A program made the position numbers and the translations under genes. Below are positions 1-64,000 of a stretch of DNA of 64,000 bases, piece by piece. The stretch is from Crocinitomicaceae bacterium (GTDB lineage Bacteria > Bacteroidota > Bacteroidia > Flavobacteriales_D > Crocinitomicaceae): the NCBI GenBank assembly GCA_030730025.1, contig JANQWC010000012.1, forward strand, positions 18,235-82,234, in the 5' to 3' direction. Position 1 is the first letter of the stretch, and the number at the start of each line of letters is the position of its first letter. The notes beneath the pieces were generated by a model. It was not told the origin of the DNA. It searched no databases and saw nothing but the letters and a program-made list of their open reading frames with translations.

Positions 1-87
1 GCTACTGACAAAGACGAAGCGCCAGCTGAAGCACAAGCAGAAGTTGCAGCAGAAGTTGCAGCAGAAGCGTCAGAAAGCGCAGAATAA
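1..87 (+). CDS. rpsB: 30S ribosomal protein S2, C-terminal tail (partial)
   Basis: The window opens inside a reading frame that encodes 28 residues rich in Ala and Glu and stops with TAA at 85-87. Only this acidic, low-complexity tail is visible, so the identification rests on context: rpsB lies directly upstream of tsf in most bacteria, and the S2 proteins of Bacteroidota commonly end in an acidic Ala/Glu extension. The gap to tsf is 22 bases, consistent with co-transcription. The tail contains a short near-repeat of the codons for Glu-Val-Ala-Ala. Confidence 0.8.
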   Translation, partial: ATDKDEAPAEAQAEVAAEVAAEASESAE

Positions 88-109
88 TTCACCAATAAAC
101 TCTCATAAA

Positions 110-940
110 ATGGCTATCACAGCTGCAGATGTAAACAAATTGCGCCAACAGACAGGTGCTGGTATGATGGATTGTAAAAACGCTTTGGTAGAAGCCAACG
201 GCGATTTCGAAACAGCCATCGACATTCTTCGTAAGAAAGGTCAAAAAATCGCTCAAAAACGCGGTGGAAACGACGCTAAAGAAGGTCTTATTATGGCTCA
301 AGCTACTGCCGATGGTAAAGCTGGTGTCATTCTTACCCTCAACTGCGAAACTGACTTCGTTGCCAAAAACGATGGTTATGTAGCATTTGTTCAGTCTTTA
401 GTAGACCTAGCCCTCGACAAATTGCCAGAAACAGCTGAAGACTTGAAAGCTTTGGCCTATGACGAAAGACTTTCTGTTGAAGAAAAAATCACAGAACAAG
501 TTGGTGTCATCGGTGAAAAACTTGATTTATCAGCATTCGCGGTAGTTCGCGGTGAAAATGTTGTTGCATACAACCACCCTGGTAACCAACTCGCTACACT
601 TGTTGGCTTGACAGTTGCAGGTGAAGAAGTTGCAGAAGCAGGTCGTCAGGTAGCCATGCAAGTTGCAGCTATGGCGCCTATCGCCATCGACAAAAATGGC
701 GTAGATGAGCGTACAATCGAACGCGAAATCGAAGTTGGTAAAGAATTGGCTATCCAAGAAGGAAAACCAGCTGACATGGCTGAGAAAATCGCCTTGGGTC
801 GTTTGAACAAATTCTTCCAAGAAAACACACTACTTAGCCAAGCATTTGTTCGCGACAACAAACTCACAGTAGAACAATTCCTAAACAGCACTGCTAAAGG
901 CCTTACTGTTTCAGAATTCAAACGCTTCTCATTGAGCTAA
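110..940 (+). CDS. tsf: Elongation factor Ts
   Basis: EF-Ts is the cytoplasmic nucleotide exchange factor that regenerates EF-Tu-GTP during translation. The 276-residue product has the N-terminal UBA-like helical domain (residues 1-44) followed by the signature TDFVAKN at 81-87, which contacts EF-Tu. Length matches the family. The ATG at 110 is chosen because the protein then begins MAITAADVNKLRQQTGAG, the usual start; the open frame extends 22 codons further upstream but overlaps the S2 tail. Codon use is strongly biased, as expected for a highly expressed gene. An intrinsic terminator follows at 957-990, so rpsB-tsf looks like a closed unit separate from pyrH. Confidence 0.98.
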   Translation: MAITAADVNKLRQQTGAGMMDCKNALVEANGDFETAIDILRKKGQKIAQKRGGNDAKEGLIMAQATADGKAGVILTLNCETDFVAKNDGYVAFVQSLVDLALDKLPETAEDLKALAYDERLSVEEKITEQVGVIGEKLDLSAFAVVRGENVVAYNHPGNQLATLVGLTVAGEEVAEAGRQVAMQVAAMAPIAIDKNGVDERTIEREIEVGKELAIQEGKPADMAEKIALGRLNKFFQENTLLSQAFVRDNKLTVEQFLNSTAKGLTVSEFKRFSLS

Positions 941-956
941 GAAACAACTCATATTT

Positions 957-990
957 TAAAAAAGCTATCGAAATCGGTAGCTTTTTTTTT
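957..990 (+). terminator. Intrinsic terminator after tsf
   Basis: A GCTATCG/CGGTAGC stem with an AAAT loop (one G-T pair) is flanked by an A-run on the left and a run of nine or more T on the right. It sits 17 bases after the tsf stop. Confidence 0.9.
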
Positions 991-1020
991 ACCCCAAACT
1001 GATATAAACACGATTCATAG

Positions 1021-1028
1021 TATATTTG
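1021..1028 (+). promoter_or_regulatory. -7 promoter element of pyrH
   Basis: TATATTTG matches the Bacteroidota -7 consensus TAnnTTTG and lies 8 bases before the pyrH ATG, just after the tsf terminator. No clear -33 TTG is present at the usual distance. The transcript would have almost no leader. Confidence 0.6.
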
Positions 1029-1036
1029 TCCTGCAT

Positions 1037-1747
1037 ATGAAATACAAACGCATTCTTCTCAAACTTTCAGGTGAGTCTCTTATGGGAGACAAACAATTCG
1101 GCATTGACAACGCGCGCATTAGTGCGTATGCACATCAAATCAAAGAACTGAATGAAGCAGGTGTAGAAATTGCAATTGTCATTGGCGGCGGTAATATATT
1201 CAGAGGCGTACAGGCCGAACAAGGCGGCATGGACCGCACCCACGGCGATTACATGGGCATGCTCGCCACCATGATCAATTCGATGGCTTTGCAATCTGCC
1301 CTTGAAACTGTTGGCGTCACTACCCGCTTGCAATCTGCCATTGAAATGAAAGAAATTGCAGAACCATTTGTGCGCCGACGCGCCATGCGTCATCTCGAGA
1401 AAGGCAGAGTAGTCATTTTTGGTGCCGGAACCGGTAACCCATTCTTTACTACAGACTCCGCAGCTTCTTTGCGCGCCATTGAAATCAATGCAGAAGTGAT
1501 CCTCAAAGGCACACGCGTAGATGGCATTTACACCGCAGACCCGCTCAAAGACAGCAGCGCCACCAAATTTGACAATATCTCATTTGACGAAGTATATGCA
1601 AGAGGGCTCAATGTCATGGACATGACTGCCTTTACCCTTTGCAAAGAAAACAATTTACCCATCATCGTATTTGACATGGATACTCCCGGCAATTTACGCA
1701 AGTTAATGGAAGGAGCGCCTGTCGGAACTTTAGTTAGCGCATCATGA
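1037..1747 (+). CDS. pyrH: Uridylate kinase (UMP kinase)
   Basis: Phosphorylates UMP to UDP with ATP in pyrimidine nucleotide synthesis; bacterial UMP kinase belongs to the amino-acid-kinase fold and acts as a cytoplasmic hexamer. The 236-residue protein shows KLSGESLMG near the N-terminus (9-17), the glycine-rich GGGNIFRG at 50-57 and the UMP-binding [13 protein letters not shown] at 66-78, all typical of PyrH. Length is normal. It has its own TATATTTG element and overlaps frr by four bases (ATGA), so pyrH and frr are translationally coupled, a common bacterial arrangement. Confidence 0.98.
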
Positions 1748-2307
1748 CAGAAGAACTTACAATGATCTACGACGAATTCAAGGAAGCCAATCAAAAATCC
1801 TTGGTTCACCTCGAAAACGAACTCATTAAAATCCGCGCTGGAAAAGCCAGTCCAGCGATGCTCAATAGTGTAATGATTGAGTATTACGGCTCCATGACCC
1901 CTTTGCATCAGGTTGCAAACGTCAACACCACCGACGCCCGCACCATTATTGTGCAACCCTGGGAAAAACCTTTACTCAACGACATCGCTAAAGGCATCAT
2001 CAATGCCAATCTTGGCCTCAACCCACAAAACAACGGCGAACAACTCATCATTACGGTTCCGCCACTCACAGAAGAGCGCCGCCGCGACTTGGTCAAACGC
2101 GCCAAAACAGAAGCTGAGAATGCCAAAATTGGCGTGCGCAACAACCGCAAAGATGCGCTCGACATGATCAAAGACCTCAAAACTGAAGGTTTATCAGAAG
2201 ACCTCGTGAAAGTCGGTGAAGAAGAGGTTCAAAAAATCACCAACAGCTTCATCAAAAAAGTTGACGAGTTGGTAGAAATCAAGGAAAAAGACATCATGAC
2301 GGTTTAG
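1744..2307 (+). CDS. frr: Ribosome recycling factor
   Basis: RRF works with EF-G to split the post-termination ribosome. The 187-residue product carries the family core from the [15 protein letters not shown] segment (about 27-41) to the C-terminal helical domain rich in Lys and Glu, including the [19 protein letters not shown] stretch. The ATG at 1744 overlaps the pyrH stop by four bases; a second ATG seven codons later is also possible and would give the more usual N-terminus. The stop TAG (2305-2307) overlaps the stop of the convergent ABC ATPase gene and no hairpin separates the two, so transcripts may read into each other. Confidence 0.97.
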
Positions 2308-3020
2308 TGCGCTGCACCCTTCAGCAAAACACTGACTACTCCTTTTTTATCCAGCGCAAGCAATTCTTGAATTTGGCCTCCGGCGAGTGCCAATAAAGGC
2401 AAGTTGTGTTCGAGGCATAAATCTATATCGTGGCTAGAGAGCAAGACGCATCTTTGGCCTTCACTCACCCATTTCAAGAGAGCCAACAACAAGTTTTCTC
2501 GGTTCAAGAAATCCAAAAAGCTAGACGGCTCATCGAGCAAGAGCACAGGTGTATCTTGCACAAAAGCACGCGCCAAGCTCACGAGCTGTTTTTCGCCGTC
2601 ACTCAGTTCTTTGGTCCGTTTATGCGTCAAATGCGTCAAACCTAGCTCCTTTAATGTTTCACTTACCATTTGCTGGTCTTCGGCAGAAACTTTTCCAAAA
2701 ACGGTGAGATAAGGAATTCTACCTAGTGCTACATATTCAAAAACAGAGAGGTGTTCAATGCCGTCAAAACGACTTGAAACAAAAGCAATTTGCTGCGCAC
2801 GCAAGTTACCGTCTTTAGCCAGTTGGGCTACAGGGTAATGGTTCAGCGTGAGTGCGCCACCAAGAGGCGGCGTTTGAGCAGCTAATGTTTTGAGTAAGGT
2901 TGACTTTCCCGATCCGTTTAAACCCAACAGCGCATATACTTTTCCAGCCTCTAGCGTGAGGTTTTCTATCGAAATCAAGGGGCGCTGATAACCAATAACG
3001 GTATGTTGAAAGCTGATCAT
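2304..3020 (-). CDS. ABC transporter ATP-binding protein (FecE/BtuD-type)
   Basis: The ATPase of an importer for an iron chelate, heme or cobalamin-type substrate. The 238-residue product has Walker A GLNGSGKST at 33-41, the ABC signature as LSDGE (139-143, where LSGGQ is usual) and Walker B VLLLDEP at 159-165. It overlaps the permease gene by four bases and is last in a run that begins with phoH. The pairing with a ten-helix-type permease and a lipoprotein binding protein places it in the FecBCD/BtuCDF class. The substrate cannot be read from sequence, and no TonB receptor is adjacent. Confidence 0.92.
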   Translation of the reverse strand: MISFQHTVIGYQRPLISIENLTLEAGKVYALLGLNGSGKSTLLKTLAAQTPPLGGALTLNHYPVAQLAKDGNLRAQQIAFVSSRFDGIEHLSVFEYVALGRIPYLTVFGKVSAEDQQMVSETLKELGLTHLTHKRTKELSDGEKQLVSLARAFVQDTPVLLLDEPSSFLDFLNRENLLLALLKWVSEGQRCVLLSSHDIDLCLEHNLPLLALAGGQIQELLALDKKGVVSVLLKGAAH

Positions 3021-3967
3021 GAGCGGCGTAAAACAAGATAAGCAATATATGGCGCACCGATCAAGGAGGTCAGTACGTTGATGGGTAAACTAAAGTAAGA
3101 ATCTAAATAAATAGACAAGATGTCACAAGCCAAAAGAAAAAGTGCGCCAAATAAGAGGCAAAATAAAATCAGGAGCAAGTGATCTTGGGTACGCAGCAGT
3201 TGTCGGCCGAGATTTGGAATCGCTAAACCAACAAAAGCGATTGGACCACAATAGGCAGTGATGCTTCCGGCCAAAAGCGCGGTGATGGCCAACATAGACA
3301 ATCTGACACGCTGTGTGCGCACGCCTAGCTGAAACGCTTGATCTTGGCCGAGTACAAAAGCGTTAAGGCTCCTGATCAATAGCAAACTCCAGAGCACAGC
3401 AGCGGTAAATAAGGTCAGTAACCAAGGAACTTGCGCGGCACTTAATTGCTGCAACGAACCCATATTCCACAAGAAAAACTGCTTGACTTGCTCTGGCGAA
3501 GCCCAACTTTGCAGCACGGATTCGATGGAGCCCGTAAAACTGGCAAACATGAGGCCCACTAATAATAAACCGGTGGTTTGTTGCACGCGCCACGATACAA
3601 AAAACATAAAAGCAGCTGCCAAAAAAGCACCCAATAAAGAACTGCCCACCAAACCGATCGTATGGAGCATCCATGGAAAACCACCCAACATCAGTAAAGC
3701 AGTTGTTAAGCTTGCCCCAGAATTGATGCCGAGCACATAAGGCCCAGCCATTGGGTTGCGAAATAAATTCTGCATCAACAAACCACTTAATGAAAGCCCC
3801 GCACCTGCTAAAAGTGCACTCATGAGGCGCGGAAAGCGAAATTCCCACCACAAAACATTGGCCTGAGCAGCACTTGAACTACTCACTTCGGTTAAATGGA
3901 TATGCAACAAGCAACTCAGTAATAATACCAAGGCTAGCAAGAGTAGCAAGAGTCCTTTTCGATTCAT
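3017..3967 (-). CDS. ABC importer permease (FecCD/BtuC family)
   Basis: Integral inner-membrane subunit of a substrate-binding-protein-dependent importer. The 316-residue protein is highly hydrophobic, with an N-terminal helix in the first 20 residues and about nine further candidate helices. It contains family hallmarks: the LSGLLMQNLFRNPMAGPYVLG segment (about 61-81), and near the C-terminus a GPIAFVGLAIPNLGRQL segment that forms the ATPase-coupling region in BtuC-type permeases. Four-base overlaps with both neighbours indicate tight translational coupling. Substrate is unknown. Confidence 0.93.
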   Translation of the reverse strand: MNRKGLLLLLLALVLLLSCLLHIHLTEVSSSSAAQANVLWWEFRFPRLMSALLAGAGLSLSGLLMQNLFRNPMAGPYVLGINSGASLTTALLMLGGFPWMLHTIGLVGSSLLGAFLAAAFMFFVSWRVQQTTGLLLVGLMFASFTGSIESVLQSWASPEQVKQFFLWNMGSLQQLSAAQVPWLLTLFTAAVLWSLLLIRSLNAFVLGQDQAFQLGVRTQRVRLSMLAITALLAGSITAYCGPIAFVGLAIPNLGRQLLRTQDHLLLILFCLLFGALFLLACDILSIYLDSYFSLPINVLTSLIGAPYIAYLVLRRS

Positions 3968-5004
3968 TGGCGCAATTCTTTGTAAAAATGCAGTTTTTTG
4001 ACATGCCCATTGCGGATTTGTGACAAATCAGAAAGGACCCAATCTGGATGTGCTGCTGCACATTCCCAATAAAAGTTGGTATTGTGGGTATAGCAAAAGA
4101 TGCGCTTTTTGAAGAAAGGGAAATATTTGTATTTCGGGTATTGTTGCAAAAGCGCGGCTCGGGTTGGCTGCCCAGGATTGAGCCACAAAACCACAGCAGC
4201 ACTGTTTGTCAGGACACTCGGAATGCTGCTAAAGCAACTGCCTGTTCCGGCGCTTTCATTGAAATAATAGGTAAAATCTACATCGGCATATAATTTGGCT
4301 TCAAAGCTGTTGGCAGCTGGGGCTACCCATTGGTCGCCATAGACATATCCGCTGATTACAAAAGGATTGGTATTACACAATGTTGGCTGCGTTCTGATGC
4401 GCTGATAATTTTGACAAACCTGCTTGAAGTAGCGCTGCGCTTTGTCCAATTGACCGGTCAAGACGCCAAAAAGCAAGACCCACTCGGCTCTGGCCAACGG
4501 ATGCGTTTCTCTCCACTCGTAATTGGGTATACAAGTAAGGCCAATAGACCTGAGTCTTTTGATTTGGGTTTGTTCGGGACCGAATCCGCTGTAGACCAGC
4601 GCTTGGGTGCGCTGCGCGAGGAGTTTTTCAATGGAAAGTTGCTGCTCGCTTTTGAGATCGGCCACCTGACCTCTCTTTACGGCTTTGATGATTTGCGGAT
4701 CGTGTAAATAGCGTTTGTCTGGAATGGCACACAAGCGCTGCGCTTGACCAATAGCTGAGAGCATCCCGACGTGTGTTGCACTCAATGCGGCTATGCGCTC
4801 AAACGACTGCTTGAGCTGAAACTTGAACTGTTCTTTAGGCTGCTCTGGATTTTGAATTTCAACAATATATCCTTTTTCGGTTGGGACGATTTTCAGGAGC
4901 TTGCTGTATTTGCAGAGATTCTGCGCTTGTTTTGGACGTTGTTGTTGCGGTTCGGACCCACAAGCCCATACCACAAGAAGCAACAACAGCCATAACGAGC
5001 GCAT
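3964..5004 (-). CDS. ABC importer substrate-binding lipoprotein
   Basis: Binds the imported ligand in the periplasm and delivers it to the permease encoded just downstream. The 346-residue protein starts with a lipoprotein signal ending VVWAC, so Cys15 should be lipidated. The body resembles the FecB/BtuF-like class (Peripla_BP_2), with RIAALSATHVGMLSAIG in the first lobe and a NYEWRETHPLARAEWVLLFG segment of the form I know from Bacteroidota members. Such proteins bind siderophores, heme or cobalamin; nothing here decides which. It starts three bases after panB and overlaps the permease gene by four. Confidence 0.87.
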   Translation of the reverse strand: MRSLWLLLLLVVWACGSEPQQQRPKQAQNLCKYSKLLKIVPTEKGYIVEIQNPEQPKEQFKFQLKQSFERIAALSATHVGMLSAIGQAQRLCAIPDKRYLHDPQIIKAVKRGQVADLKSEQQLSIEKLLAQRTQALVYSGFGPEQTQIKRLRSIGLTCIPNYEWRETHPLARAEWVLLFGVLTGQLDKAQRYFKQVCQNYQRIRTQPTLCNTNPFVISGYVYGDQWVAPAANSFEAKLYADVDFTYYFNESAGTGSCFSSIPSVLTNSAAVVLWLNPGQPTRAALLQQYPKYKYFPFFKKRIFCYTHNTNFYWECAAAHPDWVLSDLSQIRNGHVKKLHFYKELRQ

Positions 5005-5007
5005 CAG

Positions 5008-5826
5008 TTAATATTGTTCGGATGCATTCGGAAAATCTCCGGACTGAACATCGGCTTTGTAATCTTGGAAAGCTTGCAGCATGTGGGCATGCAAGTTGTT
5101 GTATTTGCGCAAGAAACGCGGATTGAATTCATTGTTGATGCCGAGCATGTCGTGAATGACCAAGACCTGACCATCTACGCCTGCGCCTGCACCAATTCCG
5201 ATGACCGGTATTTGCACCATTTGCGCCACTCGAGTAGCGAGTTCGGCAGGTATTTTTTCGAGTACGATGGCAAAACAACCCACCTCTTCCAAGGCTTTGG
5301 CGTCGGCGATGAGTCTTGCAGCCTCTTCCTCTTCTTTGGCGCGCACCACATAAGTACCAAACTTATAAATAGATTGCGGCGTCAAGCCGAGGTGCCCCAT
5401 GACAGGAATGCCCGCGGTAAGGATGCGGCGAATAGAATCTAAAATCTCTTGGCCACCTTCCATTTTGACGGCGTGGCCACCCGACTCTTTCATGATTTTG
5501 ATGGCACTAGAAAGCGCCTCTTTGGAGTTGCCCTGATAAGACCCAAAAGGCATATCGACCACCACCAAAGAACGCTGTACGGCTCTTACCACACTTGAGG
5601 CATGGTAAATCATTTGGTCTAAGGTTATGGGCAGTGTGGTTTCATGACCAGCCATTACGTTTGAAGCGGAGTCACCAACGAGAATGACGTCGATACCGGC
5701 TTCGTCTACAATGCGCGCCATGGAGTAGTCGTAGGCGGTGAGCATGGAGATTTTTTGGCCATTTTGCTTCATTTCTTGAAGCGTATGGGTGGTGATTTTT
5801 TTGGGTGAGGAGGCGTGTACAGACAT
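5008..5826 (-). CDS. panB: 3-methyl-2-oxobutanoate hydroxymethyltransferase
   Basis: Transfers a hydroxymethyl group from methylene-tetrahydrofolate to alpha-ketoisovalerate, giving ketopantoate, the first committed step of pantothenate and CoA synthesis. The 272-residue product begins with the typical [20 protein letters not shown] region and has [17 protein letters not shown] and [19 protein letters not shown], where the Asp of GDS binds Mg2+. VKMEGG and GHLGLTPQS are further PanB signatures. It lies three bases after purC and three before the ABC binding protein, inside one minus-strand run. Another CoA gene, coaX, lies at 16950 but is not linked by operon. Confidence 0.97.
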
Positions 5827-5829
5827 GAA

Positions 5830-6774
5830 TTAACTGTTTTGAAGGTAGGCATTGACGTTGTTTTCAATGCGGGCAACAATATTTTGTGTATCTGCCTTTT
5901 GAAAAGCAAGGCCAGTAATGCGCTCGTAAAGTTCGATGTAGCGCTCAGAAATGACTTGAACGAAGTCGTCGGGCATGAATGGCATTGCTTGGCCTTCTAG
6001 GCCTTGAAAGCCGTTTTCGATGAGCCACTGACGTACAAACTCCTTAGAAAGTTGCTTTTGTGCTTCGCCGTTGGCTTGGCGTTCTGCGTAGCCCTCGGCG
6101 TAAAAGTAGCGCGAAGAATCTGGGGTATGGATTTCGTCGATGAGCGTAACGACGCCGTTGTGTAGGCCGAATTCGTATTTGGTATCGACCAAAATAAGAC
6201 CGCGCGCTGCAGCCATTTCGGTGCCTCTTTGAAACAACGCGTGGGTATATTGTTCCATTTGGGCATAGATTTCAGGCTCGACCAAACCTCTCGCTAAAAT
6301 GTCTTCTCTTGAAATGTCTTCGTCGTGCCCTTCTTCTGCTTTGGTAGCTGGCGTAATGATGGGCGCAGGTAGGCGGTCGTTTTCGATGAGGCCTTCGGGT
6401 AGCGCAACACCGCAAAGCATGCGTTTACCCGCTTTGTATTCTCGGGCTGCGTGGCCAGCCAAATAACCGCGGATCACCATTTCGATGCGGATGGGTTCAC
6501 AAGCAACGCCAATTGCAACTGCTGGGTCTGGTGTAGCGACCAACCAGTTTGGTACGATGTCTTTGGTGGCTTCCAAAAACATGGTGGCTACTTGATTGAG
6601 CACCTGTCCTTTGTAAGGAATTCCTTTTGGGAGAATGTGGTCAAATGCAGAAATTCGATCGGAGGCAACCATGACAAGTAAATCGTTCTCTAGCGTGTAG
6701 ACATCTCTGACCTTGCCGTTGTATACTTTGGTTTGACCTTGAAAATGAAATGAATTACTGGTTAGGGCTTGCAT
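5830..6774 (-). CDS. purC: SAICAR synthase (phosphoribosylaminoimidazole-succinocarboxamide synthase)
   Basis: Joins aspartate to CAIR in de novo purine synthesis, using ATP. The 314-residue protein is of the longer PurC type, with [21 protein letters not shown] near the N-terminus, [20 protein letters not shown] (nucleotide-binding) and [13 protein letters not shown]. The later DTKYEFG and [11 protein letters not shown] segments are standard for the family. It lies 14 bases after phoH and three before panB. The other purine genes in the window, purQ and purD, form a separate pair about 18 kb away. Confidence 0.97.
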
Positions 6775-6788
6775 AAAATGATTTGTAT

Positions 6789-7802
6789 TTAGGAGTTCTT
6801 TTGTTTGTTTTTTTCTTGGGCGTCGATTTTGGCCTGCTTCGCTAGCTTTTCTTGGTGCTCAGCTACGTCAAAAGCCTCGATGATTTGCTTGACCAAGCGG
6901 TGGCGAATGACATCGGACTGCCCCAAGCGTACAATTTTGATTTCGTTGATGTCGTGGAGCACGTCGAGTGCATAAGACAAGCCCGAGCGCTGACGCGAGG
7001 GTAAATCTACCTGAGACATATCGCCGGTAATGACAAATTTGGCGGTCATGCCCATGCGGGTCAGGAACATTTTCATTTGCATTTGGGTGGTATTTTGGGC
7101 TTCGTCGAGGATCACAAATGCTTTGTCGAGGGTGCGGCCGCGCATAAAAGCGAGCGGTGCAATTTCGATGACGCCGAATTCGATCATGTCGGCGAGTTTT
7201 TCGGCGGGAATCATGTCGCGGAGGGCATCGTAAAGCGGCATGAGGTAAGGATCTAATTTTTCTTTGAGGTCGCCGGGCAAGAAACCGAGGTTTTCTCCGG
7301 CTTCAACTGCCGGGCGCGTCAGGATAATGCGCTTGACCTCTTTGGCTTTGAGTGCCCTGACCGCCATGGCGACTGCAGTGTAGGTTTTACCCGTACCGGC
7401 TGGCCCAACGGCAAAGACCATATCGGACTCCAGTACAGCTTGCACCAATTTCTTTTGATTGACGGTGCGCGCTTTGATCTTGACACCTCCGTTGCCGTGC
7501 ACAAGCGTTTCGGAACCGTCGTCTTGGGAGAGCATTTTGGCGCCGTCTTGCAACATGAGGTTGTCTATGTTGTTTTCGGTGAGGGTGTTAAAAGTTTGAT
7601 AGTGCTGGACAATAAGCGCGAATTTGCGCTCGAACTCGTCCATGACTTCGTCGTCGCCAGCTAAATTGAGCTGGTTACCGCGTGCGATGACTTGGAGCTT
7701 TGGAAAGAAACTCTTGATGTGTTTGAGGTTTGCATTGTTGATTCCGTAGATTTCGGCCGGATTAAGGCCTTCAATGCTGATCTGACGTTGACCTGAACTC
7801 AA
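6789..7802 (-). CDS. PhoH-like ATPase
   Basis: A cytoplasmic P-loop ATPase of the PhoH/YbeZ family, linked in other bacteria to RNA metabolism together with the endoribonuclease YbeY; no ybeY is seen here. The 337-residue product has an N-terminal domain (about 5-110), then Walker [10 protein letters not shown] at 132-140, the [10 protein letters not shown] motif at 161-170 and Walker B VILDEAQN at 230-237. No ATG precedes the conserved N-terminus, so translation appears to start at TTG (7800-7802), which gives the usual beginning with the [13 protein letters not shown] motif. It heads the minus-strand run ending with the ABC importer. The C-terminus is a Lys-rich tail. Confidence 0.93.
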
Positions 7803-7818
7803 TTTATTTGGGTGTTTT

Positions 7819-7851
7819 TTGAAGGGTTTCTAACGATTTCGATTACTTTTG
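7819..7851 (+). promoter_or_regulatory. Promoter of the SAM hydrolase gene
   Basis: TTG at 7819-7821 and TACTTTTG at 7844-7851 are separated by 22 bases, close to the Bacteroidota consensus. The expected start site is near 7856, giving a leader of roughly 38 bases. Confidence 0.6.
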
Positions 7852-7893
7852 GTAAAATTATGAATTTCTGAGCACAAAGTCGCCTTCTCTGCC

Positions 7894-8745
7894 ATGCAAA
7901 TCATTACGCTCACTACAGACAACGGCTATCACGACTACTACGTCGCAGCTATCAAAGGAAGGCTTCTCAAAGCGTTCCCTTCTGCGCATGTAATCGATAT
8001 CAGTCATGGCATTACACCTTTTAACATCGGAGAAGCTGCTTTTCAGTTGCGCTGCTGCTTTCACGAGTTTGCCGAGGGTACCATTCATATCATTGGCGTA
8101 GACAGCGAGCCGCTATTTGAAGCGCAAAAAGAACGCTACCCAGGCATCTTAAAGTACAAAGGACAATATTTCATTTGCAACGACAACGGGTTTTTTGGCA
8201 GCTTTCTCGAAGAAGATTTTCCAGACGAATTTTACCACTACACCGCCATTCAAGACCAACCCGAGGCTTGGCGCTTCACGACCAAAAACTGCTTTATTGA
8301 CCTAGCGCAGCGCATTGTCAACAAAGAAGAGCTGTCTAGCTTTGCCACTGCAGCAAATAGCTACCGCAGAGCCTTTGACCAAAAACCGATCCTTGACCCA
8401 CTCCTCATTCGCGGGGTGGTGATACACATCGATAGCTTTGGCAACCTCGTCACGAACATCACCAAAACCGATTTTGAGCGCTTTGGCACCGATATCCCTT
8501 TTACCATCAAATACCAGAAGAAAGAATATTTCATCGACGAAATTTCTGCGACCTACAATGCGGTAACTCAAGGAGAACGCGTCGCGCTCTTCAATAGCGC
8601 AGGTCGTTTAGAAATCGCTATCAATAGAGGTGCCAATGATGGCTTTGGCGGTGCGAGTAAATTATTTGGCATGCGCATCGGCGATCCGGTGCACATCGAA
8701 TTCACGCCACAAGGTTCCAAAGAAAACATCCAATCCTTGTTCTAA
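7894..8745 (+). CDS. S-adenosyl-L-methionine hydrolase (adenosine-forming), DUF62 family
   Basis: Members of this family split SAM into adenosine and methionine; relatives are the fluorinase and chlorinase. The 283-residue protein starts with ITLTTDNGYHDYYVAAIKG, where the Asp residues bind the ribose. The C-terminal domain carries FNSAGRLEIAINRGAND, matching the family motif NSxGxLEIAxNxG. Most bacterial members hydrolyse SAM rather than halogenate it, and nothing here suggests otherwise. The stop overlaps the start of the next gene by one base (TAATG). Confidence 0.9.
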   Translation: MQIITLTTDNGYHDYYVAAIKGRLLKAFPSAHVIDISHGITPFNIGEAAFQLRCCFHEFAEGTIHIIGVDSEPLFEAQKERYPGILKYKGQYFICNDNGFFGSFLEEDFPDEFYHYTAIQDQPEAWRFTTKNCFIDLAQRIVNKEELSSFATAANSYRRAFDQKPILDPLLIRGVVIHIDSFGNLVTNITKTDFERFGTDIPFTIKYQKKEYFIDEISATYNAVTQGERVALFNSAGRLEIAINRGANDGFGGASKLFGMRIGDPVHIEFTPQGSKENIQSLF

Positions 8746-9053
8746 TGCTCACCAGAGTTGTTAAATTACATTTTGACGCCGCGCACCTCGATCAGTTTTT
8801 AGCCCATTTTGAAACGGTCAAATGGCAAGTGGCACAGTTTCCTGGCTGCAGAGGCATGCAATTATTGCAAGATCAAACAGATCCCTGCCTTGTTTTCACC
8901 TATTCTATCTGGGATTCTGAACAAGATTTAAACGACTACCGCGACTCCGCGCTCTTTGCCTCCATATGGCCTCAAATCAAGGTTTGGTTCGATCAAAAAG
9001 CCGAAGCTTGGAGCTTAAATCAACATTTTAGTGCATTTATTCGAGAAAAATAG
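8745..9053 (+). CDS. ABM-fold (antibiotic biosynthesis monooxygenase-like) protein
   Basis: A 102-residue cytoplasmic protein with the small ferredoxin-like ABM fold: MLTRVVKLHFDAAHLDQF, then a CRGMQLLQD strand and a FTYSIWDSEQDLNDYRDS segment, and a C-terminal WFDQKAEAW. The family includes monooxygenases and heme-degrading enzymes, but many members have no known role. Neither a clear heme ligand nor a catalytic set can be assigned. The one-base overlap with the SAM hydrolase indicates co-translation and suggests a shared context. Confidence 0.75.
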   Translation: MLTRVVKLHFDAAHLDQFLAHFETVKWQVAQFPGCRGMQLLQDQTDPCLVFTYSIWDSEQDLNDYRDSALFASIWPQIKVWFDQKAEAWSLNQHFSAFIREK

Positions 9054-9102
9054 TGTAAAACTCAAATAGGTCACTACCTTTACCGAAATTAATATTATTA
9101 GA

Positions 9103-9294
9103 ATGAGTAAAGGACATGTAAAATTTTTCAACGAAACCAAGGGTTTTGGATTTATTGTTGAAGAAGACACGAACAAAGAGTATTTTGTTCATGTTACCGG
9201 TTTGGTAGACAAAATCAAAGAAAATGACGAAGTTGAATTCGAATTGCAAGAAGGCCGTAAAGGCTTGAATGCTGTGAATGTGAAACAAGCATAA
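9103..9294 (+). CDS. Cold-shock domain protein
   Basis: A 63-residue single cold-shock domain, a five-stranded OB fold that binds single-stranded RNA or DNA and loosens mRNA structure. RNP1 is KGFGFI at residues 13-18 and RNP2 is YFVHVTGL at 28-35; the usual Phe of RNP2 is kept but the following His-Val-Thr differs from the E. coli VHFS form. Length and sequence match the short Bacteroidota type. A strong hairpin follows at 9313-9342, so it is probably transcribed as a single unit or at the end of the SAM hydrolase run. Confidence 0.95.
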   Translation: MSKGHVKFFNETKGFGFIVEEDTNKEYFVHVTGLVDKIKENDEVEFELQEGRKGLNAVNVKQA

Positions 9295-9312
9295 TAAAGA
9301 TTGAGTGTATCT

Positions 9313-9344
9313 AAAATTCCCGCCCCACAAGGCGGGAATTTTCG
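9313..9344 (+). terminator. Intrinsic terminator after the cold-shock gene
   Basis: A 12-bp perfect stem (AAAATTCCCGCC pairing with GGCGGGAATTTT) with a CCACAA loop, ending in a short T tract. It separates the cold-shock gene from gldF. Confidence 0.88.
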
Positions 9345-9359
9345 TTTATAGATATTTGT

Positions 9360-9367
9360 TAATTTTG
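9360..9367 (+). promoter_or_regulatory. -7 promoter element of gldF
   Basis: TAATTTTG matches TAnnTTTG and lies 17 bases before the gldF ATG. A -33 TTG is not clear because the terminator hairpin occupies that position. Confidence 0.5.
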
Positions 9368-9384
9368 ACAACTCAACTTTTACT

Positions 9385-10116
9385 ATGCGCGCCCTATTCT
9401 TAAAAGAAATTTCGAGCTTCCTGAGTTCAATCATCGGATACGTTTTTATCCTCATTTACCTGATTGCCTCCGGACTCTTCCACTGGATCCTCTCCTACAA
9501 CACCAATTTACTCGAGGGCTCTACAGCAGACCTCATCCCCTTTTTCAATATGTCGCCAGTGATCTTTTTGATCCTGATCCCCGCCATCACCATGCGTTCC
9601 ATCGCAGAAGAACGCCGCACTGGTACAATTGAACTGCTGCTCACCCGCCCTATCTCCGACTTTCAACTCATTTTTGCCAAATACCTCGCAGGTGTTGCCT
9701 TGGTTTTTGTCGCTATTTTGCCCACGCTCGTTTATTTGGTCAGTATGTACTTTCTGGGCAAACCCGCAGGCAACATCGATTTAGGCGCTACTTTCACCTC
9801 TTATATTGGCTTGCTTTTACTGGGCGCAGCATTTGTTTCGATCGGTATGTTTGCCTCTGCACTCACCCACAGCCAAATTGTTGCGTTTATACTAGCCATG
9901 TTCTTGTGCTGGGTATTTTATGATGGTTTTGAGTTATTAGGCAACTTCAGCCAGATCGGTGGCTTGGATTACCTCATCAAGTATATCGGCATTGCCTTTC
10001 ATTACGAAGCCATCAAAAAAGGCGTCATTGACACCAGTGACTTACTTTACTTTGTCAGCCTGAACGCTTTGTTCTTAGTGGCATCACTTACCGTTCTCAA
10101 ATCGCTCAAAAAATAA
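9385..10116 (+). CDS. gldF: Gliding motility ABC transporter permease GldF
   Basis: Inner-membrane permease (ABC-2 type) that with GldA and GldG forms an ABC transporter needed for gliding in Flavobacterium johnsoniae. The 243-residue protein begins MRALFLKEISSFLSSIIGYVF and shows about six hydrophobic helices. The MRSIAEERRTGTIELLLTRPIS segment is the cytoplasmic motif of this class. gldG follows three bases later. gldA, the ATPase, is not in this window; in flavobacteria it is usually encoded elsewhere. gldF and gldG also occur in non-gliding relatives, so motility is not proven. Confidence 0.94.
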   Translation: MRALFLKEISSFLSSIIGYVFILIYLIASGLFHWILSYNTNLLEGSTADLIPFFNMSPVIFLILIPAITMRSIAEERRTGTIELLLTRPISDFQLIFAKYLAGVALVFVAILPTLVYLVSMYFLGKPAGNIDLGATFTSYIGLLLLGAAFVSIGMFASALTHSQIVAFILAMFLCWVFYDGFELLGNFSQIGGLDYLIKYIGIAFHYEAIKKGVIDTSDLLYFVSLNALFLVASLTVLKSLKK

Positions 10117-10119
10117 CGC

Positions 10120-11907
10120 ATGAAACTCAACTTCACTAAAGGACTTTACAACTGGACGGTTCTCGGCTTACTCGCCGCCGTGTTGGTCTTGCTGAACTTT
10201 ATTGGCTCCATGCTTTATTTCAAGCTAGACATGACCAAAGACCAGCGCTATTCGTTGGCCAACAGCACCGTCAACTACCTCTCAGACAAAAAGAATTTTG
10301 AGAACCGCATCAGCATCCAAATTTATCTAGATGGCAACATGCCCTCTGAACTCAAGAACTTTCAGAACGCACTCAAAGACAAACTCAAAGACTTCAAGCG
10401 CATCGCCGGCACCCGCATTGAATTCTTGTTCACGGACCCCAATGTAGGTACTGAAGACGAAATCAATGCCCTGCGCGCCCAACTCTACGACCGCGGCAAA
10501 GGCATCTTACCCCTAGAAATCAATTACCTAAAAGACGGTACCCAGAGCCAAATGTTGTTGTTCCCTGGTGCTTTGCTTTCTTATAGCGTCAATGGCATCA
10601 CCAAAGAAGGTGTCGTGCAATTTTTGCCAGGAACTCAACCAGGCCGCCCTTACGCACTAGAGCAAATGAGCGAAATGATTGAAAATGCGCTCAACAACCT
10701 CGAATACAATTTGCTCTCTGCCATGCGCAGACTGACGCAAACGAGCAAACCAACCATCGCCTTTTTACAAGGACACGGCGAACTCAATCCAGCAGAAACC
10801 ATGCGGGCGCGTGCACTCATCTCTCCATATTATCAAATCAAAGATGTGGCACTCAACGACAGCATTGCCGCACTCAAAGACGTAGACGGCCTCATCATTG
10901 CCGATCCACAAACACCATTTTCTCAAAAAGACCTCTATCTCATCGATCAGTTCGTGCTGCGCGGTGGAAAGCTTTTGTGTTTTATGAATACACTAGCCCT
11001 CAACGAAGACACCCTCAATGCCACCGGCATGACCCACACCACGCGCAAAAACCTCCTGCTCGACCGCCTGCTCTTCGACTACGGCATCAAAATCAAAGAG
11101 AATTATGTGCTAGATGCCAATTGCGCACCTAAAATTGTTCCGTTTGCCGAAACGGCGTTTTTACCTTGGTTCTACCACATGCTCGCCACCCCGAGTTTGC
11201 ACCCAATGACGCGCAACGTAGACCCCATTTCTTTGAAATACGCCAACGAAATTGAATTTGTACAAGTGCCAAAAGCGCAGCTCACCCCTATCTTAACGAG
11301 CTCCAGCAACGCCATCCCCAGCGGGCTTCAGCCTTTGGTCAACCTTGCCCTGCCACTCAATTATGGCAAAAATCCAAAACTAGTAGACAACCCCGAAGAT
11401 GAAATCAACAAACTTTGTGTGGCGGGCTTGTCAGAAGGCTTTTATCAGTCTCACTTCAAAAACCGCATCGTTGCCGAATTCGCCAATAGCAAAGACGCCA
11501 ACTACCTCGAAGAGAGTCAAAAAGAAACCAAAATATTAGTGGTCGGCAACGGCTCCTTCATCCGCAACAGCTACGACTCCATTCTCGATCCGCAAAAAAT
11601 CAACAGCTACTTGTATCGTCCGATTGCCATCAACGAACTCAAGGTGGATGCAGAACTTGCGCAAAGACGCATCCCTATTATTTTTGGCAACCAAGAGCTC
11701 TTCCAAAACATGGTCGATTACATGATGGGCGACAACTCTGTTCTGGACATCAGAAGCCGCCAAATCGATATCAAAGAAATCGACAAAGAGAAAATCAAGT
11801 CCTCATCGCTTTTTTACAAAAGCATGAACATGATGCTGCCTTTGCTACTCATTTTGGCGCTCGCCTTCATCATGAACTGGATCCGCCAAAGACGCTACAC
11901 TCGTTAA
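10120..11907 (+). CDS. gldG: Gliding motility ABC transporter auxiliary protein GldG
   Basis: Large membrane-anchored partner of GldF. The 595-residue protein has an N-terminal helix (about 13-34), a long extracytoplasmic region with a domain near 205-300 containing IAFLQGHGELNP, and a C-terminal helix near 565-585 followed by a short basic tail (RQRRYTR). This layout fits GldG and the GldG-like ABC_transp_aux family. The LDMTKDQRYSLA motif after the first helix is typical. It lies three bases after gldF and 11 before the next gene, in one operon. Confidence 0.94.
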   Translation: MKLNFTKGLYNWTVLGLLAAVLVLLNFIGSMLYFKLDMTKDQRYSLANSTVNYLSDKKNFENRISIQIYLDGNMPSELKNFQNALKDKLKDFKRIAGTRIEFLFTDPNVGTEDEINALRAQLYDRGKGILPLEINYLKDGTQSQMLLFPGALLSYSVNGITKEGVVQFLPGTQPGRPYALEQMSEMIENALNNLEYNLLSAMRRLTQTSKPTIAFLQGHGELNPAETMRARALISPYYQIKDVALNDSIAALKDVDGLIIADPQTPFSQKDLYLIDQFVLRGGKLLCFMNTLALNEDTLNATGMTHTTRKNLLLDRLLFDYGIKIKENYVLDANCAPKIVPFAETAFLPWFYHMLATPSLHPMTRNVDPISLKYANEIEFVQVPKAQLTPILTSSSNAIPSGLQPLVNLALPLNYGKNPKLVDNPEDEINKLCVAGLSEGFYQSHFKNRIVAEFANSKDANYLEESQKETKILVVGNGSFIRNSYDSILDPQKINSYLYRPIAINELKVDAELAQRRIPIIFGNQELFQNMVDYMMGDNSVLDIRSRQIDIKEIDKEKIKSSSLFYKSMNMMLPLLLILALAFIMNWIRQRRYTR

Positions 11908-11918
11908 AATAACTTTCC

Positions 11919-12968
11919 ATGAAGAAAAAAGGCCTCGTACTCGTATTATTTGCTGTGCTCTTGGGCGGGCTCACTTGGTGGGCACTCGATTTAAAGGGCG
12001 GTCAAAGTGCCTCAGATGCACGCGCATTCAACTTCAAAATTGAAGACACCACCACCATTTCTAAGCTCGTCATCACCGATGCATTTGGTCAGCAATTTAC
12101 GTTGGTCAAAAACGACAACACCTGGACGGATGCCAAAGGCGGCTGTGTGTCCAAAACCAATGTGTCGCTGATTTTAGAAGCCTTGAATAAAATTGAATTC
12201 AAAGGCTACCTTCCGCAAAAATCTGAAAAACGTTTTACGGAGCTCATGTCTACCTCGCACATTAAAGTCGAGATTTTTCAAGACGGCGAATGGACCAAAA
12301 CGTGGTACCTCGGCCCAGCTACCCCCGACCACTACGGCCAAATCATGTTGCTCGAGACCGCAGACGCCGGCAAAAGTGCCAGCCCAGTCATGATGAAAAT
12401 CTCTGGCATGAACGGCCTCATCGACCCACGCTTTTTTGCCGACCCGCGCCAATGGGCCTGTACCGAAATCATGGCCTTGCAGATGGAAGATATTTTAAGT
12501 GTCAAAGCGAAGTTCCGCGGCGAGGCTTATCGCAATTTTGAGCTCCTTAACAAAGGCCGACGCTTCAGTGTGACCCAAAATGGCAAAGCACTCGCAAGCC
12601 TCGACACCACCAATGTTTTTCGTTATTTACAAGGATTTCAGAAAATTCACTTTGAACAAAAAAACTTCTCGTTATCAGACAAGCAAGTGGATAGCGTCAA
12701 AAGAAGCCCAGCTTTTTGCTACTTAGAGGTGAAGACCAAACACGAAAAAATTGCCCTGAAAATGTTCCGCATCAAGAGCAAAGAGGAGCAGCGCAATGAG
12801 TTTGGCCAATTGGTCAATATGGACATGAATAGCTTTTGGTGTCTGCTACCAGATGGCGAATTGGTCCGTTGCCAATATTTTGTGTTCAATCCGCTGATTT
12901 TAGGCCACGTGTTTTTCCCGGCCATGGAAGCCAAATTTCCCAAAAATTTAAGGAGTGTCGTCCCGTAA
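11919..12968 (+). CDS. GldFG-associated membrane-anchored protein (DUF4340-like)
   Basis: A 349-residue protein with one N-terminal membrane helix (about 5-25, containing LGGLTWWALDL) and a periplasmic body. The order permease, GldG, then a single-helix protein of this sort resembles loci where a DUF4340 protein follows the ABC-2/GldG pair, and the FTLVKNDNTWTDAKGG strand followed by KTNVSLILEALNKIEFK fits that family loosely. I infer membership mainly from position and architecture. A role in supporting the GldFG transporter is plausible but unproven. It starts 11 bases after gldG and lies 39 bases before the PKD gene. Confidence 0.6.
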   Translation: MKKKGLVLVLFAVLLGGLTWWALDLKGGQSASDARAFNFKIEDTTTISKLVITDAFGQQFTLVKNDNTWTDAKGGCVSKTNVSLILEALNKIEFKGYLPQKSEKRFTELMSTSHIKVEIFQDGEWTKTWYLGPATPDHYGQIMLLETADAGKSASPVMMKISGMNGLIDPRFFADPRQWACTEIMALQMEDILSVKAKFRGEAYRNFELLNKGRRFSVTQNGKALASLDTTNVFRYLQGFQKIHFEQKNFSLSDKQVDSVKRSPAFCYLEVKTKHEKIALKMFRIKSKEEQRNEFGQLVNMDMNSFWCLLPDGELVRCQYFVFNPLILGHVFFPAMEAKFPKNLRSVVP

Positions 12969-13007
12969 ACGCAACTTCATGCGTTAAATTTACGTTTAGG
13001 GCTTGTA

Positions 13008-16000
13008 ATGACCTACCTACGCCTCTTGTTGGTCAGCATAAGCTGTCTAGCATCCTTTTTATACGCCCAAAGCCCCGTTGCCAATTTTACGGCTACTCCG
13101 CTTGTGGTGTGCGTAGGTCAAAATGTCAATTTCACCAATACTTCTAGTGCCAACGGCGGCCCTGCCCTGAGTTCCTACCAATGGGATTTCGGCGACGGCA
13201 ACTCCGCCCTGAGCACCAACGCCACCCACGCTTTTAGCACGGCCGGCACCTTCACCATTACACTTGTAGCGACCAACGCAAACGGTGTCGCCGATGCAGA
13301 AATCAAGCCGGCATATATTACCGTCAATCCGCTGCCGAATGTCAATTTTAGCGCCAACGGCTTGGGCTGTACGGTTCCGCTGACCTTGAGCTTCAACAAT
13401 ACTTCTTCTCAAGGAGCCAACTTTGCGCAAGCCTGGAATTTCGGAAATAGCCAAACCTCTACCCAATATACGCCGCCGAGTATCACTTACAATAGCCAAG
13501 GTACGTTTCAGGTGGTTTTGACCGTGACCAACAACAATACCGGCTGTGTCAACTCCCTGACCCAACCCATCGTTGTATCCAATTTTCAGGCAGGCATCAC
13601 CGCCCCAACAACAGGTTGTGTGGGCCAAGCCATTTCATTTCAAGACAACTCAACTGCGGGCGCCAACGCCTGGAGCTGGAATTTTGGAACTGCGGGCCAA
13701 AGCAACGCCGAAAACCCCAACGTGACCTACAACTCCCCCGGTACGTACACCGTCAATTTAACTTCGCAAAACACGAATTCAGGATGTTCGGCAAGCACCT
13801 CGCAACAAATTGTGATCCAAGCCAATACCATTCCTAACTTTTATGCAAACCCCACCGCCAATTGCGCACCCGGCAGCATTCAGTTTTTCAATACCACCAA
13901 CCTCACCGGCACTTACGTTTGGAATTTTGGCGACGGACAAACGTATACAGGCACCAACCCTCCTGCACATTTATACCAACTCAGCGGTTTATACGACGTC
14001 AGCCTTACTTTTACCTCGAGCGCAGGCTGTTCGGGCACCAAAACACTACAAGACTACATCGAAATCACACCGGTGCTGGCTGGATTTTACGCTTTAGATA
14101 CAGGCGGATGTGCGCCCTTGACCGCGCAATTTATCGACACCTCTTACACGCCCAGCAATCCGATTGTATCGTGGCAATGGAACTTCGGCAACGGACAAAC
14201 TTTCAATGGGCAGGTTCCGCCGCCACAAACCTACGGCGTGGGGCTTTACGATATTTCGCTGATCATTACCACGGCATCGGGCTGTTCGGACACACTGCTC
14301 AAACCGTCATATATTACGGTGGGTGCAATTGATTCCATAGATTTCACCTGGGACCCCAACATCACCTGCGCCAATACCGACGTCGAATTCGAATCGGAAT
14401 TTTATATTTCTGTACCTTATGACAGCACCGAAATCTCTTATCTCTGGGATTTTTCGCAAGGCATCAGCACCCAAGACGACCCCACGTTTCAGTTTTCGCA
14501 AGACACGGGCTGGGTAGATGTGACGCTTTACGTCAATTTCCGCGGCTGCATAGACACCCTCGAAAAAGATTCCGTTCTGTATGTTTTGGCGCCCATTGCG
14601 CAATTCAACCCCGATGCCTATTTAGTCTGCAATCCGACGAGTTTGCCAGTTACTTTTCAATTTCAAAATACCGCCATCGAAGGCGAACTCGAAGACAGCG
14701 TGGCCCTACACTACGAATGGAACGACAACTCGCCCAACACCAATTTCAACAACGCACAGCTCGACCTCCCCAACGGCGGCAACGCCAGTCATGCTTTTGC
14801 CAATTACGGCACGTATCAAATCGAACAAGTCGTCCATAACTACACCACGGGGTGCTCAGACAGCATTTCGCTGGCGGTCACGATTTCTCAATTGCAAGCA
14901 GCTTTTCTCTTGCCCGACGACACCATTTGTAAAGGCGACGCCATTAGTTTATTCAATCAAAGCACTACGTGGTCCGCGCATCCGGTCAATAGCTGGATTT
15001 ACACTTTTGGCAACGGGCAGCAAATCAACAATGGGGCAAATGTCAATTACGTTTATCCTGCGAGCGGCAGCTACAATATCAACTTTTTGGTTTTCAATTC
15101 GGCAGGTTGTAGCTCCACCGCTACCCAAACCATATTTGTAGCCAACAAACCTGTAGCGGGGCTTTTGGCGCCAACTTACGCCGGATGCTCTCCGCTGCCC
15201 GTGAGTTTCAGCAATACGAGCTACAGTATTGCCAACGGTTTGCCGCTGGCCACCTTCAACACCGTCTTTTCGGACAACAACGCGAGCGTGACCACAACAA
15301 ACGTGAACCAGCCCATCAATCATACTTTTACGGGCAACGGCGTGTATACCGCAAGCATTACCGCCACGGATATCAATGGCTGTGTATCTAACCCTGTAAA
15401 TGTGCAAATTACGCTCACCAAACCCACTGCGCTCTTGACGGCAGATACCATCATTTGCGCGCTAGATAGCAGCATGATTGCGAGTTTGAGCACAGGAGAA
15501 GGTCCGCTCTCCTATCAGTGGTTCATTGGCACCAATTTATCGGGTTCGGATAGTAGCTGTATCTTGAATCAAGCGGCTGTGGGCAATGGTCTGTTTTCTA
15601 CTTTTCCACTTTCGCTCGTGGCCACAGATGTCAATGGTTGCAAAGATACCATTCAGCAAACGATCTATATTTCAAGTCCTAACGCAGCGCCTAGCTTCAC
15701 TTTTTCTGGAGCGGCAATCGATGCAAATGGGCAATACAGTTGCCCGCCACTTTTCTGTGATTTCACCGACCAATCTACCAGCCTTGGCAGCATCACCAAC
15801 TGGAACTGGACTTTCGGAAACGGCAATGCATCCATTTTGCAAAACCCGGACAACACGCTTGTGACCAGCGGATCTTTCAACTTGCTTTTGTCCGTTACAG
15901 ACCAATACGGTTGCACTGACGACACCACCATCAATAACTACGTGACCATCGGTGGGCCACTCGGCACGCCAACCTGGATCCAAGACAACACCATTTGTGC

Positions 16001-16748
16001 GCAAGGTGCGCTCTTCACGATCCTGAATGCAGCGAACATCGACTCCGTGAGTTGGAACTTAGGCAATGGCATTTGGGTGGCAGACAGCTTGTCTTTTCCG
16101 TATTTTTACCCCAACACAGGCACCTACAACCCGAGCGTCACTATCTACGATACCGCAGGCTGCCAAATCTTATTTTTACTCGATCCGCTGACGGCGAGTG
16201 TGAGTGGCATGAATGCCCAAATTGCGGCCACACCTGTGTACGCGAACATCAATCAGGTCGTCAACTTAAGTGACGTCAGTACCAGCCTCAACCCGATCAG
16301 CACCTGGACTTGGATGTTCCCAGACAGCAGCAACTTGTTTTTTCAGAACACACCGCAAAGCATCGCTTTCTCGCAAGGTGGGCCTCAACAGATCGGACTC
16401 GTGATCACCGACAACTTAGGTTGTATCGATACCGCACTCATTACCATTTTTGTTTCTGACCCAGATATTTGGGTGCCCAATGTATTTACACCCAACGGCG
16501 ATGGCGTCAATGACATTGTAACGCTTCCTTATCCGTCTTTCAAAAGCTACGATATTCAAATTTTGAACCGCTGGGGCAATCTTGTTTTTGAACTCAAGGA
16601 CCAAACTGGCATTGCAGTATGGGACGGCTATGACTTCAATGGAGAACTACACACCGACGGCGTGTTCTTTTATCGCCTGCGGGGCGAAATGCTCGGCGGT
16701 ACGCTCATAGACAAGCACGGATTTATCCATTTGGTGGATGGCAATTAA
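13008..16748 (+). CDS. Giant secreted PKD-repeat protein with gliding-type (CHU_C) C-terminal domain
   Basis: A 1246-residue exported protein. It begins with a signal peptide ending near YAQ (20-21), followed by about 13 repeats of 75-90 residues of the PKD type, recognised by recurring YQWDFGDG, WNFGDGQTY and similar strands and by Cys residues near the start of many repeats. The last 94 residues (1153-1246), starting DIWVPNVFTPNGDGVNDI and containing LNRWGNLVF, are the gliding-motility-associated C-terminal domain used as a type B signal for type IX secretion. The protein is therefore expected on the cell surface or outside the cell, with PKD repeats as adhesive or spacer modules. It follows the gldFG run by 39 bases and ends at a strong terminator. 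Confidence 0.92.
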   Translation: MTYLRLLLVSISCLASFLYAQSPVANFTATPLVVCVGQNVNFTNTSSANGGPALSSYQWDFGDGNSALSTNATHAFSTAGTFTITLVATNANGVADAEIKPAYITVNPLPNVNFSANGLGCTVPLTLSFNNTSSQGANFAQAWNFGNSQTSTQYTPPSITYNSQGTFQVVLTVTNNNTGCVNSLTQPIVVSNFQAGITAPTTGCVGQAISFQDNSTAGANAWSWNFGTAGQSNAENPNVTYNSPGTYTVNLTSQNTNSGCSASTSQQIVIQANTIPNFYANPTANCAPGSIQFFNTTNLTGTYVWNFGDGQTYTGTNPPAHLYQLSGLYDVSLTFTSSAGCSGTKTLQDYIEITPVLAGFYALDTGGCAPLTAQFIDTSYTPSNPIVSWQWNFGNGQTFNGQVPPPQTYGVGLYDISLIITTASGCSDTLLKPSYITVGAIDSIDFTWDPNITCANTDVEFESEFYISVPYDSTEISYLWDFSQGISTQDDPTFQFSQDTGWVDVTLYVNFRGCIDTLEKDSVLYVLAPIAQFNPDAYLVCNPTSLPVTFQFQNTAIEGELEDSVALHYEWNDNSPNTNFNNAQLDLPNGGNASHAFANYGTYQIEQVVHNYTTGCSDSISLAVTISQLQAAFLLPDDTICKGDAISLFNQSTTWSAHPVNSWIYTFGNGQQINNGANVNYVYPASGSYNINFLVFNSAGCSSTATQTIFVANKPVAGLLAPTYAGCSPLPVSFSNTSYSIANGLPLATFNTVFSDNNASVTTTNVNQPINHTFTGNGVYTASITATDINGCVSNPVNVQITLTKPTALLTADTIICALDSSMIASLSTGEGPLSYQWFIGTNLSGSDSSCILNQAAVGNGLFSTFPLSLVATDVNGCKDTIQQTIYISSPNAAPSFTFSGAAIDANGQYSCPPLFCDFTDQSTSLGSITNWNWTFGNGNASILQNPDNTLVTSGSFNLLLSVTDQYGCTDDTTINNYVTIGGPLGTPTWIQDNTICAQGALFTILNAANIDSVSWNLGNGIWVADSLSFPYFYPNTGTYNPSVTIYDTAGCQILFLLDPLTASVSGMNAQIAATPVYANINQVVNLSDVSTSLNPISTWTWMFPDSSNLFFQNTPQSIAFSQGGPQQIGLVITDNLGCIDTALITIFVSDPDIWVPNVFTPNGDGVNDIVTLPYPSFKSYDIQILNRWGNLVFELKDQTGIAVWDGYDFNGELHTDGVFFYRLRGEMLGGTLIDKHGFIHLVDGN

Positions 16749-16751
16749 ACA

Positions 16752-16783
16752 AAAAAACCCCGAAGAGAACTTCGGGGTTTTTT
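16752..16783. terminator. Bidirectional intrinsic terminator
   Basis: An AAACCCCGAAG stem pairs with CTTCGGGGTTT around an AGAA loop, with A and T runs on both sides, so it can stop the PKD gene on the plus strand and the tRNA transcript on the minus strand. Confidence 0.92.
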
Positions 16784-16786
16784 GAG

Positions 16787-16859
16787 TGGTACCTCCAGGA
16801 ATCGAACCAGGGACACAAGGATTTTCAGTCCTTTGCTCTACCAACTGAGCTAAGGTACC
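16787..16859 (-). tRNA. tRNA-Phe (GAA)
   Basis: A 73-nucleotide cloverleaf on the minus strand. The acceptor stem GGTACCT/AGGTACC is perfect, the D arm is GCTCAGTTGGTAGAGC, and the anticodon arm AAGGA-CTGAAAA-TCCTT gives anticodon GAA for phenylalanine. The T arm is CCTGG-TTCGATT-CCTGG, which leaves a T-T mismatch in the middle pair. The discriminator is A and no CCA is encoded, so CCA must be added after transcription. Confidence 0.96.
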
Positions 16860-16874
16860 AGCCATTGGTGGATG

Positions 16875-16906
16875 CAAATTTAACACATTTTTACTGTTTT
16901 ACACAA
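16875..16906 (-). promoter_or_regulatory. Promoter of tRNA-Phe
   Basis: On the minus strand, TTG (16904-16906) and TAAATTTG (16875-16882) are 21 bases apart. The expected start lies a few bases before the mature tRNA 5' end at 16859. Confidence 0.75.
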
Positions 16907-16938
16907 GATAAAAACCAAAAAAGTTCAAAAAAGCTCCT

Positions 16939-16946
16939 TAATTTTG
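16939..16946 (+). promoter_or_regulatory. -7 promoter element of coaX
   Basis: TAATTTTG lies only three bases before the coaX ATG, so the mRNA should begin at or very near the start codon. No -33 TTG is visible. Confidence 0.55.
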
Positions 16947-16949
16947 GAT

Positions 16950-17669
16950 ATGAGTGCTCAAAAAGAAGTCTATTTACTCGACGCCGGCAATACCCATCTG
17001 AAATTAGCGCTTGCGCAAGAAGGTGTTATACAGCAAATTGAGCGTTTTACTTACCCTGATTTTCAAATTTCGAGGCTAGACCGTAACATCCCCCTCGCCT
17101 TTTCGTCCGTTATTGATGAGTCGTTGAGAAACACACTCCTTACTTTTTTCAAGCAAACTTTTGAAATTACACCCATGATTTCGCTACCGTTTCAGATGGC
17201 TTACCAAAGTCCCCAAACGCTTGGGATGGATCGGTTGTGCAATGCGGCGGCGCTCAGCGCTACACACATGGGCAAAGACCGTTTGGCCATCGACCTCGGA
17301 ACCTGCATCAAATTTGACTTTCTGGACGCACAAAACAACTACCTCGGCGGCTCAATTAGCCCAGGTTTGCAAATGCGCGCCAAAGCCATGGCTCATTTTA
17401 CAGCCAAACTACCAGAAGTAGTCGGGAAAAGCACCCAGCAGCTCATCGGCACAAACAGCCAAGAAAGTCTCGAAATCGGTACTTATTTAGGATGGCAAAA
17501 GGAGATTGAAGGCCTTGTAGGTGCTTACCGCGAAACCTACCCCGAACTTGTGGTGCTGCTCACAGGTGGCGACGCCCAACATTTTGATTTGGGCCAAAAA
17601 AATGGCATCTTTGTACACGAAAATTTAACTTTAGAAGGCATCCTTGCCCTTTACCAAGCCAATGACTAA
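16950..17669 (+). CDS. coaX: Type III pantothenate kinase
   Basis: Phosphorylates pantothenate, the first step from pantothenate to CoA. Type III enzymes have the ASKHA fold. The 239-residue protein has the phosphate-binding LDAGNTHLKLALA near residue 10, GMDRLCNAAALSA, IDLGTCIKFDFL and GGSISPGLQMRAKAM, then a late LLTGGDA, all expected for CoaX. The ATG at 16950 is preferred over a TTG two codons upstream. Its stop overlaps the next gene by eight bases. The upstream TAATTTTG element suggests a nearly leaderless mRNA. Confidence 0.96.
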   Translation: MSAQKEVYLLDAGNTHLKLALAQEGVIQQIERFTYPDFQISRLDRNIPLAFSSVIDESLRNTLLTFFKQTFEITPMISLPFQMAYQSPQTLGMDRLCNAAALSATHMGKDRLAIDLGTCIKFDFLDAQNNYLGGSISPGLQMRAKAMAHFTAKLPEVVGKSTQQLIGTNSQESLEIGTYLGWQKEIEGLVGAYRETYPELVVLLTGGDAQHFDLGQKNGIFVHENLTLEGILALYQAND

Positions 17670-18999
17670 ACTATTCGCTCTCCTCTTTACAGCAACTTTT
17701 TGCAATATCCTTTTGGCACAATCCATTACGGCTGAGCCTGCAAGCTTTTATGGGCTTGGCGAAATGAGTGCCAAAGGCCACGGTATTTTTGATGCACTCG
17801 GCAAAAACGTGATCAATGTTTTTGACTCCACAATGGTCAATCATTATAATCCGGCAACCTACAACCGACTCAGCAAAGGCGCTACACTCTACACCGTGAG
17901 CATCCACTCGCGTCAATCTTGGTACAGCAACGCCAGCGCGCAGCAATTTGCCGCCACCCCAATGGTAGAGCAATTCACCTTAGGCTTCAAGATCCGCCAA
18001 CAAATGGGGCTTTCTTTCGGGCTACGTCCGTTTAGTGCGCGCGGCTATCAAATCAGCGAAACACAATTTACAGGCCTAGACTCCATTCGTTACAACTACA
18101 CCGGCAAAGGCGCTATTCAAGATCTTTACTTAGGCTATTCAGTCGGCTTGATCGAAAAACCAAATACCAAACTCGCAATTGGCGCCAACGCGTCGTATTT
18201 GTTTGGTACACTCGTCAATGAGCGCAGCTCTGAATTACTGACAGGCGCAAGCGCTGCGGGCGGCATCGAACGCAACTCATTGGTTGTCCGATCTTTTCAT
18301 ACCGAAATCGGTACTTACTTCATGCAACAACTTGGCAAAAACCACGCCTTTAGTTTGAGCGCCGTTTACCAACCACAACTCCAGCTTGGCGGCACCTACC
18401 AACGTGAACTCTACAGTTCTGCGAGCATCGGCGCTCCTGGAAGCTACGACACCATCCTCAATAGCAGCCAGTCTTTTTCGGCAAAGCTGGCGCAAAGCAC
18501 CCAATTTGGGATGAGCTACGCTTGGAAATTACCCAAATACAAGCGCCAAACGCGCGAACTCCATCCGCAACTTCAACTATTTGCGAGTTACAGCCTTTTT
18601 GGTTCACTCAGCCAAGACGAAAACTTACTGACTGGCTTTGATCAAAAAGACTACAACCGCATGAGCTTTGGCCTGCAATTTCAACCAGAATACGAGGTAC
18701 TTGAGAACATCGCCACCCTCAAAGGATTTGAAAAACTAAGTTACCGCGTAGGTTACTACCAGCAAACCTTACCCTATACAAATAGCGGCGTGCCTTACCA
18801 AGAACAAGGCCTTACCGTTGGTTTTGGCTTGCCGTTATTGGCGCAAGTGTCGCTCTCTTCCATTAATGTGGGCCTAACATTTGGCCAGCGCACCATTGAA
18901 ACGGGCATTTGGAAAGAACAATTTATCGGCGCACGCGTGAGCTTGATCATGGCGCCTTCTAACTTTGAAAAATGGTTCCGCAAGCGTCAGCTCGATTAA
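17662..18999 (+). CDS. Putative outer-membrane protein
   Basis: A 445-residue protein with a signal peptide ending near LLAQS (about residue 20) and a body of alternating short hydrophobic and polar strands rich in Tyr, Phe and Gly, as in beta-barrels. The early segment ASFYGLGEMSAKGHGIFDALG and the NHYNPATYNRLSKGATLYT segment recall proteins that sit beside coaX and lptC in Bacteroidota and are often called outer-membrane transport-like proteins. Specific function is unknown. It overlaps coaX by eight bases and lptC by one, so it is likely in an envelope operon. Confidence 0.75.
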   Translation: MTKLFALLFTATFCNILLAQSITAEPASFYGLGEMSAKGHGIFDALGKNVINVFDSTMVNHYNPATYNRLSKGATLYTVSIHSRQSWYSNASAQQFAATPMVEQFTLGFKIRQQMGLSFGLRPFSARGYQISETQFTGLDSIRYNYTGKGAIQDLYLGYSVGLIEKPNTKLAIGANASYLFGTLVNERSSELLTGASAAGGIERNSLVVRSFHTEIGTYFMQQLGKNHAFSLSAVYQPQLQLGGTYQRELYSSASIGAPGSYDTILNSSQSFSAKLAQSTQFGMSYAWKLPKYKRQTRELHPQLQLFASYSLFGSLSQDENLLTGFDQKDYNRMSFGLQFQPEYEVLENIATLKGFEKLSYRVGYYQQTLPYTNSGVPYQEQGLTVGFGLPLLAQVSLSSINVGLTFGQRTIETGIWKEQFIGARVSLIMAPSNFEKWFRKRQLD

Positions 19000-19559
19000 T
19001 GCAAATGCGGTTGTTTTTCTTTTTTACCTCAAGCTTGTTACTTCTGCTGAGCAGTTGCGAAAACGACATCGCTATAGTTCAGCAAATCAGCTACCAAGCA
19101 GACGCACCCACCGAAAGCACCAAAAACCTCGTGCTCACCTATGCAACAGATGGCTGCGCAAAGGTCGAAATCCATGCTGCACTTGCCGAAACCTACCGCG
19201 GGAAAGCACAAATCACCAAAATCAAAGACAGCCTAAAGGTGTATTTCTTCAATGAAACAGGAGACATCGTCTCTACTTTGAGTGCTCTGTACGGTGAAAT
19301 CAACTACAATACGGGCGAACTCATGGTCAAGGATTCCGTGCGTTTGTACAACCATAAAAAGAAGCAAACACTTGAAACCGAAGCCCTATTTTGGAACCAA
19401 AAAGACAGTAGCATTTTTACAGAATCTGCCGTTATTGTGCGTTCTCCAAAAGGGAAACTTTTTGGAAAAGGCATCCGCACCAAGCAAGATTTCAGTAATT
19501 ATGTATTGCTTCAGCCTGTTGGCTCCTGGCAAATAGAAAAAAACCAAACAATTCAATAA
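18999..19559 (+). CDS. lptC: LPS export protein LptC (lipoprotein form)
   Basis: LptC links the inner-membrane LPS extractor to the periplasmic LptA bridge. The 186-residue product starts at 18999, overlapping the previous stop as TAATG; a second ATG follows two codons later. It begins with a lipoprotein signal ending LLSSC, rather than a plain membrane helix as in E. coli. The following domain contains LSALYGEINYNTGELMVKD and ALFWNQKDSSIFTESAVIV, which match the beta-jellyroll LptC signature. The other Lpt genes are not in the window. Confidence 0.87.
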   Translation: MQMRLFFFFTSSLLLLLSSCENDIAIVQQISYQADAPTESTKNLVLTYATDGCAKVEIHAALAETYRGKAQITKIKDSLKVYFFNETGDIVSTLSALYGEINYNTGELMVKDSVRLYNHKKKQTLETEALFWNQKDSSIFTESAVIVRSPKGKLFGKGIRTKQDFSNYVLLQPVGSWQIEKNQTIQ

Positions 19560-19805
19560 ATGGCACAAAAAGATTTCATCAGTCGTTACAATCAATTCTC
19601 AGGATATTTTTGGCTCCTGATTACAGGTCTAAGTTTTCTAGTGATTACCTTCAAAATCATTACTGAAGGTGCGCAAACTTGGGTGGCTTATTACGTCGTT
19701 CCCGTGATGGCCCTGCTGATGTACTTCACCAAAAGATGGATGATGAAGCGCATGTATCGCCACTTAAACGAGATGGCCCAGCAAAAAGAAGCTGAAAATA
19801 AGTAA
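19560..19805 (+). CDS. Small membrane protein of unknown function
   Basis: An 81-residue protein with two hydrophobic helices (about 14-34 and 42-58) and a basic, then Glu-rich C-terminal tail (KRWMMKRMYRHLNEMAQQKEAENK). It begins directly after the lptC stop codon with no spacing, so it is translationally coupled to lptC. No catalytic motif is present. Similar small proteins sit next to lptC in related genomes, from general knowledge. The role may concern the envelope, but the sequence does not tell. Confidence 0.8.
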   Translation: MAQKDFISRYNQFSGYFWLLITGLSFLVITFKIITEGAQTWVAYYVVPVMALLMYFTKRWMMKRMYRHLNEMAQQKEAENK

Positions 19806-19834
19806 CCTTTTAGGTATTTATAGGTCTTAGAAAC

Positions 19835-22291
19835 ATGAAAGCACTCGCTCTCTTTACTTTTATACTGTTTGTTGGCAATACCTTTGGCCAGCGCTTGCTC
19901 AGTGGTTTTGTGACCAATGAAAGCAACTTGCCATTGGCCGGAGCTGAAATATTTGTCAAGAGTGCTACCGATATGCGCACGGTTGCAGATGCCAACGGCT
20001 ATTACGAGATGTACCTCAATGTAGGCGAGTATTACCTTGTATTCACTGCCGATGGCTACCAAGACCGAGAAGCTTTTTTAGGCATGCGCGACGCCGACAC
20101 CAAACGCGATATCCAATTGTTCCCGATGAAACTCTCTGAAGTACAAGAAGTGAGGGTGACGGCAAAGAAATCCAACGTTGGTCGCGATAAAATCATGAAG
20201 GTGGTGGCGCACAGAGAGCAGCTCAATCAGTGGTCTTATCCGCACGAGGTCGATGTCTATATCAAAGCCACCGAGCAACGAGAAAATACCGCCAAGCCAA
20301 AAAAAGAAAACGAAACAACCGATCAAGACCCTACCGAGAACCAAGCGAAAGTTCCGGAATGGCTCAATAAATTGCAGTTGGTAGAAGTGGAGCTTCACCG
20401 CTCTTACGCACCACCCAATCAAGTCAAGGAAATTCGCAATGCCTACAAAGCTTTTGGCGATGTTTCCCAACTCTATTACACCACTACCGTCAAGTCTAAC
20501 TTCAATTTTTTTGAAAACCTACTGCACCTAGACGACCTCCATCAGACGCCTGTCTCCTCCCCTATTTCCGCACCTGGTATTGTAGCCTACAAATATAAAC
20601 TCGAAGAGAAATACGAAGAAAACGGGTACATGATCTCTAAGATCAAGATCAGTCCGCGCAATACAGCCACCTCTACGCTCGAGGGTTATATTTGGGTCAT
20701 AGATTCGCTTTGGCTTGTCCAGAAGTTGGACCTCACCATGAACAAAGGGAATTTATTGATCTACGATTATTTTCGCATTCAGCAAGATTACCAAATCCAA
20801 GGAGACACCTTGTGTGTGCTGCAAAAACAGCTCCTTACTTATGGTGTAAAATACAAAAACGAGGTGAGCCAGTGCAAAACAGAGGCCTTGTACAACAACT
20901 ACAATTTTGAACCTGCATTTGCCAAAAGATACTTCAATTCAGAAGTTGCTGTCACGAATCAGGAAGCCTACGAGCGCGACAGCGCCTATTGGGTCCAAAA
21001 GCGCGCCATTGTCCTCACCGATGAAGAAGTCAAATTTATCCGTGCCAAAGACTCCATCACAGACTACCTCAACCGCAAAGAATACCTCGACAGCATAGAT
21101 GCCGTTTTCAATAAAGTCACTGCACTCAAAGTACTGTGGTTTGGTGTAGACCACCGCAACCGCGAGCTCAAGCAACAATGGACCATCGGTTCTGTGGCCT
21201 CAACCGTTCAGCCGATCGGTATTGGTGGGCCTCGTGTTGCGCCTAGCTTTGACTATTTCAAAAAATGGAAAGACGAGCGCACCCTCGATTCTTATACCCG
21301 CCTTACCTACGGTTTTTTGAACGGCGACTGGAAAGGCGACAGCTGGTGGAAATACCGTTTTGACCCCTTTCATTTTGGTTTTCTGCGGGTTGCCCTGACC
21401 CACGACTTCGATGTCATTCGGGGTTTTGATGCCATTACCCAGATTTACAAACGCGACAACTTCTTTGAATCAACCAAACTCAACATCAATGTTGAATACG
21501 AACTTTTCAACGGTTTTTATGCCTACGCCAACTCTCAATTTACCAAAAGAAGGAGCTTGGAAGGTTATGATTTTTTAGATGGCATTGACCAAGCACTACC
21601 CAATAACGACCCACTTGCTTTTGACCCCTACAACGCCTACATCATCAATTTTGGCGCTTCGTATACGCCCAAACAGCGCTACATGCGCGAGCCTTATCGA
21701 AAAGTGGTGTTGGGCTCTGCCTACCCTACTTTTTCCGTGAATTACGAGCGCGGCTTACCAAAAATTTTCAATAGCGCTGTAGACCACGCTTATTTGCAAG
21801 TTGAAATCATGCAAAATTTCAAAATTGGCACCTTGGGTACTTCGTCTTATCGCGCATCGGTCGGGAAATTCTTAAGTGCGCGCGCGGTGTATGAGCCCGA
21901 TTACAAATTTCAGCGCCGCAGCGACCCGATTTGGTTTTCTAATCCGCTGTACTCTTTCCAAGGTTTTGACACCACCCTGCGCACCATCGATTACGTGATG
22001 CAAGCGCATTATGTGCACCATGACAACGGTGCTATTCTCAACAAAATTCCTTACTTCAAGAAAACGCGCGTGGGCTTAGTGGTTGGTGCGGGCGCCATGT
22101 ACATCAAAGAATACAACTGGCAACACTACGAAGTAATGGCGGGCTTGGAGCGCAACTTCAAATTGAGCAGACGCCGCCTAAGAGTGGGTATTTACGGTGT
22201 CATTTCAGACGGAAATCAGATTGCCCCCACAACCGCTTGGAAAGTTTCGTTTGCGATGCTAGACGACCGCAGCATGAAGTGGAATTTCTAA
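19835..22291 (+). CDS. DUF5686-type outer-membrane protein with carboxypeptidase-regulatory-like domain
   Basis: An 818-residue exported protein. A signal peptide ends near FGQR (about 18-20); residues 21-100 form a carboxypeptidase-regulatory-like beta-sandwich (GFVTNESNLPLAGAEIFVKS and a GYYEMYLNVGEYYLVFTADG stretch), and the rest is a long region ending in Tyr/Phe-rich strands typical of a barrel. This order is that of the DUF5686 family of Bacteroidota. The function of the family is not established. A short charged insert at 150-175 is rich in Lys and Glu. It ends four bases before the convergent lspA stop with no terminator between. Confidence 0.85.
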   Translation: MKALALFTFILFVGNTFGQRLLSGFVTNESNLPLAGAEIFVKSATDMRTVADANGYYEMYLNVGEYYLVFTADGYQDREAFLGMRDADTKRDIQLFPMKLSEVQEVRVTAKKSNVGRDKIMKVVAHREQLNQWSYPHEVDVYIKATEQRENTAKPKKENETTDQDPTENQAKVPEWLNKLQLVEVELHRSYAPPNQVKEIRNAYKAFGDVSQLYYTTTVKSNFNFFENLLHLDDLHQTPVSSPISAPGIVAYKYKLEEKYEENGYMISKIKISPRNTATSTLEGYIWVIDSLWLVQKLDLTMNKGNLLIYDYFRIQQDYQIQGDTLCVLQKQLLTYGVKYKNEVSQCKTEALYNNYNFEPAFAKRYFNSEVAVTNQEAYERDSAYWVQKRAIVLTDEEVKFIRAKDSITDYLNRKEYLDSIDAVFNKVTALKVLWFGVDHRNRELKQQWTIGSVASTVQPIGIGGPRVAPSFDYFKKWKDERTLDSYTRLTYGFLNGDWKGDSWWKYRFDPFHFGFLRVALTHDFDVIRGFDAITQIYKRDNFFESTKLNINVEYELFNGFYAYANSQFTKRRSLEGYDFLDGIDQALPNNDPLAFDPYNAYIINFGASYTPKQRYMREPYRKVVLGSAYPTFSVNYERGLPKIFNSAVDHAYLQVEIMQNFKIGTLGTSSYRASVGKFLSARAVYEPDYKFQRRSDPIWFSNPLYSFQGFDTTLRTIDYVMQAHYVHHDNGAILNKIPYFKKTRVGLVVGAGAMYIKEYNWQHYEVMAGLERNFKLSRRRLRVGIYGVISDGNQIAPTTAWKVSFAMLDDRSMKWNF

Positions 22292-22295
22292 TTAT

Positions 22296-22961
22296 TTATT
22301 CTTCCGAGGCAGCTACTTCTTCTTTCGGAAAGAACTTCTTTTGGCGAATAATCGCCCAAAATAAACCTACAGAAATACAGAAGTCCGCTAAATTCCAAAT
22401 GGCTGGAAACACATCTGAACCTCCTACAAGCGGCATACCAGCTGGCCAGCGCACATTGAACTGAAACATATCGACTACATTGCCAAACAAGAAACCTTGG
22501 TGACGGAGTTCGACGGCATAATTGAAATGACCTGCATGACAAATGGCTTTGTGACCGCTACCTGCTAACTGATTGAACGGAATACAGGGGTCGATACTGA
22601 AAAAGAGATCGTAAAACATGGAGTCGAGTAAATTGCCGGTAGCACCAGCCAAAACGAGCGACACCACAATCAGGAACTCGCGGGAAGTGCCTAATTTGAT
22701 TTGTATGAAAAGGTAACGGATGATCAGGCCAATCGCAACAATTCTAAATAAACTAAGCGAGAGTTTGGCCCACATACTGGCACCAAAGGTTTGACCAAAA
22801 GCCATTCCGGGATTTTCAGTATAGTGTAGCACCAACCAATTGCCGAGGAGCGGTTTGAATTCTCCCGGAGAAAATTGGGTTTTGATGGTCAATTTGATCC
22901 ATTGGTCGAGCAGCAATAAAACGGCCACCAAAATGGCGCTGAAAAGCAAGGGTTTTTTCAC
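22296..22961 (-). CDS. lspA: Lipoprotein signal peptidase (signal peptidase II)
   Basis: Cleaves lipoprotein signal peptides after diacylglyceryl transfer; an inner-membrane aspartic protease. The 221-residue protein has four candidate helices and the family motifs DQWIKLTI near the start, the NPGMAFG stretch, GATGNLLDS (first catalytic Asp) and FPAIWNLADFCISVG (second catalytic Asp). It is longer than E. coli LspA because of an insert between the catalytic segments, as is common in Bacteroidota. It starts three bases after a DksA-like gene, so the two form an operon. Several lipoproteins in the window would be its substrates. Confidence 0.95.
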   Translation of the reverse strand: MKKPLLFSAILVAVLLLLDQWIKLTIKTQFSPGEFKPLLGNWLVLHYTENPGMAFGQTFGASMWAKLSLSLFRIVAIGLIIRYLFIQIKLGTSREFLIVVSLVLAGATGNLLDSMFYDLFFSIDPCIPFNQLAGSGHKAICHAGHFNYAVELRHQGFLFGNVVDMFQFNVRWPAGMPLVGGSDVFPAIWNLADFCISVGLFWAIIRQKKFFPKEEVAASEE

Positions 22962-22964
22962 GCG

Positions 22965-23345
22965 TTATTTTTGGGCGTTTTTGGCATCGATACTCATGGT
23001 GGCGTGGGGCACCAAACGCAGGCGCTCTTTAGGAATCAGTAGACCAGTTACCCGACAAACACCGTATGTTTTGTTCTCGATGCGCATGAGTGCAGCGTTT
23101 AAACTCTGAATAAACTTCTCTTGGCGTGCAGCAAGTTGTGCCACTTCTTCTCTTGAGAGTGTTTCTGAACCGTCTTCCATCATGTTGAAAGTGCGGCCGG
23201 TGTCGTCGGTGCCGTGGTCATCGGTATGTGAGAGTGATCCTTTCAACAAATCGAAATCCACGTGCGCTTCTTTGAGTTTATTTTGGATGAGTGTTTTGAA
23301 CTCTTCTAAATCTGTATCTGAGTAACGGTTTTTAGGCTTTTCCAT
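22965..23345 (-). CDS. TraR/DksA family protein with reduced zinc finger
   Basis: A 126-residue cytoplasmic protein of the DksA/TraR superfamily, whose members bind RNA polymerase and modulate transcription. It has an N-terminal helical hairpin region with Asp-rich residues (DDHGTDDTG, about 42-50) and a C-terminal finger YGVCRVTGLLIPKERLRLVPHAT in which only one Cys of the four is kept. The same reduced form occurs in many Bacteroidota homologues, so it is unlikely to be damage. It precedes lspA by three bases. A consensus promoter lies upstream. Confidence 0.88.
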   Translation of the reverse strand: MEKPKNRYSDTDLEEFKTLIQNKLKEAHVDFDLLKGSLSHTDDHGTDDTGRTFNMMEDGSETLSREEVAQLAARQEKFIQSLNAALMRIENKTYGVCRVTGLLIPKERLRLVPHATMSIDAKNAQK

Positions 23346-23373
23346 GGTGTTCAGTTTTCAAAAATTAGGAAAG

Positions 23374-23403
23374 CAAATATATTGTTTTTTAGGTTTTACG
23401 CAA
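23374..23403 (-). promoter_or_regulatory. Promoter of the DksA-like/lspA operon
   Basis: On the minus strand, TTG (23401-23403) and TATATTTG (23374-23381) are 19 bases apart, an excellent Bacteroidota match. The leader would be roughly 23 bases. Confidence 0.8.
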
Positions 23404-23501
23404 GCTAATGCGCAGTGATTTAACAAGAACTTATCTTCTTTTTAAACAATCGAGGTGACTTATTCACAACTAGAGGCTATCCTTGTGGTTTAGTGCTAAT
23501 T

Positions 23502-24467
23502 TTGAAGGTGCTCAGATTGTTTTTAGACAACCGCGTTGGGGTTTTACTTTTGTTACCCGTACTACTTGCCTTGTATCCTATTGGGTATTTTTTAGGTTAC
23601 AGCGCACCATTTGGTCAAGCACAAGAGGTGCCACAACTCATTCCCTACCTCGCCAAAGTGCCTACCGCACATTTATTGGCCCATTTTTTTATGCTCCTCG
23701 TGAATGCCGTAGCACTCAACTGGGTGTTCAACAGCCGGGAATTTCTCGAAAAAAATACCTTCATCGTCAGTTTAAACTACCTCATCTTTGCCAGCTTTTT
23801 TCACAATTGGGGGGAGCCCAGCTGGCTTTTTGTAGCACAAATTTGCTGCATCATTGGATTGGGTCTGTTTTTTGGCGTCAAGCCCCAACAAAACTCGAAA
23901 AAAACGGCTTTCAATGCGAGTTTTGCCTTTGGCCTAAGCGTATTTTTTGAACCTAGCTTTTTGTTCATCCTTCCTTTATTGCTTTTAATGTTTATCGTGA
24001 TCAGGGGATTTTTCTGGCGCGAACTACTCCTAATTGCAATTGGCTTTTTGCTCCCACTGGGTGGCTTGCTTAGTTTTTACTACCTAAGTGCTCAAATGAA
24101 CGGTATCCAACTTCTGCCTAAATGGCAACAGTATGCAGCAAATTGGCAAGACTTCACGCTACTTGGTATTTTTGGTATTGTGCTCATCTTTAGCCTACTC
24201 GGACTCCGTGCTAGGCTACTCAAAGCATCTTTGAAGCTCAAAAAACAAACACAAATCCTTACCCTCTACACGTTTTATGTGTTGGTGTTGGGAACGGCGG
24301 CCTTTTTCCTCACGGGCCAAATTGGCTTGTTGAGTTTGGTTGTCTTGCCTTTTTCGTTTTATTTTTCTTATGCACTTTTGAGCAGCAGCCTAGGTATTAC
24401 CTCACATTTATTTTTCTATATTCTATTGGGCTTTTCCTTGCTAAAATTTCTGCTTTTTACAATTTGA
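23502..24467 (+). CDS. Polytopic membrane protein of unknown function (DUF6427-like)
   Basis: A protein of about 320 residues with roughly nine hydrophobic helices and no catalytic motif I recognise. The start is uncertain: no ATG precedes the first helix. TTG at 23502 and GTG at 23493 are both in frame, and a second TTG follows at 23517. The size and helix number fit a Bacteroidota family often annotated DUF6427 and found beside purine genes; I am only moderately sure of that. It ends 42 bases before purQ's start and could share transcription with it. Confidence 0.7.
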   Translation: MKVLRLFLDNRVGVLLLLPVLLALYPIGYFLGYSAPFGQAQEVPQLIPYLAKVPTAHLLAHFFMLLVNAVALNWVFNSREFLEKNTFIVSLNYLIFASFFHNWGEPSWLFVAQICCIIGLGLFFGVKPQQNSKKTAFNASFAFGLSVFFEPSFLFILPLLLLMFIVIRGFFWRELLLIAIGFLLPLGGLLSFYYLSAQMNGIQLLPKWQQYAANWQDFTLLGIFGIVLIFSLLGLRARLLKASLKLKKQTQILTLYTFYVLVLGTAAFFLTGQIGLLSLVVLPFSFYFSYALLSSSLGITSHLFFYILLGFSLLKFLLFTI

Positions 24468-24481
24468 GCCTAGACTTTTAC

Positions 24482-24489
24482 TAACTTTG
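24482..24489 (+). promoter_or_regulatory. -7 promoter element of purQ
   Basis: TAACTTTG matches TAnnTTTG and lies 20 bases before the purQ ATG. TTTG at 24463-24466 is only 15 bases away, closer than usual. Confidence 0.5.
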
Positions 24490-24509
24490 AACCAACTTAA
24501 AAATCAAAA

Positions 24510-25199
24510 ATGAAATTTGGCGTTGTTACCTTTCCAGGATCCAATTGTGACCAAGACATGGTCTACGTACTCAAAGATTTAATGGGGCAAGAAGTCGTCG
24601 AGCTCTGGCACAAAGACACCGACCTCCAAGGCGCTGATTTTATCGTGATTCCCGGTGGTTTTTCCTACGGTGACTACCTTCGCTCTGGTGCAATTGCTAA
24701 GTTTTCTCCCATTATGGAGTCTGTTATCGCACATGCCAACAACGGCGGTTACGTCATGGGCATCTGCAATGGCTTTCAGATCTTAACTGAATCCGGACTA
24801 TTAGAAGGTGCTTTACTACACAACGACACCCAAAAGTTCATTTGCAAAAATGTTTACCTCAAGCCCGTGAGTCAGTCAGCGGCACCATCTCAAGACCTCG
24901 ACCAAAATAAGGCCTACCAAATTCCAATTGCCCACGGAGAAGGTCGCTTTTACGCCGACGACGCCACAATGGCCTCCTTACAAGCCAACGACCAAATCTT
25001 ATTTACGTACTGCGCAGCAGACGGTAGCCAAGATGCCAGCAGCAATCCGAACGGATCTCTGCACCACATTGCAGGCATTACCAACCGCAACAAAAACGTA
25101 TTTGGCATGATGCCTCACCCAGAGCGCGCTGCCGATCAACACCTCAACAACACCGACGGTCTGCGTATTTTTGAATCTATTTTAGCCCATTGTTCATGA
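24510..25199 (+). CDS. purQ: Phosphoribosylformylglycinamidine synthase subunit PurQ
   Basis: The glutaminase subunit of FGAM synthase in de novo purine synthesis, which feeds ammonia to PurL. The 229-residue protein has the class I amidotransferase motifs: FPGSNCDQD near the N-terminus, the oxyanion segment VIPGGFSYGDYLRSGA (47-62), nucleophile Cys86 in MGICNGFQIL and the late MMPHPERA with His and Glu. Having a separate PurQ implies the multi-subunit enzyme; purL is not in this window. Its stop overlaps the purD start by four bases (ATGA). Confidence 0.96.
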   Translation: MKFGVVTFPGSNCDQDMVYVLKDLMGQEVVELWHKDTDLQGADFIVIPGGFSYGDYLRSGAIAKFSPIMESVIAHANNGGYVMGICNGFQILTESGLLEGALLHNDTQKFICKNVYLKPVSQSAAPSQDLDQNKAYQIPIAHGEGRFYADDATMASLQANDQILFTYCAADGSQDASSNPNGSLHHIAGITNRNKNVFGMMPHPERAADQHLNNTDGLRIFESILAHCS

Positions 25200-26476
25200 G
25201 AGTACTCTTGCTCGGATCCGGCGGACGCGAACACGCCATCGCCTGGAAAATCTCCCAAAGTTCTATCCTCGACGAACTCTTTATTGCACCAGGCAATGCC
25301 GGCACCAAAAAACACGGCAAAAACCTAGACCTCAAACTCAACGATTTTGAAGCCATCAAACAAGCTGTGCTGCAGCACGCCATCGACATGGTGGTGGTGG
25401 GTCCAGAAGAACCACTCGTTTTGGGCATCTACGATTTTTTCAAGCAAGACCCCGAACTTAAAAATGTAGGCCTCATTGGCCCAAGCAAAGAAGGCGCACA
25501 ACTAGAAGGCAGCAAGGACTTCGCTAAAGCATTCATGTCGCGCCACCGTATCCCGACAGCTAAATACGGCACTTTTGATGCCCAAACACTCACAGAAGGC
25601 TTGCGTTTTCTAGACGCCATGAAAGGCCCTTATGTACTGAAAGCCGATGGCTTGGCAGCCGGAAAAGGCGTTCTGATCATCGAAGACCTCGACGAAGCCA
25701 AGCGCGAACTCGAAGAAATGCTTGTTGGCGCCAAGTTTGGCGAAGCGAGCGCAAAAGTTGTGATTGAACAATTCTTGTCGGGCATCGAACTCTCTGTTTT
25801 TGCCATTACCGATGGCGAATCCTTTAAGCTGCTACCCGAAGCCAAAGACTACAAAAGAATTGGAGAAGGCGATACCGGCCTCAATACCGGGGGCATGGGC
25901 GCCATCTCACCTGTTCCGTTTGCAGATGCCGCCTTCATGGATAAAGTGCTCAATCGCGTGGTCATTCCAACCATCAAAGGCCTCAAGGCCGAAAAAATCA
26001 CCTACAACGGCTTCGTATTTTTTGGCCTCATCAGCGTCAAAGGCGACCCGTATGTCATTGAATACAATTGTCGCATGGGCGATCCAGAAACAGAAGTAGT
26101 AATGCCTAGAATCAAGAGCGACATCCTCGATTTATTTGAAGGCGTTGCCACCCACACGCTGTCTGAACGCGACATCCAATTTCACGACAAAAGCGCTGCT
26201 ACCGTCATGATGGTCGCTGGCGGTTATCCCGGAGCGTACCAAAAAGGCAAAACCATTTATGGACTCAATAGCATTACCGAAAGTTTGGTTTTCCATGCGG
26301 GCACACTCCCCGATGGCCCCTCTGTTGTTTCCAATGGTGGCCGTGTTTTGGCCGTGACCTCCTATGGCAAAAACATTCAAGCTGCCCTAGACCGCAGCTA
26401 CGAATCCATTTCAAAAATTTCCTTTGACGACGCCTATTACCGAAAAGATATCGGTAAAGATGTCCTCGAAAAATAA
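25196..26476 (+). CDS. purD: Phosphoribosylamine-glycine ligase
   Basis: Ligates glycine to phosphoribosylamine, the second step of purine synthesis. The 426-residue ATP-grasp enzyme begins MRVLLLGSGGREHAIAWKI and includes KADGLAAGKGV, the FLSGIELSVFA segment, GGMGAISPVP and EYNCRMGDPETEVVMPR, all PurD signatures. The ATG at 25196 is used; an in-frame TTG two codons earlier is less likely. It overlaps purQ by four bases and is followed five bases later by a CorC-like gene, so it lies in a longer plus-strand run. Confidence 0.97.
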   Translation: MRVLLLGSGGREHAIAWKISQSSILDELFIAPGNAGTKKHGKNLDLKLNDFEAIKQAVLQHAIDMVVVGPEEPLVLGIYDFFKQDPELKNVGLIGPSKEGAQLEGSKDFAKAFMSRHRIPTAKYGTFDAQTLTEGLRFLDAMKGPYVLKADGLAAGKGVLIIEDLDEAKRELEEMLVGAKFGEASAKVVIEQFLSGIELSVFAITDGESFKLLPEAKDYKRIGEGDTGLNTGGMGAISPVPFADAAFMDKVLNRVVIPTIKGLKAEKITYNGFVFFGLISVKGDPYVIEYNCRMGDPETEVVMPRIKSDILDLFEGVATHTLSERDIQFHDKSAATVMMVAGGYPGAYQKGKTIYGLNSITESLVFHAGTLPDGPSVVSNGGRVLAVTSYGKNIQAALDRSYESISKISFDDAYYRKDIGKDVLEK

Positions 26477-26481
26477 ACCCC

Positions 26482-27738
26482 ATGGACCTCAACTTTGTGC
26501 TGATCATTTGTTCTTTGATTTGCTCAGCATTCTTTTCTGCGATGGAATTGGCTTTTATATCCGCCAATCGTTTGCGCATTGAAGTCCTGAAGAAAAACAA
26601 TACGCTCCAAGCCAAAATCCTCGGCCTGTTTTACCGCAAAGAGAGCAACATGATTGCGCTTTTACTCCTAGGCAATAACATAGCGCTAGTTGTATACGGT
26701 ATTGCAGCTGGTGCTGAACTCAGCCCGCTCTTGCAGCAGTTTGGCTTTGAAGACCAAGGTGTTTTGCTGATTTTACAAACCATTCTCTCGACCCTGTTGG
26801 TGCTGATTACCGCCGAATTTTTGCCCAAAGCAGTGGTGCAACTCAACCCCAACAAAGCGCTAGACCTCGGGCTGTTTGCATTATTCGCCATGTACATTTT
26901 GCTCTATTTGCCCACCCAAATGATTGTGCTGATCAGTGCCGGATTCCTCAAAATCATGGGCGTGGAGAAAGAACAACAGCGCGTTTTTTCCAAAGTTGAC
27001 CTCGAAAATTACGTAGACGAACTCAGTGCACAACTGACCGACGAAGAAGAACTCGGCAACGACATGCTGCTGTTGCGCAATGCGTTGGATTTTTCCAAAG
27101 TGAAAGCCCGAGATTGCATGATCCCAAGACCCGAAATCATCGCGGTAGACATCCAAGACCCCATCGAAGAAGCCAAGTCGCTCATGACTTCAAAGGGCTT
27201 GTCTAAGCTCATTATTTACCGCGATGACATCGACAACATCATCGGCTACATCCATTCCTTTGATCTTTTCAAAAAACCCGCTTCTATCAAGCAAATTTTA
27301 AAGCCCATCTCCTTTGTACCAACGGTCATGAGCGGCAAAGAACTCCTTGAGAAATTCACCAATCAGGTAGGCAACTTTGCGGTAGTGACCGACGAATACG
27401 GCGGCACGGCAGGCATCATCACTTTAGAAGACGTGATCGAAGAAATTTTTGGTGAAATCCAAGACGAACACGACAAAGAAGCCCTTACCGAACAACAACT
27501 ATCCCCGACCGAATTCCTTTTTTCAGCGCGTATCGACATCGATTACCTCAACGAACAATACGGTTTTCACTTGCGCGAATCTGAATCTTACGACACCTTA
27601 GCGGGTCTTATCTTAAGTCAGTTAGAAAGACTTCCTGCAGAAGGCGACGAAGTCCAATTTGGCAACTACCGCTTGGTGGTCGAAAAAATGAGCGAGCGCA
27701 AAATTGAAACCATCCGCTTCTATCATGAGCAGCCATAA
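26482..27738 (+). CDS. CNNM/CBS-pair membrane protein (HlyC/CorC family)
   Basis: A 418-residue inner-membrane protein. The N-terminal CNNM domain (about 1-190) has three or four helices and starts with CSAFFSAMELAFISANRLR; a pair of CBS domains follows (about 205-325, with MIPRPEIIAVDIQDP and TDEYGGTAGIITLEDVIEEIFG), and the C-terminus is a CorC_HlyC domain. Such proteins are linked to magnesium or cobalt efflux and homeostasis; the name hemolysin is historical. GldE of gliding bacteria is of the same family, but this copy is not next to other gld genes. The stop overlaps the next gene by 14 bases. Confidence 0.9.
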   Translation: MDLNFVLIICSLICSAFFSAMELAFISANRLRIEVLKKNNTLQAKILGLFYRKESNMIALLLLGNNIALVVYGIAAGAELSPLLQQFGFEDQGVLLILQTILSTLLVLITAEFLPKAVVQLNPNKALDLGLFALFAMYILLYLPTQMIVLISAGFLKIMGVEKEQQRVFSKVDLENYVDELSAQLTDEEELGNDMLLLRNALDFSKVKARDCMIPRPEIIAVDIQDPIEEAKSLMTSKGLSKLIIYRDDIDNIIGYIHSFDLFKKPASIKQILKPISFVPTVMSGKELLEKFTNQVGNFAVVTDEYGGTAGIITLEDVIEEIFGEIQDEHDKEALTEQQLSPTEFLFSARIDIDYLNEQYGFHLRESESYDTLAGLILSQLERLPAEGDEVQFGNYRLVVEKMSERKIETIRFYHEQP

Positions 27739-28402
27739 ACCACAACCACACCTTGCCGATTTTGACGCGGTCATTTTTGATATGGATGGCGTTCTAATCG
27801 ATTCAGAGCCCCTCTGGAAAATTGCCATGGAATTTGTCTTTGGACAATACGGCTCTACGCTCACGCACCAAGATTTTCAGAAAACCGTTGGCCTGCGCAT
27901 AGATGAAGTCATCGCTTTTTGGAACGTTCATGAAAATTGGGGGCTGCAAGACCTTCAAGACGTCGAAAATCAAATCATCAGCAAACTCATCTCCCTCATT
28001 GAGCAGAACCCACAGCCCTTGCTTGGTGTTATGGACATCCTCGATTTCTTAAAGGCCCAAGATAAAAAAATTGGCCTCGCAACTTCCTCTGCTCAAAAGT
28101 TGATCGATACCGTTTTAGATTGCTTAGGCATTCGGTCTTATTTTGATTTCGCGTATTCTGCCGAATTTGAGCCCTACGGCAAACCACACCCTGGGGTTTA
28201 CATCAAAGTTGCCGACGAATTAAAGGTTCAAACGCAAAGATGTTTGGTCATTGAAGATTCATTTAATGGGGTGCTCGCTGGCCTCGCTGCCAAAATGAAA
28301 GTCTGTTGTATTCCCGAAAAAACACATTTTGTCAACCCGCGCTTGGCGGTAGCTGATTTCGAATTTACCGACCTCGGGCAATTACTTGCTACTTGGCGCT
28401 AA
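27725..28402 (+). CDS. HAD-superfamily sugar-phosphatase-like hydrolase
   Basis: A 225-residue cytoplasmic HAD hydrolase. Motif I is FDMDGVLIDSE (18-28, nucleophile Asp19 and acid Asp21), motif II is GLATSSAQKL and motif III/IV is PHPGVYIKVADEL followed by CLVIEDSFNGVLAG. The helical cap between motifs I and II places it with hexitol phosphatase and beta-phosphoglucomutase-like enzymes (YniC/YcjU subfamily). The exact substrate cannot be read. It overlaps the CorC-like gene by 14 bases. Confidence 0.88.
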   Translation: MSSHKPQPHLADFDAVIFDMDGVLIDSEPLWKIAMEFVFGQYGSTLTHQDFQKTVGLRIDEVIAFWNVHENWGLQDLQDVENQIISKLISLIEQNPQPLLGVMDILDFLKAQDKKIGLATSSAQKLIDTVLDCLGIRSYFDFAYSAEFEPYGKPHPGVYIKVADELKVQTQRCLVIEDSFNGVLAGLAAKMKVCCIPEKTHFVNPRLAVADFEFTDLGQLLATWR

Positions 28403-28420
28403 GCCACACCTACAAATTGT

Positions 28421-28428
28421 TATTTTTG
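28421..28428 (+). promoter_or_regulatory. -7 promoter element of ruvB
   Basis: TATTTTTG matches TAnnTTTG and lies six bases before the ruvB ATG. A TTG at 28393-28395 is 25 bases away, slightly long. Confidence 0.5.
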
Positions 28429-28434
28429 TAAGAC

Positions 28435-29457
28435 ATGGAGGATTCATTCGACTACCGAGAAGAAACAACTGGCCCTAACGAACAAGAACTTGACAAGGTC
28501 TTGCGCCCGAAATCTTTACAAGATTTTGCAGGTCAGCCTGCTGTGGTAGAGAATCTAGAAGTCTTTGTGCGCGCCGCTCAGTTCCGCAAAGAGCCGCTCG
28601 ACCACGTTTTGCTGCACGGCCCTCCGGGCTTGGGCAAAACAACCCTTGCCAATATCATTGCCAACGAACTCGGTGTCGGATTCAAAGTCACATCGGGCCC
28701 CGTTCTAGACAAAGCCGGCGATCTCGCGGGGCTGCTCACCAACCTCGGCGAAGGTGATGTTTTGTTCATCGACGAAATCCACCGCCTCAGTCCTGTCATT
28801 GAAGAATATTTATACTCCGCCATGGAAGACTACGTCATCGACATCATGCTCGATTCCGGGGCCAATGCGCGCAGCATCCAAATCAACCTCAATCCGTTTA
28901 CGCTCATTGGCGCCACCACCCGCTCGGGCTTGCTCACCTCTCCGCTGCGCGCCCGTTTTGGCATCAATGCGCGCCTCGAATACTACGACTCCAAAACACT
29001 TACTGCCATTGTGGAGCGCTCTGCTTCTTTATTGCATATTGGCATCGAAGAAAGCGCCGCTTATAAAATTGCCAGCCGCAGCCGCGGAACGCCACGTATT
29101 GCCAATGCGCTGCTCAGACGCGTGCGCGATTTTGCACAAATCAAAGGGTCGGGCCGCATAGACGACGACATCACCGAAATTGCACTCAAAGCACTCAACG
29201 TAGACTCCAATGGCCTAGATGACATGGACTTGCGCATCCTCAAAGTACTCATCGATAAATTCAACGGCGGCCCAGTTGGGCTCAGTACCATTGCCACCGC
29301 TATCGGTGAAAACGCCGGCACCCTAGAAGAAGTCTATGAGCCGTTTTTGATCCAAGAGGGCTTCCTCATGCGGACGCCGCGTGGGCGCAAAGCCACTGAA
29401 AAAAGCTACAAACACCTCGGCAGAGACCTCGGTTGGGCACAAGGCGGCTTGTTCTGA
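28435..29457 (+). CDS. ruvB: Holliday junction branch-migration ATPase RuvB
   Basis: Hexameric AAA+ motor that drives branch migration with RuvA and RuvC in recombination repair. The 340-residue product has [11 protein letters not shown], Walker [11 protein letters not shown] (61-70), Walker [11 protein letters not shown] (109-118), the [18 protein letters not shown] sensor region and a C-terminal winged-helix with [20 protein letters not shown]. Length is normal. Neither ruvA nor ruvC is adjacent. queG starts two bases after its stop. A distinct gene for the RuvX/YqgF nuclease lies at 49846. Confidence 0.98.
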
Positions 29458-29458
29458 C

Positions 29459-30391
29459 ATGAAACACGACCAGTACAAAACACTGATCACCCAAACCGCC
29501 AACGCACTTGGTTTTTTCCATGTCGGCTTTTCAACAGCGGGCTTTCTCGAAGAAGAAGCACCGCGGCTCGAGCACTGGCTGAATCAAAACTACCACGGCA
29601 AAATGGCTTACATGGCCAATCATTTTGACAAACGCCTAGACCCGCGCTTGCTTGAGCCCGGCACCAAAACCATCATCTCGCTCTTGCTGAACTACTACCC
29701 AGAACAAACCCAGCAAGACCCCGATGCGCCGCAGATAGCCAAATATGCTTATGGTCAAGATTACCATTACGTCATCAAAGACAAACTCAAGGAGCTGTTA
29801 TTTATAATGCGCGAAAAAATCGGCGACATCCAAGGAAGAGCCTTTGTAGACTCCGCTCCTGTGATGGACAAAGTTTGGGCAAAGAAAGCCGGCTTGGGCT
29901 GGATGGGTAAAAATACCAACCTCATCCATCCTAAAAATGGCAGCTTTTTCTTTATTGCAGAACTTTTTGTCGATTTAGAAATCAGCCCAGACGGCCCGAT
30001 CAAAGATTATTGCGGTACTTGCACGCGCTGCACTGACGCCTGCCCTACCGATGCACTCGCCACGCCCTACCTCATCGATGCGTCTAAATGCATTTCTTAC
30101 CTGACCATCGAATTGAAAGACGCCGATTTACCTAGTGAATTCAAAGGCAAAATGGAAAACTGGGCTTTTGGTTGCGATATCTGCCAAGACGTTTGTCCGT
30201 GGAACCGTTTTTCTAAAGTTCAGCAAGAAGCGGCATTTGAACCCCATCCGGAATTTCTCAACCTGTCTAACCAAGATTGGGAGGCGCTTTCCGAAGAAAG
30301 TTTTCGAATGCTATTTGGCAAAAGTGCGCTCAAAAGGACCAAATTCAGTGGGCTTCAACGAAATATTCAGTTTTTAAAAAAGGAATCTTAG
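29459..30391 (+). CDS. queG: Epoxyqueuosine reductase
   Basis: Reduces epoxyqueuosine to queuosine in tRNA, the last step of Q synthesis, using cobalamin and two [4Fe-4S] clusters. The 310-residue product has a catalytic Asp in VDSAPVMDK (about 131) and ferredoxin-like clusters with Cys at 185, 188, 191 and 195 and at 239, 242 and 246. The QueG-specific GWMGKNTNLIHP segment is present. The ATG at 29459 follows the ruvB stop by one base. Because the enzyme needs cobalamin, the ABC importer at 2304-5004 could be relevant, but that is inference. Confidence 0.96.
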   Translation: MKHDQYKTLITQTANALGFFHVGFSTAGFLEEEAPRLEHWLNQNYHGKMAYMANHFDKRLDPRLLEPGTKTIISLLLNYYPEQTQQDPDAPQIAKYAYGQDYHYVIKDKLKELLFIMREKIGDIQGRAFVDSAPVMDKVWAKKAGLGWMGKNTNLIHPKNGSFFFIAELFVDLEISPDGPIKDYCGTCTRCTDACPTDALATPYLIDASKCISYLTIELKDADLPSEFKGKMENWAFGCDICQDVCPWNRFSKVQQEAAFEPHPEFLNLSNQDWEALSEESFRMLFGKSALKRTKFSGLQRNIQFLKKES

Positions 30392-30416
30392 ACGTTTTTT
30401 GAAAACCCTTAGTGCT

Positions 30417-30424
30417 TACCTTTG
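30417..30424 (+). promoter_or_regulatory. -7 promoter element of kmo
   Basis: TACCTTTG matches TAnnTTTG. TTTG at 30398-30401 is 15 bases upstream. It supports the ATG at 30461, since the in-frame alternative at 30422 would begin inside the element. Confidence 0.55.
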
Positions 30425-30460
30425 TTATCAGAGCATCTAAGGATTAAAGAGCAAAATAAT

Positions 30461-31828
30461 ATGACACAAAAACGAGAAGCCATTATCATTGGCGCAGGTT
30501 TAGTAGGTTCGCTATGGGCCGTTTATTTATCCAAAGCTGGATATAACGTCACCATCTACGAACGCCGTTCCGATATCCGAAAAGCCGAAATCAGTGCAGG
30601 TAAATCCATCAATCTAGCGCTTTCCGTTAGAGGCTGGACGGCACTAGATGCTGTAGGTGTTGGCGACGAAATCCGCAAAATTGCCATTCCGATGTACGGC
30701 CGCATGATGCACGACCTCAGTGGCAAACTCACCTACCAACAATACGGTGAAGATGGCCAAGCAATTTACTCGGTTTCGCGTGGGAAGGTCAACGCCACCA
30801 TGATGGACATCGCCGAAACACACGGCAATGCCACAATTCATTACCAAACAGAATGCCTCAGAGTCGATTTACAAAACGCTATCGCCTATTTGCGCAATAT
30901 ACAAACTGGAGAATCCTTTGAAGCCAAAGCCGATGTGATTTTCGCTGCAGACGGCGCCTTTAGTGCCGTGCGCTACAACTCCATGCAGAAACTCAATCGC
31001 TTTCAATATAGCCAAAACTACATCGCCGATGGCTACCGTGAAATCCTTTTGCCTGCCCTACCCGACGGCAGCTATGCGATGGACAAAAACGCTCTACACA
31101 TTTGGCCGCGAGGCCGCTTCATGATGATTGCCTTGGCCAACGAAGATGGTTCATTTACCCTGACGCTTTTCATGCCCCACGAAGACCACGAATTTGCTTT
31201 TGACAAACTCAATACCAAAGCCGACGTCGACCGCTTCTTTCGCACAATCTTCCCAGACTTCCACGACCTCATGCCCGACATCGCCGACAAATGGGAAGAC
31301 CACCCACTGTCTAACCTCGCCATCATGCGTTGTTATCCTTGGGCAGCAGGTAAAGTGGGCCTCATGGGCGACGCCGCACACGCAACCGTTCCTTTTTACG
31401 GACAAGGCATGAATGCTGGTTTTGAAGATTGCCGCGTACTCAATGAACTCATGCTGAAGCACAACCACGATTGGGATGCCATTTGGGCCGAATACAGTCC
31501 GCTGCGCAAACCCAACGGCGATGCCCTCCAAGACCTTTCCTTAGACAACTACATTGAAATGCGCAACCTCGTTGCCGACCCTTCTTTCTTACTGCGTAAA
31601 AAAATCGAAGGTAAGTTCAGTAAAATGTATCCGAACAAATGGTTGCCGTTGTACAGCCAAGTGACGTTTAGCAACATTCCTTATTCAGTAGCATACGAAC
31701 AAGGTAAAAAACAGCGCGAAATCATGGATCAGATCATGGCCCACCCCGACATCGAAACCAACTGGGATAGCCCTGAAGTGATGGACACGATCCTCAACGA
31801 ATGCAGTACCTTTAATTTCCAAACATGA
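30461..31828 (+). CDS. kmo: Kynurenine 3-monooxygenase
   Basis: FAD-dependent hydroxylase that converts kynurenine to 3-hydroxykynurenine in the tryptophan-to-NAD pathway. The 455-residue product has the dinucleotide motif GAGLVGS (11-17), YERRSDIRKAEISAGKSINLALSVRGW, in which Arg and Ser residues bind substrate, and the second FAD motif GLMGDAAHATVPFYGQGMN (about 300-318). Length fits KMO without a long membrane tail, and hydrophobicity in the last 60 residues is modest. A promoter-like TACCTTTG lies upstream. The next gene overlaps by four bases. The dioxygenase of the same pathway is at 60574. Confidence 0.95.
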   Translation: MTQKREAIIIGAGLVGSLWAVYLSKAGYNVTIYERRSDIRKAEISAGKSINLALSVRGWTALDAVGVGDEIRKIAIPMYGRMMHDLSGKLTYQQYGEDGQAIYSVSRGKVNATMMDIAETHGNATIHYQTECLRVDLQNAIAYLRNIQTGESFEAKADVIFAADGAFSAVRYNSMQKLNRFQYSQNYIADGYREILLPALPDGSYAMDKNALHIWPRGRFMMIALANEDGSFTLTLFMPHEDHEFAFDKLNTKADVDRFFRTIFPDFHDLMPDIADKWEDHPLSNLAIMRCYPWAAGKVGLMGDAAHATVPFYGQGMNAGFEDCRVLNELMLKHNHDWDAIWAEYSPLRKPNGDALQDLSLDNYIEMRNLVADPSFLLRKKIEGKFSKMYPNKWLPLYSQVTFSNIPYSVAYEQGKKQREIMDQIMAHPDIETNWDSPEVMDTILNECSTFNFQT

Positions 31829-32718
31829 GAATCACCCTCTTATTTTTACTCTGTACGCCGCTGATTTGGGGCCAGGGCGGCTTTGAAAAGTCACAGAAAA
31901 AAGGCAATGACTACCTTCAGGTCAGAAACCACGGTTACCAATTTTCCTTGGGGCCAACTTATTCTTTTGTAAACCAACCATTGCGCGGAGACCTCTTTGT
32001 CAATCAAGTCGATCGAGGTGATTTCACCATTACGCCAGAAGCCAAACTCGGTTTTTATGCAGAATTTGGTTTGGCACATTTTCCAAAATGGAAAGGCACA
32101 CCAATCAAAGCGTTGGGCAAGAGCCGCATCATGGACTATTTTGACTGGGGCATCGGATACCGCCAAATCAATGGCCTGGAGACCACCCTACTCGAAAATC
32201 AAAATGCACTCGGAGAAATCTACAGCACCAGCACAGGCGAAGGACAACTGCGCACGGGTTATCTATATGGAAGCATCCGTGCCCACTCGCTCATTTACTT
32301 CGGCAAAAAAGTGGTGGTCAAGGTGCGCAAGCATTTTCTAGACCAAAGCTTGGGGCTCAACTACGATTTTCATATCCGTCAAGACACACTTGGCTACCAA
32401 GACCAATTTACGGCCTACCAAGCACCTCAATTGTTTCAGCCCGATTTAGCTGCCGGACTCCTCCAATTCAATTACCAAATTGGCATTGGTATCCGCTTGA
32501 ACAAAGCGTGGATCCTGATCCCGGGGGCTTCTATTCCAATTGTCACACTTGCGCCTTGGCAAGGATTCAATGCAAACGTGCATTGGTTCAGCTCAACATA
32601 TTGGCCAATTCAAGCGCAGTTCAAGGTCATTAAATTGATAGAAGCACCTACAAAATGTGGCGTTTATAGCACACCCGAAGACCGCGACATGGAGAAGCAA
32701 TACCGCATGGAAAACTAA
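31825..32718 (+). CDS. Exported protein of unknown function, coupled to kmo
   Basis: A 297-residue protein with a signal peptide ending near IWGQG (about 17). The mature part has repeated short strands such as YQFSLGPTYSFV and AKLGFYAEFGLAHF with many aromatic and Gly residues, suggesting a small barrel or beta-rich envelope protein. No catalytic motif or lipobox is visible. Its start overlaps the kmo stop by four bases, which suggests they are translated together; a role in the kynurenine pathway is not implied by the sequence itself. It ends 29 bases from a convergent gene. Confidence 0.7.
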   Translation: MRITLLFLLCTPLIWGQGGFEKSQKKGNDYLQVRNHGYQFSLGPTYSFVNQPLRGDLFVNQVDRGDFTITPEAKLGFYAEFGLAHFPKWKGTPIKALGKSRIMDYFDWGIGYRQINGLETTLLENQNALGEIYSTSTGEGQLRTGYLYGSIRAHSLIYFGKKVVVKVRKHFLDQSLGLNYDFHIRQDTLGYQDQFTAYQAPQLFQPDLAAGLLQFNYQIGIGIRLNKAWILIPGASIPIVTLAPWQGFNANVHWFSSTYWPIQAQFKVIKLIEAPTKCGVYSTPEDRDMEKQYRMEN

Positions 32719-32747
32719 AGCGGTAAGCTCAAGGAAAAAATTAATCT

Positions 32748-33281
32748 TTAAGCAATCCAGGAAGGAAGCACTTTTTTAGGGAGGCGCTTGCGCAATCTTT
32801 TGAGTACGGAATCTCGGTCAGAGACATTGCCACAACGCAACACTTGTCTTGAAATCAGTTTACCTTCCTTATAAATCGAAAACTCGAAGGATACCGAAGT
32901 GGCTTCATCGCGGTAAATGTGATAAATGCTGGTGGTTTCGAGCAGTTCGGCTAAAGTTTGGCTGTCTTCGCTGGGCTTAAAAGTGCGATCATAGCCACGC
33001 ACATTGACCACCAAATACGTATCGAATCCTTTTTGCAATAAAATCTGTTGGATGGAGTCGTTGAGCAAGTGCTGTTGGTCTTCGCCTTGCTTTAGGATGT
33101 TCATGAGGGGCAGCGCCTTGATTTGATAGCCCTTGAGCATATCGGTCATGAGTGCTTGCATGGCGTAGCGGTCTTCTTCTTTGTCAAATTGGGTGATGAT
33201 CACCGCGTTGGTAAGTTTGATATTTTGGGCGCGCAACAGCTGCGTACACAAAGCAAAACTGATCAATATTAAAAACTTCAT
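32748..33281 (-). CDS. Exported protein of unknown function, downstream of metF
   Basis: A 177-residue protein with a signal peptide (MKFLILISFALCTQLLRAQ) and a mature domain that begins with KLTNAVIITQFDKEEDRYAMQALMTD. A stretch around SEDSQTLAELLETTSIYHIYRD and YLVVNVRGYDR looks like a small alpha/beta domain. No motif for an enzyme is recognised and no lipobox is present. It starts eight bases after the metF stop, so they are probably co-transcribed. Confidence 0.65.
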   Translation of the reverse strand: MKFLILISFALCTQLLRAQNIKLTNAVIITQFDKEEDRYAMQALMTDMLKGYQIKALPLMNILKQGEDQQHLLNDSIQQILLQKGFDTYLVVNVRGYDRTFKPSEDSQTLAELLETTSIYHIYRDEATSVSFEFSIYKEGKLISRQVLRCGNVSDRDSVLKRLRKRLPKKVLPSWIA

Positions 33282-33289
33282 GAGCTAAA

Positions 33290-34240
33290 TTAAAAAACTT
33301 CTGTGGCAATTTGGCGAACAGACGTCGAATTTGACATTGTATAATAATGAATACACGGCACACCAGCCGCTTTGAGTGCTTTTGATTGAGCTATTCCCCA
33401 TTCAATACCGAGTTGCTCGACATCCGCATTGCTTTTACACTTCAGCAGTTCTTTGGAAAGTTCTGTTGGGTAATCGATGTGGAAAAACTTCGGCAAGAAA
33501 CTAATGTGTGCCAGTGATTTAATAGGTTTCAGGCCTGGGATAATCGGAACGGTAATGCCCGCTGCTCTGCACGCCGCCACGAAATCAAAGTATTTTTGGT
33601 TGTCAAAAAACATTTGGGTGACGAGGTAACTCGCGCCAGCTGCTACTTTTGCCTTGAGGAAATGTAAATCGGTTTCGAGGTTCATGGCCTCAAAGTGCTT
33701 TTCTGGATAGGCTGATGCTCCTATGCAAAAATGCGTAGGGTCTTGGCCCTGACCTTCCGTAAAATAGCTGCCGTTGTTCATGCCTTGCACTTGATGGATC
33801 AGCTCCACAGCATAGGCATGGCCTTCAGGGTGGGCTCTAAAATTGGCTTCAGACTTGACGGCATCGCCGCGCAAAGCCAACACGTTGTCGATGCCCAAAA
33901 AGTGGAGATCGATGAGTGCGTTTTCGGTTTCTTCTTTACTGAAACCCCCGCAAATGAGGTGAGGAACAGCGTCTACGTCGTATTTATGCATGATGGCCGC
34001 ACAAATACCTACCGTTCCGGGGCGTTTGCGCACAGCTTTTTTCTCGAGCAAACCGTGCTCGCGCTCGATGTACACGAATTCTTCGCGGTGATAGGTTACA
34101 TTGATAAATTTTGGCTTGAACTCCATAAGCGGATCGATGCCTGCATAGATAGAGGCAATGCTTTTGCCCTTGAGCGGAGGCAGAATTTCAAACGAAAACA
34201 GGGTGTCTTTGGCAGCTGCCAAGTGATCGGTAACCTTCAT
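33290..34240 (-). CDS. metF: Methylenetetrahydrofolate reductase
   Basis: Reduces 5,10-methylene-THF to 5-methyl-THF for methionine synthesis, using FAD. The 316-residue TIM-barrel protein starts with FSFEILPPLKGKS, where Glu is catalytic, and has FINVTYHRE, then ALRGDAVKSEANFRAHPEGH and YLVTQMFFDNQKYFDF, then the IPGLKPIKSL segment, all typical. A TATCTTTG element lies upstream (34257-34264), leaving a 16-base leader that is too short for a riboswitch. A small exported-protein gene follows. Confidence 0.97.
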   Translation of the reverse strand: MKVTDHLAAAKDTLFSFEILPPLKGKSIASIYAGIDPLMEFKPKFINVTYHREEFVYIEREHGLLEKKAVRKRPGTVGICAAIMHKYDVDAVPHLICGGFSKEETENALIDLHFLGIDNVLALRGDAVKSEANFRAHPEGHAYAVELIHQVQGMNNGSYFTEGQGQDPTHFCIGASAYPEKHFEAMNLETDLHFLKAKVAAGASYLVTQMFFDNQKYFDFVAACRAAGITVPIIPGLKPIKSLAHISFLPKFFHIDYPTELSKELLKCKSNADVEQLGIEWGIAQSKALKAAGVPCIHYYTMSNSTSVRQIATEVF

Positions 34241-34256
34241 AATTTCAATTAGCGTA

Positions 34257-34264
34257 CAAAGATA
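34257..34264 (-). promoter_or_regulatory. -7 promoter element of metF
   Basis: Minus-strand TATCTTTG matches TAnnTTTG and lies 16 bases before the metF ATG. No TTG appears at the expected spacing. Confidence 0.45.
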
Positions 34265-34289
34265 AGTGAATGACTAAAGAATAGGTGTT

Positions 34290-35477
34290 TTATAGACGAT
34301 CAAGAGCCGAAATAATAACTTTCACTGCTAAATCCCATTCTTCTTGCGCTAAATTGAGCGGTGGCGACAAGCGAAAACTATACGGATGAGACAAGAACCA
34401 GAAGGTGATGAGCCCTTGTTCTAGGCAAAAATTGACAACTTTTTCGACTTCATCTGCCGATGCTAAATCGAAGGCGAACATAGCGCCAGCTCTGCGGTGC
34501 GCCCGAACAGCTGGATGCGCCGCAATTTGCGCCGCAAAAACGGCTGCGCGCGCTTCGAGTGCAGCCCAGTCGATTTCGCTGCGCAGCACCTCAACGGTAG
34601 CCGCAGCTGCTGCACATACCATGGGGTGGCCGCCAAAAGTGGTGATGTGCCCGAGCATGGGCGCATGTGTAAACAGCTGCAGGTGTTGTTGCGCCGCCAC
34701 AAGCGCGCCAATTGGCATACCGCCACCAAGCGCCTTGCCCAAAGCGAGTATATCGGGGACAATATCAAATTGTTCAAAAGCAAATAAGCTGCCAGCGCGG
34801 CCCATGCCGCATTGGATTTCGTCGAGAATCAGCAAGGCGCCCACTTCGGTGCAACGCGCGCGCAGCGCTTGCATGAAGGCGGCCGAAGGCCGCCGCACCC
34901 CGGCATCGCCCTGAATGGTCTCCATAATGACTCCGGCTGTTCGGTTGGTAATTTGATCCAGTGCAGCGATTTCGTTGTGGGGCAAAAACCGCACATCGGG
35001 AAGCAAAGGCCGAAACGCAATTTTCTTGACCTCGTTGGCCGAAACGCTCATGGCGCCATGGGTGCTGCCGTGGTAACTGCCCTTGAAGGCTACAAGTTCT
35101 GTTCTTCCGGTGGCGCGCTTGGCCAACTTGAGCGCAGCTTCAATGGCTTCTGTACCTGAATTCACGACATACACACCGTCTAAAGCAGCCGGCAATGTGC
35201 TCAGCAACTGGCGCACCAAATTTTGCTGCGCATCTTGGATGAATTCACCGTACACCATCACGTGCAAGTGCTTTTCTAGTTGCGCACTGAGTGCCGCCAC
35301 CACTTTTGGATGCCTATGACCGATGTTATTGACGGCCACACCAGCAATCATATCTAAATAGGCCTTGCCGTTTTTGTCGTAGATAAAAGCGCCCTCTGCA
35401 CGATCGACTTCAATCAGAAAAGGAAAAGGACTTGTCTGACCCAAATGGTTCAGGAAAAATTGGCTTTCGTTGGTCAT
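34290..35477 (-). CDS. Class III PLP-dependent aminotransferase (acetylornithine/ornithine type)
   Basis: A 395-residue fold-type I enzyme. The PLP-lysine segment is LALGKALGGGMPIGAL, preceded by the Asp in LILDEIQCGMGRAG. The VVNSGTEAIEAALKLAKR and KGSYHGSTHGAMS segments belong to the acetylornithine/ornithine/4-aminobutyrate group. The true substrate is not clear because no arg genes flank it. The gene overlaps pafA by four bases, an odd pairing. Base composition is notably GC-rich: for example 34501-34560 is about 65 percent GC by my count, compared with an estimated mid-40s around it. Confidence 0.88.
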   Translation of the reverse strand: MTNESQFFLNHLGQTSPFPFLIEVDRAEGAFIYDKNGKAYLDMIAGVAVNNIGHRHPKVVAALSAQLEKHLHVMVYGEFIQDAQQNLVRQLLSTLPAALDGVYVVNSGTEAIEAALKLAKRATGRTELVAFKGSYHGSTHGAMSVSANEVKKIAFRPLLPDVRFLPHNEIAALDQITNRTAGVIMETIQGDAGVRRPSAAFMQALRARCTEVGALLILDEIQCGMGRAGSLFAFEQFDIVPDILALGKALGGGMPIGALVAAQQHLQLFTHAPMLGHITTFGGHPMVCAAAAATVEVLRSEIDWAALEARAAVFAAQIAAHPAVRAHRRAGAMFAFDLASADEVEKVVNFCLEQGLITFWFLSHPYSFRLSPPLNLAQEEWDLAVKVIISALDRL

Positions 35478-37117
35478 TTTTTAGGTTGCAAGAGCGGTAA
35501 GATGGGTTTGCCCGTCATCGAGCCCGGACGTTGTAGGTTGAGCATGTGCACCAAAGTGGCAGAAATATCAATGATCTGAATGGGCTCGTACAGCGCCAAA
35601 CCCGCAGGAATGCCTTTACCATACCACAATAAGGGAACATGGGTGTCGTAATTAAAAGCCGAACCATGTGAAGTACCCTGATGCGCTTTGGGTTCGTCGT
35701 GGTCTTTGGCTAAATAACCTGGCTGTAACAAAAAGATGAGCTCTCCACTTCTTTGGGCATCGTAACCATTGCGCAACAGCTCGCCCCAATAATCTGTGCT
35801 CGCCGAACCAGAACGCAATTGTTCGCGCGTCAGCACCGTCTTGACCTCCGGCCATTTGCGCAACTCGGCCGCAGCAAAAGCAGCAACCTCATCGATATCG
35901 AGGTGCAAAGAATCGATTTTAGCCAGATTGAGGTAAATATTCTGATTGGTCTCGTGCTCGAGCAAATCGGCGTTGTATTTCATGATGAAGTCGTCGCGGA
36001 GCACTTGCAGGCGGTCGTGCATAAAGAAATAACCACCCGGCATCTTCATCTTAACCAACATTTCTGGAACCGGCACCACGGCATGATCTGCCGTCAAGAA
36101 CAGTACAAAACCGTCCTTGCCGTAGCGCGTCTCTAAGCTTGCAAATAAGCGCTGTAATTCGCGATCGAGGCGCGCATACATGTCTTCGAGTTCTCTTGAG
36201 TAAGGGCCAAAGGCATGGCCAGCGATATCCGGAGTAGAATAAGAAATACATAAAAAATCGGTAAACAAATCTTGGCCTAAATTTTCTTGTTCGAGGGCCG
36301 AAAGGGCAAAATCTGTAAGCACTTCGTTGGCTTGTGGAGAAATGGTGAACAAAGAGGTAGCCGACGCCCCTGCAGCGATCATTGAGGGAAAATCGTAGGG
36401 AAAGGTCGCGCTTGTTTTGCCGCTGAGCACCACTTCATAAGGGCTTTCATCGGCCATCAAATAAGTACTTTCGGGCAAGAGCAAACGCCAAGGGCGCAAA
36501 TCTTTGGCAGGATCAAACTTGGAATTGAAGCGCTCCACCCAGTTTGGCAAGGCTTGTTTGTAAAACGTACTCGTGACAAAATCGCCGGATTGGTAATCGA
36601 ACCAATAGCTCCCATCAGAAAGATGCCCTCCTGGTAAAATCGCACTGCGGTCCTTGATTGAAATAGAAATGACTTTTGACTGAGGTGAAGCCAACTTGAG
36701 CTGGTCGGTGATGGTGTAGGTTAGTAAATTCATGGGTGCAGCTTGACCGCCTGTTGCGCTTCCAACGGTTTGATAGCGCTCATCTGAAACGCTTGTGACT
36801 GTTTTTTGTTTGTCTCTGAGGTACCAATCGTTGCCAACAATACCGTGATTTGAGGGGGTTGTGCCCGTGTAAATAGAGGCATGGCCCGGAGCGGTGTAGG
36901 TCGGGACGTAGTTGTATTGTGTATTGCGACAGTTGGTTCCTTTTGTCAGCAAGCGATTGAAACCACCACTTGTGTAGAGGTGCTGGTAGCGATAGAGGTA
37001 GTCGTAGCACATCTGATCGATGACGATACCTACAACAATTTTTGGGGCTTTATCAGTTTGGGCTTGAAAGCCAAACACATAAGCAAAAAGGAATCCGAGT
37101 AGCAGTGTTTTTTTCAT
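35474..37117 (-). CDS. Alkaline phosphatase of the PafA type
   Basis: A 547-residue exported metallophosphatase of the alkaline phosphatase superfamily. A signal peptide ends near FGFQAQ (about 20). Asp34 in IVIDQM, the nucleophile Thr75 in TAPGHASIYTG, Asn96 in IVGNDWY and Lys155/Arg157 in SIKDRS correspond to the PafA set (Thr79, Asn100, Lys162, Arg164 in the Elizabethkingia enzyme). The later DHA and TSHGS segments supply metal-binding residues. It is a phosphate-monoester hydrolase of the periplasm or outer surface. It heads a two-gene operon. A consensus promoter lies four bases from its ATG. Confidence 0.92.
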   Translation of the reverse strand: MKKTLLLGFLFAYVFGFQAQTDKAPKIVVGIVIDQMCYDYLYRYQHLYTSGGFNRLLTKGTNCRNTQYNYVPTYTAPGHASIYTGTTPSNHGIVGNDWYLRDKQKTVTSVSDERYQTVGSATGGQAAPMNLLTYTITDQLKLASPQSKVISISIKDRSAILPGGHLSDGSYWFDYQSGDFVTSTFYKQALPNWVERFNSKFDPAKDLRPWRLLLPESTYLMADESPYEVVLSGKTSATFPYDFPSMIAAGASATSLFTISPQANEVLTDFALSALEQENLGQDLFTDFLCISYSTPDIAGHAFGPYSRELEDMYARLDRELQRLFASLETRYGKDGFVLFLTADHAVVPVPEMLVKMKMPGGYFFMHDRLQVLRDDFIMKYNADLLEHETNQNIYLNLAKIDSLHLDIDEVAAFAAAELRKWPEVKTVLTREQLRSGSASTDYWGELLRNGYDAQRSGELIFLLQPGYLAKDHDEPKAHQGTSHGSAFNYDTHVPLLWYGKGIPAGLALYEPIQIIDISATLVHMLNLQRPGSMTGKPILPLLQPKK

Positions 37118-37121
37118 AGTT

Positions 37122-37153
37122 CAAAATTACGCATTCCATTTTGGCTATACCAA
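37122..37153 (-). promoter_or_regulatory. Promoter of pafA
   Basis: On the minus strand, TTG (37151-37153) and TAATTTTG (37122-37129) are 21 bases apart; TAATTTTG is four bases from the ATG, so the mRNA should be leaderless or nearly so. Confidence 0.75.
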
Positions 37154-37202
37154 GCAACTTTTTGACGAAATTTACGTCTTGAACAAAATTTAAATTCTCC
37201 TC

Positions 37203-38570
37203 ATGAAACAAATCTTACCAATTTTAATGCTCGCGCTCAGCTTTTTGAGCTTCAACAACGCCCGTGCACAATTTGTCGTGAACGTCATTACGGTTGACTG
37301 CAGTGGCCCAGGCGTATGCGATGGCTATGCCATGATCGACTCTTCAAACACCATCAATTTTACTTCTGTACTTTGGTACATGAACGGCACCCTCATTCAA
37401 AATGGAGGCAATGCAATTTATAACCTTTGCGCCGGAACATATTCTGTCAATGCAATGGGTGGTGGTCTTACCCTCACTTCTCCGTTTACAATCGGCACGG
37501 GCACACCAAATCCGTGTGCAGGGCTTGGCATGAACATTTCCGAAACTATGGCGAGTAGCCAAAACGTTTGTGACGGCAGCATTACCGTGAGCGTTTATGG
37601 AGGTACCGCACCTTATACGTATCAAATGAATGGCGCGCCAATGACTGGCCTTCCTAGTTTCAATAACTTGTGCGTAGGCACCTACAACCTTTTTGTTACA
37701 GACGCCAATGGCTGTACGGTGAGTCAGGCCGCAAATATTTTCTACGACACCACAAGCACCAATCCTTGTGCTGGTTTTTATCCGAGCGTAACCGTCACAG
37801 ATTGCAGCGCACAAGGTGCTTGCGACGGCGCTATTGATATCTCTTGCGCTACCTGTGCTCCATTTTATGTCGTATGGAGTCAAGGATCAACAACCTACGG
37901 AATCAACAACTTGTGTGAAGGCAATTATTCTGCTGTGGTAACAGATACCAATGGCTGCTCGTTCAGCACTACCCAATTCGTGGGCTACAACGGTGGCGGC
38001 AACATCGACAGCATCAATGTGGTTGGTACGCTTGCTACGGGTGGCAACATCACTGGTATACTTATGTCTAACTGGATTTACAACTGTGACATCGACATGT
38101 CTATGCTCGACACCGCTTATATGGTTTCAGCTACTTTTGGCAACAACCCAGCCAACCAAGACAGCTTGTATACCGTATGGTACATGGCTGATACAACCGG
38201 TGCGTTTACGTACATCAACTGTGCGTTTTATGCTCCATTTGCTGTAGGCACTTATAATTTAGTACTTCAAGTGTACTGCCCCATCAAATCTACCCCAATA
38301 TACTACAACATCATCACACAATTCGATGTCCAAAGTGCTGGTATAGGTTCTTTTGCTCCTGTTGCACTTTCGCTTTCACCGAACCCGGTTCAAGATGTCC
38401 TTTCTGTTCAAGGGCTTGAGAACGCTACTTACGCGATCTACAACCAAGCGGGTCAAGTACTTCAAGCTGGTGACTTCAAGACCCAAATCGATGTACGCAA
38501 CTTGGCCAATGGCAGCTACTTTGTCCAACTCAATGGCCAAATGCTTCCCTTCATTAAAATGCATCAATAA
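37203..38570 (+). CDS. Secreted SprB-repeat-like protein with type IX sorting tail
   Basis: A 455-residue exported protein. A signal peptide ends near NARAQ (about 23). Residues 24-270 hold about three Cys-containing repeats of SprB type, recognised by DGSITVSVYGGTAPYTYQMN and VGTYNLFVTDANGCT, and by the later EGNYSAVVTDTNGCS. The last 66 residues (390-455), beginning SLSPNPVQDVLSVQG and ending with FIKMHQ, form a type A C-terminal sorting domain. SprB repeats occur in the gliding adhesin SprB, but this protein is far shorter, so it is likely a surface or released protein. It ends at a strong bidirectional terminator. Confidence 0.88.
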   Translation: MKQILPILMLALSFLSFNNARAQFVVNVITVDCSGPGVCDGYAMIDSSNTINFTSVLWYMNGTLIQNGGNAIYNLCAGTYSVNAMGGGLTLTSPFTIGTGTPNPCAGLGMNISETMASSQNVCDGSITVSVYGGTAPYTYQMNGAPMTGLPSFNNLCVGTYNLFVTDANGCTVSQAANIFYDTTSTNPCAGFYPSVTVTDCSAQGACDGAIDISCATCAPFYVVWSQGSTTYGINNLCEGNYSAVVTDTNGCSFSTTQFVGYNGGGNIDSINVVGTLATGGNITGILMSNWIYNCDIDMSMLDTAYMVSATFGNNPANQDSLYTVWYMADTTGAFTYINCAFYAPFAVGTYNLVLQVYCPIKSTPIYYNIITQFDVQSAGIGSFAPVALSLSPNPVQDVLSVQGLENATYAIYNQAGQVLQAGDFKTQIDVRNLANGSYFVQLNGQMLPFIKMHQ

Positions 38571-38600
38571 GCGTTCAAAAACTAGAAACGCTCTCCAACG

Positions 38601-38630
38601 AAAAGGGCCCGCATAGCGGGCCCTTTTTTT
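38601..38630. terminator. Bidirectional intrinsic terminator
   Basis: AAAAGGGCCCGC pairs with GCGGGCCCTTTT around an ATA loop and continues into a T run on the plus strand; the complementary strand gives a matching run for the convergent VWD gene. Confidence 0.92.
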
Positions 38631-38652
38631 GTTTTCATCTATATCTCATGGT

Positions 38653-40257
38653 TTATCCTTTGCCAGATTTGACAGCTGGCATACTTGGCTTTGGTGTGGG
38701 TGCTGCTGGTCTTGGCGCTACTGGAGTACTTGGTTTTGGAGACACAGGAGCGCTTGGCCTCGGCGCTGCCGGAGCACTTGGCTTGGATACAGTTGGTTTA
38801 GGATTGACTGATTGTGTCGGTCTTGGTGAAACAGGTTCTCTTGGTTCGGCAGGTTTTGAAATCGAGTTGCCTTTGTCTTGTGAGTTAGGTTTCTCGGCGT
38901 TTGTATCAGGTTTGCCCATCGTTTGCGGACGGTTGGCTGGGTGCTTACCTTCTGCAAAGGTGTGCGCGTTGTTATTGAGAGCCGGACGCTCTACTTTATT
39001 GAGAACAGTACCTATTGGGTTAGGAACATTGGGGGTTGGCGGTACATTGGGAGCAATATTGAGATAGCCTTGGTCATAAATACAGCCACCCATTTCATCT
39101 GCCGGCACGCCCATTTGCGCGCAGCGTTGGCGCGCTTGCTCGCGGCTTTGGGCATCCATTTGTGAAATATTCATGTGCACTCTCGGAAAACTTCTGTCGG
39201 TAAAATAGGCTGTTGTGGTACCGGGGCGATAGTCAAAGAGCGTGGTGTTGTCGGTCACGCGCCAGTCTTCGGCAAAATTTTTGGCCAAGTACGCTTGGAA
39301 CTCTTGTTCGGCTAAACTATTGATTTGCGCCGCATCTCTCGAATCAAAAGCATAGGCAGAGGCAACGGAAAGCGCAGCAATATTGTTGGGGCGCGGCATA
39401 TTGGTGCGGCTATTGAAATCGTCGTCGGAGAAGCCATTGTTGTTGCCCAAAAGGCCTTCGTATTGGTTGCGGTCGCAATCAAAGATGCCAACCGTTACAT
39501 TGACAAAACCGCGCGCGCCAGAAGTGCGCACATCGATAACCGTAGTTTCGCCAGTTGGCCAAGCAATGGTATAATTGCGACCATCTAGGCGAATGACGCC
39601 GCCATGAGGAAGGTAATAACTTCTGCCTTGCAACTGAATTGGTTGGCCATTGAGGCGCAGTGGTGTTTGTTGGATGTCGTCTGGTTTATCGGCGGCATAA
39701 AAGCAAAGCCGGTCGCCAGCGATGTTCATGGCCACTGCCGCATTTAAGGAGAAATTCTCGTCTTGGGCGCGCTGACGCGTTTGCACTTCAAATAAACCAT
39801 TGTTGTTTTTGGACAAAACAAATTCACCTACCGTTTGAAATGAATAGGTTGCGCGGTCATAGGATTTTAAATGTGGGTCTCCGTAGGAGCGGCCATACGT
39901 TCGGCTGCAAAAACTATGCTCGAGCAGGGCTGCAAAAACGCCGTAATCCGTATTTTGGCTGTTGTTTGTGCTGGCCACACGTTGGTTTTCAAGCACCATT
40001 TGGCGGAGGTCTTGGCGTTCTTTGGCCGGGATCATGCTCAGCATTTCGTAGGGCGTAAAGTCTTCGGGGAAGGTGCGGTCTGGAATGGCTTGCTTGGTGG
40101 CCAGCGCCTGAATGGCTGCAGCTAACCAAGCGCCTCGGATGTCGTCCCAGCGTTCGAGGTGTTCTTTAATGGGGGAAAAAGCAGCACTAGGCGCTTGTGC
40201 AAAATGTTGGTTTACAAGCAGGCAGCAGCCTACAAATAGAAGTATTGATTTTTTCAT
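38653..40257 (-). CDS. Exported VWD-domain protein with proline-rich tail
   Basis: A 534-residue protein with a signal peptide (1-20, ending HFAQ). Residues 25-115 are a helical region of unknown type. From about 120, SYGDPHLKSYDRATYSFQTV starts a von Willebrand factor D-like domain, with GEFVLSK and later GLLGNNNGFSDDDF as characteristic strands; it ends near 300. A further stretch of about 100 residues precedes a tail (about 400-534) with many Pro, Ser, Lys and Ala residues in short repeats such as SAPAAPRPSAPVSPKPS. No sorting domain for type IX secretion is visible. Function is unknown; VWD domains often mediate adhesion. A TAATTTTG element lies upstream at 40298-40305. Confidence 0.8.
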   Translation of the reverse strand: MKKSILLFVGCCLLVNQHFAQAPSAAFSPIKEHLERWDDIRGAWLAAAIQALATKQAIPDRTFPEDFTPYEMLSMIPAKERQDLRQMVLENQRVASTNNSQNTDYGVFAALLEHSFCSRTYGRSYGDPHLKSYDRATYSFQTVGEFVLSKNNNGLFEVQTRQRAQDENFSLNAAVAMNIAGDRLCFYAADKPDDIQQTPLRLNGQPIQLQGRSYYLPHGGVIRLDGRNYTIAWPTGETTVIDVRTSGARGFVNVTVGIFDCDRNQYEGLLGNNNGFSDDDFNSRTNMPRPNNIAALSVASAYAFDSRDAAQINSLAEQEFQAYLAKNFAEDWRVTDNTTLFDYRPGTTTAYFTDRSFPRVHMNISQMDAQSREQARQRCAQMGVPADEMGGCIYDQGYLNIAPNVPPTPNVPNPIGTVLNKVERPALNNNAHTFAEGKHPANRPQTMGKPDTNAEKPNSQDKGNSISKPAEPREPVSPRPTQSVNPKPTVSKPSAPAAPRPSAPVSPKPSTPVAPRPAAPTPKPSMPAVKSGKG

Positions 40258-40297
40258 AGTTGATGATTTACTGCAGGCCGTTTAGCAAGTTTCGGGC

Positions 40298-40305
40298 CAA
40301 AATTA
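40298..40305 (-). promoter_or_regulatory. -7 promoter element of the VWD gene
   Basis: Minus-strand TAATTTTG lies 40 bases before the ATG and overlaps the stop of the upstream response-regulator gene. No TTG at the usual distance. Confidence 0.45.
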
Positions 40306-40974
40306 TTCGTTGAACTTGTAACCGATTCCTTTGATAGTAGAAATATAGTGATCGCCAATTTTTTCGCGGATTTTACGGATGTGGACATCTATTGTGCGGT
40401 CGCCGACAATGATCTCTGTACCCCAAACTTTTTCTAAAATTTGCTCGCGCTTGAACACAAAATTAGGACGCGATACCAAGAGGGCGAGCAATTCAAATTC
40501 TTTGCGCGGAAGTTGCAGTTCTTTACCGTCTTTTTCGAGGAGGTATTTTTCGCGGTTGATGTGAAAACTTGGGTTGGGTTGTTCAATAGGCTTGTTGTGC
40601 TTGCTGCGGCGCAACATGGCTTGAATGCGCGACAACAACACTTTGGTTTTGATAGGTTTGGCGATGTAGTCGTCTGCACCAGCATCTAAGCCTGCGATCT
40701 GGCTGTAGTCTTCGCTGCGGGCAGTGAGAAAGCAAATGAGGATGTCTTGGTATTGTGCATCTGCTTTGATGCGCTCACAGACTTCAATGCCATCGAGCAC
40801 CGGCATCATGACATCCAATAAGATAAGCGTTGGTTTTTGTTTTTGAATAAATTCCATGCACGCCATGCCATCTGCAACAGCATCTACATGATAGCCTTCT
40901 TTTTGCAGATTGTATTGCAGCAATACGCGGATATCTTCTTCGTCGTCTACAATAAGAATGTGTACTGGATTCAT
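40303..40974 (-). CDS. OmpR/PhoB-family response regulator
   Basis: A 223-residue two-domain regulator: receiver (1-120) with acidic residues Asp10/Asp11, phosphoacceptor Asp54 in LLDVMMP, Thr84 and Lys106, then a winged-helix DNA-binding domain (about 130-223) with RKEFELLALLVSRPN and DVHIRKIREKIG. The arrangement is PhoB-like. No histidine kinase is adjacent on either side. It faces another response regulator at 41156 across 181 bases. TAACTTTA lies four bases before its ATG. Confidence 0.92.
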   Translation of the reverse strand: MNPVHILIVDDEEDIRVLLQYNLQKEGYHVDAVADGMACMEFIQKQKPTLILLDVMMPVLDGIEVCERIKADAQYQDILICFLTARSEDYSQIAGLDAGADDYIAKPIKTKVLLSRIQAMLRRSKHNKPIEQPNPSFHINREKYLLEKDGKELQLPRKEFELLALLVSRPNFVFKREQILEKVWGTEIIVGDRTIDVHIRKIREKIGDHYISTIKGIGYKFNE

Positions 40975-40978
40975 TGAG

Positions 40979-40986
40979 TAAAGTTA
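40979..40986 (-). promoter_or_regulatory. -7-like element of the PhoB-type regulator
   Basis: Minus-strand TAACTTTA (one mismatch to TAnnTTTG) ends four bases before the ATG. TTG at 41003-41005 is 16 bases away, a little short. Confidence 0.4.
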
Positions 40987-41073
40987 GGGATTCTAAAATT
41001 GGCAAAAAGTCACCACAAAAAAAATTTATGAAAAAATTAACAAACCGACGTAACCCAATATTAAAAAAGCGCT

Positions 41074-41081
41074 TAACTTTG
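41074..41081 (+). promoter_or_regulatory. -7 promoter element of the RprY-like regulator
   Basis: TAACTTTG matches TAnnTTTG; it predicts a leader of about 70 bases that contains the hairpin at 41113-41138. No TTG at the usual distance. Confidence 0.5.
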
Positions 41082-41112
41082 TAGCACTAGTAGTAGGTTT
41101 AGGTTAATAGTC

Positions 41113-41146
41113 AGGAGCTTTGGTTTACCAAGGCTCTTGGCTTTTA
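41113..41146 (+). promoter_or_regulatory. Leader hairpin upstream of response regulator
   Basis: An 11-bp stem (41113-41123 with 41128-41138, two G-T wobbles) closes a TTTA loop and is followed within five bases by TTTTAT. It lies in the predicted leader, 10-43 bases before the ATG. It could act as an attenuator or as a leader structure; the T tract is short for a terminator. Confidence 0.5.
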
Positions 41147-41155
41147 TAGACGCTC

Positions 41156-41845
41156 ATGAAAATCAAAATCCTCATGGTAGAAGACGATATCAGCCTTGGT
41201 ATCGTTGTTTCAGATCAGCTCAGAGCCGATGGCTATGCCGTTACCCTCTGCGAAAACGGTGCAGAGGCCCTGCGTCGCTATCAAGAAGAGCCATACCATC
41301 TCTGTATTTTTGACGTCATGTTGCCGGTCAAAGACGGGTTTACCCTCGCCCGAGACATCCGCAAGCAAAATACCGAAATTCCCATCTTGTTTCTGTCGGC
41401 ACGCAGCCGCACCGAAGACAAAATAGAAGGCTTCAATGCAGGTGCCGACGACTACCTCACCAAGCCTTTTAGCGCCGAAGAATTACAACTGCGGGTCAAG
41501 GCGCTGCTCAAAAGAGTCAAATTACAACCCGATTCTCAGGAAGTCAAAGTGGTCAAAATTGGCCTCTATACTTTTGACACCGAAAATTTTACTTTGCAGT
41601 CGCCAAGTCAGTTGCTCACCCTTACCAAAAAGGAAGCGATGATTTTGCGCACCCTCTACAAATTCAAAAACCAACTCATCCCCAGAGATGTTATCCTCAA
41701 TTCAGTATGGGGACAAGACGACTACTTTGTTGGGCGCAGCCTAGATGTCTTCATTACCAAGTTGCGCAAGTACCTCAAAGAAGACACGAGCATCCAAATC
41801 AATAACGTGCACGGCGTCGGTTTCAAGTTCGAGTGTCAAGAATGA
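41156..41845 (+). CDS. OmpR-family response regulator (RprY-like)
   Basis: A 229-residue regulator with receiver (1-120: acidic pair at 10-11, phosphoacceptor Asp53 in IFDVMLP, Ser81 in place of the usual Thr, Lys103 in LTKPF) and a winged-helix domain with LTKKEAMILRTLYK and GRSLDVFITKLRKYLKED. It resembles the RprY group of Bacteroidota, which normally has a partner kinase RprX; none is adjacent here. It overlaps tsaB by four bases (ATGA). Confidence 0.9.
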   Translation: MKIKILMVEDDISLGIVVSDQLRADGYAVTLCENGAEALRRYQEEPYHLCIFDVMLPVKDGFTLARDIRKQNTEIPILFLSARSRTEDKIEGFNAGADDYLTKPFSAEELQLRVKALLKRVKLQPDSQEVKVVKIGLYTFDTENFTLQSPSQLLTLTKKEAMILRTLYKFKNQLIPRDVILNSVWGQDDYFVGRSLDVFITKLRKYLKEDTSIQINNVHGVGFKFECQE

Positions 41846-42510
41846 ATACATTCATCCTTCATTTAGAGACCAGCACCAAAATCTGTAGTGTGGCGCTGTC
41901 CCAAAACGGCACCCTCCTCTGCTGTCTCGATCAAGTCGGCGACGGCTACATTCACGGCGAACAGCTTACCTTAATGATCACCGAATTGCTGACCAACGCA
42001 CGTTTTCAGCTTCAAGACCTCTCTGCCATAAGCTACAGTTCGGGACCTGGTTCTTACACAGGTTTGCGCATTGGGCTCTCTACAGCAAAAGGGCTGTGCT
42101 TCGCTTTGCAAATTCCGCTCATCGCTATTCCTACCCACCAAACTCTTTTTCAAATTGCCAAAGAAACTGGTTTAACGGCTGATTGTCAAGTTTTTGCTTT
42201 ACTGGATGCGCGGCGAACCGAGGTATACATGGAAACATTTGACGCACAAGGTGGCAGCATACAACAGCTTCAGTGCGCGCTCCTTGAAAACACAGTAGTT
42301 CCAGAGTTGAGTTCAATGATTGTCGTTGGCGATGCCAATGAGAAAGCAAAAACGTATTGGAGCAACCCAGCGATTCAATGGTTAGACCAAGCGCTTTGCG
42401 CAAAATTTCAAGCCGCGCCCGCCTTCAAGGCTTTTGAGTTGAACGCTTTTGAAGACCTCGCCTACTGCAGCCCCATTTATTTGAAAGGTGCCAACGGCGT
42501 GCTGCTTTGA
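41842..42510 (+). CDS. tsaB: tRNA threonylcarbamoyladenosine biosynthesis protein TsaB
   Basis: Non-catalytic partner of TsaD in forming t6A at position 37 of ANN-decoding tRNAs. The 222-residue protein has the ASKHA-like FILHLETSTKICSVAL and the SYSSGPGSYTGLRIGLSTAKG segment, which are TsaB signatures. It starts at the ATG overlapping the regulator stop. Its last 34 bases overlap the 3' end of the convergent M23 peptidase gene. TsaD, TsaC and TsaE are not in the window. Confidence 0.94.
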   Translation: MNTFILHLETSTKICSVALSQNGTLLCCLDQVGDGYIHGEQLTLMITELLTNARFQLQDLSAISYSSGPGSYTGLRIGLSTAKGLCFALQIPLIAIPTHQTLFQIAKETGLTADCQVFALLDARRTEVYMETFDAQGGSIQQLQCALLENTVVPELSSMIVVGDANEKAKTYWSNPAIQWLDQALCAKFQAAPAFKAFELNAFEDLAYCSPIYLKGANGVLL

Positions 42511-44135
42511 ACAACTCTTTGGTTTCCTGCCGCATCTCTGACCCTTATTTCTATGAGCGTACCTGGTAAAAACGGCACCTCAAATTGGGTGCGCAAGAGC
42601 TGATTTTTAGCATCGTAATAAGCTGCAGTCCATTTGCCATTTTGCCAGCAGCTGTAGGCCGCCACCCCCGAAAAGTCGTCTTTGAGTATCCAGGTCCAGG
42701 CGCCATTGTTGAGGCTATCTAATTTGTTGTTGGCCTGCGGTTGCAAAGTGGGCGCGGTTTCATCTTTGCGCAGACCAAAAGTGCCCAGCGTTTTAGCCTC
42801 GGCACATAATTTACCTGCTTCAAATCTTGTCGACAACGGTGAACCGTTCATGGTGAGCACATACTGCGCGCCAGCCAAACTGTCTTTGAGCGCATAACTG
42901 AGGTGAACCGGGCGCGCTAACTGAACCTTACTGCTGGCAATGCGTTTGGCTGCTAAATCCATGTTCTTTCGAACGGGTTCAAAAAAGGTAAAGGAGTCTA
43001 TTTGTACTTGCCAGAGCCCGGTGTCGTACAGATAAGCTCCCTCGGGCAACCAATGACTTTGTGCGCTGTATGCGGTTTTTGCAGGCATTTTGGGATGCGG
43101 ATAAGTCACCCAAAGTTCATACTGACTTTCATTGCCATTGACATCGCGCAACATAATCGCAAAATGCGTGCTGTCCATTGCGCTTAGCTCAAAAGAACCA
43201 TTGCCTTCATAAGGGTAAATCGTGAGTGGGTTGTTCGGCGTTTTAAATAATTTCTGAAATTTCTTCTTAGAGAGCTGTGCATAGGTGTAATCGTGATGCG
43301 CATTGATGTAACGCGCGTCTTCAAAGTCGATTTCATCGAGCTCAAAGGCAAAATGACCCTCCATTTCTGTCCATACTTCTGCACTAAACAAACCGAGCGT
43401 TCTGCCGGCTTTTGTAAAATAATCATCGACGTGAATGGCCATACCGATGCGGTCACCTTCTCTCAGAAATCCTTGTGGCAACTGCGTCTTGAGATTTTTT
43501 TGTGAAACGGCCAGCACCATAGACTTTGTAGGTACTTCAAATCCATTTGGATCAACAGCATATAGCCGAATACCACTCAAAACAGGCTGGCCAGAATCGC
43601 TGACCTTGAAACCGTGCAGCAACGGATTGAGCGCGTGTTCCGTTTTGGTATCGCGCAGCTCAAAATGCAAATGTGGCCCGCTTGAACCGCCGGTATTGCC
43701 CGAAAAAGCAATTTGCTCTCCCTCTTGAACGGTTAATTGATTGGGCGCAAGGAGGATGTCTAGCTCATTTTGAAAGCGCACGGCGCTGGTATCCAAATAC
43801 AATTTTTGAATCCGCTCCGCAAAACGATTGCAATGCGCGTAAACAGAAGTGTAGCCGTTCGGATGATCTACGTAAAGCACCCAGCCGTAACCCACCGACG
43901 AGACTTTCAAACGCGATACATAGCCATCTGCTATGGCATAAATAGGCAGGTTTTCCTTGCCAGCTGTGCGGATGTCAATGCCCATATGGAAATGATTCGG
44001 TCGCAAATCGCCAAAACCCGCACTCAATTCGACCGGTGGCGCCATAGGAAGCGTCCAATTGGTGTCGCAATTTAAGATTTGTGCGCTTGCTGAAAGGCCT
44101 AAAAACAACGCGTAACTGAGGAAGTACTTGAGCAT
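42477..44135 (-). CDS. M23-family metallopeptidase
   Basis: A 552-residue exported peptidoglycan endopeptidase-type protein. A signal peptide ends near SASAQ (about 19). The LytM domain follows at 40-170, with zinc and catalytic residues in HFHMGIDIR (His50, Asp54) and GPHLHFEL (His155, His157). The remaining 380 residues are beta-rich and have no clear assignment, with several Trp/Tyr-rich strands. The start at 44135 is preferred over a reading that adds 27 residues upstream because the signal peptide fits. Its 3' end overlaps tsaB by 34 bases. Confidence 0.9.
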   Translation of the reverse strand: MLKYFLSYALFLGLSASAQILNCDTNWTLPMAPPVELSAGFGDLRPNHFHMGIDIRTAGKENLPIYAIADGYVSRLKVSSVGYGWVLYVDHPNGYTSVYAHCNRFAERIQKLYLDTSAVRFQNELDILLAPNQLTVQEGEQIAFSGNTGGSSGPHLHFELRDTKTEHALNPLLHGFKVSDSGQPVLSGIRLYAVDPNGFEVPTKSMVLAVSQKNLKTQLPQGFLREGDRIGMAIHVDDYFTKAGRTLGLFSAEVWTEMEGHFAFELDEIDFEDARYINAHHDYTYAQLSKKKFQKLFKTPNNPLTIYPYEGNGSFELSAMDSTHFAIMLRDVNGNESQYELWVTYPHPKMPAKTAYSAQSHWLPEGAYLYDTGLWQVQIDSFTFFEPVRKNMDLAAKRIASSKVQLARPVHLSYALKDSLAGAQYVLTMNGSPLSTRFEAGKLCAEAKTLGTFGLRKDETAPTLQPQANNKLDSLNNGAWTWILKDDFSGVAAYSCWQNGKWTAAYYDAKNQLLRTQFEVPFLPGTLIEIRVRDAAGNQRVVQSSTPLAPFK

Positions 44136-44178
44136 CTTCAAAACTACACAAGAAAAAATACAAAAACCTTCTTGATTT

Positions 44179-44211
44179 TTGCAGGATGTAAACGAATGCT
44201 TGTTAACTTTG
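44179..44211 (+). promoter_or_regulatory. Promoter of the zapA-rny operon
   Basis: TTG (44179-44181) and TAACTTTG (44204-44211) are separated by 22 bases. The expected leader is about 14 bases before the ATG at 44231. Confidence 0.7.
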
Positions 44212-44230
44212 TACAAAGTCGACGCTTAAC

Positions 44231-44545
44231 ATGACTGAGAACCTCAATACGCTCATAGAAGATATCCGCTCCCGCAGCTTGCAAATTGCAGCTGAACTGA
44301 AAACCGAACGTGCTCAGCACGAGGTGCTTCAAGGTGAACTGCGCCATATCCAAGCGCTTTATCAAGCCGAACAAGCTCAGGTAAAGCAACTAGAAGCCAC
44401 CATTGAAGAACTCAATGTATCATTGGCGGAGGCCCAAAACAAAGTCGTAGAGGTTCCTGTTGCAACAAGCAGTCGCAACGCCGAGGAAATCGACGCACTT
44501 GTGAAAGAAATTGAATTCTGTATAGATAAGCTCAAGCAAGCCTAA
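44231..44545 (+). CDS. Small coiled-coil protein upstream of ZapA
   Basis: A 104-residue, almost wholly helical protein. Residues 5-70 form a charged heptad-like coiled coil (LKTERAQHEVLQGELRHIQA and so on), and the C-terminus has a conserved-looking EIDALVKEIEFCIDKLK. It ends one base before zapA, so the two are coupled. By size, coiled coil and position it could play a ZapB-like role in division or partner with ZapA, but there is no direct sequence signature for that. Confidence 0.75.
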   Translation: MTENLNTLIEDIRSRSLQIAAELKTERAQHEVLQGELRHIQALYQAEQAQVKQLEATIEELNVSLAEAQNKVVEVPVATSSRNAEEIDALVKEIEFCIDKLKQA

Positions 44546-44836
44546 ATGAGTAAAGTAGCTCTTAAAATCAATATTGCTGGTCGCAGTTACCCGTTAAATG
44601 TACCAGAAGCTGAGGCAGAAGCCGTTACAGCTGCAGCTGCCGAAATCAACAAAGCCATTGAATTGCTTCGCAAAAACTATGCGGTAAACGATAACCAAGA
44701 TTTATTGGCAATGACGGCCCTACAATTGCTTACCAAAGCAAAAGCCGAAGCAAAACCAACTGTAATAGAGCCCAATTATGCCGACATCGAAGCGGCACTT
44801 GAAGCCCTCAAACAAGACTTGAGCAACGTTCAATAA
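44546..44836 (+). CDS. zapA: Cell division protein ZapA
   Basis: ZapA promotes FtsZ bundling at mid-cell. The 96-residue protein begins with [23 protein letters not shown], the ZapA N-terminal globular part, and continues with a helix containing [19 protein letters not shown] and [15 protein letters not shown], the expected long coiled coil. It is short for the family but of the usual form. It follows the coiled-coil gene without a gap and precedes rny by 41 bases. Confidence 0.92.
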
Positions 44837-44877
44837 CTTTCCAGTGCTCCCCTCTCCCGACTACAAATGTCAGTAGA

Positions 44878-46407
44878 ATGGAAATCGTATGGTTATTAAT
44901 AGGATCACTCGGCGGCGGTGTTGCTGGTTTCATCCTCCAAAAAAGCATCCTGAAAAAGGACGCAGAACGCATTATCAAAGAAGCCGAATCAAAGGCTGAA
45001 ACAATCCAAAAAGAGCGCGCCCTTCAAGCCAAAGAGCGTTTTTTCAAGCAAAAAGAAGAGCACGAAGAAGCCATCAAAGAACGGGAGCGCCGCATGCAAT
45101 CTGGTGAAGATCGTTTCAAAACCAAAGAAAAAACACTCAACCAAAAATTAGAAGAAATCGGTAGAAAAGAGAAAGAACTCGAGAAAGTTCAGTCCGACTA
45201 CCAAACCAAAGCTGCTCACCTAGACGTGCGCAACCAAGAGCTTGACAAAATTCATCAAAAACAAATCACAGAGCTCTCCAAAATTGCACAACTTTCTCCG
45301 GAAGACGCCAAGCAAAACCTGATGCAAGCACTCACCGACGAAGCGCGCACAGCAGCCATGGCTACCATCAAAGAGATCACCGAAGAAGCCAAACTCAACG
45401 CCAACAAGGAAGCGCGCAAAATCGTTATCCAAAGTATCCAGCGCGTCGCTACAGAGCAAGCGGTTGAAAACGCCGTTTCGGTATTTAACATCGAATCCGA
45501 CGAAGTCAAAGGACGCATCATCGGACGCGAAGGACGCAACATCCGCGCCCTCGAGGCAGCTACAGGTGTAGAAATCATCGTTGACGACACCCCAGAGGCT
45601 ATCATCTTGTCATGTTTTGATCCAGTGCGCAGAGAAATCGCCCGCTTGAGCTTGCACCAACTTGTTTCGGATGGCCGTATCCACCCAGCCCGCATCGAAG
45701 AAGTTGTTGCCAAAACGCGCAAACAACTCGATGAAGAAATCGCTGAAACCGGCCGTCGCACTTGTATTGACCTCGGTATCCACGGTTTGCATCCAGAGCT
45801 CATGCGCATGGTTGGCCGCATGAAATTCCGTTCTTCTTACGGACAAAACCTCCTCCAACACTCCCGCGAAGTTGCCAACCTTTGTGCCATTATGGCGGCA
45901 GAGCTTGGCCTCAACGTCAAACTTGCCAAGCGCGCTGGCCTCCTCCACGACATCGGAAAAGTGCCAGACGAAGAACCAGAATTGCCACACGCCATCTTAG
46001 GCATGAAAATCGCTGAAAAATTCGGCGAAAAAGGCGATGTCTTGAACGCTATTGGTGCCCACCACGACGAAATCGAAATGACGACCCTCATCTCGCCAAT
46101 TGTACAAGTTTGTGATGCCATCTCTGGCGCACGCCCTGGTGCACGCCGCGAGATCGTAGAAGCCTACATCAAACGCATCAAAGAACTCGAAAACCTCGCC
46201 CTATCTTACGACGGTGTTGGCAGCGCTTATGCCATCCAGGCCGGCCGCGAGTTGCGCGTTTTGGTAGAAGCAGAAAAAGTATCAGACCAAAGAGCCGAAG
46301 AGCTTTCTTTCACGATCTCTCAGCGCATCCAAACCGAAATGACCTACCCTGGGCAGGTCAAAGTAACGGTGATCCGCGAAAAACGTTCTGTCAACTACGC
46401 CAAATAA
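44878..46407 (+). CDS. rny: Ribonuclease Y
   Basis: Membrane-anchored endoribonuclease that initiates mRNA decay. The 509-residue protein has an N-terminal helix (about 3-23), a long charged coiled coil to about 160, a KH domain around 195-260 ([21 protein letters not shown]) and an HD domain with the His-Asp pair in [10 protein letters not shown] (about 351-360). The HHDE stretch and following segments fit the family. It sits between zapA and the shikimate genes. Confidence 0.97.
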
Positions 46408-46413
46408 CACAAA

Positions 46414-47466
46414 ATGCGTCCGGACCTCTTTACAAGCCTTATTTCAGGGCCCTGTTCTGCCGAGTCGCTTACACAAGTCTTACAAACAGCGGAGGGCCTA
46501 CAAGGTCTTCCGCTTTCTTATTTTAGGGCCGGTATCTGGAAACCGCGCACCCAACCCGGCGCTTTTGAAGGCATCGGCGACACCGGCCTGGCTTGGCTCG
46601 TGGAGGTGCGCAAACAATTTGGTTTCAAAATCTGTACAGAAGTAGCCACCGCCGAGCACGTCAAAGCCGCAGTAGCCCATCAGCTCGATATGGTTTGGAT
46701 TGGGGCGCGCTCTACCGTTAATCCGTTTACGGTTCAAGAAATTGCCGAGGCTTTGCAAGGCACAGACATTCCGGTTATGGTGAAAAACCCCGTCAATCCG
46801 GACCTCAAACTCTGGTTGGGAGCCATCGAAAGGTTGGAGCGCCACCAAGTAAAAATAATTGGTGCCATCCACCGCGGTTTTTCTGTGTACCAAAAAACCA
46901 AGTACCGCAACAACCCGCATTGGCAAATCGCCATCGATTTCAAGCAAGCCAGACCCGACATTCCACTCATCATGGATCCGTCTCACATTGGCGGACGCGC
47001 TGCACTCATTGCGCCTCTGGCCCAACAAGCCCTCGATTTGCACTACGACGGCCTCATGGTAGAAACACATTGCTCGCCTGCTGACGCGCTCACCGATGCC
47101 AAGCAACAAATTAGCCCTGCTGCACTCATCGAACTGCTCGGTAACTTAGCCCCACACTCCAAAAGCGATCAACTACTTGCTGAACTCTCCGAATTGCGAG
47201 ACAAACTCAGCCTGATAGATGACGGCCTCATGGAATTGCTACAAGAACGGATGGAACTCTCCAAACAAATTGGCTTGTTGAAACGCAATCACAACAGCCC
47301 CATTCTTCAAGTACAACGTTGGGAAGAAACCCTCAAATCAACAATAGAAAAAGCTCTAGATGCAGATCTCTCACCAGAATTTGCAGAACAATTCATCAAA
47401 ATGCTGCACGAAGAATCAATCCGTATTCAGTTAGGCCTACTCAGCAACAAAAGCAATGAAGCTTAA
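46414..47466 (+). CDS. Bifunctional DAHP synthase (type I-beta)-chorismate mutase
   Basis: The first step of the shikimate pathway fused to chorismate mutase. The N-terminal 250 residues are a KDO8P-synthase-like DAHP synthase: SGPCSAESL at the start, FRAGIWKPRTQPGAFEGIG, VWIGARSTVNPF, VMVKNPVNPD and MDPSHIGGR. The C-terminal 100 residues (about 255-350) are a helical chorismate mutase of the AroQ type (LRDKLSLIDDGLMELLQERMELSKQIG). Such fusions are common in Bacteroidota, where the mutase domain may provide feedback control. It overlaps aroA by 11 bases. Confidence 0.94.
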   Translation: MRPDLFTSLISGPCSAESLTQVLQTAEGLQGLPLSYFRAGIWKPRTQPGAFEGIGDTGLAWLVEVRKQFGFKICTEVATAEHVKAAVAHQLDMVWIGARSTVNPFTVQEIAEALQGTDIPVMVKNPVNPDLKLWLGAIERLERHQVKIIGAIHRGFSVYQKTKYRNNPHWQIAIDFKQARPDIPLIMDPSHIGGRAALIAPLAQQALDLHYDGLMVETHCSPADALTDAKQQISPAALIELLGNLAPHSKSDQLLAELSELRDKLSLIDDGLMELLQERMELSKQIGLLKRNHNSPILQVQRWEETLKSTIEKALDADLSPEFAEQFIKMLHEESIRIQLGLLSNKSNEA

Positions 47467-48658
47467 AGCACAGGCTTACAACGGTCATTTAATGGCGCCT
47501 GCTTCCAAGAGCCACGGACAGCGCTTGCTGCTCTTGGCGCAACTTTCAGCACAACCCTGCCAAATCAATAACCTGGGCACCGACCGCGACACCCAAGCCA
47601 TGCAAGCCGCGCTAAGCAGCCTCAGTACAACGGCACCTCATACGCCCCAACAAACAATTCACGTTGGTGAAAGCGGTTTTGCGCTGCGCACGCTAGCCTT
47701 TGTAGGGCGCTGTTTTTGTTCGTCTTACCAACTCACAGGCAGCGGCACCCTACTGCAGCGCACGCACTGGGCTACCATACATTTACTCGAGCAATTGGGC
47801 CTTGTCGTTGCGCACCAAAATGGTCAGTTGCCTTTAAATGTAAGTGGCGAGATCACCAACACCAAATTAGTTGTAGACGGAACCGAAGGCTCGCAGTACG
47901 TTTCTGGCCTTTTTTTAATGGCCGCCAAACACCCGGGTTCTTGGCAAATCAGCATCAACAACCTCAACAGTCAAGCTTATTTTGAGCTCACCCTTCAACT
48001 TTTGCAGCAATTCGGTTTTACTTACACACAAGTAGGATCGGATTATGCGTTTGAAGGAGCCCAAGAACTTTCCTGCCCAAATACTACAGTAGAAGGCGAT
48101 TGGAGCAGCGTTGCGGCGCATCTCGTGGGCGCGGCCATCAAAGGAAAAATCGAAGTTTCAGGACTCAATGCCATGAGTTTACAACCCGATCGCAACCTCC
48201 TCAGTGCACTCACTGATTTTGGAGCCAATTGGGCTTGGGAAGACGACGTGCTTGTATTGTCAGAAAGCGCAAACAAACATCCTTTTGACTTTGACTGCGC
48301 ACAGCAACCAGATCTATTTCCAGTCTTGGTGGTGTTGGCCTGCGCTGCAAAAGGCACCAGCACGCTTCGCGGTATTCAGCGCTTAAAAAATAAAGAATCT
48401 GACCGCTTGATGGTCATGTGTGATGCTTTAGCGAGTTGGGGAGTGGGCTACCAGATCATTGGTGAGCAAATTGACATCTACGGAACTGGGCAAGTAAATA
48501 GCGGCAACATCAAGACCTACAAAGACCACCGCATTGTGATGGCGGGCTGTGTGGCGAGTTTACTTTGTGCAGATGGACAAGCGCTAGACGACACCACGGC
48601 AATTGAGAAATCTTACCCTGGTTTTGTGGCAGATTTTCTACACCTGACCCAGGCTTAG
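47456..48658 (+). CDS. aroA: 3-phosphoshikimate 1-carboxyvinyltransferase (EPSP synthase)
   Basis: Transfers enolpyruvate from PEP to shikimate-3-phosphate. The 400-residue protein is at the short end for AroA. Typical segments are ASKSHGQRLLLLAQL (about 13-27), the VGESGFALRTLAF glycine-rich stretch, YVSGLFLMA and RLKNKESDRL near 310. A late KTYKDHRIVMA is also characteristic. It overlaps the fusion gene by 11 bases and ends overlapping the stop of the convergent TPR-like gene by four bases. Confidence 0.94.
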   Translation: MKLKAQAYNGHLMAPASKSHGQRLLLLAQLSAQPCQINNLGTDRDTQAMQAALSSLSTTAPHTPQQTIHVGESGFALRTLAFVGRCFCSSYQLTGSGTLLQRTHWATIHLLEQLGLVVAHQNGQLPLNVSGEITNTKLVVDGTEGSQYVSGLFLMAAKHPGSWQISINNLNSQAYFELTLQLLQQFGFTYTQVGSDYAFEGAQELSCPNTTVEGDWSSVAAHLVGAAIKGKIEVSGLNAMSLQPDRNLLSALTDFGANWAWEDDVLVLSESANKHPFDFDCAQQPDLFPVLVVLACAAKGTSTLRGIQRLKNKESDRLMVMCDALASWGVGYQIIGEQIDIYGTGQVNSGNIKTYKDHRIVMAGCVASLLCADGQALDDTTAIEKSYPGFVADFLHLTQA

Positions 48659-49221
48659 TTGCCCTGACCAACCAAAAAACCAGCTTGGCCTTTTAAGATA
48701 TACTCCTCGAAAGTAAGGTCGAGCTTGGCTAAGCGCGCTTTGATGTCTTTCTTTTTTTGTGTGGGTATTTTAGGACTCTCCAACAAAAGGGTATAATACT
48801 TTCTGACCATTGCGGTATCGCGCGGCGCATTGATATCGTATGAACTACCCAAACTCTCAATTACGAGCAATCTGTTTTTGTAGTCGGGAAAGCGCTCTAG
48901 TAAGGTATCGCCATATGCCCTGGCTTCGCGTGGCGCACTCAATTGCTCGTAAATCATGTGGGTTTTGAAGAGGCAATCTGCTGAAAAGGTATCCTTTGGG
49001 AAGGCCTTGCTGTATGCCAACAAACGGTTGATGAGTTCAATTTGAGCCAAACTGGTGATTTTGGCCGCTTTTTGAGGGTCTTTTTGCAAATTTGCTAGTG
49101 AATCTTCATAGGCCGTAATGCCCTCGCGCAGGTTTACTTTTTTGCTTTTGTGCTCAGCGGATTCTCCACATGAGAACAAAAAGAAGAACGAAAGGGTCGA
49201 TAGAAAAATAATGCTTTTCAT
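48655..49221 (-). CDS. TPR-like lipoprotein of unknown function
   Basis: A 188-residue exported protein with a lipoprotein signal ending FLFSC (Cys18). The mature part is helical, with paired helices in the 60-150 region (INRLLAYSKAFPKDTFSADCLF and later EARAYGDTLLERFPDYK) that resemble a tetratricopeptide-like fold but are not strong TPR matches. It is five bases downstream of def. The order ruvX, def and this type of gene is recurrent in Bacteroidota, from general knowledge. Function is unknown. Confidence 0.75.
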   Translation of the reverse strand: MKSIIFLSTLSFFFLFSCGESAEHKSKKVNLREGITAYEDSLANLQKDPQKAAKITSLAQIELINRLLAYSKAFPKDTFSADCLFKTHMIYEQLSAPREARAYGDTLLERFPDYKNRLLVIESLGSSYDINAPRDTAMVRKYYTLLLESPKIPTQKKKDIKARLAKLDLTFEEYILKGQAGFLVGQGN

Positions 49222-49226
49222 AAGGC

Positions 49227-49826
49227 TTAAATCATGCGTGGTTTTTTGCCGCCTGGAAAACTCATTTTGTAGTCTACCTGGATAGCACCTTGGGTAATAT
49301 TCCCTAAGCGCTTGAGCAATAATTTTTTCTTGAGCGGACTGAGGTGGTCGGTAAAAAGCACCCCTTCGATGTGGTCGTATTCGTGCTGAATGATGCGTGC
49401 AGCGTAGCCATCAAAGGATTCTTCGTGGAAAACCCAGTTTTCGTCGTAGTAGGTGATGAGCACGTTGGCTTTGCGCTGGACGTTTTCACGGATGCCAGGG
49501 ATAGACAAACAGCCTTCTTGAAAAGCCCATTTGGAGCCGCTTTCCTCTTCAATAATTGGATTGATAAATACTTTTTTGAAATTTTCGATGCCTGCTGCCA
49601 TTGGGTCTGGTTCATCGCCTTCTTCATCGGCAAATGGGCTGCCGTCGACAATAAACAAACGAATGCTTTTGCCAATTTGGGGTGCTGCCAAGCCTACGCC
49701 TTTGGCGTGATACATGGTTTCAAACATATCGGCAATGAGCTTTTGTAAATCGGGATAGTTTTGATCGATTTCTTCAGCTTCTTTTTTCAAGACCGGATCT
49801 CCGTAGGCGACAATTGGTAAAATCAT
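49227..49826 (-). CDS. def: Peptide deformylase
   Basis: Removes the formyl group from nascent proteins; a metalloenzyme. The 199-residue product has all three motifs: GVGLAAPQIG (about 43-52), EGCLSIPG and QHEYDHIEG with HEXXH-type metal ligands. It is slightly longer than E. coli Def, as is common in Bacteroidota. Its own consensus promoter lies between its ATG and the ruvX stop, so it need not depend on ruvX for expression. A lipoprotein gene follows. Confidence 0.97.
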   Translation of the reverse strand: MILPIVAYGDPVLKKEAEEIDQNYPDLQKLIADMFETMYHAKGVGLAAPQIGKSIRLFIVDGSPFADEEGDEPDPMAAGIENFKKVFINPIIEEESGSKWAFQEGCLSIPGIRENVQRKANVLITYYDENWVFHEESFDGYAARIIQHEYDHIEGVLFTDHLSPLKKKLLLKRLGNITQGAIQVDYKMSFPGGKKPRMI

Positions 49827-49830
49827 GTTG

Positions 49831-49860
49831 CAAATTTAACAAGGATTAGCTTTGACCCAA
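49831..49860 (-). promoter_or_regulatory. Promoter of def
   Basis: On the minus strand, TTG (49858-49860) and TAAATTTG (49831-49838) are 19 bases apart, and TAAATTTG ends four bases before the ATG, so the mRNA should start at or near the start codon. The -33 element lies inside the end of ruvX. Confidence 0.75.
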
Positions 49861-50253
49861 GTATTCTTGTAAAATCATGGCGGCGGCCACCTGATCTACG
49901 AGGCTTTTGTCGTGCTTTTTCTTTTTATGACCCATTTGGTGTATCGCTTCGCTGGCCATTTTGGATGAAAAACGCTCGTCGAATAACTTGATGGATATTT
50001 TCGGAAATTTCTTTTCAAGCGCTGCTTTCAATAAACGTACGTTTTCAGTCACATGAGAGTCCGAACCGTCCAAACGAGTTGGGTAACCCAATACAATCTC
50101 TTCAATTTGACGCTTGGGAATTTCTTGTTCTAGCCAATTTTCAAGGTGAATTGATTCGATGGTCTGCAAGGGGCTTGCGATGATGCGATTGGGGTCACTG
50201 AGGGCCAAACCACAACGTTTGAGACCGAAATCAATACAAAGTACAACTGACAT
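49846..50253 (-). CDS. ruvX: Putative pre-16S rRNA nuclease / Holliday junction resolvase YqgF
   Basis: A 135-residue RNase H-fold protein of the YqgF/RuvX family, implicated in 16S rRNA maturation. It begins with LCIDFGLKRCGLALSD, the Asp of which coordinates metal; LGYPTRLDGSD, LFDERFSS and KSLVDQVAAAMILQ are further signatures, the last providing the second Asp. Length matches the family. It precedes def by 19 bases on the minus strand. A TAATTTTG element ends four bases before its ATG. Confidence 0.93.
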   Translation of the reverse strand: MSVVLCIDFGLKRCGLALSDPNRIIASPLQTIESIHLENWLEQEIPKRQIEEIVLGYPTRLDGSDSHVTENVRLLKAALEKKFPKISIKLFDERFSSKMASEAIHQMGHKKKKHDKSLVDQVAAAMILQEYLGQS

Positions 50254-50257
50254 CCTT

Positions 50258-50265
50258 CAAAATTA
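50258..50265 (-). promoter_or_regulatory. -7 promoter element of ruvX
   Basis: Minus-strand TAATTTTG ends four bases before the ATG, with AAGG between. No TTG lies 19-22 bases away. Confidence 0.55.
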
Positions 50266-50287
50266 AGGAGTTTCAACGAAGTATTTG

Positions 50288-50295
50288 TAAATTCG
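50288..50295 (+). promoter_or_regulatory. -7-like element of the 50300 lipoprotein gene
   Basis: TAAATTCG differs from TAnnTTTG at one base and ends four bases before a GTG start codon, the same spacing seen at def and ruvX. Confidence 0.35.
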
Positions 50296-50299
50296 TGTT

Positions 50300-51103
50300 G
50301 TGATTACAAAAGTTCTTCTACTCCTTTTACCGCTCTTGTTTCTTTCTTGTGGAGAAACGCCTAAAGATGTCGCGCCCAATAATGCGGCACAACTGATTTT
50401 TGAACCTTCCTTCAAAGGTCTCTCCGCCTTTCTCAACTACCGCGAAAAAGTCGAACAGCGCCAAGACCTCAAGCGCATTCCTTCCTTGTACTTTACGCAC
50501 AAAAGTGGTTTTACACTCAAGTCAGAAGCACTTCTCGATCCAAACGGTGAAATCCTGAAGGCCAGTCTCGAAAAGATCGACACCCTTGGCTTCAAGGTTA
50601 CTTATACTTTTTACTTTCTCAAAGAAGTGCTGAGTATGGTTGAGGTGGTGAAGTCCAACATGCGCCTGTCTACGCTCAAAAACGACGTTACTTTTGTTTT
50701 TTACAACGCCAACCAGAGCCCTATTGCCAGCTACGCCAGGACGCTAAGCAATGGCAAGCAAGTGCCGTTTAAGGCCATCAGATCTGACCAAAAAACCAAC
50801 AGCGACATCGACCAAGCCCTACAAATGCTTTCCGAAATGCAAAACCAAGTAGGCGATTTCACCTTGCGATTTCAAGGGTTTGACGAAGCCTTCAACAAAA
50901 AGTTTGTGCAATTTGGCAACGAAGCCTTTTCGACCAACCTCGCCTATGCGCCCAACGATACCTCTGTTCTTGCTTTTGAAAAAAATCCAAGTGCCTTCAA
51001 AAAGCAAACCTACTCCATCCAATTCCAAGATGTACAAGAAGCTACGGGCCTGCAATATCAGGTGCTGACAGTTATTCAAAAATCTAACGCAACATTTTAC
51101 TGA
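50300..51103 (+). CDS. Lipoprotein of unknown function
   Basis: A 267-residue exported lipoprotein with the signal ending LLFLSC (Cys17). The start is GTG at 50300; there is no upstream ATG in frame. The mature part is a mixture of beta and helical stretches with many Lys and Phe residues and no motif that I know. It faces ruvX divergently, 46 bases away, and is 38 bases before the TonB-type receptor. Confidence 0.7.
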   Translation: MITKVLLLLLPLLFLSCGETPKDVAPNNAAQLIFEPSFKGLSAFLNYREKVEQRQDLKRIPSLYFTHKSGFTLKSEALLDPNGEILKASLEKIDTLGFKVTYTFYFLKEVLSMVEVVKSNMRLSTLKNDVTFVFYNANQSPIASYARTLSNGKQVPFKAIRSDQKTNSDIDQALQMLSEMQNQVGDFTLRFQGFDEAFNKKFVQFGNEAFSTNLAYAPNDTSVLAFEKNPSAFKKQTYSIQFQDVQEATGLQYQVLTVIQKSNATFY

Positions 51104-51117
51104 TTTCAAACGTCTTA

Positions 51118-51125
51118 TATAGTTG
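51118..51125 (+). promoter_or_regulatory. -7-like element of the TonB-type receptor gene
   Basis: TATAGTTG has one mismatch to TAnnTTTG and lies 16 bases before the ATG at 51142. Confidence 0.3.
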
Positions 51126-51141
51126 TACTGACCCTTATTTC

Positions 51142-53886
51142 ATGAAAAAATTACTCTTCCTTAGTTTAACACTGCTCTTCTCAGCACTTTCTTACAGTCA
51201 AAACATGAAAGTAAGTGGCCGTTTAGTCGATAGCGCTGGCGTACAGCCTATTCACCAAGCGAGCATAATGGCCATTCACCTGCGCGACTCCGTTTTGGTC
51301 AGCTACACCCGCAGCAATGCCAACGGCGAATTTGCGTTCAACAACCTTCCGCTCGATTCTTTTCAGCTTTTGATCGAACACAGCAACTGGACACCCCGCA
51401 GTATTTACTTAATGGGTTCTGCCAAAAAAGCAACTTTCGAACTACCCGACGTCCGCCTTTATCCGAAGGTGCAAGACGTCAAGGAAGTGATCGTGACGCG
51501 CAACCGCAACGCGATGTATTTCAGTGGCGACACCCTTATATTTGTGGCCGACTCGTTTAAGGTGGCCGAAAATGCAGTTGTTGAAGACCTCTTGAAGAAA
51601 CTTCCTGGGATCAAAGTAGAAAAAGATGGGAGCATTACATCGCAAGGCAAGGAAATCAGTCAGGTATTAGTAGACGGCGATGAATTTTTTGGCTCAGACG
51701 CCACCATTGCCACCAAAAATTTAGCCGCCAACGGCGTTGAATCTGTACAAGTTTACGAAAAGAAAAACGAAGATGCCGCCGCCGGCGAAGATGACAAAAT
51801 ACAAGTCCTCGACCTCAAACTTAAAGACGAAGCCAAGCGGGGCTATTTTGGTAAAGCAGCAGTTGCCTCCGACCTGGACCAAGGGGCGGCAGACGAAGCA
51901 TTTTACGAATCCGAACTTTTATTCAATAAGTTCAACAAGACCCAAAAGATTTCCGTTTTTATGCTCGCCTCCAATACGCCTAAATCAAGTTTTGGCTTTG
52001 GTGACATGAATAAATTTGGCCTCGACAACGAAAGAAACCAAAGCGGCCTCAACTTCTGGGACCGCGACTCCAGAGGCAACAACTCAGGCATTCCGCAAAC
52101 GCTCAAAACTGGTATTTACTACAACGACCGCTTATCCGAGAAAGTCAAACTAGGTGTCAATTACGCATATTACGACAGCCGCTTGCAAGCCAATTCGAGC
52201 GCGCAGACACAATATTTCTTGGCAGACAGCTCTTATTACACCAAAGACTCCACCAATAATCAGTCTACGAGCAGCTCGCACCGCTTCAATATGAATTTGC
52301 AGATCGATATCGATTCACTCACCAAACTCGAAATCAAGCCCAACGTTCACTTTGACCTCGGCACCCAAAACAACACGTCGGTCAACGATTTCCGTGACAA
52401 CAGCTTTGCCTCTTATTTGCTCACAAACGTCAACAATACTTATGATTCTAAAGGCGTCAGCAGCAATTCAGAAGCCATTCTCAGAAGAAAGTTTGGTAAA
52501 AAAGACCGCGAGTTAGAAGCCAAATACATTTTGCGCTACAACGACAACAGTTCCGAAGGGCAATTAACAACCAACACGGACGCTTTGGTTTTTGACACTG
52601 TCACCAACCAAAGAAAGACCAACAACAATTTTGGCAACACCAACTACATCACGCTCTCATACACAGAGCCACTCTCCAAAAGCTTCTTGCTCACCACCGA
52701 ATATTTCTTGGAATTAGGCGCCTCCAACCAAGCGCGCTACACCTACAATCCAAACTTAGTTGGGGAGTTTAGTCAAATTGACAGCCTTTTCACCAACGAT
52801 TTCATCAATGAGCGCTTTCAGCAGCGTGGTACTGCTACCCTTACCTACCTTTACAAGAGCCATAGAGTTACTGGAGGTTTGGGCTTTCGCAACATCCAAA
52901 TAGACAACATCAATCAATTCAGTGGGGCGGGCATCAATCAGAACATCTCCAACTTTTTACCCAACTTCTCTTATCAGTTCAAGCCGAGCATGGCCAAGCG
53001 CATCAATTTGCGATACAGCACTTACTCTGCTCCGCCAAGCGCCAACGACCTCCAACCGGTTCGAGACAACACCAACCCCAACCGCATTCAAGAAGGAAAT
53101 CCGGACCTCAAACCCAACTACCAGCACCAACTCAATTTCAACGCCAATGTTTGGCAAGCCATGACAGGCCGCTACATTTGGTCAGGAGGTAACGCCACCT
53201 TTACGCAAAATGCGTTTGGCAACAGCACTACCTTTGACCAGTTTGGCCGTACCATTTCAAAAACCGTCAATGTAGATGGCAACATGTTTGCAACGGTTTA
53301 TGCAGGCGGCGGCTACCCTATTCTCAACCGCAAACTGACCTTTGAGCCAAGCCTCAACGCTTCGTACTTCAAAAACAACAATTTCATCAACGGACAGCTC
53401 AACACCACCAGCACAACAACTTTGAATGGCGCCTTCTCGATTGAAGTCAGTCTCGATAGCCTCGAGTTAAATGTTGGTGCAGACTATACCTACGTGAATC
53501 CGGTTACTACGCTGAGTACTTTTGCCAATCAACCCTACTCGACACAAAATTATTTCATGACCGGTGATTGGCGCCTACCTGCGCACTTCCGTTTCAAATG
53601 GGAACTCAACTACACCATGAACCGCGGACGAGCAGATGCGTTCAACCGCGACCTCTTTATCGTAGACCTCGAGCTTCAAAAAGCATTCTTGAAAACAGAA
53701 AACCTCATCTTGGGGCTTTCGATCAACGACCTACTCAATCAAAACATCAATGTACAGCGCACCGTAAGTGGCAACCAAATTACCGATAACTACACGCGGA
53801 TCATTACACGCTATTTCCTATTGCGCTTGACTTACAAATTTAACAACAACAAAACCCGTGAAGAAGATCTTCGTATGTGGCATTAG
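51142..53886 (+). CDS. TonB-dependent-receptor-like outer-membrane barrel protein
   Basis: A 914-residue outer-membrane protein. A signal peptide ends near LSYSQN (about 20). Residues 23-115 are a carboxypeptidase-regulatory-like domain (KVSGRLVDSAGVQPIHQASIM), and a plug-like part follows with VEDLLKKLPGIKVEKDGSI and QVLVDGDEFFGSD. The rest consists of a long beta-barrel with Tyr/Asn-rich strands. This arrangement is the outer-membrane beta-barrel family of Bacteroidota, with a reduced plug. The ligand is unknown. It overlaps the GLPGLI gene by 29 bases. Confidence 0.9.
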   Translation: MKKLLFLSLTLLFSALSYSQNMKVSGRLVDSAGVQPIHQASIMAIHLRDSVLVSYTRSNANGEFAFNNLPLDSFQLLIEHSNWTPRSIYLMGSAKKATFELPDVRLYPKVQDVKEVIVTRNRNAMYFSGDTLIFVADSFKVAENAVVEDLLKKLPGIKVEKDGSITSQGKEISQVLVDGDEFFGSDATIATKNLAANGVESVQVYEKKNEDAAAGEDDKIQVLDLKLKDEAKRGYFGKAAVASDLDQGAADEAFYESELLFNKFNKTQKISVFMLASNTPKSSFGFGDMNKFGLDNERNQSGLNFWDRDSRGNNSGIPQTLKTGIYYNDRLSEKVKLGVNYAYYDSRLQANSSAQTQYFLADSSYYTKDSTNNQSTSSSHRFNMNLQIDIDSLTKLEIKPNVHFDLGTQNNTSVNDFRDNSFASYLLTNVNNTYDSKGVSSNSEAILRRKFGKKDRELEAKYILRYNDNSSEGQLTTNTDALVFDTVTNQRKTNNNFGNTNYITLSYTEPLSKSFLLTTEYFLELGASNQARYTYNPNLVGEFSQIDSLFTNDFINERFQQRGTATLTYLYKSHRVTGGLGFRNIQIDNINQFSGAGINQNISNFLPNFSYQFKPSMAKRINLRYSTYSAPPSANDLQPVRDNTNPNRIQEGNPDLKPNYQHQLNFNANVWQAMTGRYIWSGGNATFTQNAFGNSTTFDQFGRTISKTVNVDGNMFATVYAGGGYPILNRKLTFEPSLNASYFKNNNFINGQLNTTSTTTLNGAFSIEVSLDSLELNVGADYTYVNPVTTLSTFANQPYSTQNYFMTGDWRLPAHFRFKWELNYTMNRGRADAFNRDLFIVDLELQKAFLKTENLILGLSINDLLNQNINVQRTVSGNQITDNYTRIITRYFLLRLTYKFNNNKTREEDLRMWH

Positions 53887-54586
53887 TGCCTTGTTGCTCA
53901 GTCTACAGGCTTGGGCACAAACAGAATATATTCATGCCGGCAAAATCACTTTTGAACGCCGCACCAACCTCGAAAAGCGCTTCACAGACCAGCGCATGAA
54001 ACGCTTTGTGACCGAAGAAAATAAAATCCGCATTGAGTCTTTTCAGCTTTTCTTCAACGATACTGCGTCTTACTTTGCGGTTGTGCCAAGCAACGAACCC
54101 GAAGAAATGGCCTGGCTCACTACCAAAAACGCCTATTATCAAAACCTCAAAGCCAATAATCAACTCATGATGCTGGCAGTTTTTGGTCAGAATGTGTATG
54201 TCCAAGATAGCCTTCCCCAACGCACCTGGAAAATTACCGACGGCAAACGCAACATTTGCGGTTACGAATGTAGAAAAGCAATTTACCAGAAAAACGACAG
54301 CACGCGCCTCTATGCTTGGTACACGCCAATGCTCACGCCTTCTGTAGGCCCCGAAGGTTTTGGAGGTCTTCCGGGTACCATTCTTGGCTTGGCTACCGAA
54401 GATGGCGGAATTGTCTACTTTGCCAAAAAGATTGATACCGTTGCGCCCAAAAAAGAAGAATTAGTGCTCAATCCGGGCAAAAATAAAGTATTCACTATTG
54501 TTGAATTGCGTCAGAAAATCGAGAAAGAATACGGCTCCACCCCTTGGGGCAAGCGGCTTTTTGACGATATTTTCCGTTGGCTGTAA
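53858..54586 (+). CDS. GLPGLI family protein
   Basis: A 242-residue exported protein of the GLPGLI family, common in Bacteroidota and of unknown role, often encoded next to outer-membrane receptors. Signal peptide ends near AWAQ (about 21). The signature stretch is [17 protein letters not shown] (residues about 168-184), after the GYECRKAIY segment. Start is GTG at 53858, inside the receptor gene, with a 29-base overlap, which suggests linked expression. It ends overlapping rfbA by one base. Confidence 0.9.
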
Positions 54587-55449
54587 TGAAAGGCATCATC
54601 TTAGCAGGAGGCACTGGCTCGCGTTTACATCCGCTCACACTTGCGGTTTCGAAACAACTCATGCCTGTCTATGACAAACCCATGATTTACTATCCGCTCT
54701 CTATTTTAATGAGCGCTGGAATCCGAGAAATCCTCATTATTTCTACCCCTTCCGACCTACCCCAATTCCAAAGCTTGCTTGGAGATGGTTCGCAATTAGG
54801 TTGTCGTTTTGAATATGCTGTTCAGGAAGTGCCGAATGGCTTAGCACAAGCTTTTGTGATTGGCGCAGATTTCATCGGCAACGATAAAGTTGCCCTGATC
54901 CTCGGCGACAACATTTTTTATGGTGTCGGGATGGATGCCCTGCTCAAAGAGAATAACAACCCAGTGGGTGGTGTGGTTTACGCGTATCATGTCAGCGACC
55001 CAGAGCGTTATGGTGTAGTGGAGTTTGATCAGCACAACCAAGTCGTCTCTATCGAAGAAAAACCGCAGCAGCCCAAATCCAATTACGCAGTTCCTGGGCT
55101 CTACTTTTACGACAACACAGTCGTTGAAATTGCCAAACAACTTCAGCCCTCTGCACGCGGAGAATACGAAATCACTGATGTCAATGCCGAATACCTGCGC
55201 AGAGGCCAACTCAAAGTAGCCATTCTAGACCGCGGAACTGCCTGGCTAGACACCGGCACTTTTAGCTCGCTGATGCAAGCTGGGCAATTTGTTCAAGTCA
55301 TCGAAGAAAGACAAGGCCTCAAAATTGGCTGTATTGAAGAAGTGGCATACCGCAATGGCTTCATCGACGACGACCAACTCAAACAATTAGCAGCAGGACT
55401 TGTTAAAAGCGGATACGGAACCTATTTACTCCAACTGCTCCACAAATAA
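54586..55449 (+). CDS. rfbA: Glucose-1-phosphate thymidylyltransferase
   Basis: Makes dTDP-glucose, the first step to dTDP-rhamnose and related sugars for surface polysaccharides. The 287-residue nucleotidyltransferase has [48 protein letters not shown] and [16 protein letters not shown], all RfbA signatures, plus a late [20 protein letters not shown]. The start ATG at 54586 is preferred and overlaps the GLPGLI stop by one base. The rfbBCD genes are not in the window. A prenyl synthase follows directly. Confidence 0.94.
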
Positions 55450-56415
55450 ATGAAAAGTTTAGCTACCTATAGCGCCTACCTCGAAAGCGCACTTCAACAA
55501 GATCAGTTCGCTTCAGAACCAACCAATTTATACGATCCGCTGCGCTATTTCCTTCAATTAGGTGGCAAGCGCATGCGCCCCATGCTCAGTTTAATGGCCT
55601 GCAAACTTGCCGGTAGCCCGATGGAAAAAGCGTTGCCCGTAGCGCTTGCAGTGGAATATTTCCATAATTTTTCACTGATACACGACGACATCATGGACGC
55701 CGCTCCACTACGCCGTGGGCAGGCTACGGTCCATGAAAAATGGAATACCAATATTGCCATTCTCTCAGGTGATGTCCTTTTAGTAAAGGCCTACGACCAC
55801 TTGACAAATTACGACGCCAGCAATTTCCAAAGGCTTTTCAAGGTGTTCAACCGCACAGCAGTAGAAGTATGTGAAGGGCAGCAGATGGACATGGATTTTG
55901 AACAGCGTGTGGAGGTTACAGAATCTGAATACCTCGAAATGATCCGACTCAAAACTTCGGTATTGTTAGGTTGCGCCTTGCAAATGGGTGGCATCGTCGG
56001 CGGTGCCAGTACAGCCGACGCCGAGCGCTTATACGCCTTTGGCGAACAACTTGGCCTCGCCTTTCAAATCCAAGACGACATCCTAGATTTATATGGCGAA
56101 AGTGCACAAGTTGGCAAGCAAGTTGGCGGTGACGTTTTGGCCAATAAAAAGACCCTTTTATCGATCAGTGCAAAAAAAGCAGCAAGTCCTGAGCAGTTAG
56201 CCAAGCTTAAATCAATTGAAAATACAACAGACCCTCTTATTAAAGTCGAACAGACCCAAAAATTGTACACCGAACTAGGGGCGCGTGCCTACTGTGAAGC
56301 CAAAATGGAATTTCACCATCACCAGGCACTTAACTCCCTTGAAGACATGGAATTAAACAATTCTAAAAACGAATTACACGAACTTGCGAATTTTTTATTT
56401 ACTCGGTCGTTTTAG
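55450..56415 (+). CDS. Polyprenyl diphosphate synthase (trans-type)
   Basis: Condenses isopentenyl diphosphate with an allylic diphosphate. The 321-residue helical protein has the first aspartate-rich motif HDDIMDAAPLRRG (78-90) and the second QIQDDILDLYG (about 205-215), with LGGKRMRPML between the N-terminal helices. The first motif is DDxxD, as in trans-prenyl synthases. Chain length (farnesyl, geranylgeranyl or octaprenyl) is not decided by what I can see. It starts directly after the rfbA stop. Confidence 0.9.
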   Translation: MKSLATYSAYLESALQQDQFASEPTNLYDPLRYFLQLGGKRMRPMLSLMACKLAGSPMEKALPVALAVEYFHNFSLIHDDIMDAAPLRRGQATVHEKWNTNIAILSGDVLLVKAYDHLTNYDASNFQRLFKVFNRTAVEVCEGQQMDMDFEQRVEVTESEYLEMIRLKTSVLLGCALQMGGIVGGASTADAERLYAFGEQLGLAFQIQDDILDLYGESAQVGKQVGGDVLANKKTLLSISAKKAASPEQLAKLKSIENTTDPLIKVEQTQKLYTELGARAYCEAKMEFHHHQALNSLEDMELNNSKNELHELANFLFTRSF

Positions 56416-56439
56416 GCTAGTAATTTTTTGAATTTTCGC

Positions 56440-56447
56440 TATATTTG
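56440..56447 (+). promoter_or_regulatory. -7 promoter element of the secreted protein gene at 56472
   Basis: TATATTTG matches TAnnTTTG and gives a leader of about 20 bases. No TTG lies 19-22 bases upstream. Confidence 0.5.
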
Positions 56448-56471
56448 TATCAACTATCTAAAATTTCAACA

Positions 56472-58283
56472 ATGAAAAAACTTTACGTATCTTTTCTTGC
56501 CGTTATGGCAGCAGGTACTTTTCATGCACAAGTGAAAAGTGTCAACGCGCCGCGTCTAGACAAAAAAACTTCTATTGAAGTTGGGTCTAGCGTAGCTCAA
56601 AAGCCTTCAGTTCAGGCTAAAGCAACCACCATTTGGTCTGATGACTTTTCTACCGCAGCCAACTGGGCAATTGCGAGTACAGGTTCTAATCAAGAGCAAT
56701 GGAATATCATCAATACACCAACATCTATTCCTGTTAGTGCATTGAGCCCATTTGCTTCTCCAACTGCAGCAAACGGTTTCTTGTTTGTCAACTCTGATGC
56801 CAACAACAGCGGCGACATGGATGGCACGCCAATCATTACGACGGCTACTACAGTAAATGCTATTGACTGTTCTGCACACAGTGTTGTAAAAATCAAATAC
56901 AACCACAACTTCCGTTGGTGGCACGACACCCGTGGCGTTCGCGTTTCTGGTGACAACGGTGCTACTTGGACAGAATTCCTTATTTCTGACGAAGTAGATT
57001 ACTTTACACCAAACCAAAACTCTGCCAACCCAGAAGTAACCATCATCGATGTATCTTCAATTGCCGCAGGTTCTTCACAAGTAAAAGTTCAGTTCTACTA
57101 CAATGACAACGATTATTGGGGATGGTACTGGGCAGTTGACGACGTAGAACTATACGTACCGGAAGCAAACGACCTTAAATTGAATGGTGTCCTTTGGGGA
57201 TCCACAGGTTACTGGGCTGAGCGTTTGGCTTACTACCAAGTGCCTACCTCTCAAATTACAGAAATCGAATTTTCTGGTTTGGTAGAAAACATTGGTGCTC
57301 AAAACCAAACAGGTGCAATCTTTACAACCACCACTGGTGCTTTCTCAAGCTCTTCTACAGGTCAGGCAGTAAACGTTGGTTCTATTGATACACTCAATTG
57401 CACAACCTCACTTACACCTCCAACTACCATTATGAATCACGTCCTTTCTGGTGCCGTAACAATGGATTTAGTGGACGGAGACGCAACAAACAATACACTC
57501 AACAATTTCGCAACGATTGCTGTAAATCAGTTCGTTTATTCCCGTGACAACGGTACCGCTTTAAACGGTTCTTTCAACGGCGGTATGGGCTTTGAAGTAG
57601 GAAACATCTTTGACATCTTTGCCAACACAACAATTGGTGGTGGTTCTGTTTACATCAATGGTGCTGCTGAAGTAGGTGCCGAAATGTACCTCAAATTGTA
57701 TTCAATCGACCCTGCAACAGGTGATTTCCTTTACGTAGACGAAACAGGTCCTTATGTATTGACTGCAAACGATATCGACGCTGAAGTAACACTTTCTTTC
57801 CTAGGTGGTAACTACCCACTCAACGCCGGCGAAGCTTACCTTTTGGTTGCTGGTTCTAACGGTGACGGTGGTGCAACTAACGACCTCGTTGTCAGTACAG
57901 CTGGCCCTGCTGCAGTTCAAACTTGCTACTACTACGACATGACAGACCTCACATGGTACTACACTACATCACAACCAATGGTACGCATGAACTTTGATCC
58001 AGCTTTGGGTATGAAAGAAACTGCCAACAACTTTGGTCTTGAAGTAGCTCCTAACCCTGCAACTGACGCTACAAACGTTACTTTCAATGTTAAAAACACA
58101 TCTGATGTGATCATCAATGTAATTGACATGGCTGGTAAAGTTGTCGCTACACAAACTTTGTCTGGTGTTAACGGCACACAAGCTGTTGAAATCAACACAA
58201 GTGCTTTGAACAGCGGAATGTACACTGTAAACGTTAATGCTAACGGTACAGCTGTAAGCAAAAAACTAGCAGTTCGCAAATAA
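56472..58283 (+). CDS. Secreted protein with type IX sorting tail
   Basis: A 603-residue exported protein. Signal peptide ends near FHAQ (about 19). Residues 50-220 resemble a jelly-roll, choice-of-anchor-type domain (IWSDDFSTAANWAI near the start, WYWAVDDVELYV at the end). The middle has Thr/Asn/Gly-rich beta segments. The last 81 residues (523-603), beginning LEVAPNPATD and ending KLAVRK, form a type A sorting domain. Codon use resembles tsf, so it is probably strongly expressed. Start ATG at 56472 is chosen over an upstream TTG. A strong terminator follows. Confidence 0.85.
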   Translation: MKKLYVSFLAVMAAGTFHAQVKSVNAPRLDKKTSIEVGSSVAQKPSVQAKATTIWSDDFSTAANWAIASTGSNQEQWNIINTPTSIPVSALSPFASPTAANGFLFVNSDANNSGDMDGTPIITTATTVNAIDCSAHSVVKIKYNHNFRWWHDTRGVRVSGDNGATWTEFLISDEVDYFTPNQNSANPEVTIIDVSSIAAGSSQVKVQFYYNDNDYWGWYWAVDDVELYVPEANDLKLNGVLWGSTGYWAERLAYYQVPTSQITEIEFSGLVENIGAQNQTGAIFTTTTGAFSSSSTGQAVNVGSIDTLNCTTSLTPPTTIMNHVLSGAVTMDLVDGDATNNTLNNFATIAVNQFVYSRDNGTALNGSFNGGMGFEVGNIFDIFANTTIGGGSVYINGAAEVGAEMYLKLYSIDPATGDFLYVDETGPYVLTANDIDAEVTLSFLGGNYPLNAGEAYLLVAGSNGDGGATNDLVVSTAGPAAVQTCYYYDMTDLTWYYTTSQPMVRMNFDPALGMKETANNFGLEVAPNPATDATNVTFNVKNTSDVIINVIDMAGKVVATQTLSGVNGTQAVEINTSALNSGMYTVNVNANGTAVSKKLAVRK

Positions 58284-58304
58284 TATTTCCTTCACGGAAA
58301 AAGT

Positions 58305-58331
58305 AAAGGGAGCCTTCGGGCTCCCTTTTTT
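58305..58331. terminator. Intrinsic terminator
   Basis: AAAGGGAGCC pairs with GGCTCCCTTT around a TTCG loop and is followed by a T run; on the minus strand it also has some T residues and could serve the convergent hydrolase gene. Confidence 0.9.
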
Positions 58332-58349
58332 ATTTGTTATAAATGGTTT

Positions 58350-59111
58350 TTACCTCAAACTATATGACAAGACCGCATCCAAAAAAGCGTCTGGTGCTTC
58401 GGCATGGACCCAATGTCCTGCATTAGCAATAGATTCCAGTTGAAAATCGGGATAATAGCTTTCTAAAGTTGGGATGTCTTCGTCTAAGATATAATTCGAA
58501 AGCAAGCCGCGGATAAATAAAGTAGCGGTGAAGGATTCTTGTTCGGGGAGTTCGCTGAGGATTTCGGGCATGCTGGCCTCCAGCACCGGGAAGTTGACCC
58601 GCCAGGCCAATTTTCCTTTTTCTTCCCAATAGAGATTCTTAAGCAAGAATTGGCGCACGCCTTCTGACTCAACAAAGCTTTTAAGGATGGCTTCGGCCTC
58701 GCTTCTAGCACTTAGCTTTGAGAGGTCAATCGCGTGAATAGCGGCCAAAATATGCGCATGATGCGGCGGATAAGCTTTCACGCCCATATCTACCACAATG
58801 AGCTTTTCAATAAAATCTGGATACGCATGGTCAAAATGCATGGCGAGCTTTCCGCCCATAGAATGACCCAATACTATAGGCTTTTCTATATGAAGTTCTT
58901 GAAATAACCGATGGAGGTCTTGCACCATGAGTGCGTAGCTGAAATCTGCCGACCAAGGCGAGTGCCCATGATTGCGCAGATCGATAAGCGTGACTTGGTA
59001 GTATTCAGCAAGTTTTTTGGCGTGTGTTTGCCAGTTGTCAGAAGAACCAAAAAGGCCGTGAAGAATTACAAATGGCTTTCCCTCGCCGAGCTGTTTATGA
59101 TATAATTTCAT
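58350..59111 (-). CDS. Alpha/beta-fold hydrolase (YbfF-like esterase)
   Basis: A 253-residue cytoplasmic alpha/beta hydrolase. The oxyanion segment is ILHGLFGSSDNWQ, the nucleophile elbow is GHSMGG (Ser near 95), the catalytic His is likely in GHWVHAE near the C-terminus, and LIDLRNHGHSPW is characteristic of the YbfF group of small esterases. The acid is probably an Asp in the second half. Substrate is unknown. Its start overlaps the heavy-metal lipoprotein gene by four bases. Confidence 0.87.
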   Translation of the reverse strand: MKLYHKQLGEGKPFVILHGLFGSSDNWQTHAKKLAEYYQVTLIDLRNHGHSPWSADFSYALMVQDLHRLFQELHIEKPIVLGHSMGGKLAMHFDHAYPDFIEKLIVVDMGVKAYPPHHAHILAAIHAIDLSKLSARSEAEAILKSFVESEGVRQFLLKNLYWEEKGKLAWRVNFPVLEASMPEILSELPEQESFTATLFIRGLLSNYILDEDIPTLESYYPDFQLESIANAGHWVHAEAPDAFLDAVLSYSLR

Positions 59112-59479
59112 TTGAGCGCTTGAGGAGAACCAATGGATCTGGCTGTAAATTGTCGGTCGTTGAGCTCGGCAAGTACCTTGAGCATTTGTTTTGGCGCAAT
59201 TTGCCCGCGGTCATAATGAACTTTAATGACTTGCTCTTCGAGCGAATCGATGTAGTTGACCTCCACGCGCTCCACAGCACAAGTCTGTTTGAGTGCCTTT
59301 CGGATGCTGCCCCCACAACCCATTTGGCAAACCATGCCCTTGACGCCAATTTCTTGTGTCGTGTTGGCTTTTATGCTTTTACACACTTTTGCTTGGGGTT
59401 CGTTTTGCTCATTTTTTGTGTACGACTGACCACAAGAAATAAAAAGCAAAACAAGCGTTGGGAGAAGGACTTGTTTCAT
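59108..59479 (-). CDS. Heavy-metal-associated-domain lipoprotein
   Basis: A 123-residue exported protein with a lipoprotein signal ending LFISC (Cys16). Residues 43-110 form an HMA-like fold: GVKGMVCQMGCGGSIRKAL carries a Cys-x3-Cys pair where copper chaperones have Cys-x2-Cys, and a later VEVNYIDSLEEQVIKV strand continues the fold. A copper or other soft-metal role is plausible. It overlaps the hydrolase gene by four bases. A consensus promoter lies just upstream. Confidence 0.83.
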   Translation of the reverse strand: MKQVLLPTLVLLFISCGQSYTKNEQNEPQAKVCKSIKANTTQEIGVKGMVCQMGCGGSIRKALKQTCAVERVEVNYIDSLEEQVIKVHYDRGQIAPKQMLKVLAELNDRQFTARSIGSPQALK

Positions 59480-59483
59480 GAAA

Positions 59484-59514
59484 CAAAATTAGTCAGGATA
59501 TTGCGAATGTTCAA
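59484..59514 (-). promoter_or_regulatory. Promoter of the heavy-metal lipoprotein operon
   Basis: On the minus strand, TTG (59512-59514) and TAATTTTG (59484-59491) are 20 bases apart, ending four bases before the ATG. Confidence 0.72.
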
Positions 59515-59547
59515 GTCTTTACTTAGATTTGTTAAAACTTGAAAATT

Positions 59548-59982
59548 ATGAAAAGACTATTTTTTATCAGCTTGGCAACTTTAGCAGTGAGCTCAGCTAC
59601 ACTTACTTCTTGTGGCAAATACGAAGAAGGTCCGTCATTGGCTTTGTCTTCTAAAACTTCGCGTTTGGCCGGATCATGGAAACTAACAGCTCAAACTACT
59701 AATGGTGTTGCAGATGCCTTAACTGGCCTGACACAAACCATGACAATCAGCAAAGAAGGTACATACAGCACGGTCATCAATTACAGCTACATGGGCTTTA
59801 ATTACACCAACGACTTCACTGGTACCTGGACTTTTTCTGATGACAAAACACAACTCATCACGACAGTTGATGGCTTAACTGGTACCGAAACACAAACTAT
59901 CGTGCGTTTGGCTGGTAAAGAACTCAAATTGAAAGCAGTTGACGGTTCAGAAACCATCATTCAAACCTACACTGCGCAATAA
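59548..59982 (+). CDS. Lipocalin-like lipoprotein, first of a pair
   Basis: A 144-residue lipoprotein with the signal ending LTSC (Cys22). Mature features: CGKYEEGPSLALSSK, then SRLAGSWKL, a TISKEGTYS strand and TGTWTFSDDKTQL, which resemble the small lipocalin-like lipoproteins of Bacteroidota. The next gene, 88 bases downstream, is a paralogue sharing the EGP motif, the WKL strand, the (I/D)KxGTYS stretch and the GTWxF strand. ATG at 59548 is chosen over an upstream TTG. Function is unknown. An intrinsic terminator follows. Confidence 0.8.
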   Translation: MKRLFFISLATLAVSSATLTSCGKYEEGPSLALSSKTSRLAGSWKLTAQTTNGVADALTGLTQTMTISKEGTYSTVINYSYMGFNYTNDFTGTWTFSDDKTQLITTVDGLTGTETQTIVRLAGKELKLKAVDGSETIIQTYTAQ

Positions 59983-60006
59983 GCGCAAATCCAACTTTGA
60001 AATCAA

Positions 60007-60031
60007 AGCCGCAATTCGTTGCGGCTTTTTT
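60007..60031 (+). terminator. Intrinsic terminator between the paralogues
   Basis: GCCGCAA pairs with TTGCGGC around a TTCG loop, followed by a run of six T. It separates the two lipoprotein genes, so each is its own unit. Confidence 0.9.
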
Positions 60032-60047
60032 ATTGACCAAAAAGTAG

Positions 60048-60055
60048 TACATTTG
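60048..60055 (+). promoter_or_regulatory. -7 promoter element of the second paralogue
   Basis: TACATTTG matches TAnnTTTG and lies 14 bases before the ATG. TTG at 60033-60035 is only 12 bases away. Confidence 0.45.
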
Positions 60056-60069
60056 AAAAAAAACACAAA

Positions 60070-60504
60070 ATGAAGTCTGTTCTCTTTTCACTTTCTTTAT
60101 TGACCGTAGGTCTTGTAGGCTGTTCCAAATTTAGCGAAGGCCCTGCTTTTTCTATACATTCTAGAAAAGCGCGTTTGTGCAACGATTGGAAGCTCTCTGA
60201 TTATGTACTCAATGGCAATAATGTCTTTGATGCAAGCCTCAACTCAAAAATGAGTATCGACAAAGATGGTACTTACTCCATTTCCAATTTCTCTAACGAA
60301 CTAGGTCAGCTTCAAGGTACCTACAGCCATGGCACATGGGTTTTTGGCGAAGATGAAACCAGTGTGTTTTTCTATGCAGATACCACTACAGTCAATCCTG
60401 TGCACGAATACAGCATCAAAGAATTGCGCAACAAGCGCTTGGTGCTCGAAGAAGAAATTTTTCAGACTGGTGACCAACACCGCCTTACATTCATTCAGCA
60501 ATAA
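60070..60504 (+). CDS. Lipocalin-like lipoprotein, second of a pair
   Basis: A 144-residue lipoprotein with the signal ending LVGC (Cys18). It is the paralogue of the gene at 59548: KFSEGPAFSIHSRKARLCNDWKL aligns with KYEEGPSLALSSKTSRLAGSWKL, and SIDKDGTYS and HGTWVFGEDET align with the first copy. The C-terminal halves differ more than the N-terminal ones. Function is unknown. It has its own TACATTTG element. Confidence 0.8.
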   Translation: MKSVLFSLSLLTVGLVGCSKFSEGPAFSIHSRKARLCNDWKLSDYVLNGNNVFDASLNSKMSIDKDGTYSISNFSNELGQLQGTYSHGTWVFGEDETSVFFYADTTTVNPVHEYSIKELRNKRLVLEEEIFQTGDQHRLTFIQQ

Positions 60505-60554
60505 AGAGAAAGGTTTTCAGCAAAACAGCTGAGCAAAATCTAGCTTCATTTATT

Positions 60555-60596
60555 TCAAATAAAAAAGTGGACCCTAAACAAACTTAGGGTCCACTT
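60555..60596 (-). terminator. Intrinsic terminator of 3-hydroxyanthranilate dioxygenase, beginning inside its coding end
   Basis: On the minus strand a 13-bp stem, AAGTGGACCCTAA with its complement, encloses a six-base loop and is followed by TTTTTTATTTG. The first arm covers the last few codons, so the hairpin starts inside the gene, whose stop lies at 60574-60576. Confidence 0.85.
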
Positions 60597-61098
60597 CCAT
60601 TTCATGGCCACACGATTTACACGTGCGCAGGTCTTTAGACCCATAGAATTCTTTGAAGCGGGGTAGAAAATCTTTTTCGATATTTTCTAATGGAAAGCGA
60701 TAGGTGTGTAGGTGTTCATTGCATTTTTCACAAAACCACATCAGGCCGTCTTGTAAGTCTGTGCCTTTGCGCACGCGCTCGATGACCAAACCAATGGTAT
60801 TGGCTCCTCGGGCTGGTGAATGTGGGGTGTTGGCTGGCAACAAAAACATTTCGCCTTGCTTGACGATGATGTCTTTGGCCTTGCCTTCGTGTTGGATACG
60901 AACGGTTACTTCGCCCTCTAACTGGTAAAAAAGCTCTTCACCTTCGTTGAAATGGTAGTCTTTGCGCGCATTAGGGCCAGCAACCACCATCACAATAAAA
61001 TCTCCGGCCTCTTTGTACAAGTTCTTGTTAGAAACAGGCGGCTTGAGCAAGTCTCGATTGTCATCGATCCATTGCTGGAGGTTAAAAGGTGCGAGCAT
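60574..61098 (-). CDS. 3-hydroxyanthranilate 3,4-dioxygenase
   Basis: Opens 3-hydroxyanthranilate in the kynurenine-to-quinolinate branch, supplying NAD. The 174-residue cupin has metal ligands His49 and Glu55 in YHFNEGEELFYQLEG and His93 in ANTPHSP. A bacterial-type second metal site near the C-terminus has Cys at 123, 126, 160 and 163 (CEKC and CKSC). Length fits the bacterial enzyme. An acyl-CoA dehydrogenase gene lies ten bases upstream on the same strand. The first gene of the pathway seen here, kmo, is 30 kb away. Confidence 0.94.
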   Translation of the reverse strand: MLAPFNLQQWIDDNRDLLKPPVSNKNLYKEAGDFIVMVVAGPNARKDYHFNEGEELFYQLEGEVTVRIQHEGKAKDIIVKQGEMFLLPANTPHSPARGANTIGLVIERVRKGTDLQDGLMWFCEKCNEHLHTYRFPLENIEKDFLPRFKEFYGSKDLRTCKSCGHEMEVDPKFV

Positions 61099-61108
61099 TG
61101 GCTAGAAA

Positions 61109-62251
61109 TTAAGCGTTGAGGATACCTCTAGAAATCACAATTTTTTGGACTTCAGAAGTGCCTTCATAAATTTGAGTGATTTTGGCATCGCGCATGAGGC
61201 GCTCTACGTGATACTCTTTAACGAAACCATAACCACCGTGGATCTGAACGGCTTCAACGGTTTGTTCCATCGCTACTTTAGAAGCGTAGAGTTTGGCCAT
61301 TGCACCAGATTGATCGTAGTTGCGACCTGCGTCTTTATCTTGGGCTGCTTTGTAAACCAACAAACGCGCTGCTTCAATTTCGGTAGCCATGTCGGCCAAT
61401 TTGAAAGCGATGGCTTGGTGCTTGAAAATTTCCTTACCGAAAGCCTGACGCTCTTTTGCATAAGCCAAAGACAACTCTAGGCCTCCGCCTGCAATACCGA
61501 GTGCTTGTGCAGCAATACCGATACGACCTCCAGAAAGCGTTTTCATGGCAAATTTGAATCCAAAGCCATCTTCGCCGATGCGGTTTTCTTTTGGAACCTT
61601 GACGTCGTTGAATAGTAGCGTGTGGGTGTCGCTACCGCGAATACCCATTTTGTCTTCTTTGGCGCCGATGACAAAACCTTCCATGCCGCGCTCTACGATG
61701 AGTGCGTTGATGCCTTTATGGCCAAGTTCTGGGTTGGTTTGTGCGATGACCAAATAAACAGAGGCAGATGAACCGTTGGTGATCCAGTTTTTGGTGCCGT
61801 TTAGTAGGTAGTAGTCGCCCATGTCTATAGCAGTGGTGCGCTGAGAAGTGGCATCGGAACCTGCTTCTGGCTCAGAAAGGCAGAATGCGCCAATCTTTTC
61901 TCCTTTGGCAAGCGGAACTAAATATTTTTGTTTTTGTTCTTCAGAACCGAAGTTCTCAAGACCCCAGCATACGAGGGAATTATTGACAGACATACAAACT
62001 GAAGTAGAGGCATCTACCTTTGAAATTTCTTCCATGGCAATGACGTAAGACAAGGTGTCCATGCCGCTGCCACCGTATTTTGGATCGACCATCATGCCCA
62101 TAAAGCCGAGTTCGCCAAGTTGTTTGATTTCTTCGGCTGGAAACTTTTGTTGGTTATCGCGTTCGATAACACCTGGCTTCAGGATATTTTGTGCGAAATC
62201 TCGGGCGGCTTCTTTGACGGCGAGGTGCTCTTCAGTGAGTTCAAAATTCAT
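61109..62251 (-). CDS. Acyl-CoA dehydrogenase
   Basis: FAD-dependent alpha,beta-dehydrogenation of acyl-CoAs in fatty-acid or branched-chain amino-acid degradation. The 380-residue protein has the typical order: N-terminal helical domain with KEAARDFAQNILKPGV, GAFCLSEPEAGSD in the middle beta domain, and C-terminal LSGGRIGIAAQALGIAGGG, QIHGGYGFVKEYHVERLMRDAKI and IYEGTSEVQK. The Glu in YEGTSEVQ is the usual catalytic base of many members. Chain length cannot be told. The 3-hydroxyanthranilate dioxygenase gene follows ten bases downstream. Confidence 0.95.
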   Translation of the reverse strand: MNFELTEEHLAVKEAARDFAQNILKPGVIERDNQQKFPAEEIKQLGELGFMGMMVDPKYGGSGMDTLSYVIAMEEISKVDASTSVCMSVNNSLVCWGLENFGSEEQKQKYLVPLAKGEKIGAFCLSEPEAGSDATSQRTTAIDMGDYYLLNGTKNWITNGSSASVYLVIAQTNPELGHKGINALIVERGMEGFVIGAKEDKMGIRGSDTHTLLFNDVKVPKENRIGEDGFGFKFAMKTLSGGRIGIAAQALGIAGGGLELSLAYAKERQAFGKEIFKHQAIAFKLADMATEIEAARLLVYKAAQDKDAGRNYDQSGAMAKLYASKVAMEQTVEAVQIHGGYGFVKEYHVERLMRDAKITQIYEGTSEVQKIVISRGILNA

Positions 62252-62301
62252 GTTGACTGATTTATTTTAATTTTGACAAAAATAAACGAAATCCGAAACT
62301 C

Positions 62302-63399
62302 TTGAAAGCAAAAACCTACAATAATCTGCAGTTATTAGGTCTGATGTCTGGCACCTCGCTTGACGGGCTCGATATCGCACATGTCGCTTTCGACTTCTCA
62401 AATTCAGAAAACACTGAATTTAAACTAGTTAACTACCGAACCTTTCCCTTATCTCAGCCCATTTTTGAGCAACTCAATCAAATATTTTCACTCAGCGCAC
62501 AGCAAGTTTTTGAGCTCGATCAACAAATAGCGCATTTTTATGCCGCTTGTACCGCGCAATTCATCGCTGATTTTCAAATTGATCCAACCCAAATTACGGC
62601 AATTGCCTCCCACGGACAAACCATTTTTCATCAGCCAGAGAAAGGCTTCACCACGCAAATTGGTTGCGGTGCCACGCTCAATTACCTCACCAAGATTCCG
62701 GTCATCAATCAATTTAGAACGCTAGATGTGAGTGCAGGAGGGCAAGGCGCACCGCTTGTTCCGATTGGAGACCACTACCTCTTCTCGAAATTTGCCGACG
62801 GTTTTCTCAACCTTGGTGGTTTTGCGAATATTTCTAGCCAACAAAATGCAGCGCCGCTCGCCTATGATATTGCACCTGCCAATTTACCCATGAACCGTTG
62901 GATGCAAAGCATCGGAAAGGCCTACGATGAAAACGGAGCTTTAGCGCGAACTGGAAGTGTGGATTTGGCCACCTATCAAAAAGCAATGGCGCTTGAATTT
63001 TTCAAGCAAAGCGGGCCTAAATCCTTAGGGGTAGAATGGATGGAGCAAGCGTATTTACCACTCTTTGAAACCCTCTCCCTTGCCGATCGTTTGCGCACCC
63101 ATATAGAAGTACTTAAAACATTATGCATCAAGCATTTTGAAGCACTTGGCTTGCAAAAAGTTTACCTCACAGGCGGTGGTGCACACAATCAATTTTTAAT
63201 CGAAACGATCCAAAATGCTTTCGTTGGAAAGCTCATTGTGCCCGAGCCAGCACTGATTGATTTCAAGGAAGCCATCATTTTTGCATTTTTGGGCGCGCGC
63301 CATCTCAGAAACGAAACCACAACCCTCCAAGCGGTTACCGGAGCCCAAGAAGCATTGCGCACAGGTGTCTTACACGACTACCAAGGCGTACTCCGCTAA
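62302..63399 (+). CDS. anmK: Anhydro-N-acetylmuramic acid kinase
   Basis: Phosphorylates and opens anhydro-MurNAc, a step in peptidoglycan recycling. The 365-residue ASKHA protein has LGLMSGTSLDGLDIAHV near the start, SHGQTIFHQPEKG, the GAPLVPIGDHYLF segment and NLGGFANIS, and a late YLTGGGAHNQFLIE, all AnmK signatures. There is no ATG before the conserved N-terminus; the start is TTG at 62302. An internal ATG at the MSGTSLDG segment would remove part of the conserved strand and is less likely. Confidence 0.93.
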   Translation: MKAKTYNNLQLLGLMSGTSLDGLDIAHVAFDFSNSENTEFKLVNYRTFPLSQPIFEQLNQIFSLSAQQVFELDQQIAHFYAACTAQFIADFQIDPTQITAIASHGQTIFHQPEKGFTTQIGCGATLNYLTKIPVINQFRTLDVSAGGQGAPLVPIGDHYLFSKFADGFLNLGGFANISSQQNAAPLAYDIAPANLPMNRWMQSIGKAYDENGALARTGSVDLATYQKAMALEFFKQSGPKSLGVEWMEQAYLPLFETLSLADRLRTHIEVLKTLCIKHFEALGLQKVYLTGGGAHNQFLIETIQNAFVGKLIVPEPALIDFKEAIIFAFLGARHLRNETTTLQAVTGAQEALRTGVLHDYQGVLR

Positions 63400-63403
63400 A
63401 AAA

Positions 63404-63436
63404 TTGAGCCTAAACCGCGCAAAAATGGTATTTTTG
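63404..63436 (+). promoter_or_regulatory. Promoter of the amino-acid dehydrogenase gene
   Basis: TTG (63404-63406) and TATTTTTG (63429-63436) are 22 bases apart. The expected leader is about 22 bases. Confidence 0.65.
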
Positions 63437-63463
63437 CAACGCTAACCACCTCAACAAATCCAC

Positions 63464-64000
63464 ATGAAAGACCTCCTCTCCAAATTTGAAAATAAAAGAC
63501 CAGAAATCGTTTTCGAATGGAAAGATGCACTCACCGAAGCAGAAGGCTGGGTTGTGATCAACTCGTTGAGAGGTGGCGCTGCCGGCGGAGGCACAAGAAT
63601 GCGCGTTGGCCTTGACAAACGAGAAGTTGAATCCTTGGCCAAAACCATGGAAGTCAAATTTACAGTAGCTGGCCCAGCCATTGGCGGTGCCAAATCAGGC
63701 ATCAACTTTGACCCCAAAGACCCGCGCAAAAAAGACGTGCTCAAGCGTTGGTTTGCAGCAGTTTCTCCCCTACTCAAATCTTACTACGGTACAGGCGGTG
63801 ACCTCAACGTGGACGAAATCCATGAAGTGATCCCGATGACCGAAGATTGCGGCGTGTGGCATCCACAAGAAGGTGTTTTCAACGGGCACTTCAAACCCAA
63901 CGACGACCAAAAAATCAATCGCATCGGCCAACTCCAACGAGGTGTTGCCAAAGTACTGCAAGACGCAACATACAGTCCTGAACTCAGCAATAATTATGTA
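63464..64000 (+). CDS. Glu/Leu/Phe/Val-type amino-acid dehydrogenase (partial)
   Basis: The window ends inside this gene, so only 179 residues of the N-terminus are seen. The visible part is the substrate-binding domain of the glutamate/leucine dehydrogenase family: RGGAAGGGTRMR and VAGPAIGGAKSGI, with Lys77 in the usual catalytic lysine position, then GTGGDLNVDE. Which amino acid it uses cannot be told without the C-terminal half and a fuller look at the pocket. It has a consensus promoter just upstream, after anmK. Confidence 0.87.
   Translation, partial: MKDLLSKFENKRPEIVFEWKDALTEAEGWVVINSLRGGAAGGGTRMRVGLDKREVESLAKTMEVKFTVAGPAIGGAKSGINFDPKDPRKKDVLKRWFAAVSPLLKSYYGTGGDLNVDEIHEVIPMTEDCGVWHPQEGVFNGHFKPNDDQKINRIGQLQRGVAKVLQDATYSPELSNNYV

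Follow-up and report, generated by a model that had tools for sequence, protein, structure and literature searches.

The window analysed here is a 64,000-nucleotide stretch of contig JANQWC010000012.1 from a Crocinitomicaceae bacterium (assembly GCA_030730025.1, 1.78 Mb and 81% complete). The family, one of aquatic bacteria, lies within the Flavobacteriales of the Bacteroidota and includes Fluviicola. At 38653-40257 on the minus strand, the window carries an ORF of 534 aa with an ATG start, and all of its parts are read from that strand. A Sec-type signal peptide recognised by sequence inspection (residues 1-21, 40195-40257; MKKSILLFVGCCLLVNQHFAQA), for which the cleavage site is a prediction, precedes a Crocinitomicaceae-specific helical N-terminal domain (residues 22-112, 39922-40194; WDxxRGxWL ... 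PDRTFPEDFTP). These are followed by a VWD domain (residues 125-286, 39400-39885; Pfam PF00094, E=1.7e-9), a C-terminal module (residues about 305-402, 39052-39345; WRVT..LFDY...FTDRSFP...C...G......CIYD, in alignments A1 and A4), and a basic tail rich in Pro, Ser, Lys, and Ala that ends in SGKG (residues 406-534, 38656-39042; pI 10.6). A sequence-only reading had given the order as signal peptide, helical domain, VWD, and Pro-rich tail, and this order holds. The parts it named are correct, but it did not separate the C-terminal module and missed four conserved cysteines. It had also found no known role for the layout, and indeed no Pfam or NCBIfam family assigns a role to the protein.

The reading further saw no type IX sorting signal, in agreement with the absence of any sorting-domain match in NCBIfam or Pfam; without a C-terminal Por_Secre_tail, the protein was rejected as a type IX cargo. 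A lipoprotein was rejected as well. Cysteines at signal-peptide positions 11 and 12 occur in only 13 and 10 of 121 aligned ORFs, respectively, so there is no conserved lipobox. A beta-lactamase match (E=0.012) fell far below its cut-off.

Directly upstream of the VWD gene, across a 45-bp gap, is an OmpR/PhoB-type response regulator (40303-40974, minus strand). The same order on the same strand is found in the window and in 27 of the 28 named-relative loci for which an upstream ORF is listed (the exception is L080), and the gap measures 39-45 bp in 25 of those 27. Co-transcription of the two genes is a suggestion. The named relatives (n=30) are all metagenome-assembled genomes, many of them sequence-identical to genomes of the window's genus; they are labelled Crocinitomicaceae (13), Flavobacteriales (9), Cryomorphaceae (3), Chryseobacterium gleum (2), and Flavobacteriia, Bacteroidetes, and Sphingomonadales (1 each). 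The Sphingomonadales label and both Chryseobacterium labels look misnamed. From the labels as a whole, we take the family surveyed here to be the Crocinitomicaceae. In 20 loci of other genera, the response regulator is missing from the upstream position, and the VWD gene therefore has no constant partner; an operon partner was rejected, as no neighbour was common across genera in these 20 loci. In the window, the regulator is one of two divergent OmpR-type response regulators (40303-40974 and 41156-41845), whose best NCBIfam matches are PhoB-like and RprY-like, both below cut-off. On the downstream side, a strong 13-bp hairpin with a T tail (38600-38628), which matches the consensus, lies between convergent genes and is likely a terminator shared by both. 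The convergent gene (37203-38570, plus strand) encodes a type IX cargo protein with an SprB repeat and a Por_Secre_tail (TIGR04183), and beyond it is a PafA-like alkaline phosphatase (35474-37117, minus strand; NCBIfam E=2.2e-174, with 581 bits where the cut-off is 650).

The VWD-like domain suspected from the sequence was confirmed by profile, with PF00094 scoring 38.6 bits (cut-off 22.9) over profile positions 4-155 of 156. Pfam also recognised a VWD in all 32 members of alignment A1 (E<=0.5), and the Crocinitomicaceae profile matched PDB chains of FCGBP, mucins, and VWF, including FCGBP 8rde_A at E=9.3e-31. The GLLGNNNG stretch (residues 268-275) opens a calcium-site-like loop, GLLGNNNGFSDDDF (residues 268-281, 39415-39456); among the 121 aligned ORFs, N272 is kept in 115, D280 in 114, and N274 and D279 in 105 each. 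The other hallmark of the domain is GDPH (residues 126-129, 39871-39882). The sequence-only reading listed this motif only as a VWD signature and did not notice that GDPH is a published self-cleavage motif (PMC10880436). In VWDs of FCGBP, MUC2, and RGM, cleavage breaks the Asp-Pro bond of the motif; the substitutions D4080A/N and H4082N in FCGBP D10 block this reaction, and Q4094A/E reduce it to partial (PMC10880436). In the protein described here, D127-P128 is the sole Asp-Pro bond and the predicted site of self-cleavage. The motif aligns with the GDPH of FCGBP, and its position between predicted strands is seen only in a low-confidence model. Q141 (39835-39837), at Asp127+14, is the counterpart of FCGBP Q4094, with the spacing D127-P-H...Q141 equal to D4080-P-H4082...Q4094. 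The cleaved FCGBP chain 8qci_B has its residue 1 at profile position 106, the Pro of GDPH, in a weak whole-chain match (E=0.013), and the FCGBP chains 8r0t_C (E=3.6e-6) and 8r0t_B (E=0.47) also start at that position.

Conservation was assessed in a set built from 153 core-profile ORFs. Removal of exact or contained copies and of lengths outside 400-1000 aa left 121 aligned ORFs, and exclusion of L090, from a distant genus, left 120 from the Crocinitomicaceae; these are related sequences, and the counts are not independent events. G126, P128, and H129 are invariant (120/120), and D127 is found in 115, with Glu in the other five. Q141, C117, and C261 are each kept in 119, the exception in every case being L050. 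This copy is degenerate: its GLLGN loop is missing too, and a Gln stands one place later. Judged from this alignment, chance is excluded as the origin of the VWD/GDPH pattern, since only 11 of 384 core columns are invariant, among them G126, P128, and H129. The VWD columns D134, G144, G219, G236, and G268 are invariant too. GDPH could be conserved for the sake of folding only.

Variation at the motif is informative in this respect. We compared the VWD loci of 8 of 13 matching plasmid records: five (L158, L159, L162, L163, L164) have GDPH with Gln at +14, two (L160, L165) have GDVH with the Gln kept, and one (L161) has GDPN with Asn at +14. A viral contig (L152) carries GDPH and Gln. All four distinct copies in the distant Bacteroidota genus have GDPH; position +14 is Gln in one of them and His in the other three. 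Domains of MUC5B and MUC5AC have GDFH, GGAH, GDGH, or GSFH at the place of GDPH. Because other VWDs vary at Pro and His, these residues are dispensable for the fold, and their invariance in the Crocinitomicaceae is not simply forced by it; we regard this as informative rather than decisive. The five GEPH ORFs (L048, L051, L149, L150, L143) should not cut as GDPH does. In a FastTree tree, four form a clade (support 1.0) and L143 lies elsewhere. Four of the five come from genomes that encode a GDPH copy as well (G102, G027, G043, G135), a pattern that fits an altered function of the duplicate; L150 comes from G094, which has one match.

Four cysteines of the protein are conserved: C117 (39907-39909), C261 (39475-39477), C379 (39121-39123), and C392 (39082-39084). 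Of the 120 Crocinitomicaceae ORFs, 108 have both C379 and C392, two have one of them, and 10 have neither; all of these 10 retain C117 and C261. The latter two were lost jointly once, in L050. These joint losses suggest the pairs 117-261 and 379-392, the first of which would span the predicted cut. C117 lies 9 residues before GDPH and C261 lies 7 before GLLGN, whereas in the alignment FCGBP has one cysteine 4 residues before GDPH and another within GLCGN. In FCGBP, the cysteine before GDPH pairs with that of GLCGN. As GLLGN lacks this canonical cysteine, the disulfide proposed here would sit at other positions than its eukaryotic counterpart, and a C117-C261 clamp would be a local solution.

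The C-terminal module with the second cysteine pair is not restricted to the family. Its profile matches directly behind a VWD in Cyanobacteriota, Deinococcota, and Pseudomonadota (5.6e-27 to 6.4e-11), with half a module only in Thiothrix L164 and two fragments (4e-4) in Jannaschia L160. In the distant Bacteroidota genus, three of four copies match more weakly (1e-5 to 6e-5) and the fourth is cut short. No convincing PDB or Pfam match was found for the module in 58 Crocinitomicaceae copies. Its cysteines resemble the C8 domain end, 'C-x12-C-x-x-D'. A C8 domain was nevertheless rejected, as PDB and Pfam give it no support: C8-3_MUC4 is touched by one of the 58 modules (E=0.77), and 32 full cores have no C8 or TIL match (E<=0.5). 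With no C8, TIL, or E domain recognised after the VWD, the arrangement differs from the mucin/VWF D assembly. It likewise differs from human FCGBP (PDB 8QCI, 8RDE), which has 13 VWDs against a single one here and ties its strands with cysteines placed elsewhere (GLCGN rather than GLLGN), despite the VWD profile match and the identical register of GDPH and the Gln at Asp+14.

Repulsive guidance molecules (RGM_C, PF06534) offer another comparison, since in them, too, a short segment comes after a VWD with GDPH. However, every RGM_C match seen here stays under the 27-bit Pfam cut-off, the best being Nostoc L158 with 23.0 bits (4.7e-5 at full length, 0.015 for the module region alone). In three proteins, namely L158, L159 (0.018), and L036 (0.0081), the weak match lies in the C-terminal module and covers RGM_C positions about 174-226, a late part of that profile. 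Nine of 32 Crocinitomicaceae members touch RGM_C, with a best E of 0.0041 and 15.7 bits (L036) as the best score seen; when 13 members were scanned singly, six touched it, and in five of these six the match was confined to the start of the VWD. Plasmid loci L162, L163, and L165 have no RGM_C match at E<=1, and the 58 isolated modules show no family-wide match. A common origin of proteins carrying this module and repulsive guidance molecules is, on these profile scores, a lead and not a result.

Structure prediction, which the sequence-only reading had proposed, was informative for one part of the protein only. AlphaFold2, with an alignment depth of 26-27 sequences, modelled the N-terminal domain confidently as helical (pLDDT averaged over ten-residue blocks is 62-91 for residues 1-100 of the mature protein), but the VWD poorly: the whole core model averages 50.5, and a 193-residue VWD crop averages 45.0. 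A fold search with the low-confidence VWD model gave MUC5AC (Z 3.8) and MUC2 (Z 3.5) over 112 residues, tied with unrelated entries, and Foldseek with this model returned nothing at E<=0.001. For the N-terminal domain, no PDB or Pfam relative was found, with Pfam E values of 0.037-0.22 in single members only. A likeness to ferritin was rejected, Z 3.8 being at noise level for helical bundles.

The layout is not an isolated oddity: it is widespread in the Crocinitomicaceae, and the VWD with its C-terminal module occurs in three other phyla. The protein was matched in 147 of 200 Crocinitomicaceae genomes (E<=0.001), in 109 of the 145 good ones, and in 14 of 24 genera, mostly as one copy per genome, with a few matches weak or partial. 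Some matches near E=1e-3 (such as G181, 5.4e-4) may be compositional, because in the window's own genome a second match of the whole protein (E=9e-4, in a frame of 1541 aa) is confined to the tail region and seems to reflect a Pro-rich composition common to both. In L074, the ortholog is broken into two frames, which could mean that it became a pseudogene recently or that the assembly is faulty there. Across the class, the 32-row profile matched 6 of 295 genomes, all Crocinitomicaceae; across the phylum, it matched 5 of 296, two from the window's genus and three from the distant genus g193, where the VWD sits in frames of 1563-3001 aa. Pfam VWD alone found the same five genomes among 395 of the phylum, and VWD is thus rare in the phylum outside the Crocinitomicaceae. 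The sequence-only reading wanted the pairing of N-terminal domain and VWD sought in other genomes. A search with the N-terminal domain alone matched 21 of 100 genomes from the order, each time inside a VWD-bearing frame. These are 21 of the 24 Crocinitomicaceae sampled and none of the 76 others, so the domain is confined to this family as far as the order is concerned. A viral origin was rejected, with one weak locus in viral contigs.

The sequence-only reading saw repeated xPxP units in the tail and took it for a flexible or cell-wall-associated linker; a cell-wall role is conjectural. In the 120 Crocinitomicaceae ORFs, the tails have medians of 131 aa (73-255), 19% Pro, and pI 10.0 (4.9-12.0). 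Lys or Arg occupies one of the last two residues in 104 of them, and two contain cysteine. In the window, the tail DNA includes an imperfect 24-bp tandem array (38707-38786, 3.4 copies, 68% matches). A short basic C-terminal end (GKG, GGR, RGG) recurs despite the spread in tail length, for example at 38656-38667. In Bacteroidota, D[ST]x is an O-glycosylation motif. An O-glycosylated, mucin-like tail was rejected, as tails contain D[ST]x less often than cores do, with 0.04 against 0.10 per 100 aa.

Taken together, we lean towards a reading in which the VWD protein is exported and cuts itself between D127 and P128 into a two-chain form held by a disulfide, a proposal drawn from the residue pattern and the analogy with FCGBP. 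The VWD would fold outside the cytoplasm and then cut its own bond, with the Asp127 side chain attacking its own carbonyl and His129 and Gln141 assisting, as proposed for FCGBP. The products would be an N-terminal chain of 12.0 kDa (residues 22-127, the helical domain and first beta-strand) and a C-terminal chain of 44.5 kDa (residues 128-534, the rest of the VWD, the C-terminal module, and the tail). An inter-chain C117-C261 disulfide would hold them, while C379-C392 would close the module. Precedents exist, as the cleaved first strand of FCGBP is retained by a disulfide (PMC10880436) and, according to an excerpt of PMC6696261, SUSD2 fragments remain disulfide-linked; cysteine variants of SUSD2 are reported to stop cleavage. 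What GDPH cleavage achieves in animal VWD proteins has yet to be revealed (PMC10880436). In the bacterial protein, it would lock the domain into a protease-resistant form, and by analogy with FCGBP it probably serves to stabilise. Export and domain type point to a predicted surface or matrix protein, whose basic, Pro-rich tail may tether it flexibly to an anionic polymer of the surface or matrix. Among the matches listed for CC-licensed PMC titles and abstract openings, none reports self-cleavage of a bacterial VWD; an excerpt of PMC4620155 treats the binding of von Willebrand factor as well as a type A domain, not a VWD.

A less probable explanation, though one to be taken seriously, is an ordinary one-chain VWD adhesin that stays uncut and binds a surface or matrix, in which the GDPH turn and its hydrogen bonds shape the domain and the basic tail is flexible. 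The equally conserved columns D134, G144, G219, G236, and G268 and the retention of the fold in the five GEPH ORFs agree with this, and an eLife paper infers adhesion of bacterial vWD from animal ones (excerpt of PMC12419801). What speaks against it is that Pro and His, kept in 120 of 120 Crocinitomicaceae ORFs, vary elsewhere (GDVH, GDPN, GDGH, GDFH, GGAH), and that GDPH is accompanied by Gln at +14 and by a conserved cysteine on either side of the cut. The proteins treated in that paper, myxobacterial ones combining vWD, zincin, and prok-SAA, are secreted like the present protein, and the authors call them the first bacterial example of a vWD. However, they carry peptidase and toxin-like domains, and in the excerpted text autoproteolysis is ascribed, as a suggestion, to the peptidase and not to the vWD (PMC12419801).

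We think it improbable that GDPH is instead the target of a host-cell protease, or is cleaved only when the medium turns acidic, so that the tail-bearing chain is freed from the N-terminal domain in a regulated way. Some precedent comes from partial accounts of SUSD2, where the serine-protease inhibitor Pefabloc blocks GDPH cleavage (PMC6696261), so that the reaction may not be autocatalytic everywhere, and of MUC2, whose GDPH is uncut in CHO cells and needs acid (PMC10082768); by the same token, pH may prevent cleavage of the bacterial VWD. The response regulator upstream in near relatives hints at regulated expression, but it is absent in the 20 loci of other genera. In addition, the two conserved cysteines flanking the cut would hold the chains together, and FCGBP data and simulations favour self-cleavage (PMC10880436). 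Very improbable, in our estimate, is a protein in which the tail is the functional part, its basic Gly-Lys-Gly or Gly-Gly-Arg end serving as a sorting or anchoring signal with the VWD as cargo. Such a signal would account for the 82 of 120 tails in which G[KR] either closes the sequence or is followed by nothing but a few G, K, or N residues, across lengths of 73-255 aa and at a median pI of 10.0. However, no known sorting domain matches, the ends vary between ORFs (GKG 50, GGR 15, RGG 8, GKN 7), and no neighbour is conserved across genera.

Should the preferred self-cleavage reading hold, VWD self-cleavage chemistry would not be confined to animals. With a small, mostly single-copy bacterial homologue, it would be possible to abolish cleavage in living cells; the Crocinitomicaceae include cultured genera, and the GEPH paralogues are possible natural uncut controls. 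More tentatively, Asp-Pro self-cleavage of VWDs may be an old chemistry common to bacteria, which here, with a purpose-built disulfide and a tail, would yield a two-chain extracellular protein. As an Asp anhydride is named for FCGBP cleavage in an excerpt of PMC9354016, such an anhydride could even link the protein covalently to amines of a surface or matrix. The proteins of other phyla that share the C-terminal module (Nostoc L158, L162, L165; Deinococcus L159; Azospirillum L163; Pseudoalteromonas L161; Thiothrix L164) differ from the Crocinitomicaceae ones in their partners, which, where scanned, are VWA7_N, RHS, RTX, Calx-beta, and NIDO. Their sequences do not match the N-terminal helical domain at E<=1, and L158 lacks a cysteine at the place of C261. 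A combination of NIDO and VWD occurs in MUC4, and some of the bacterial proteins recall animal ones: on a Nostoc plasmid (L158), the VWD is joined to VWA7_N, and in Azospirillum (L163), it is joined to NIDO.
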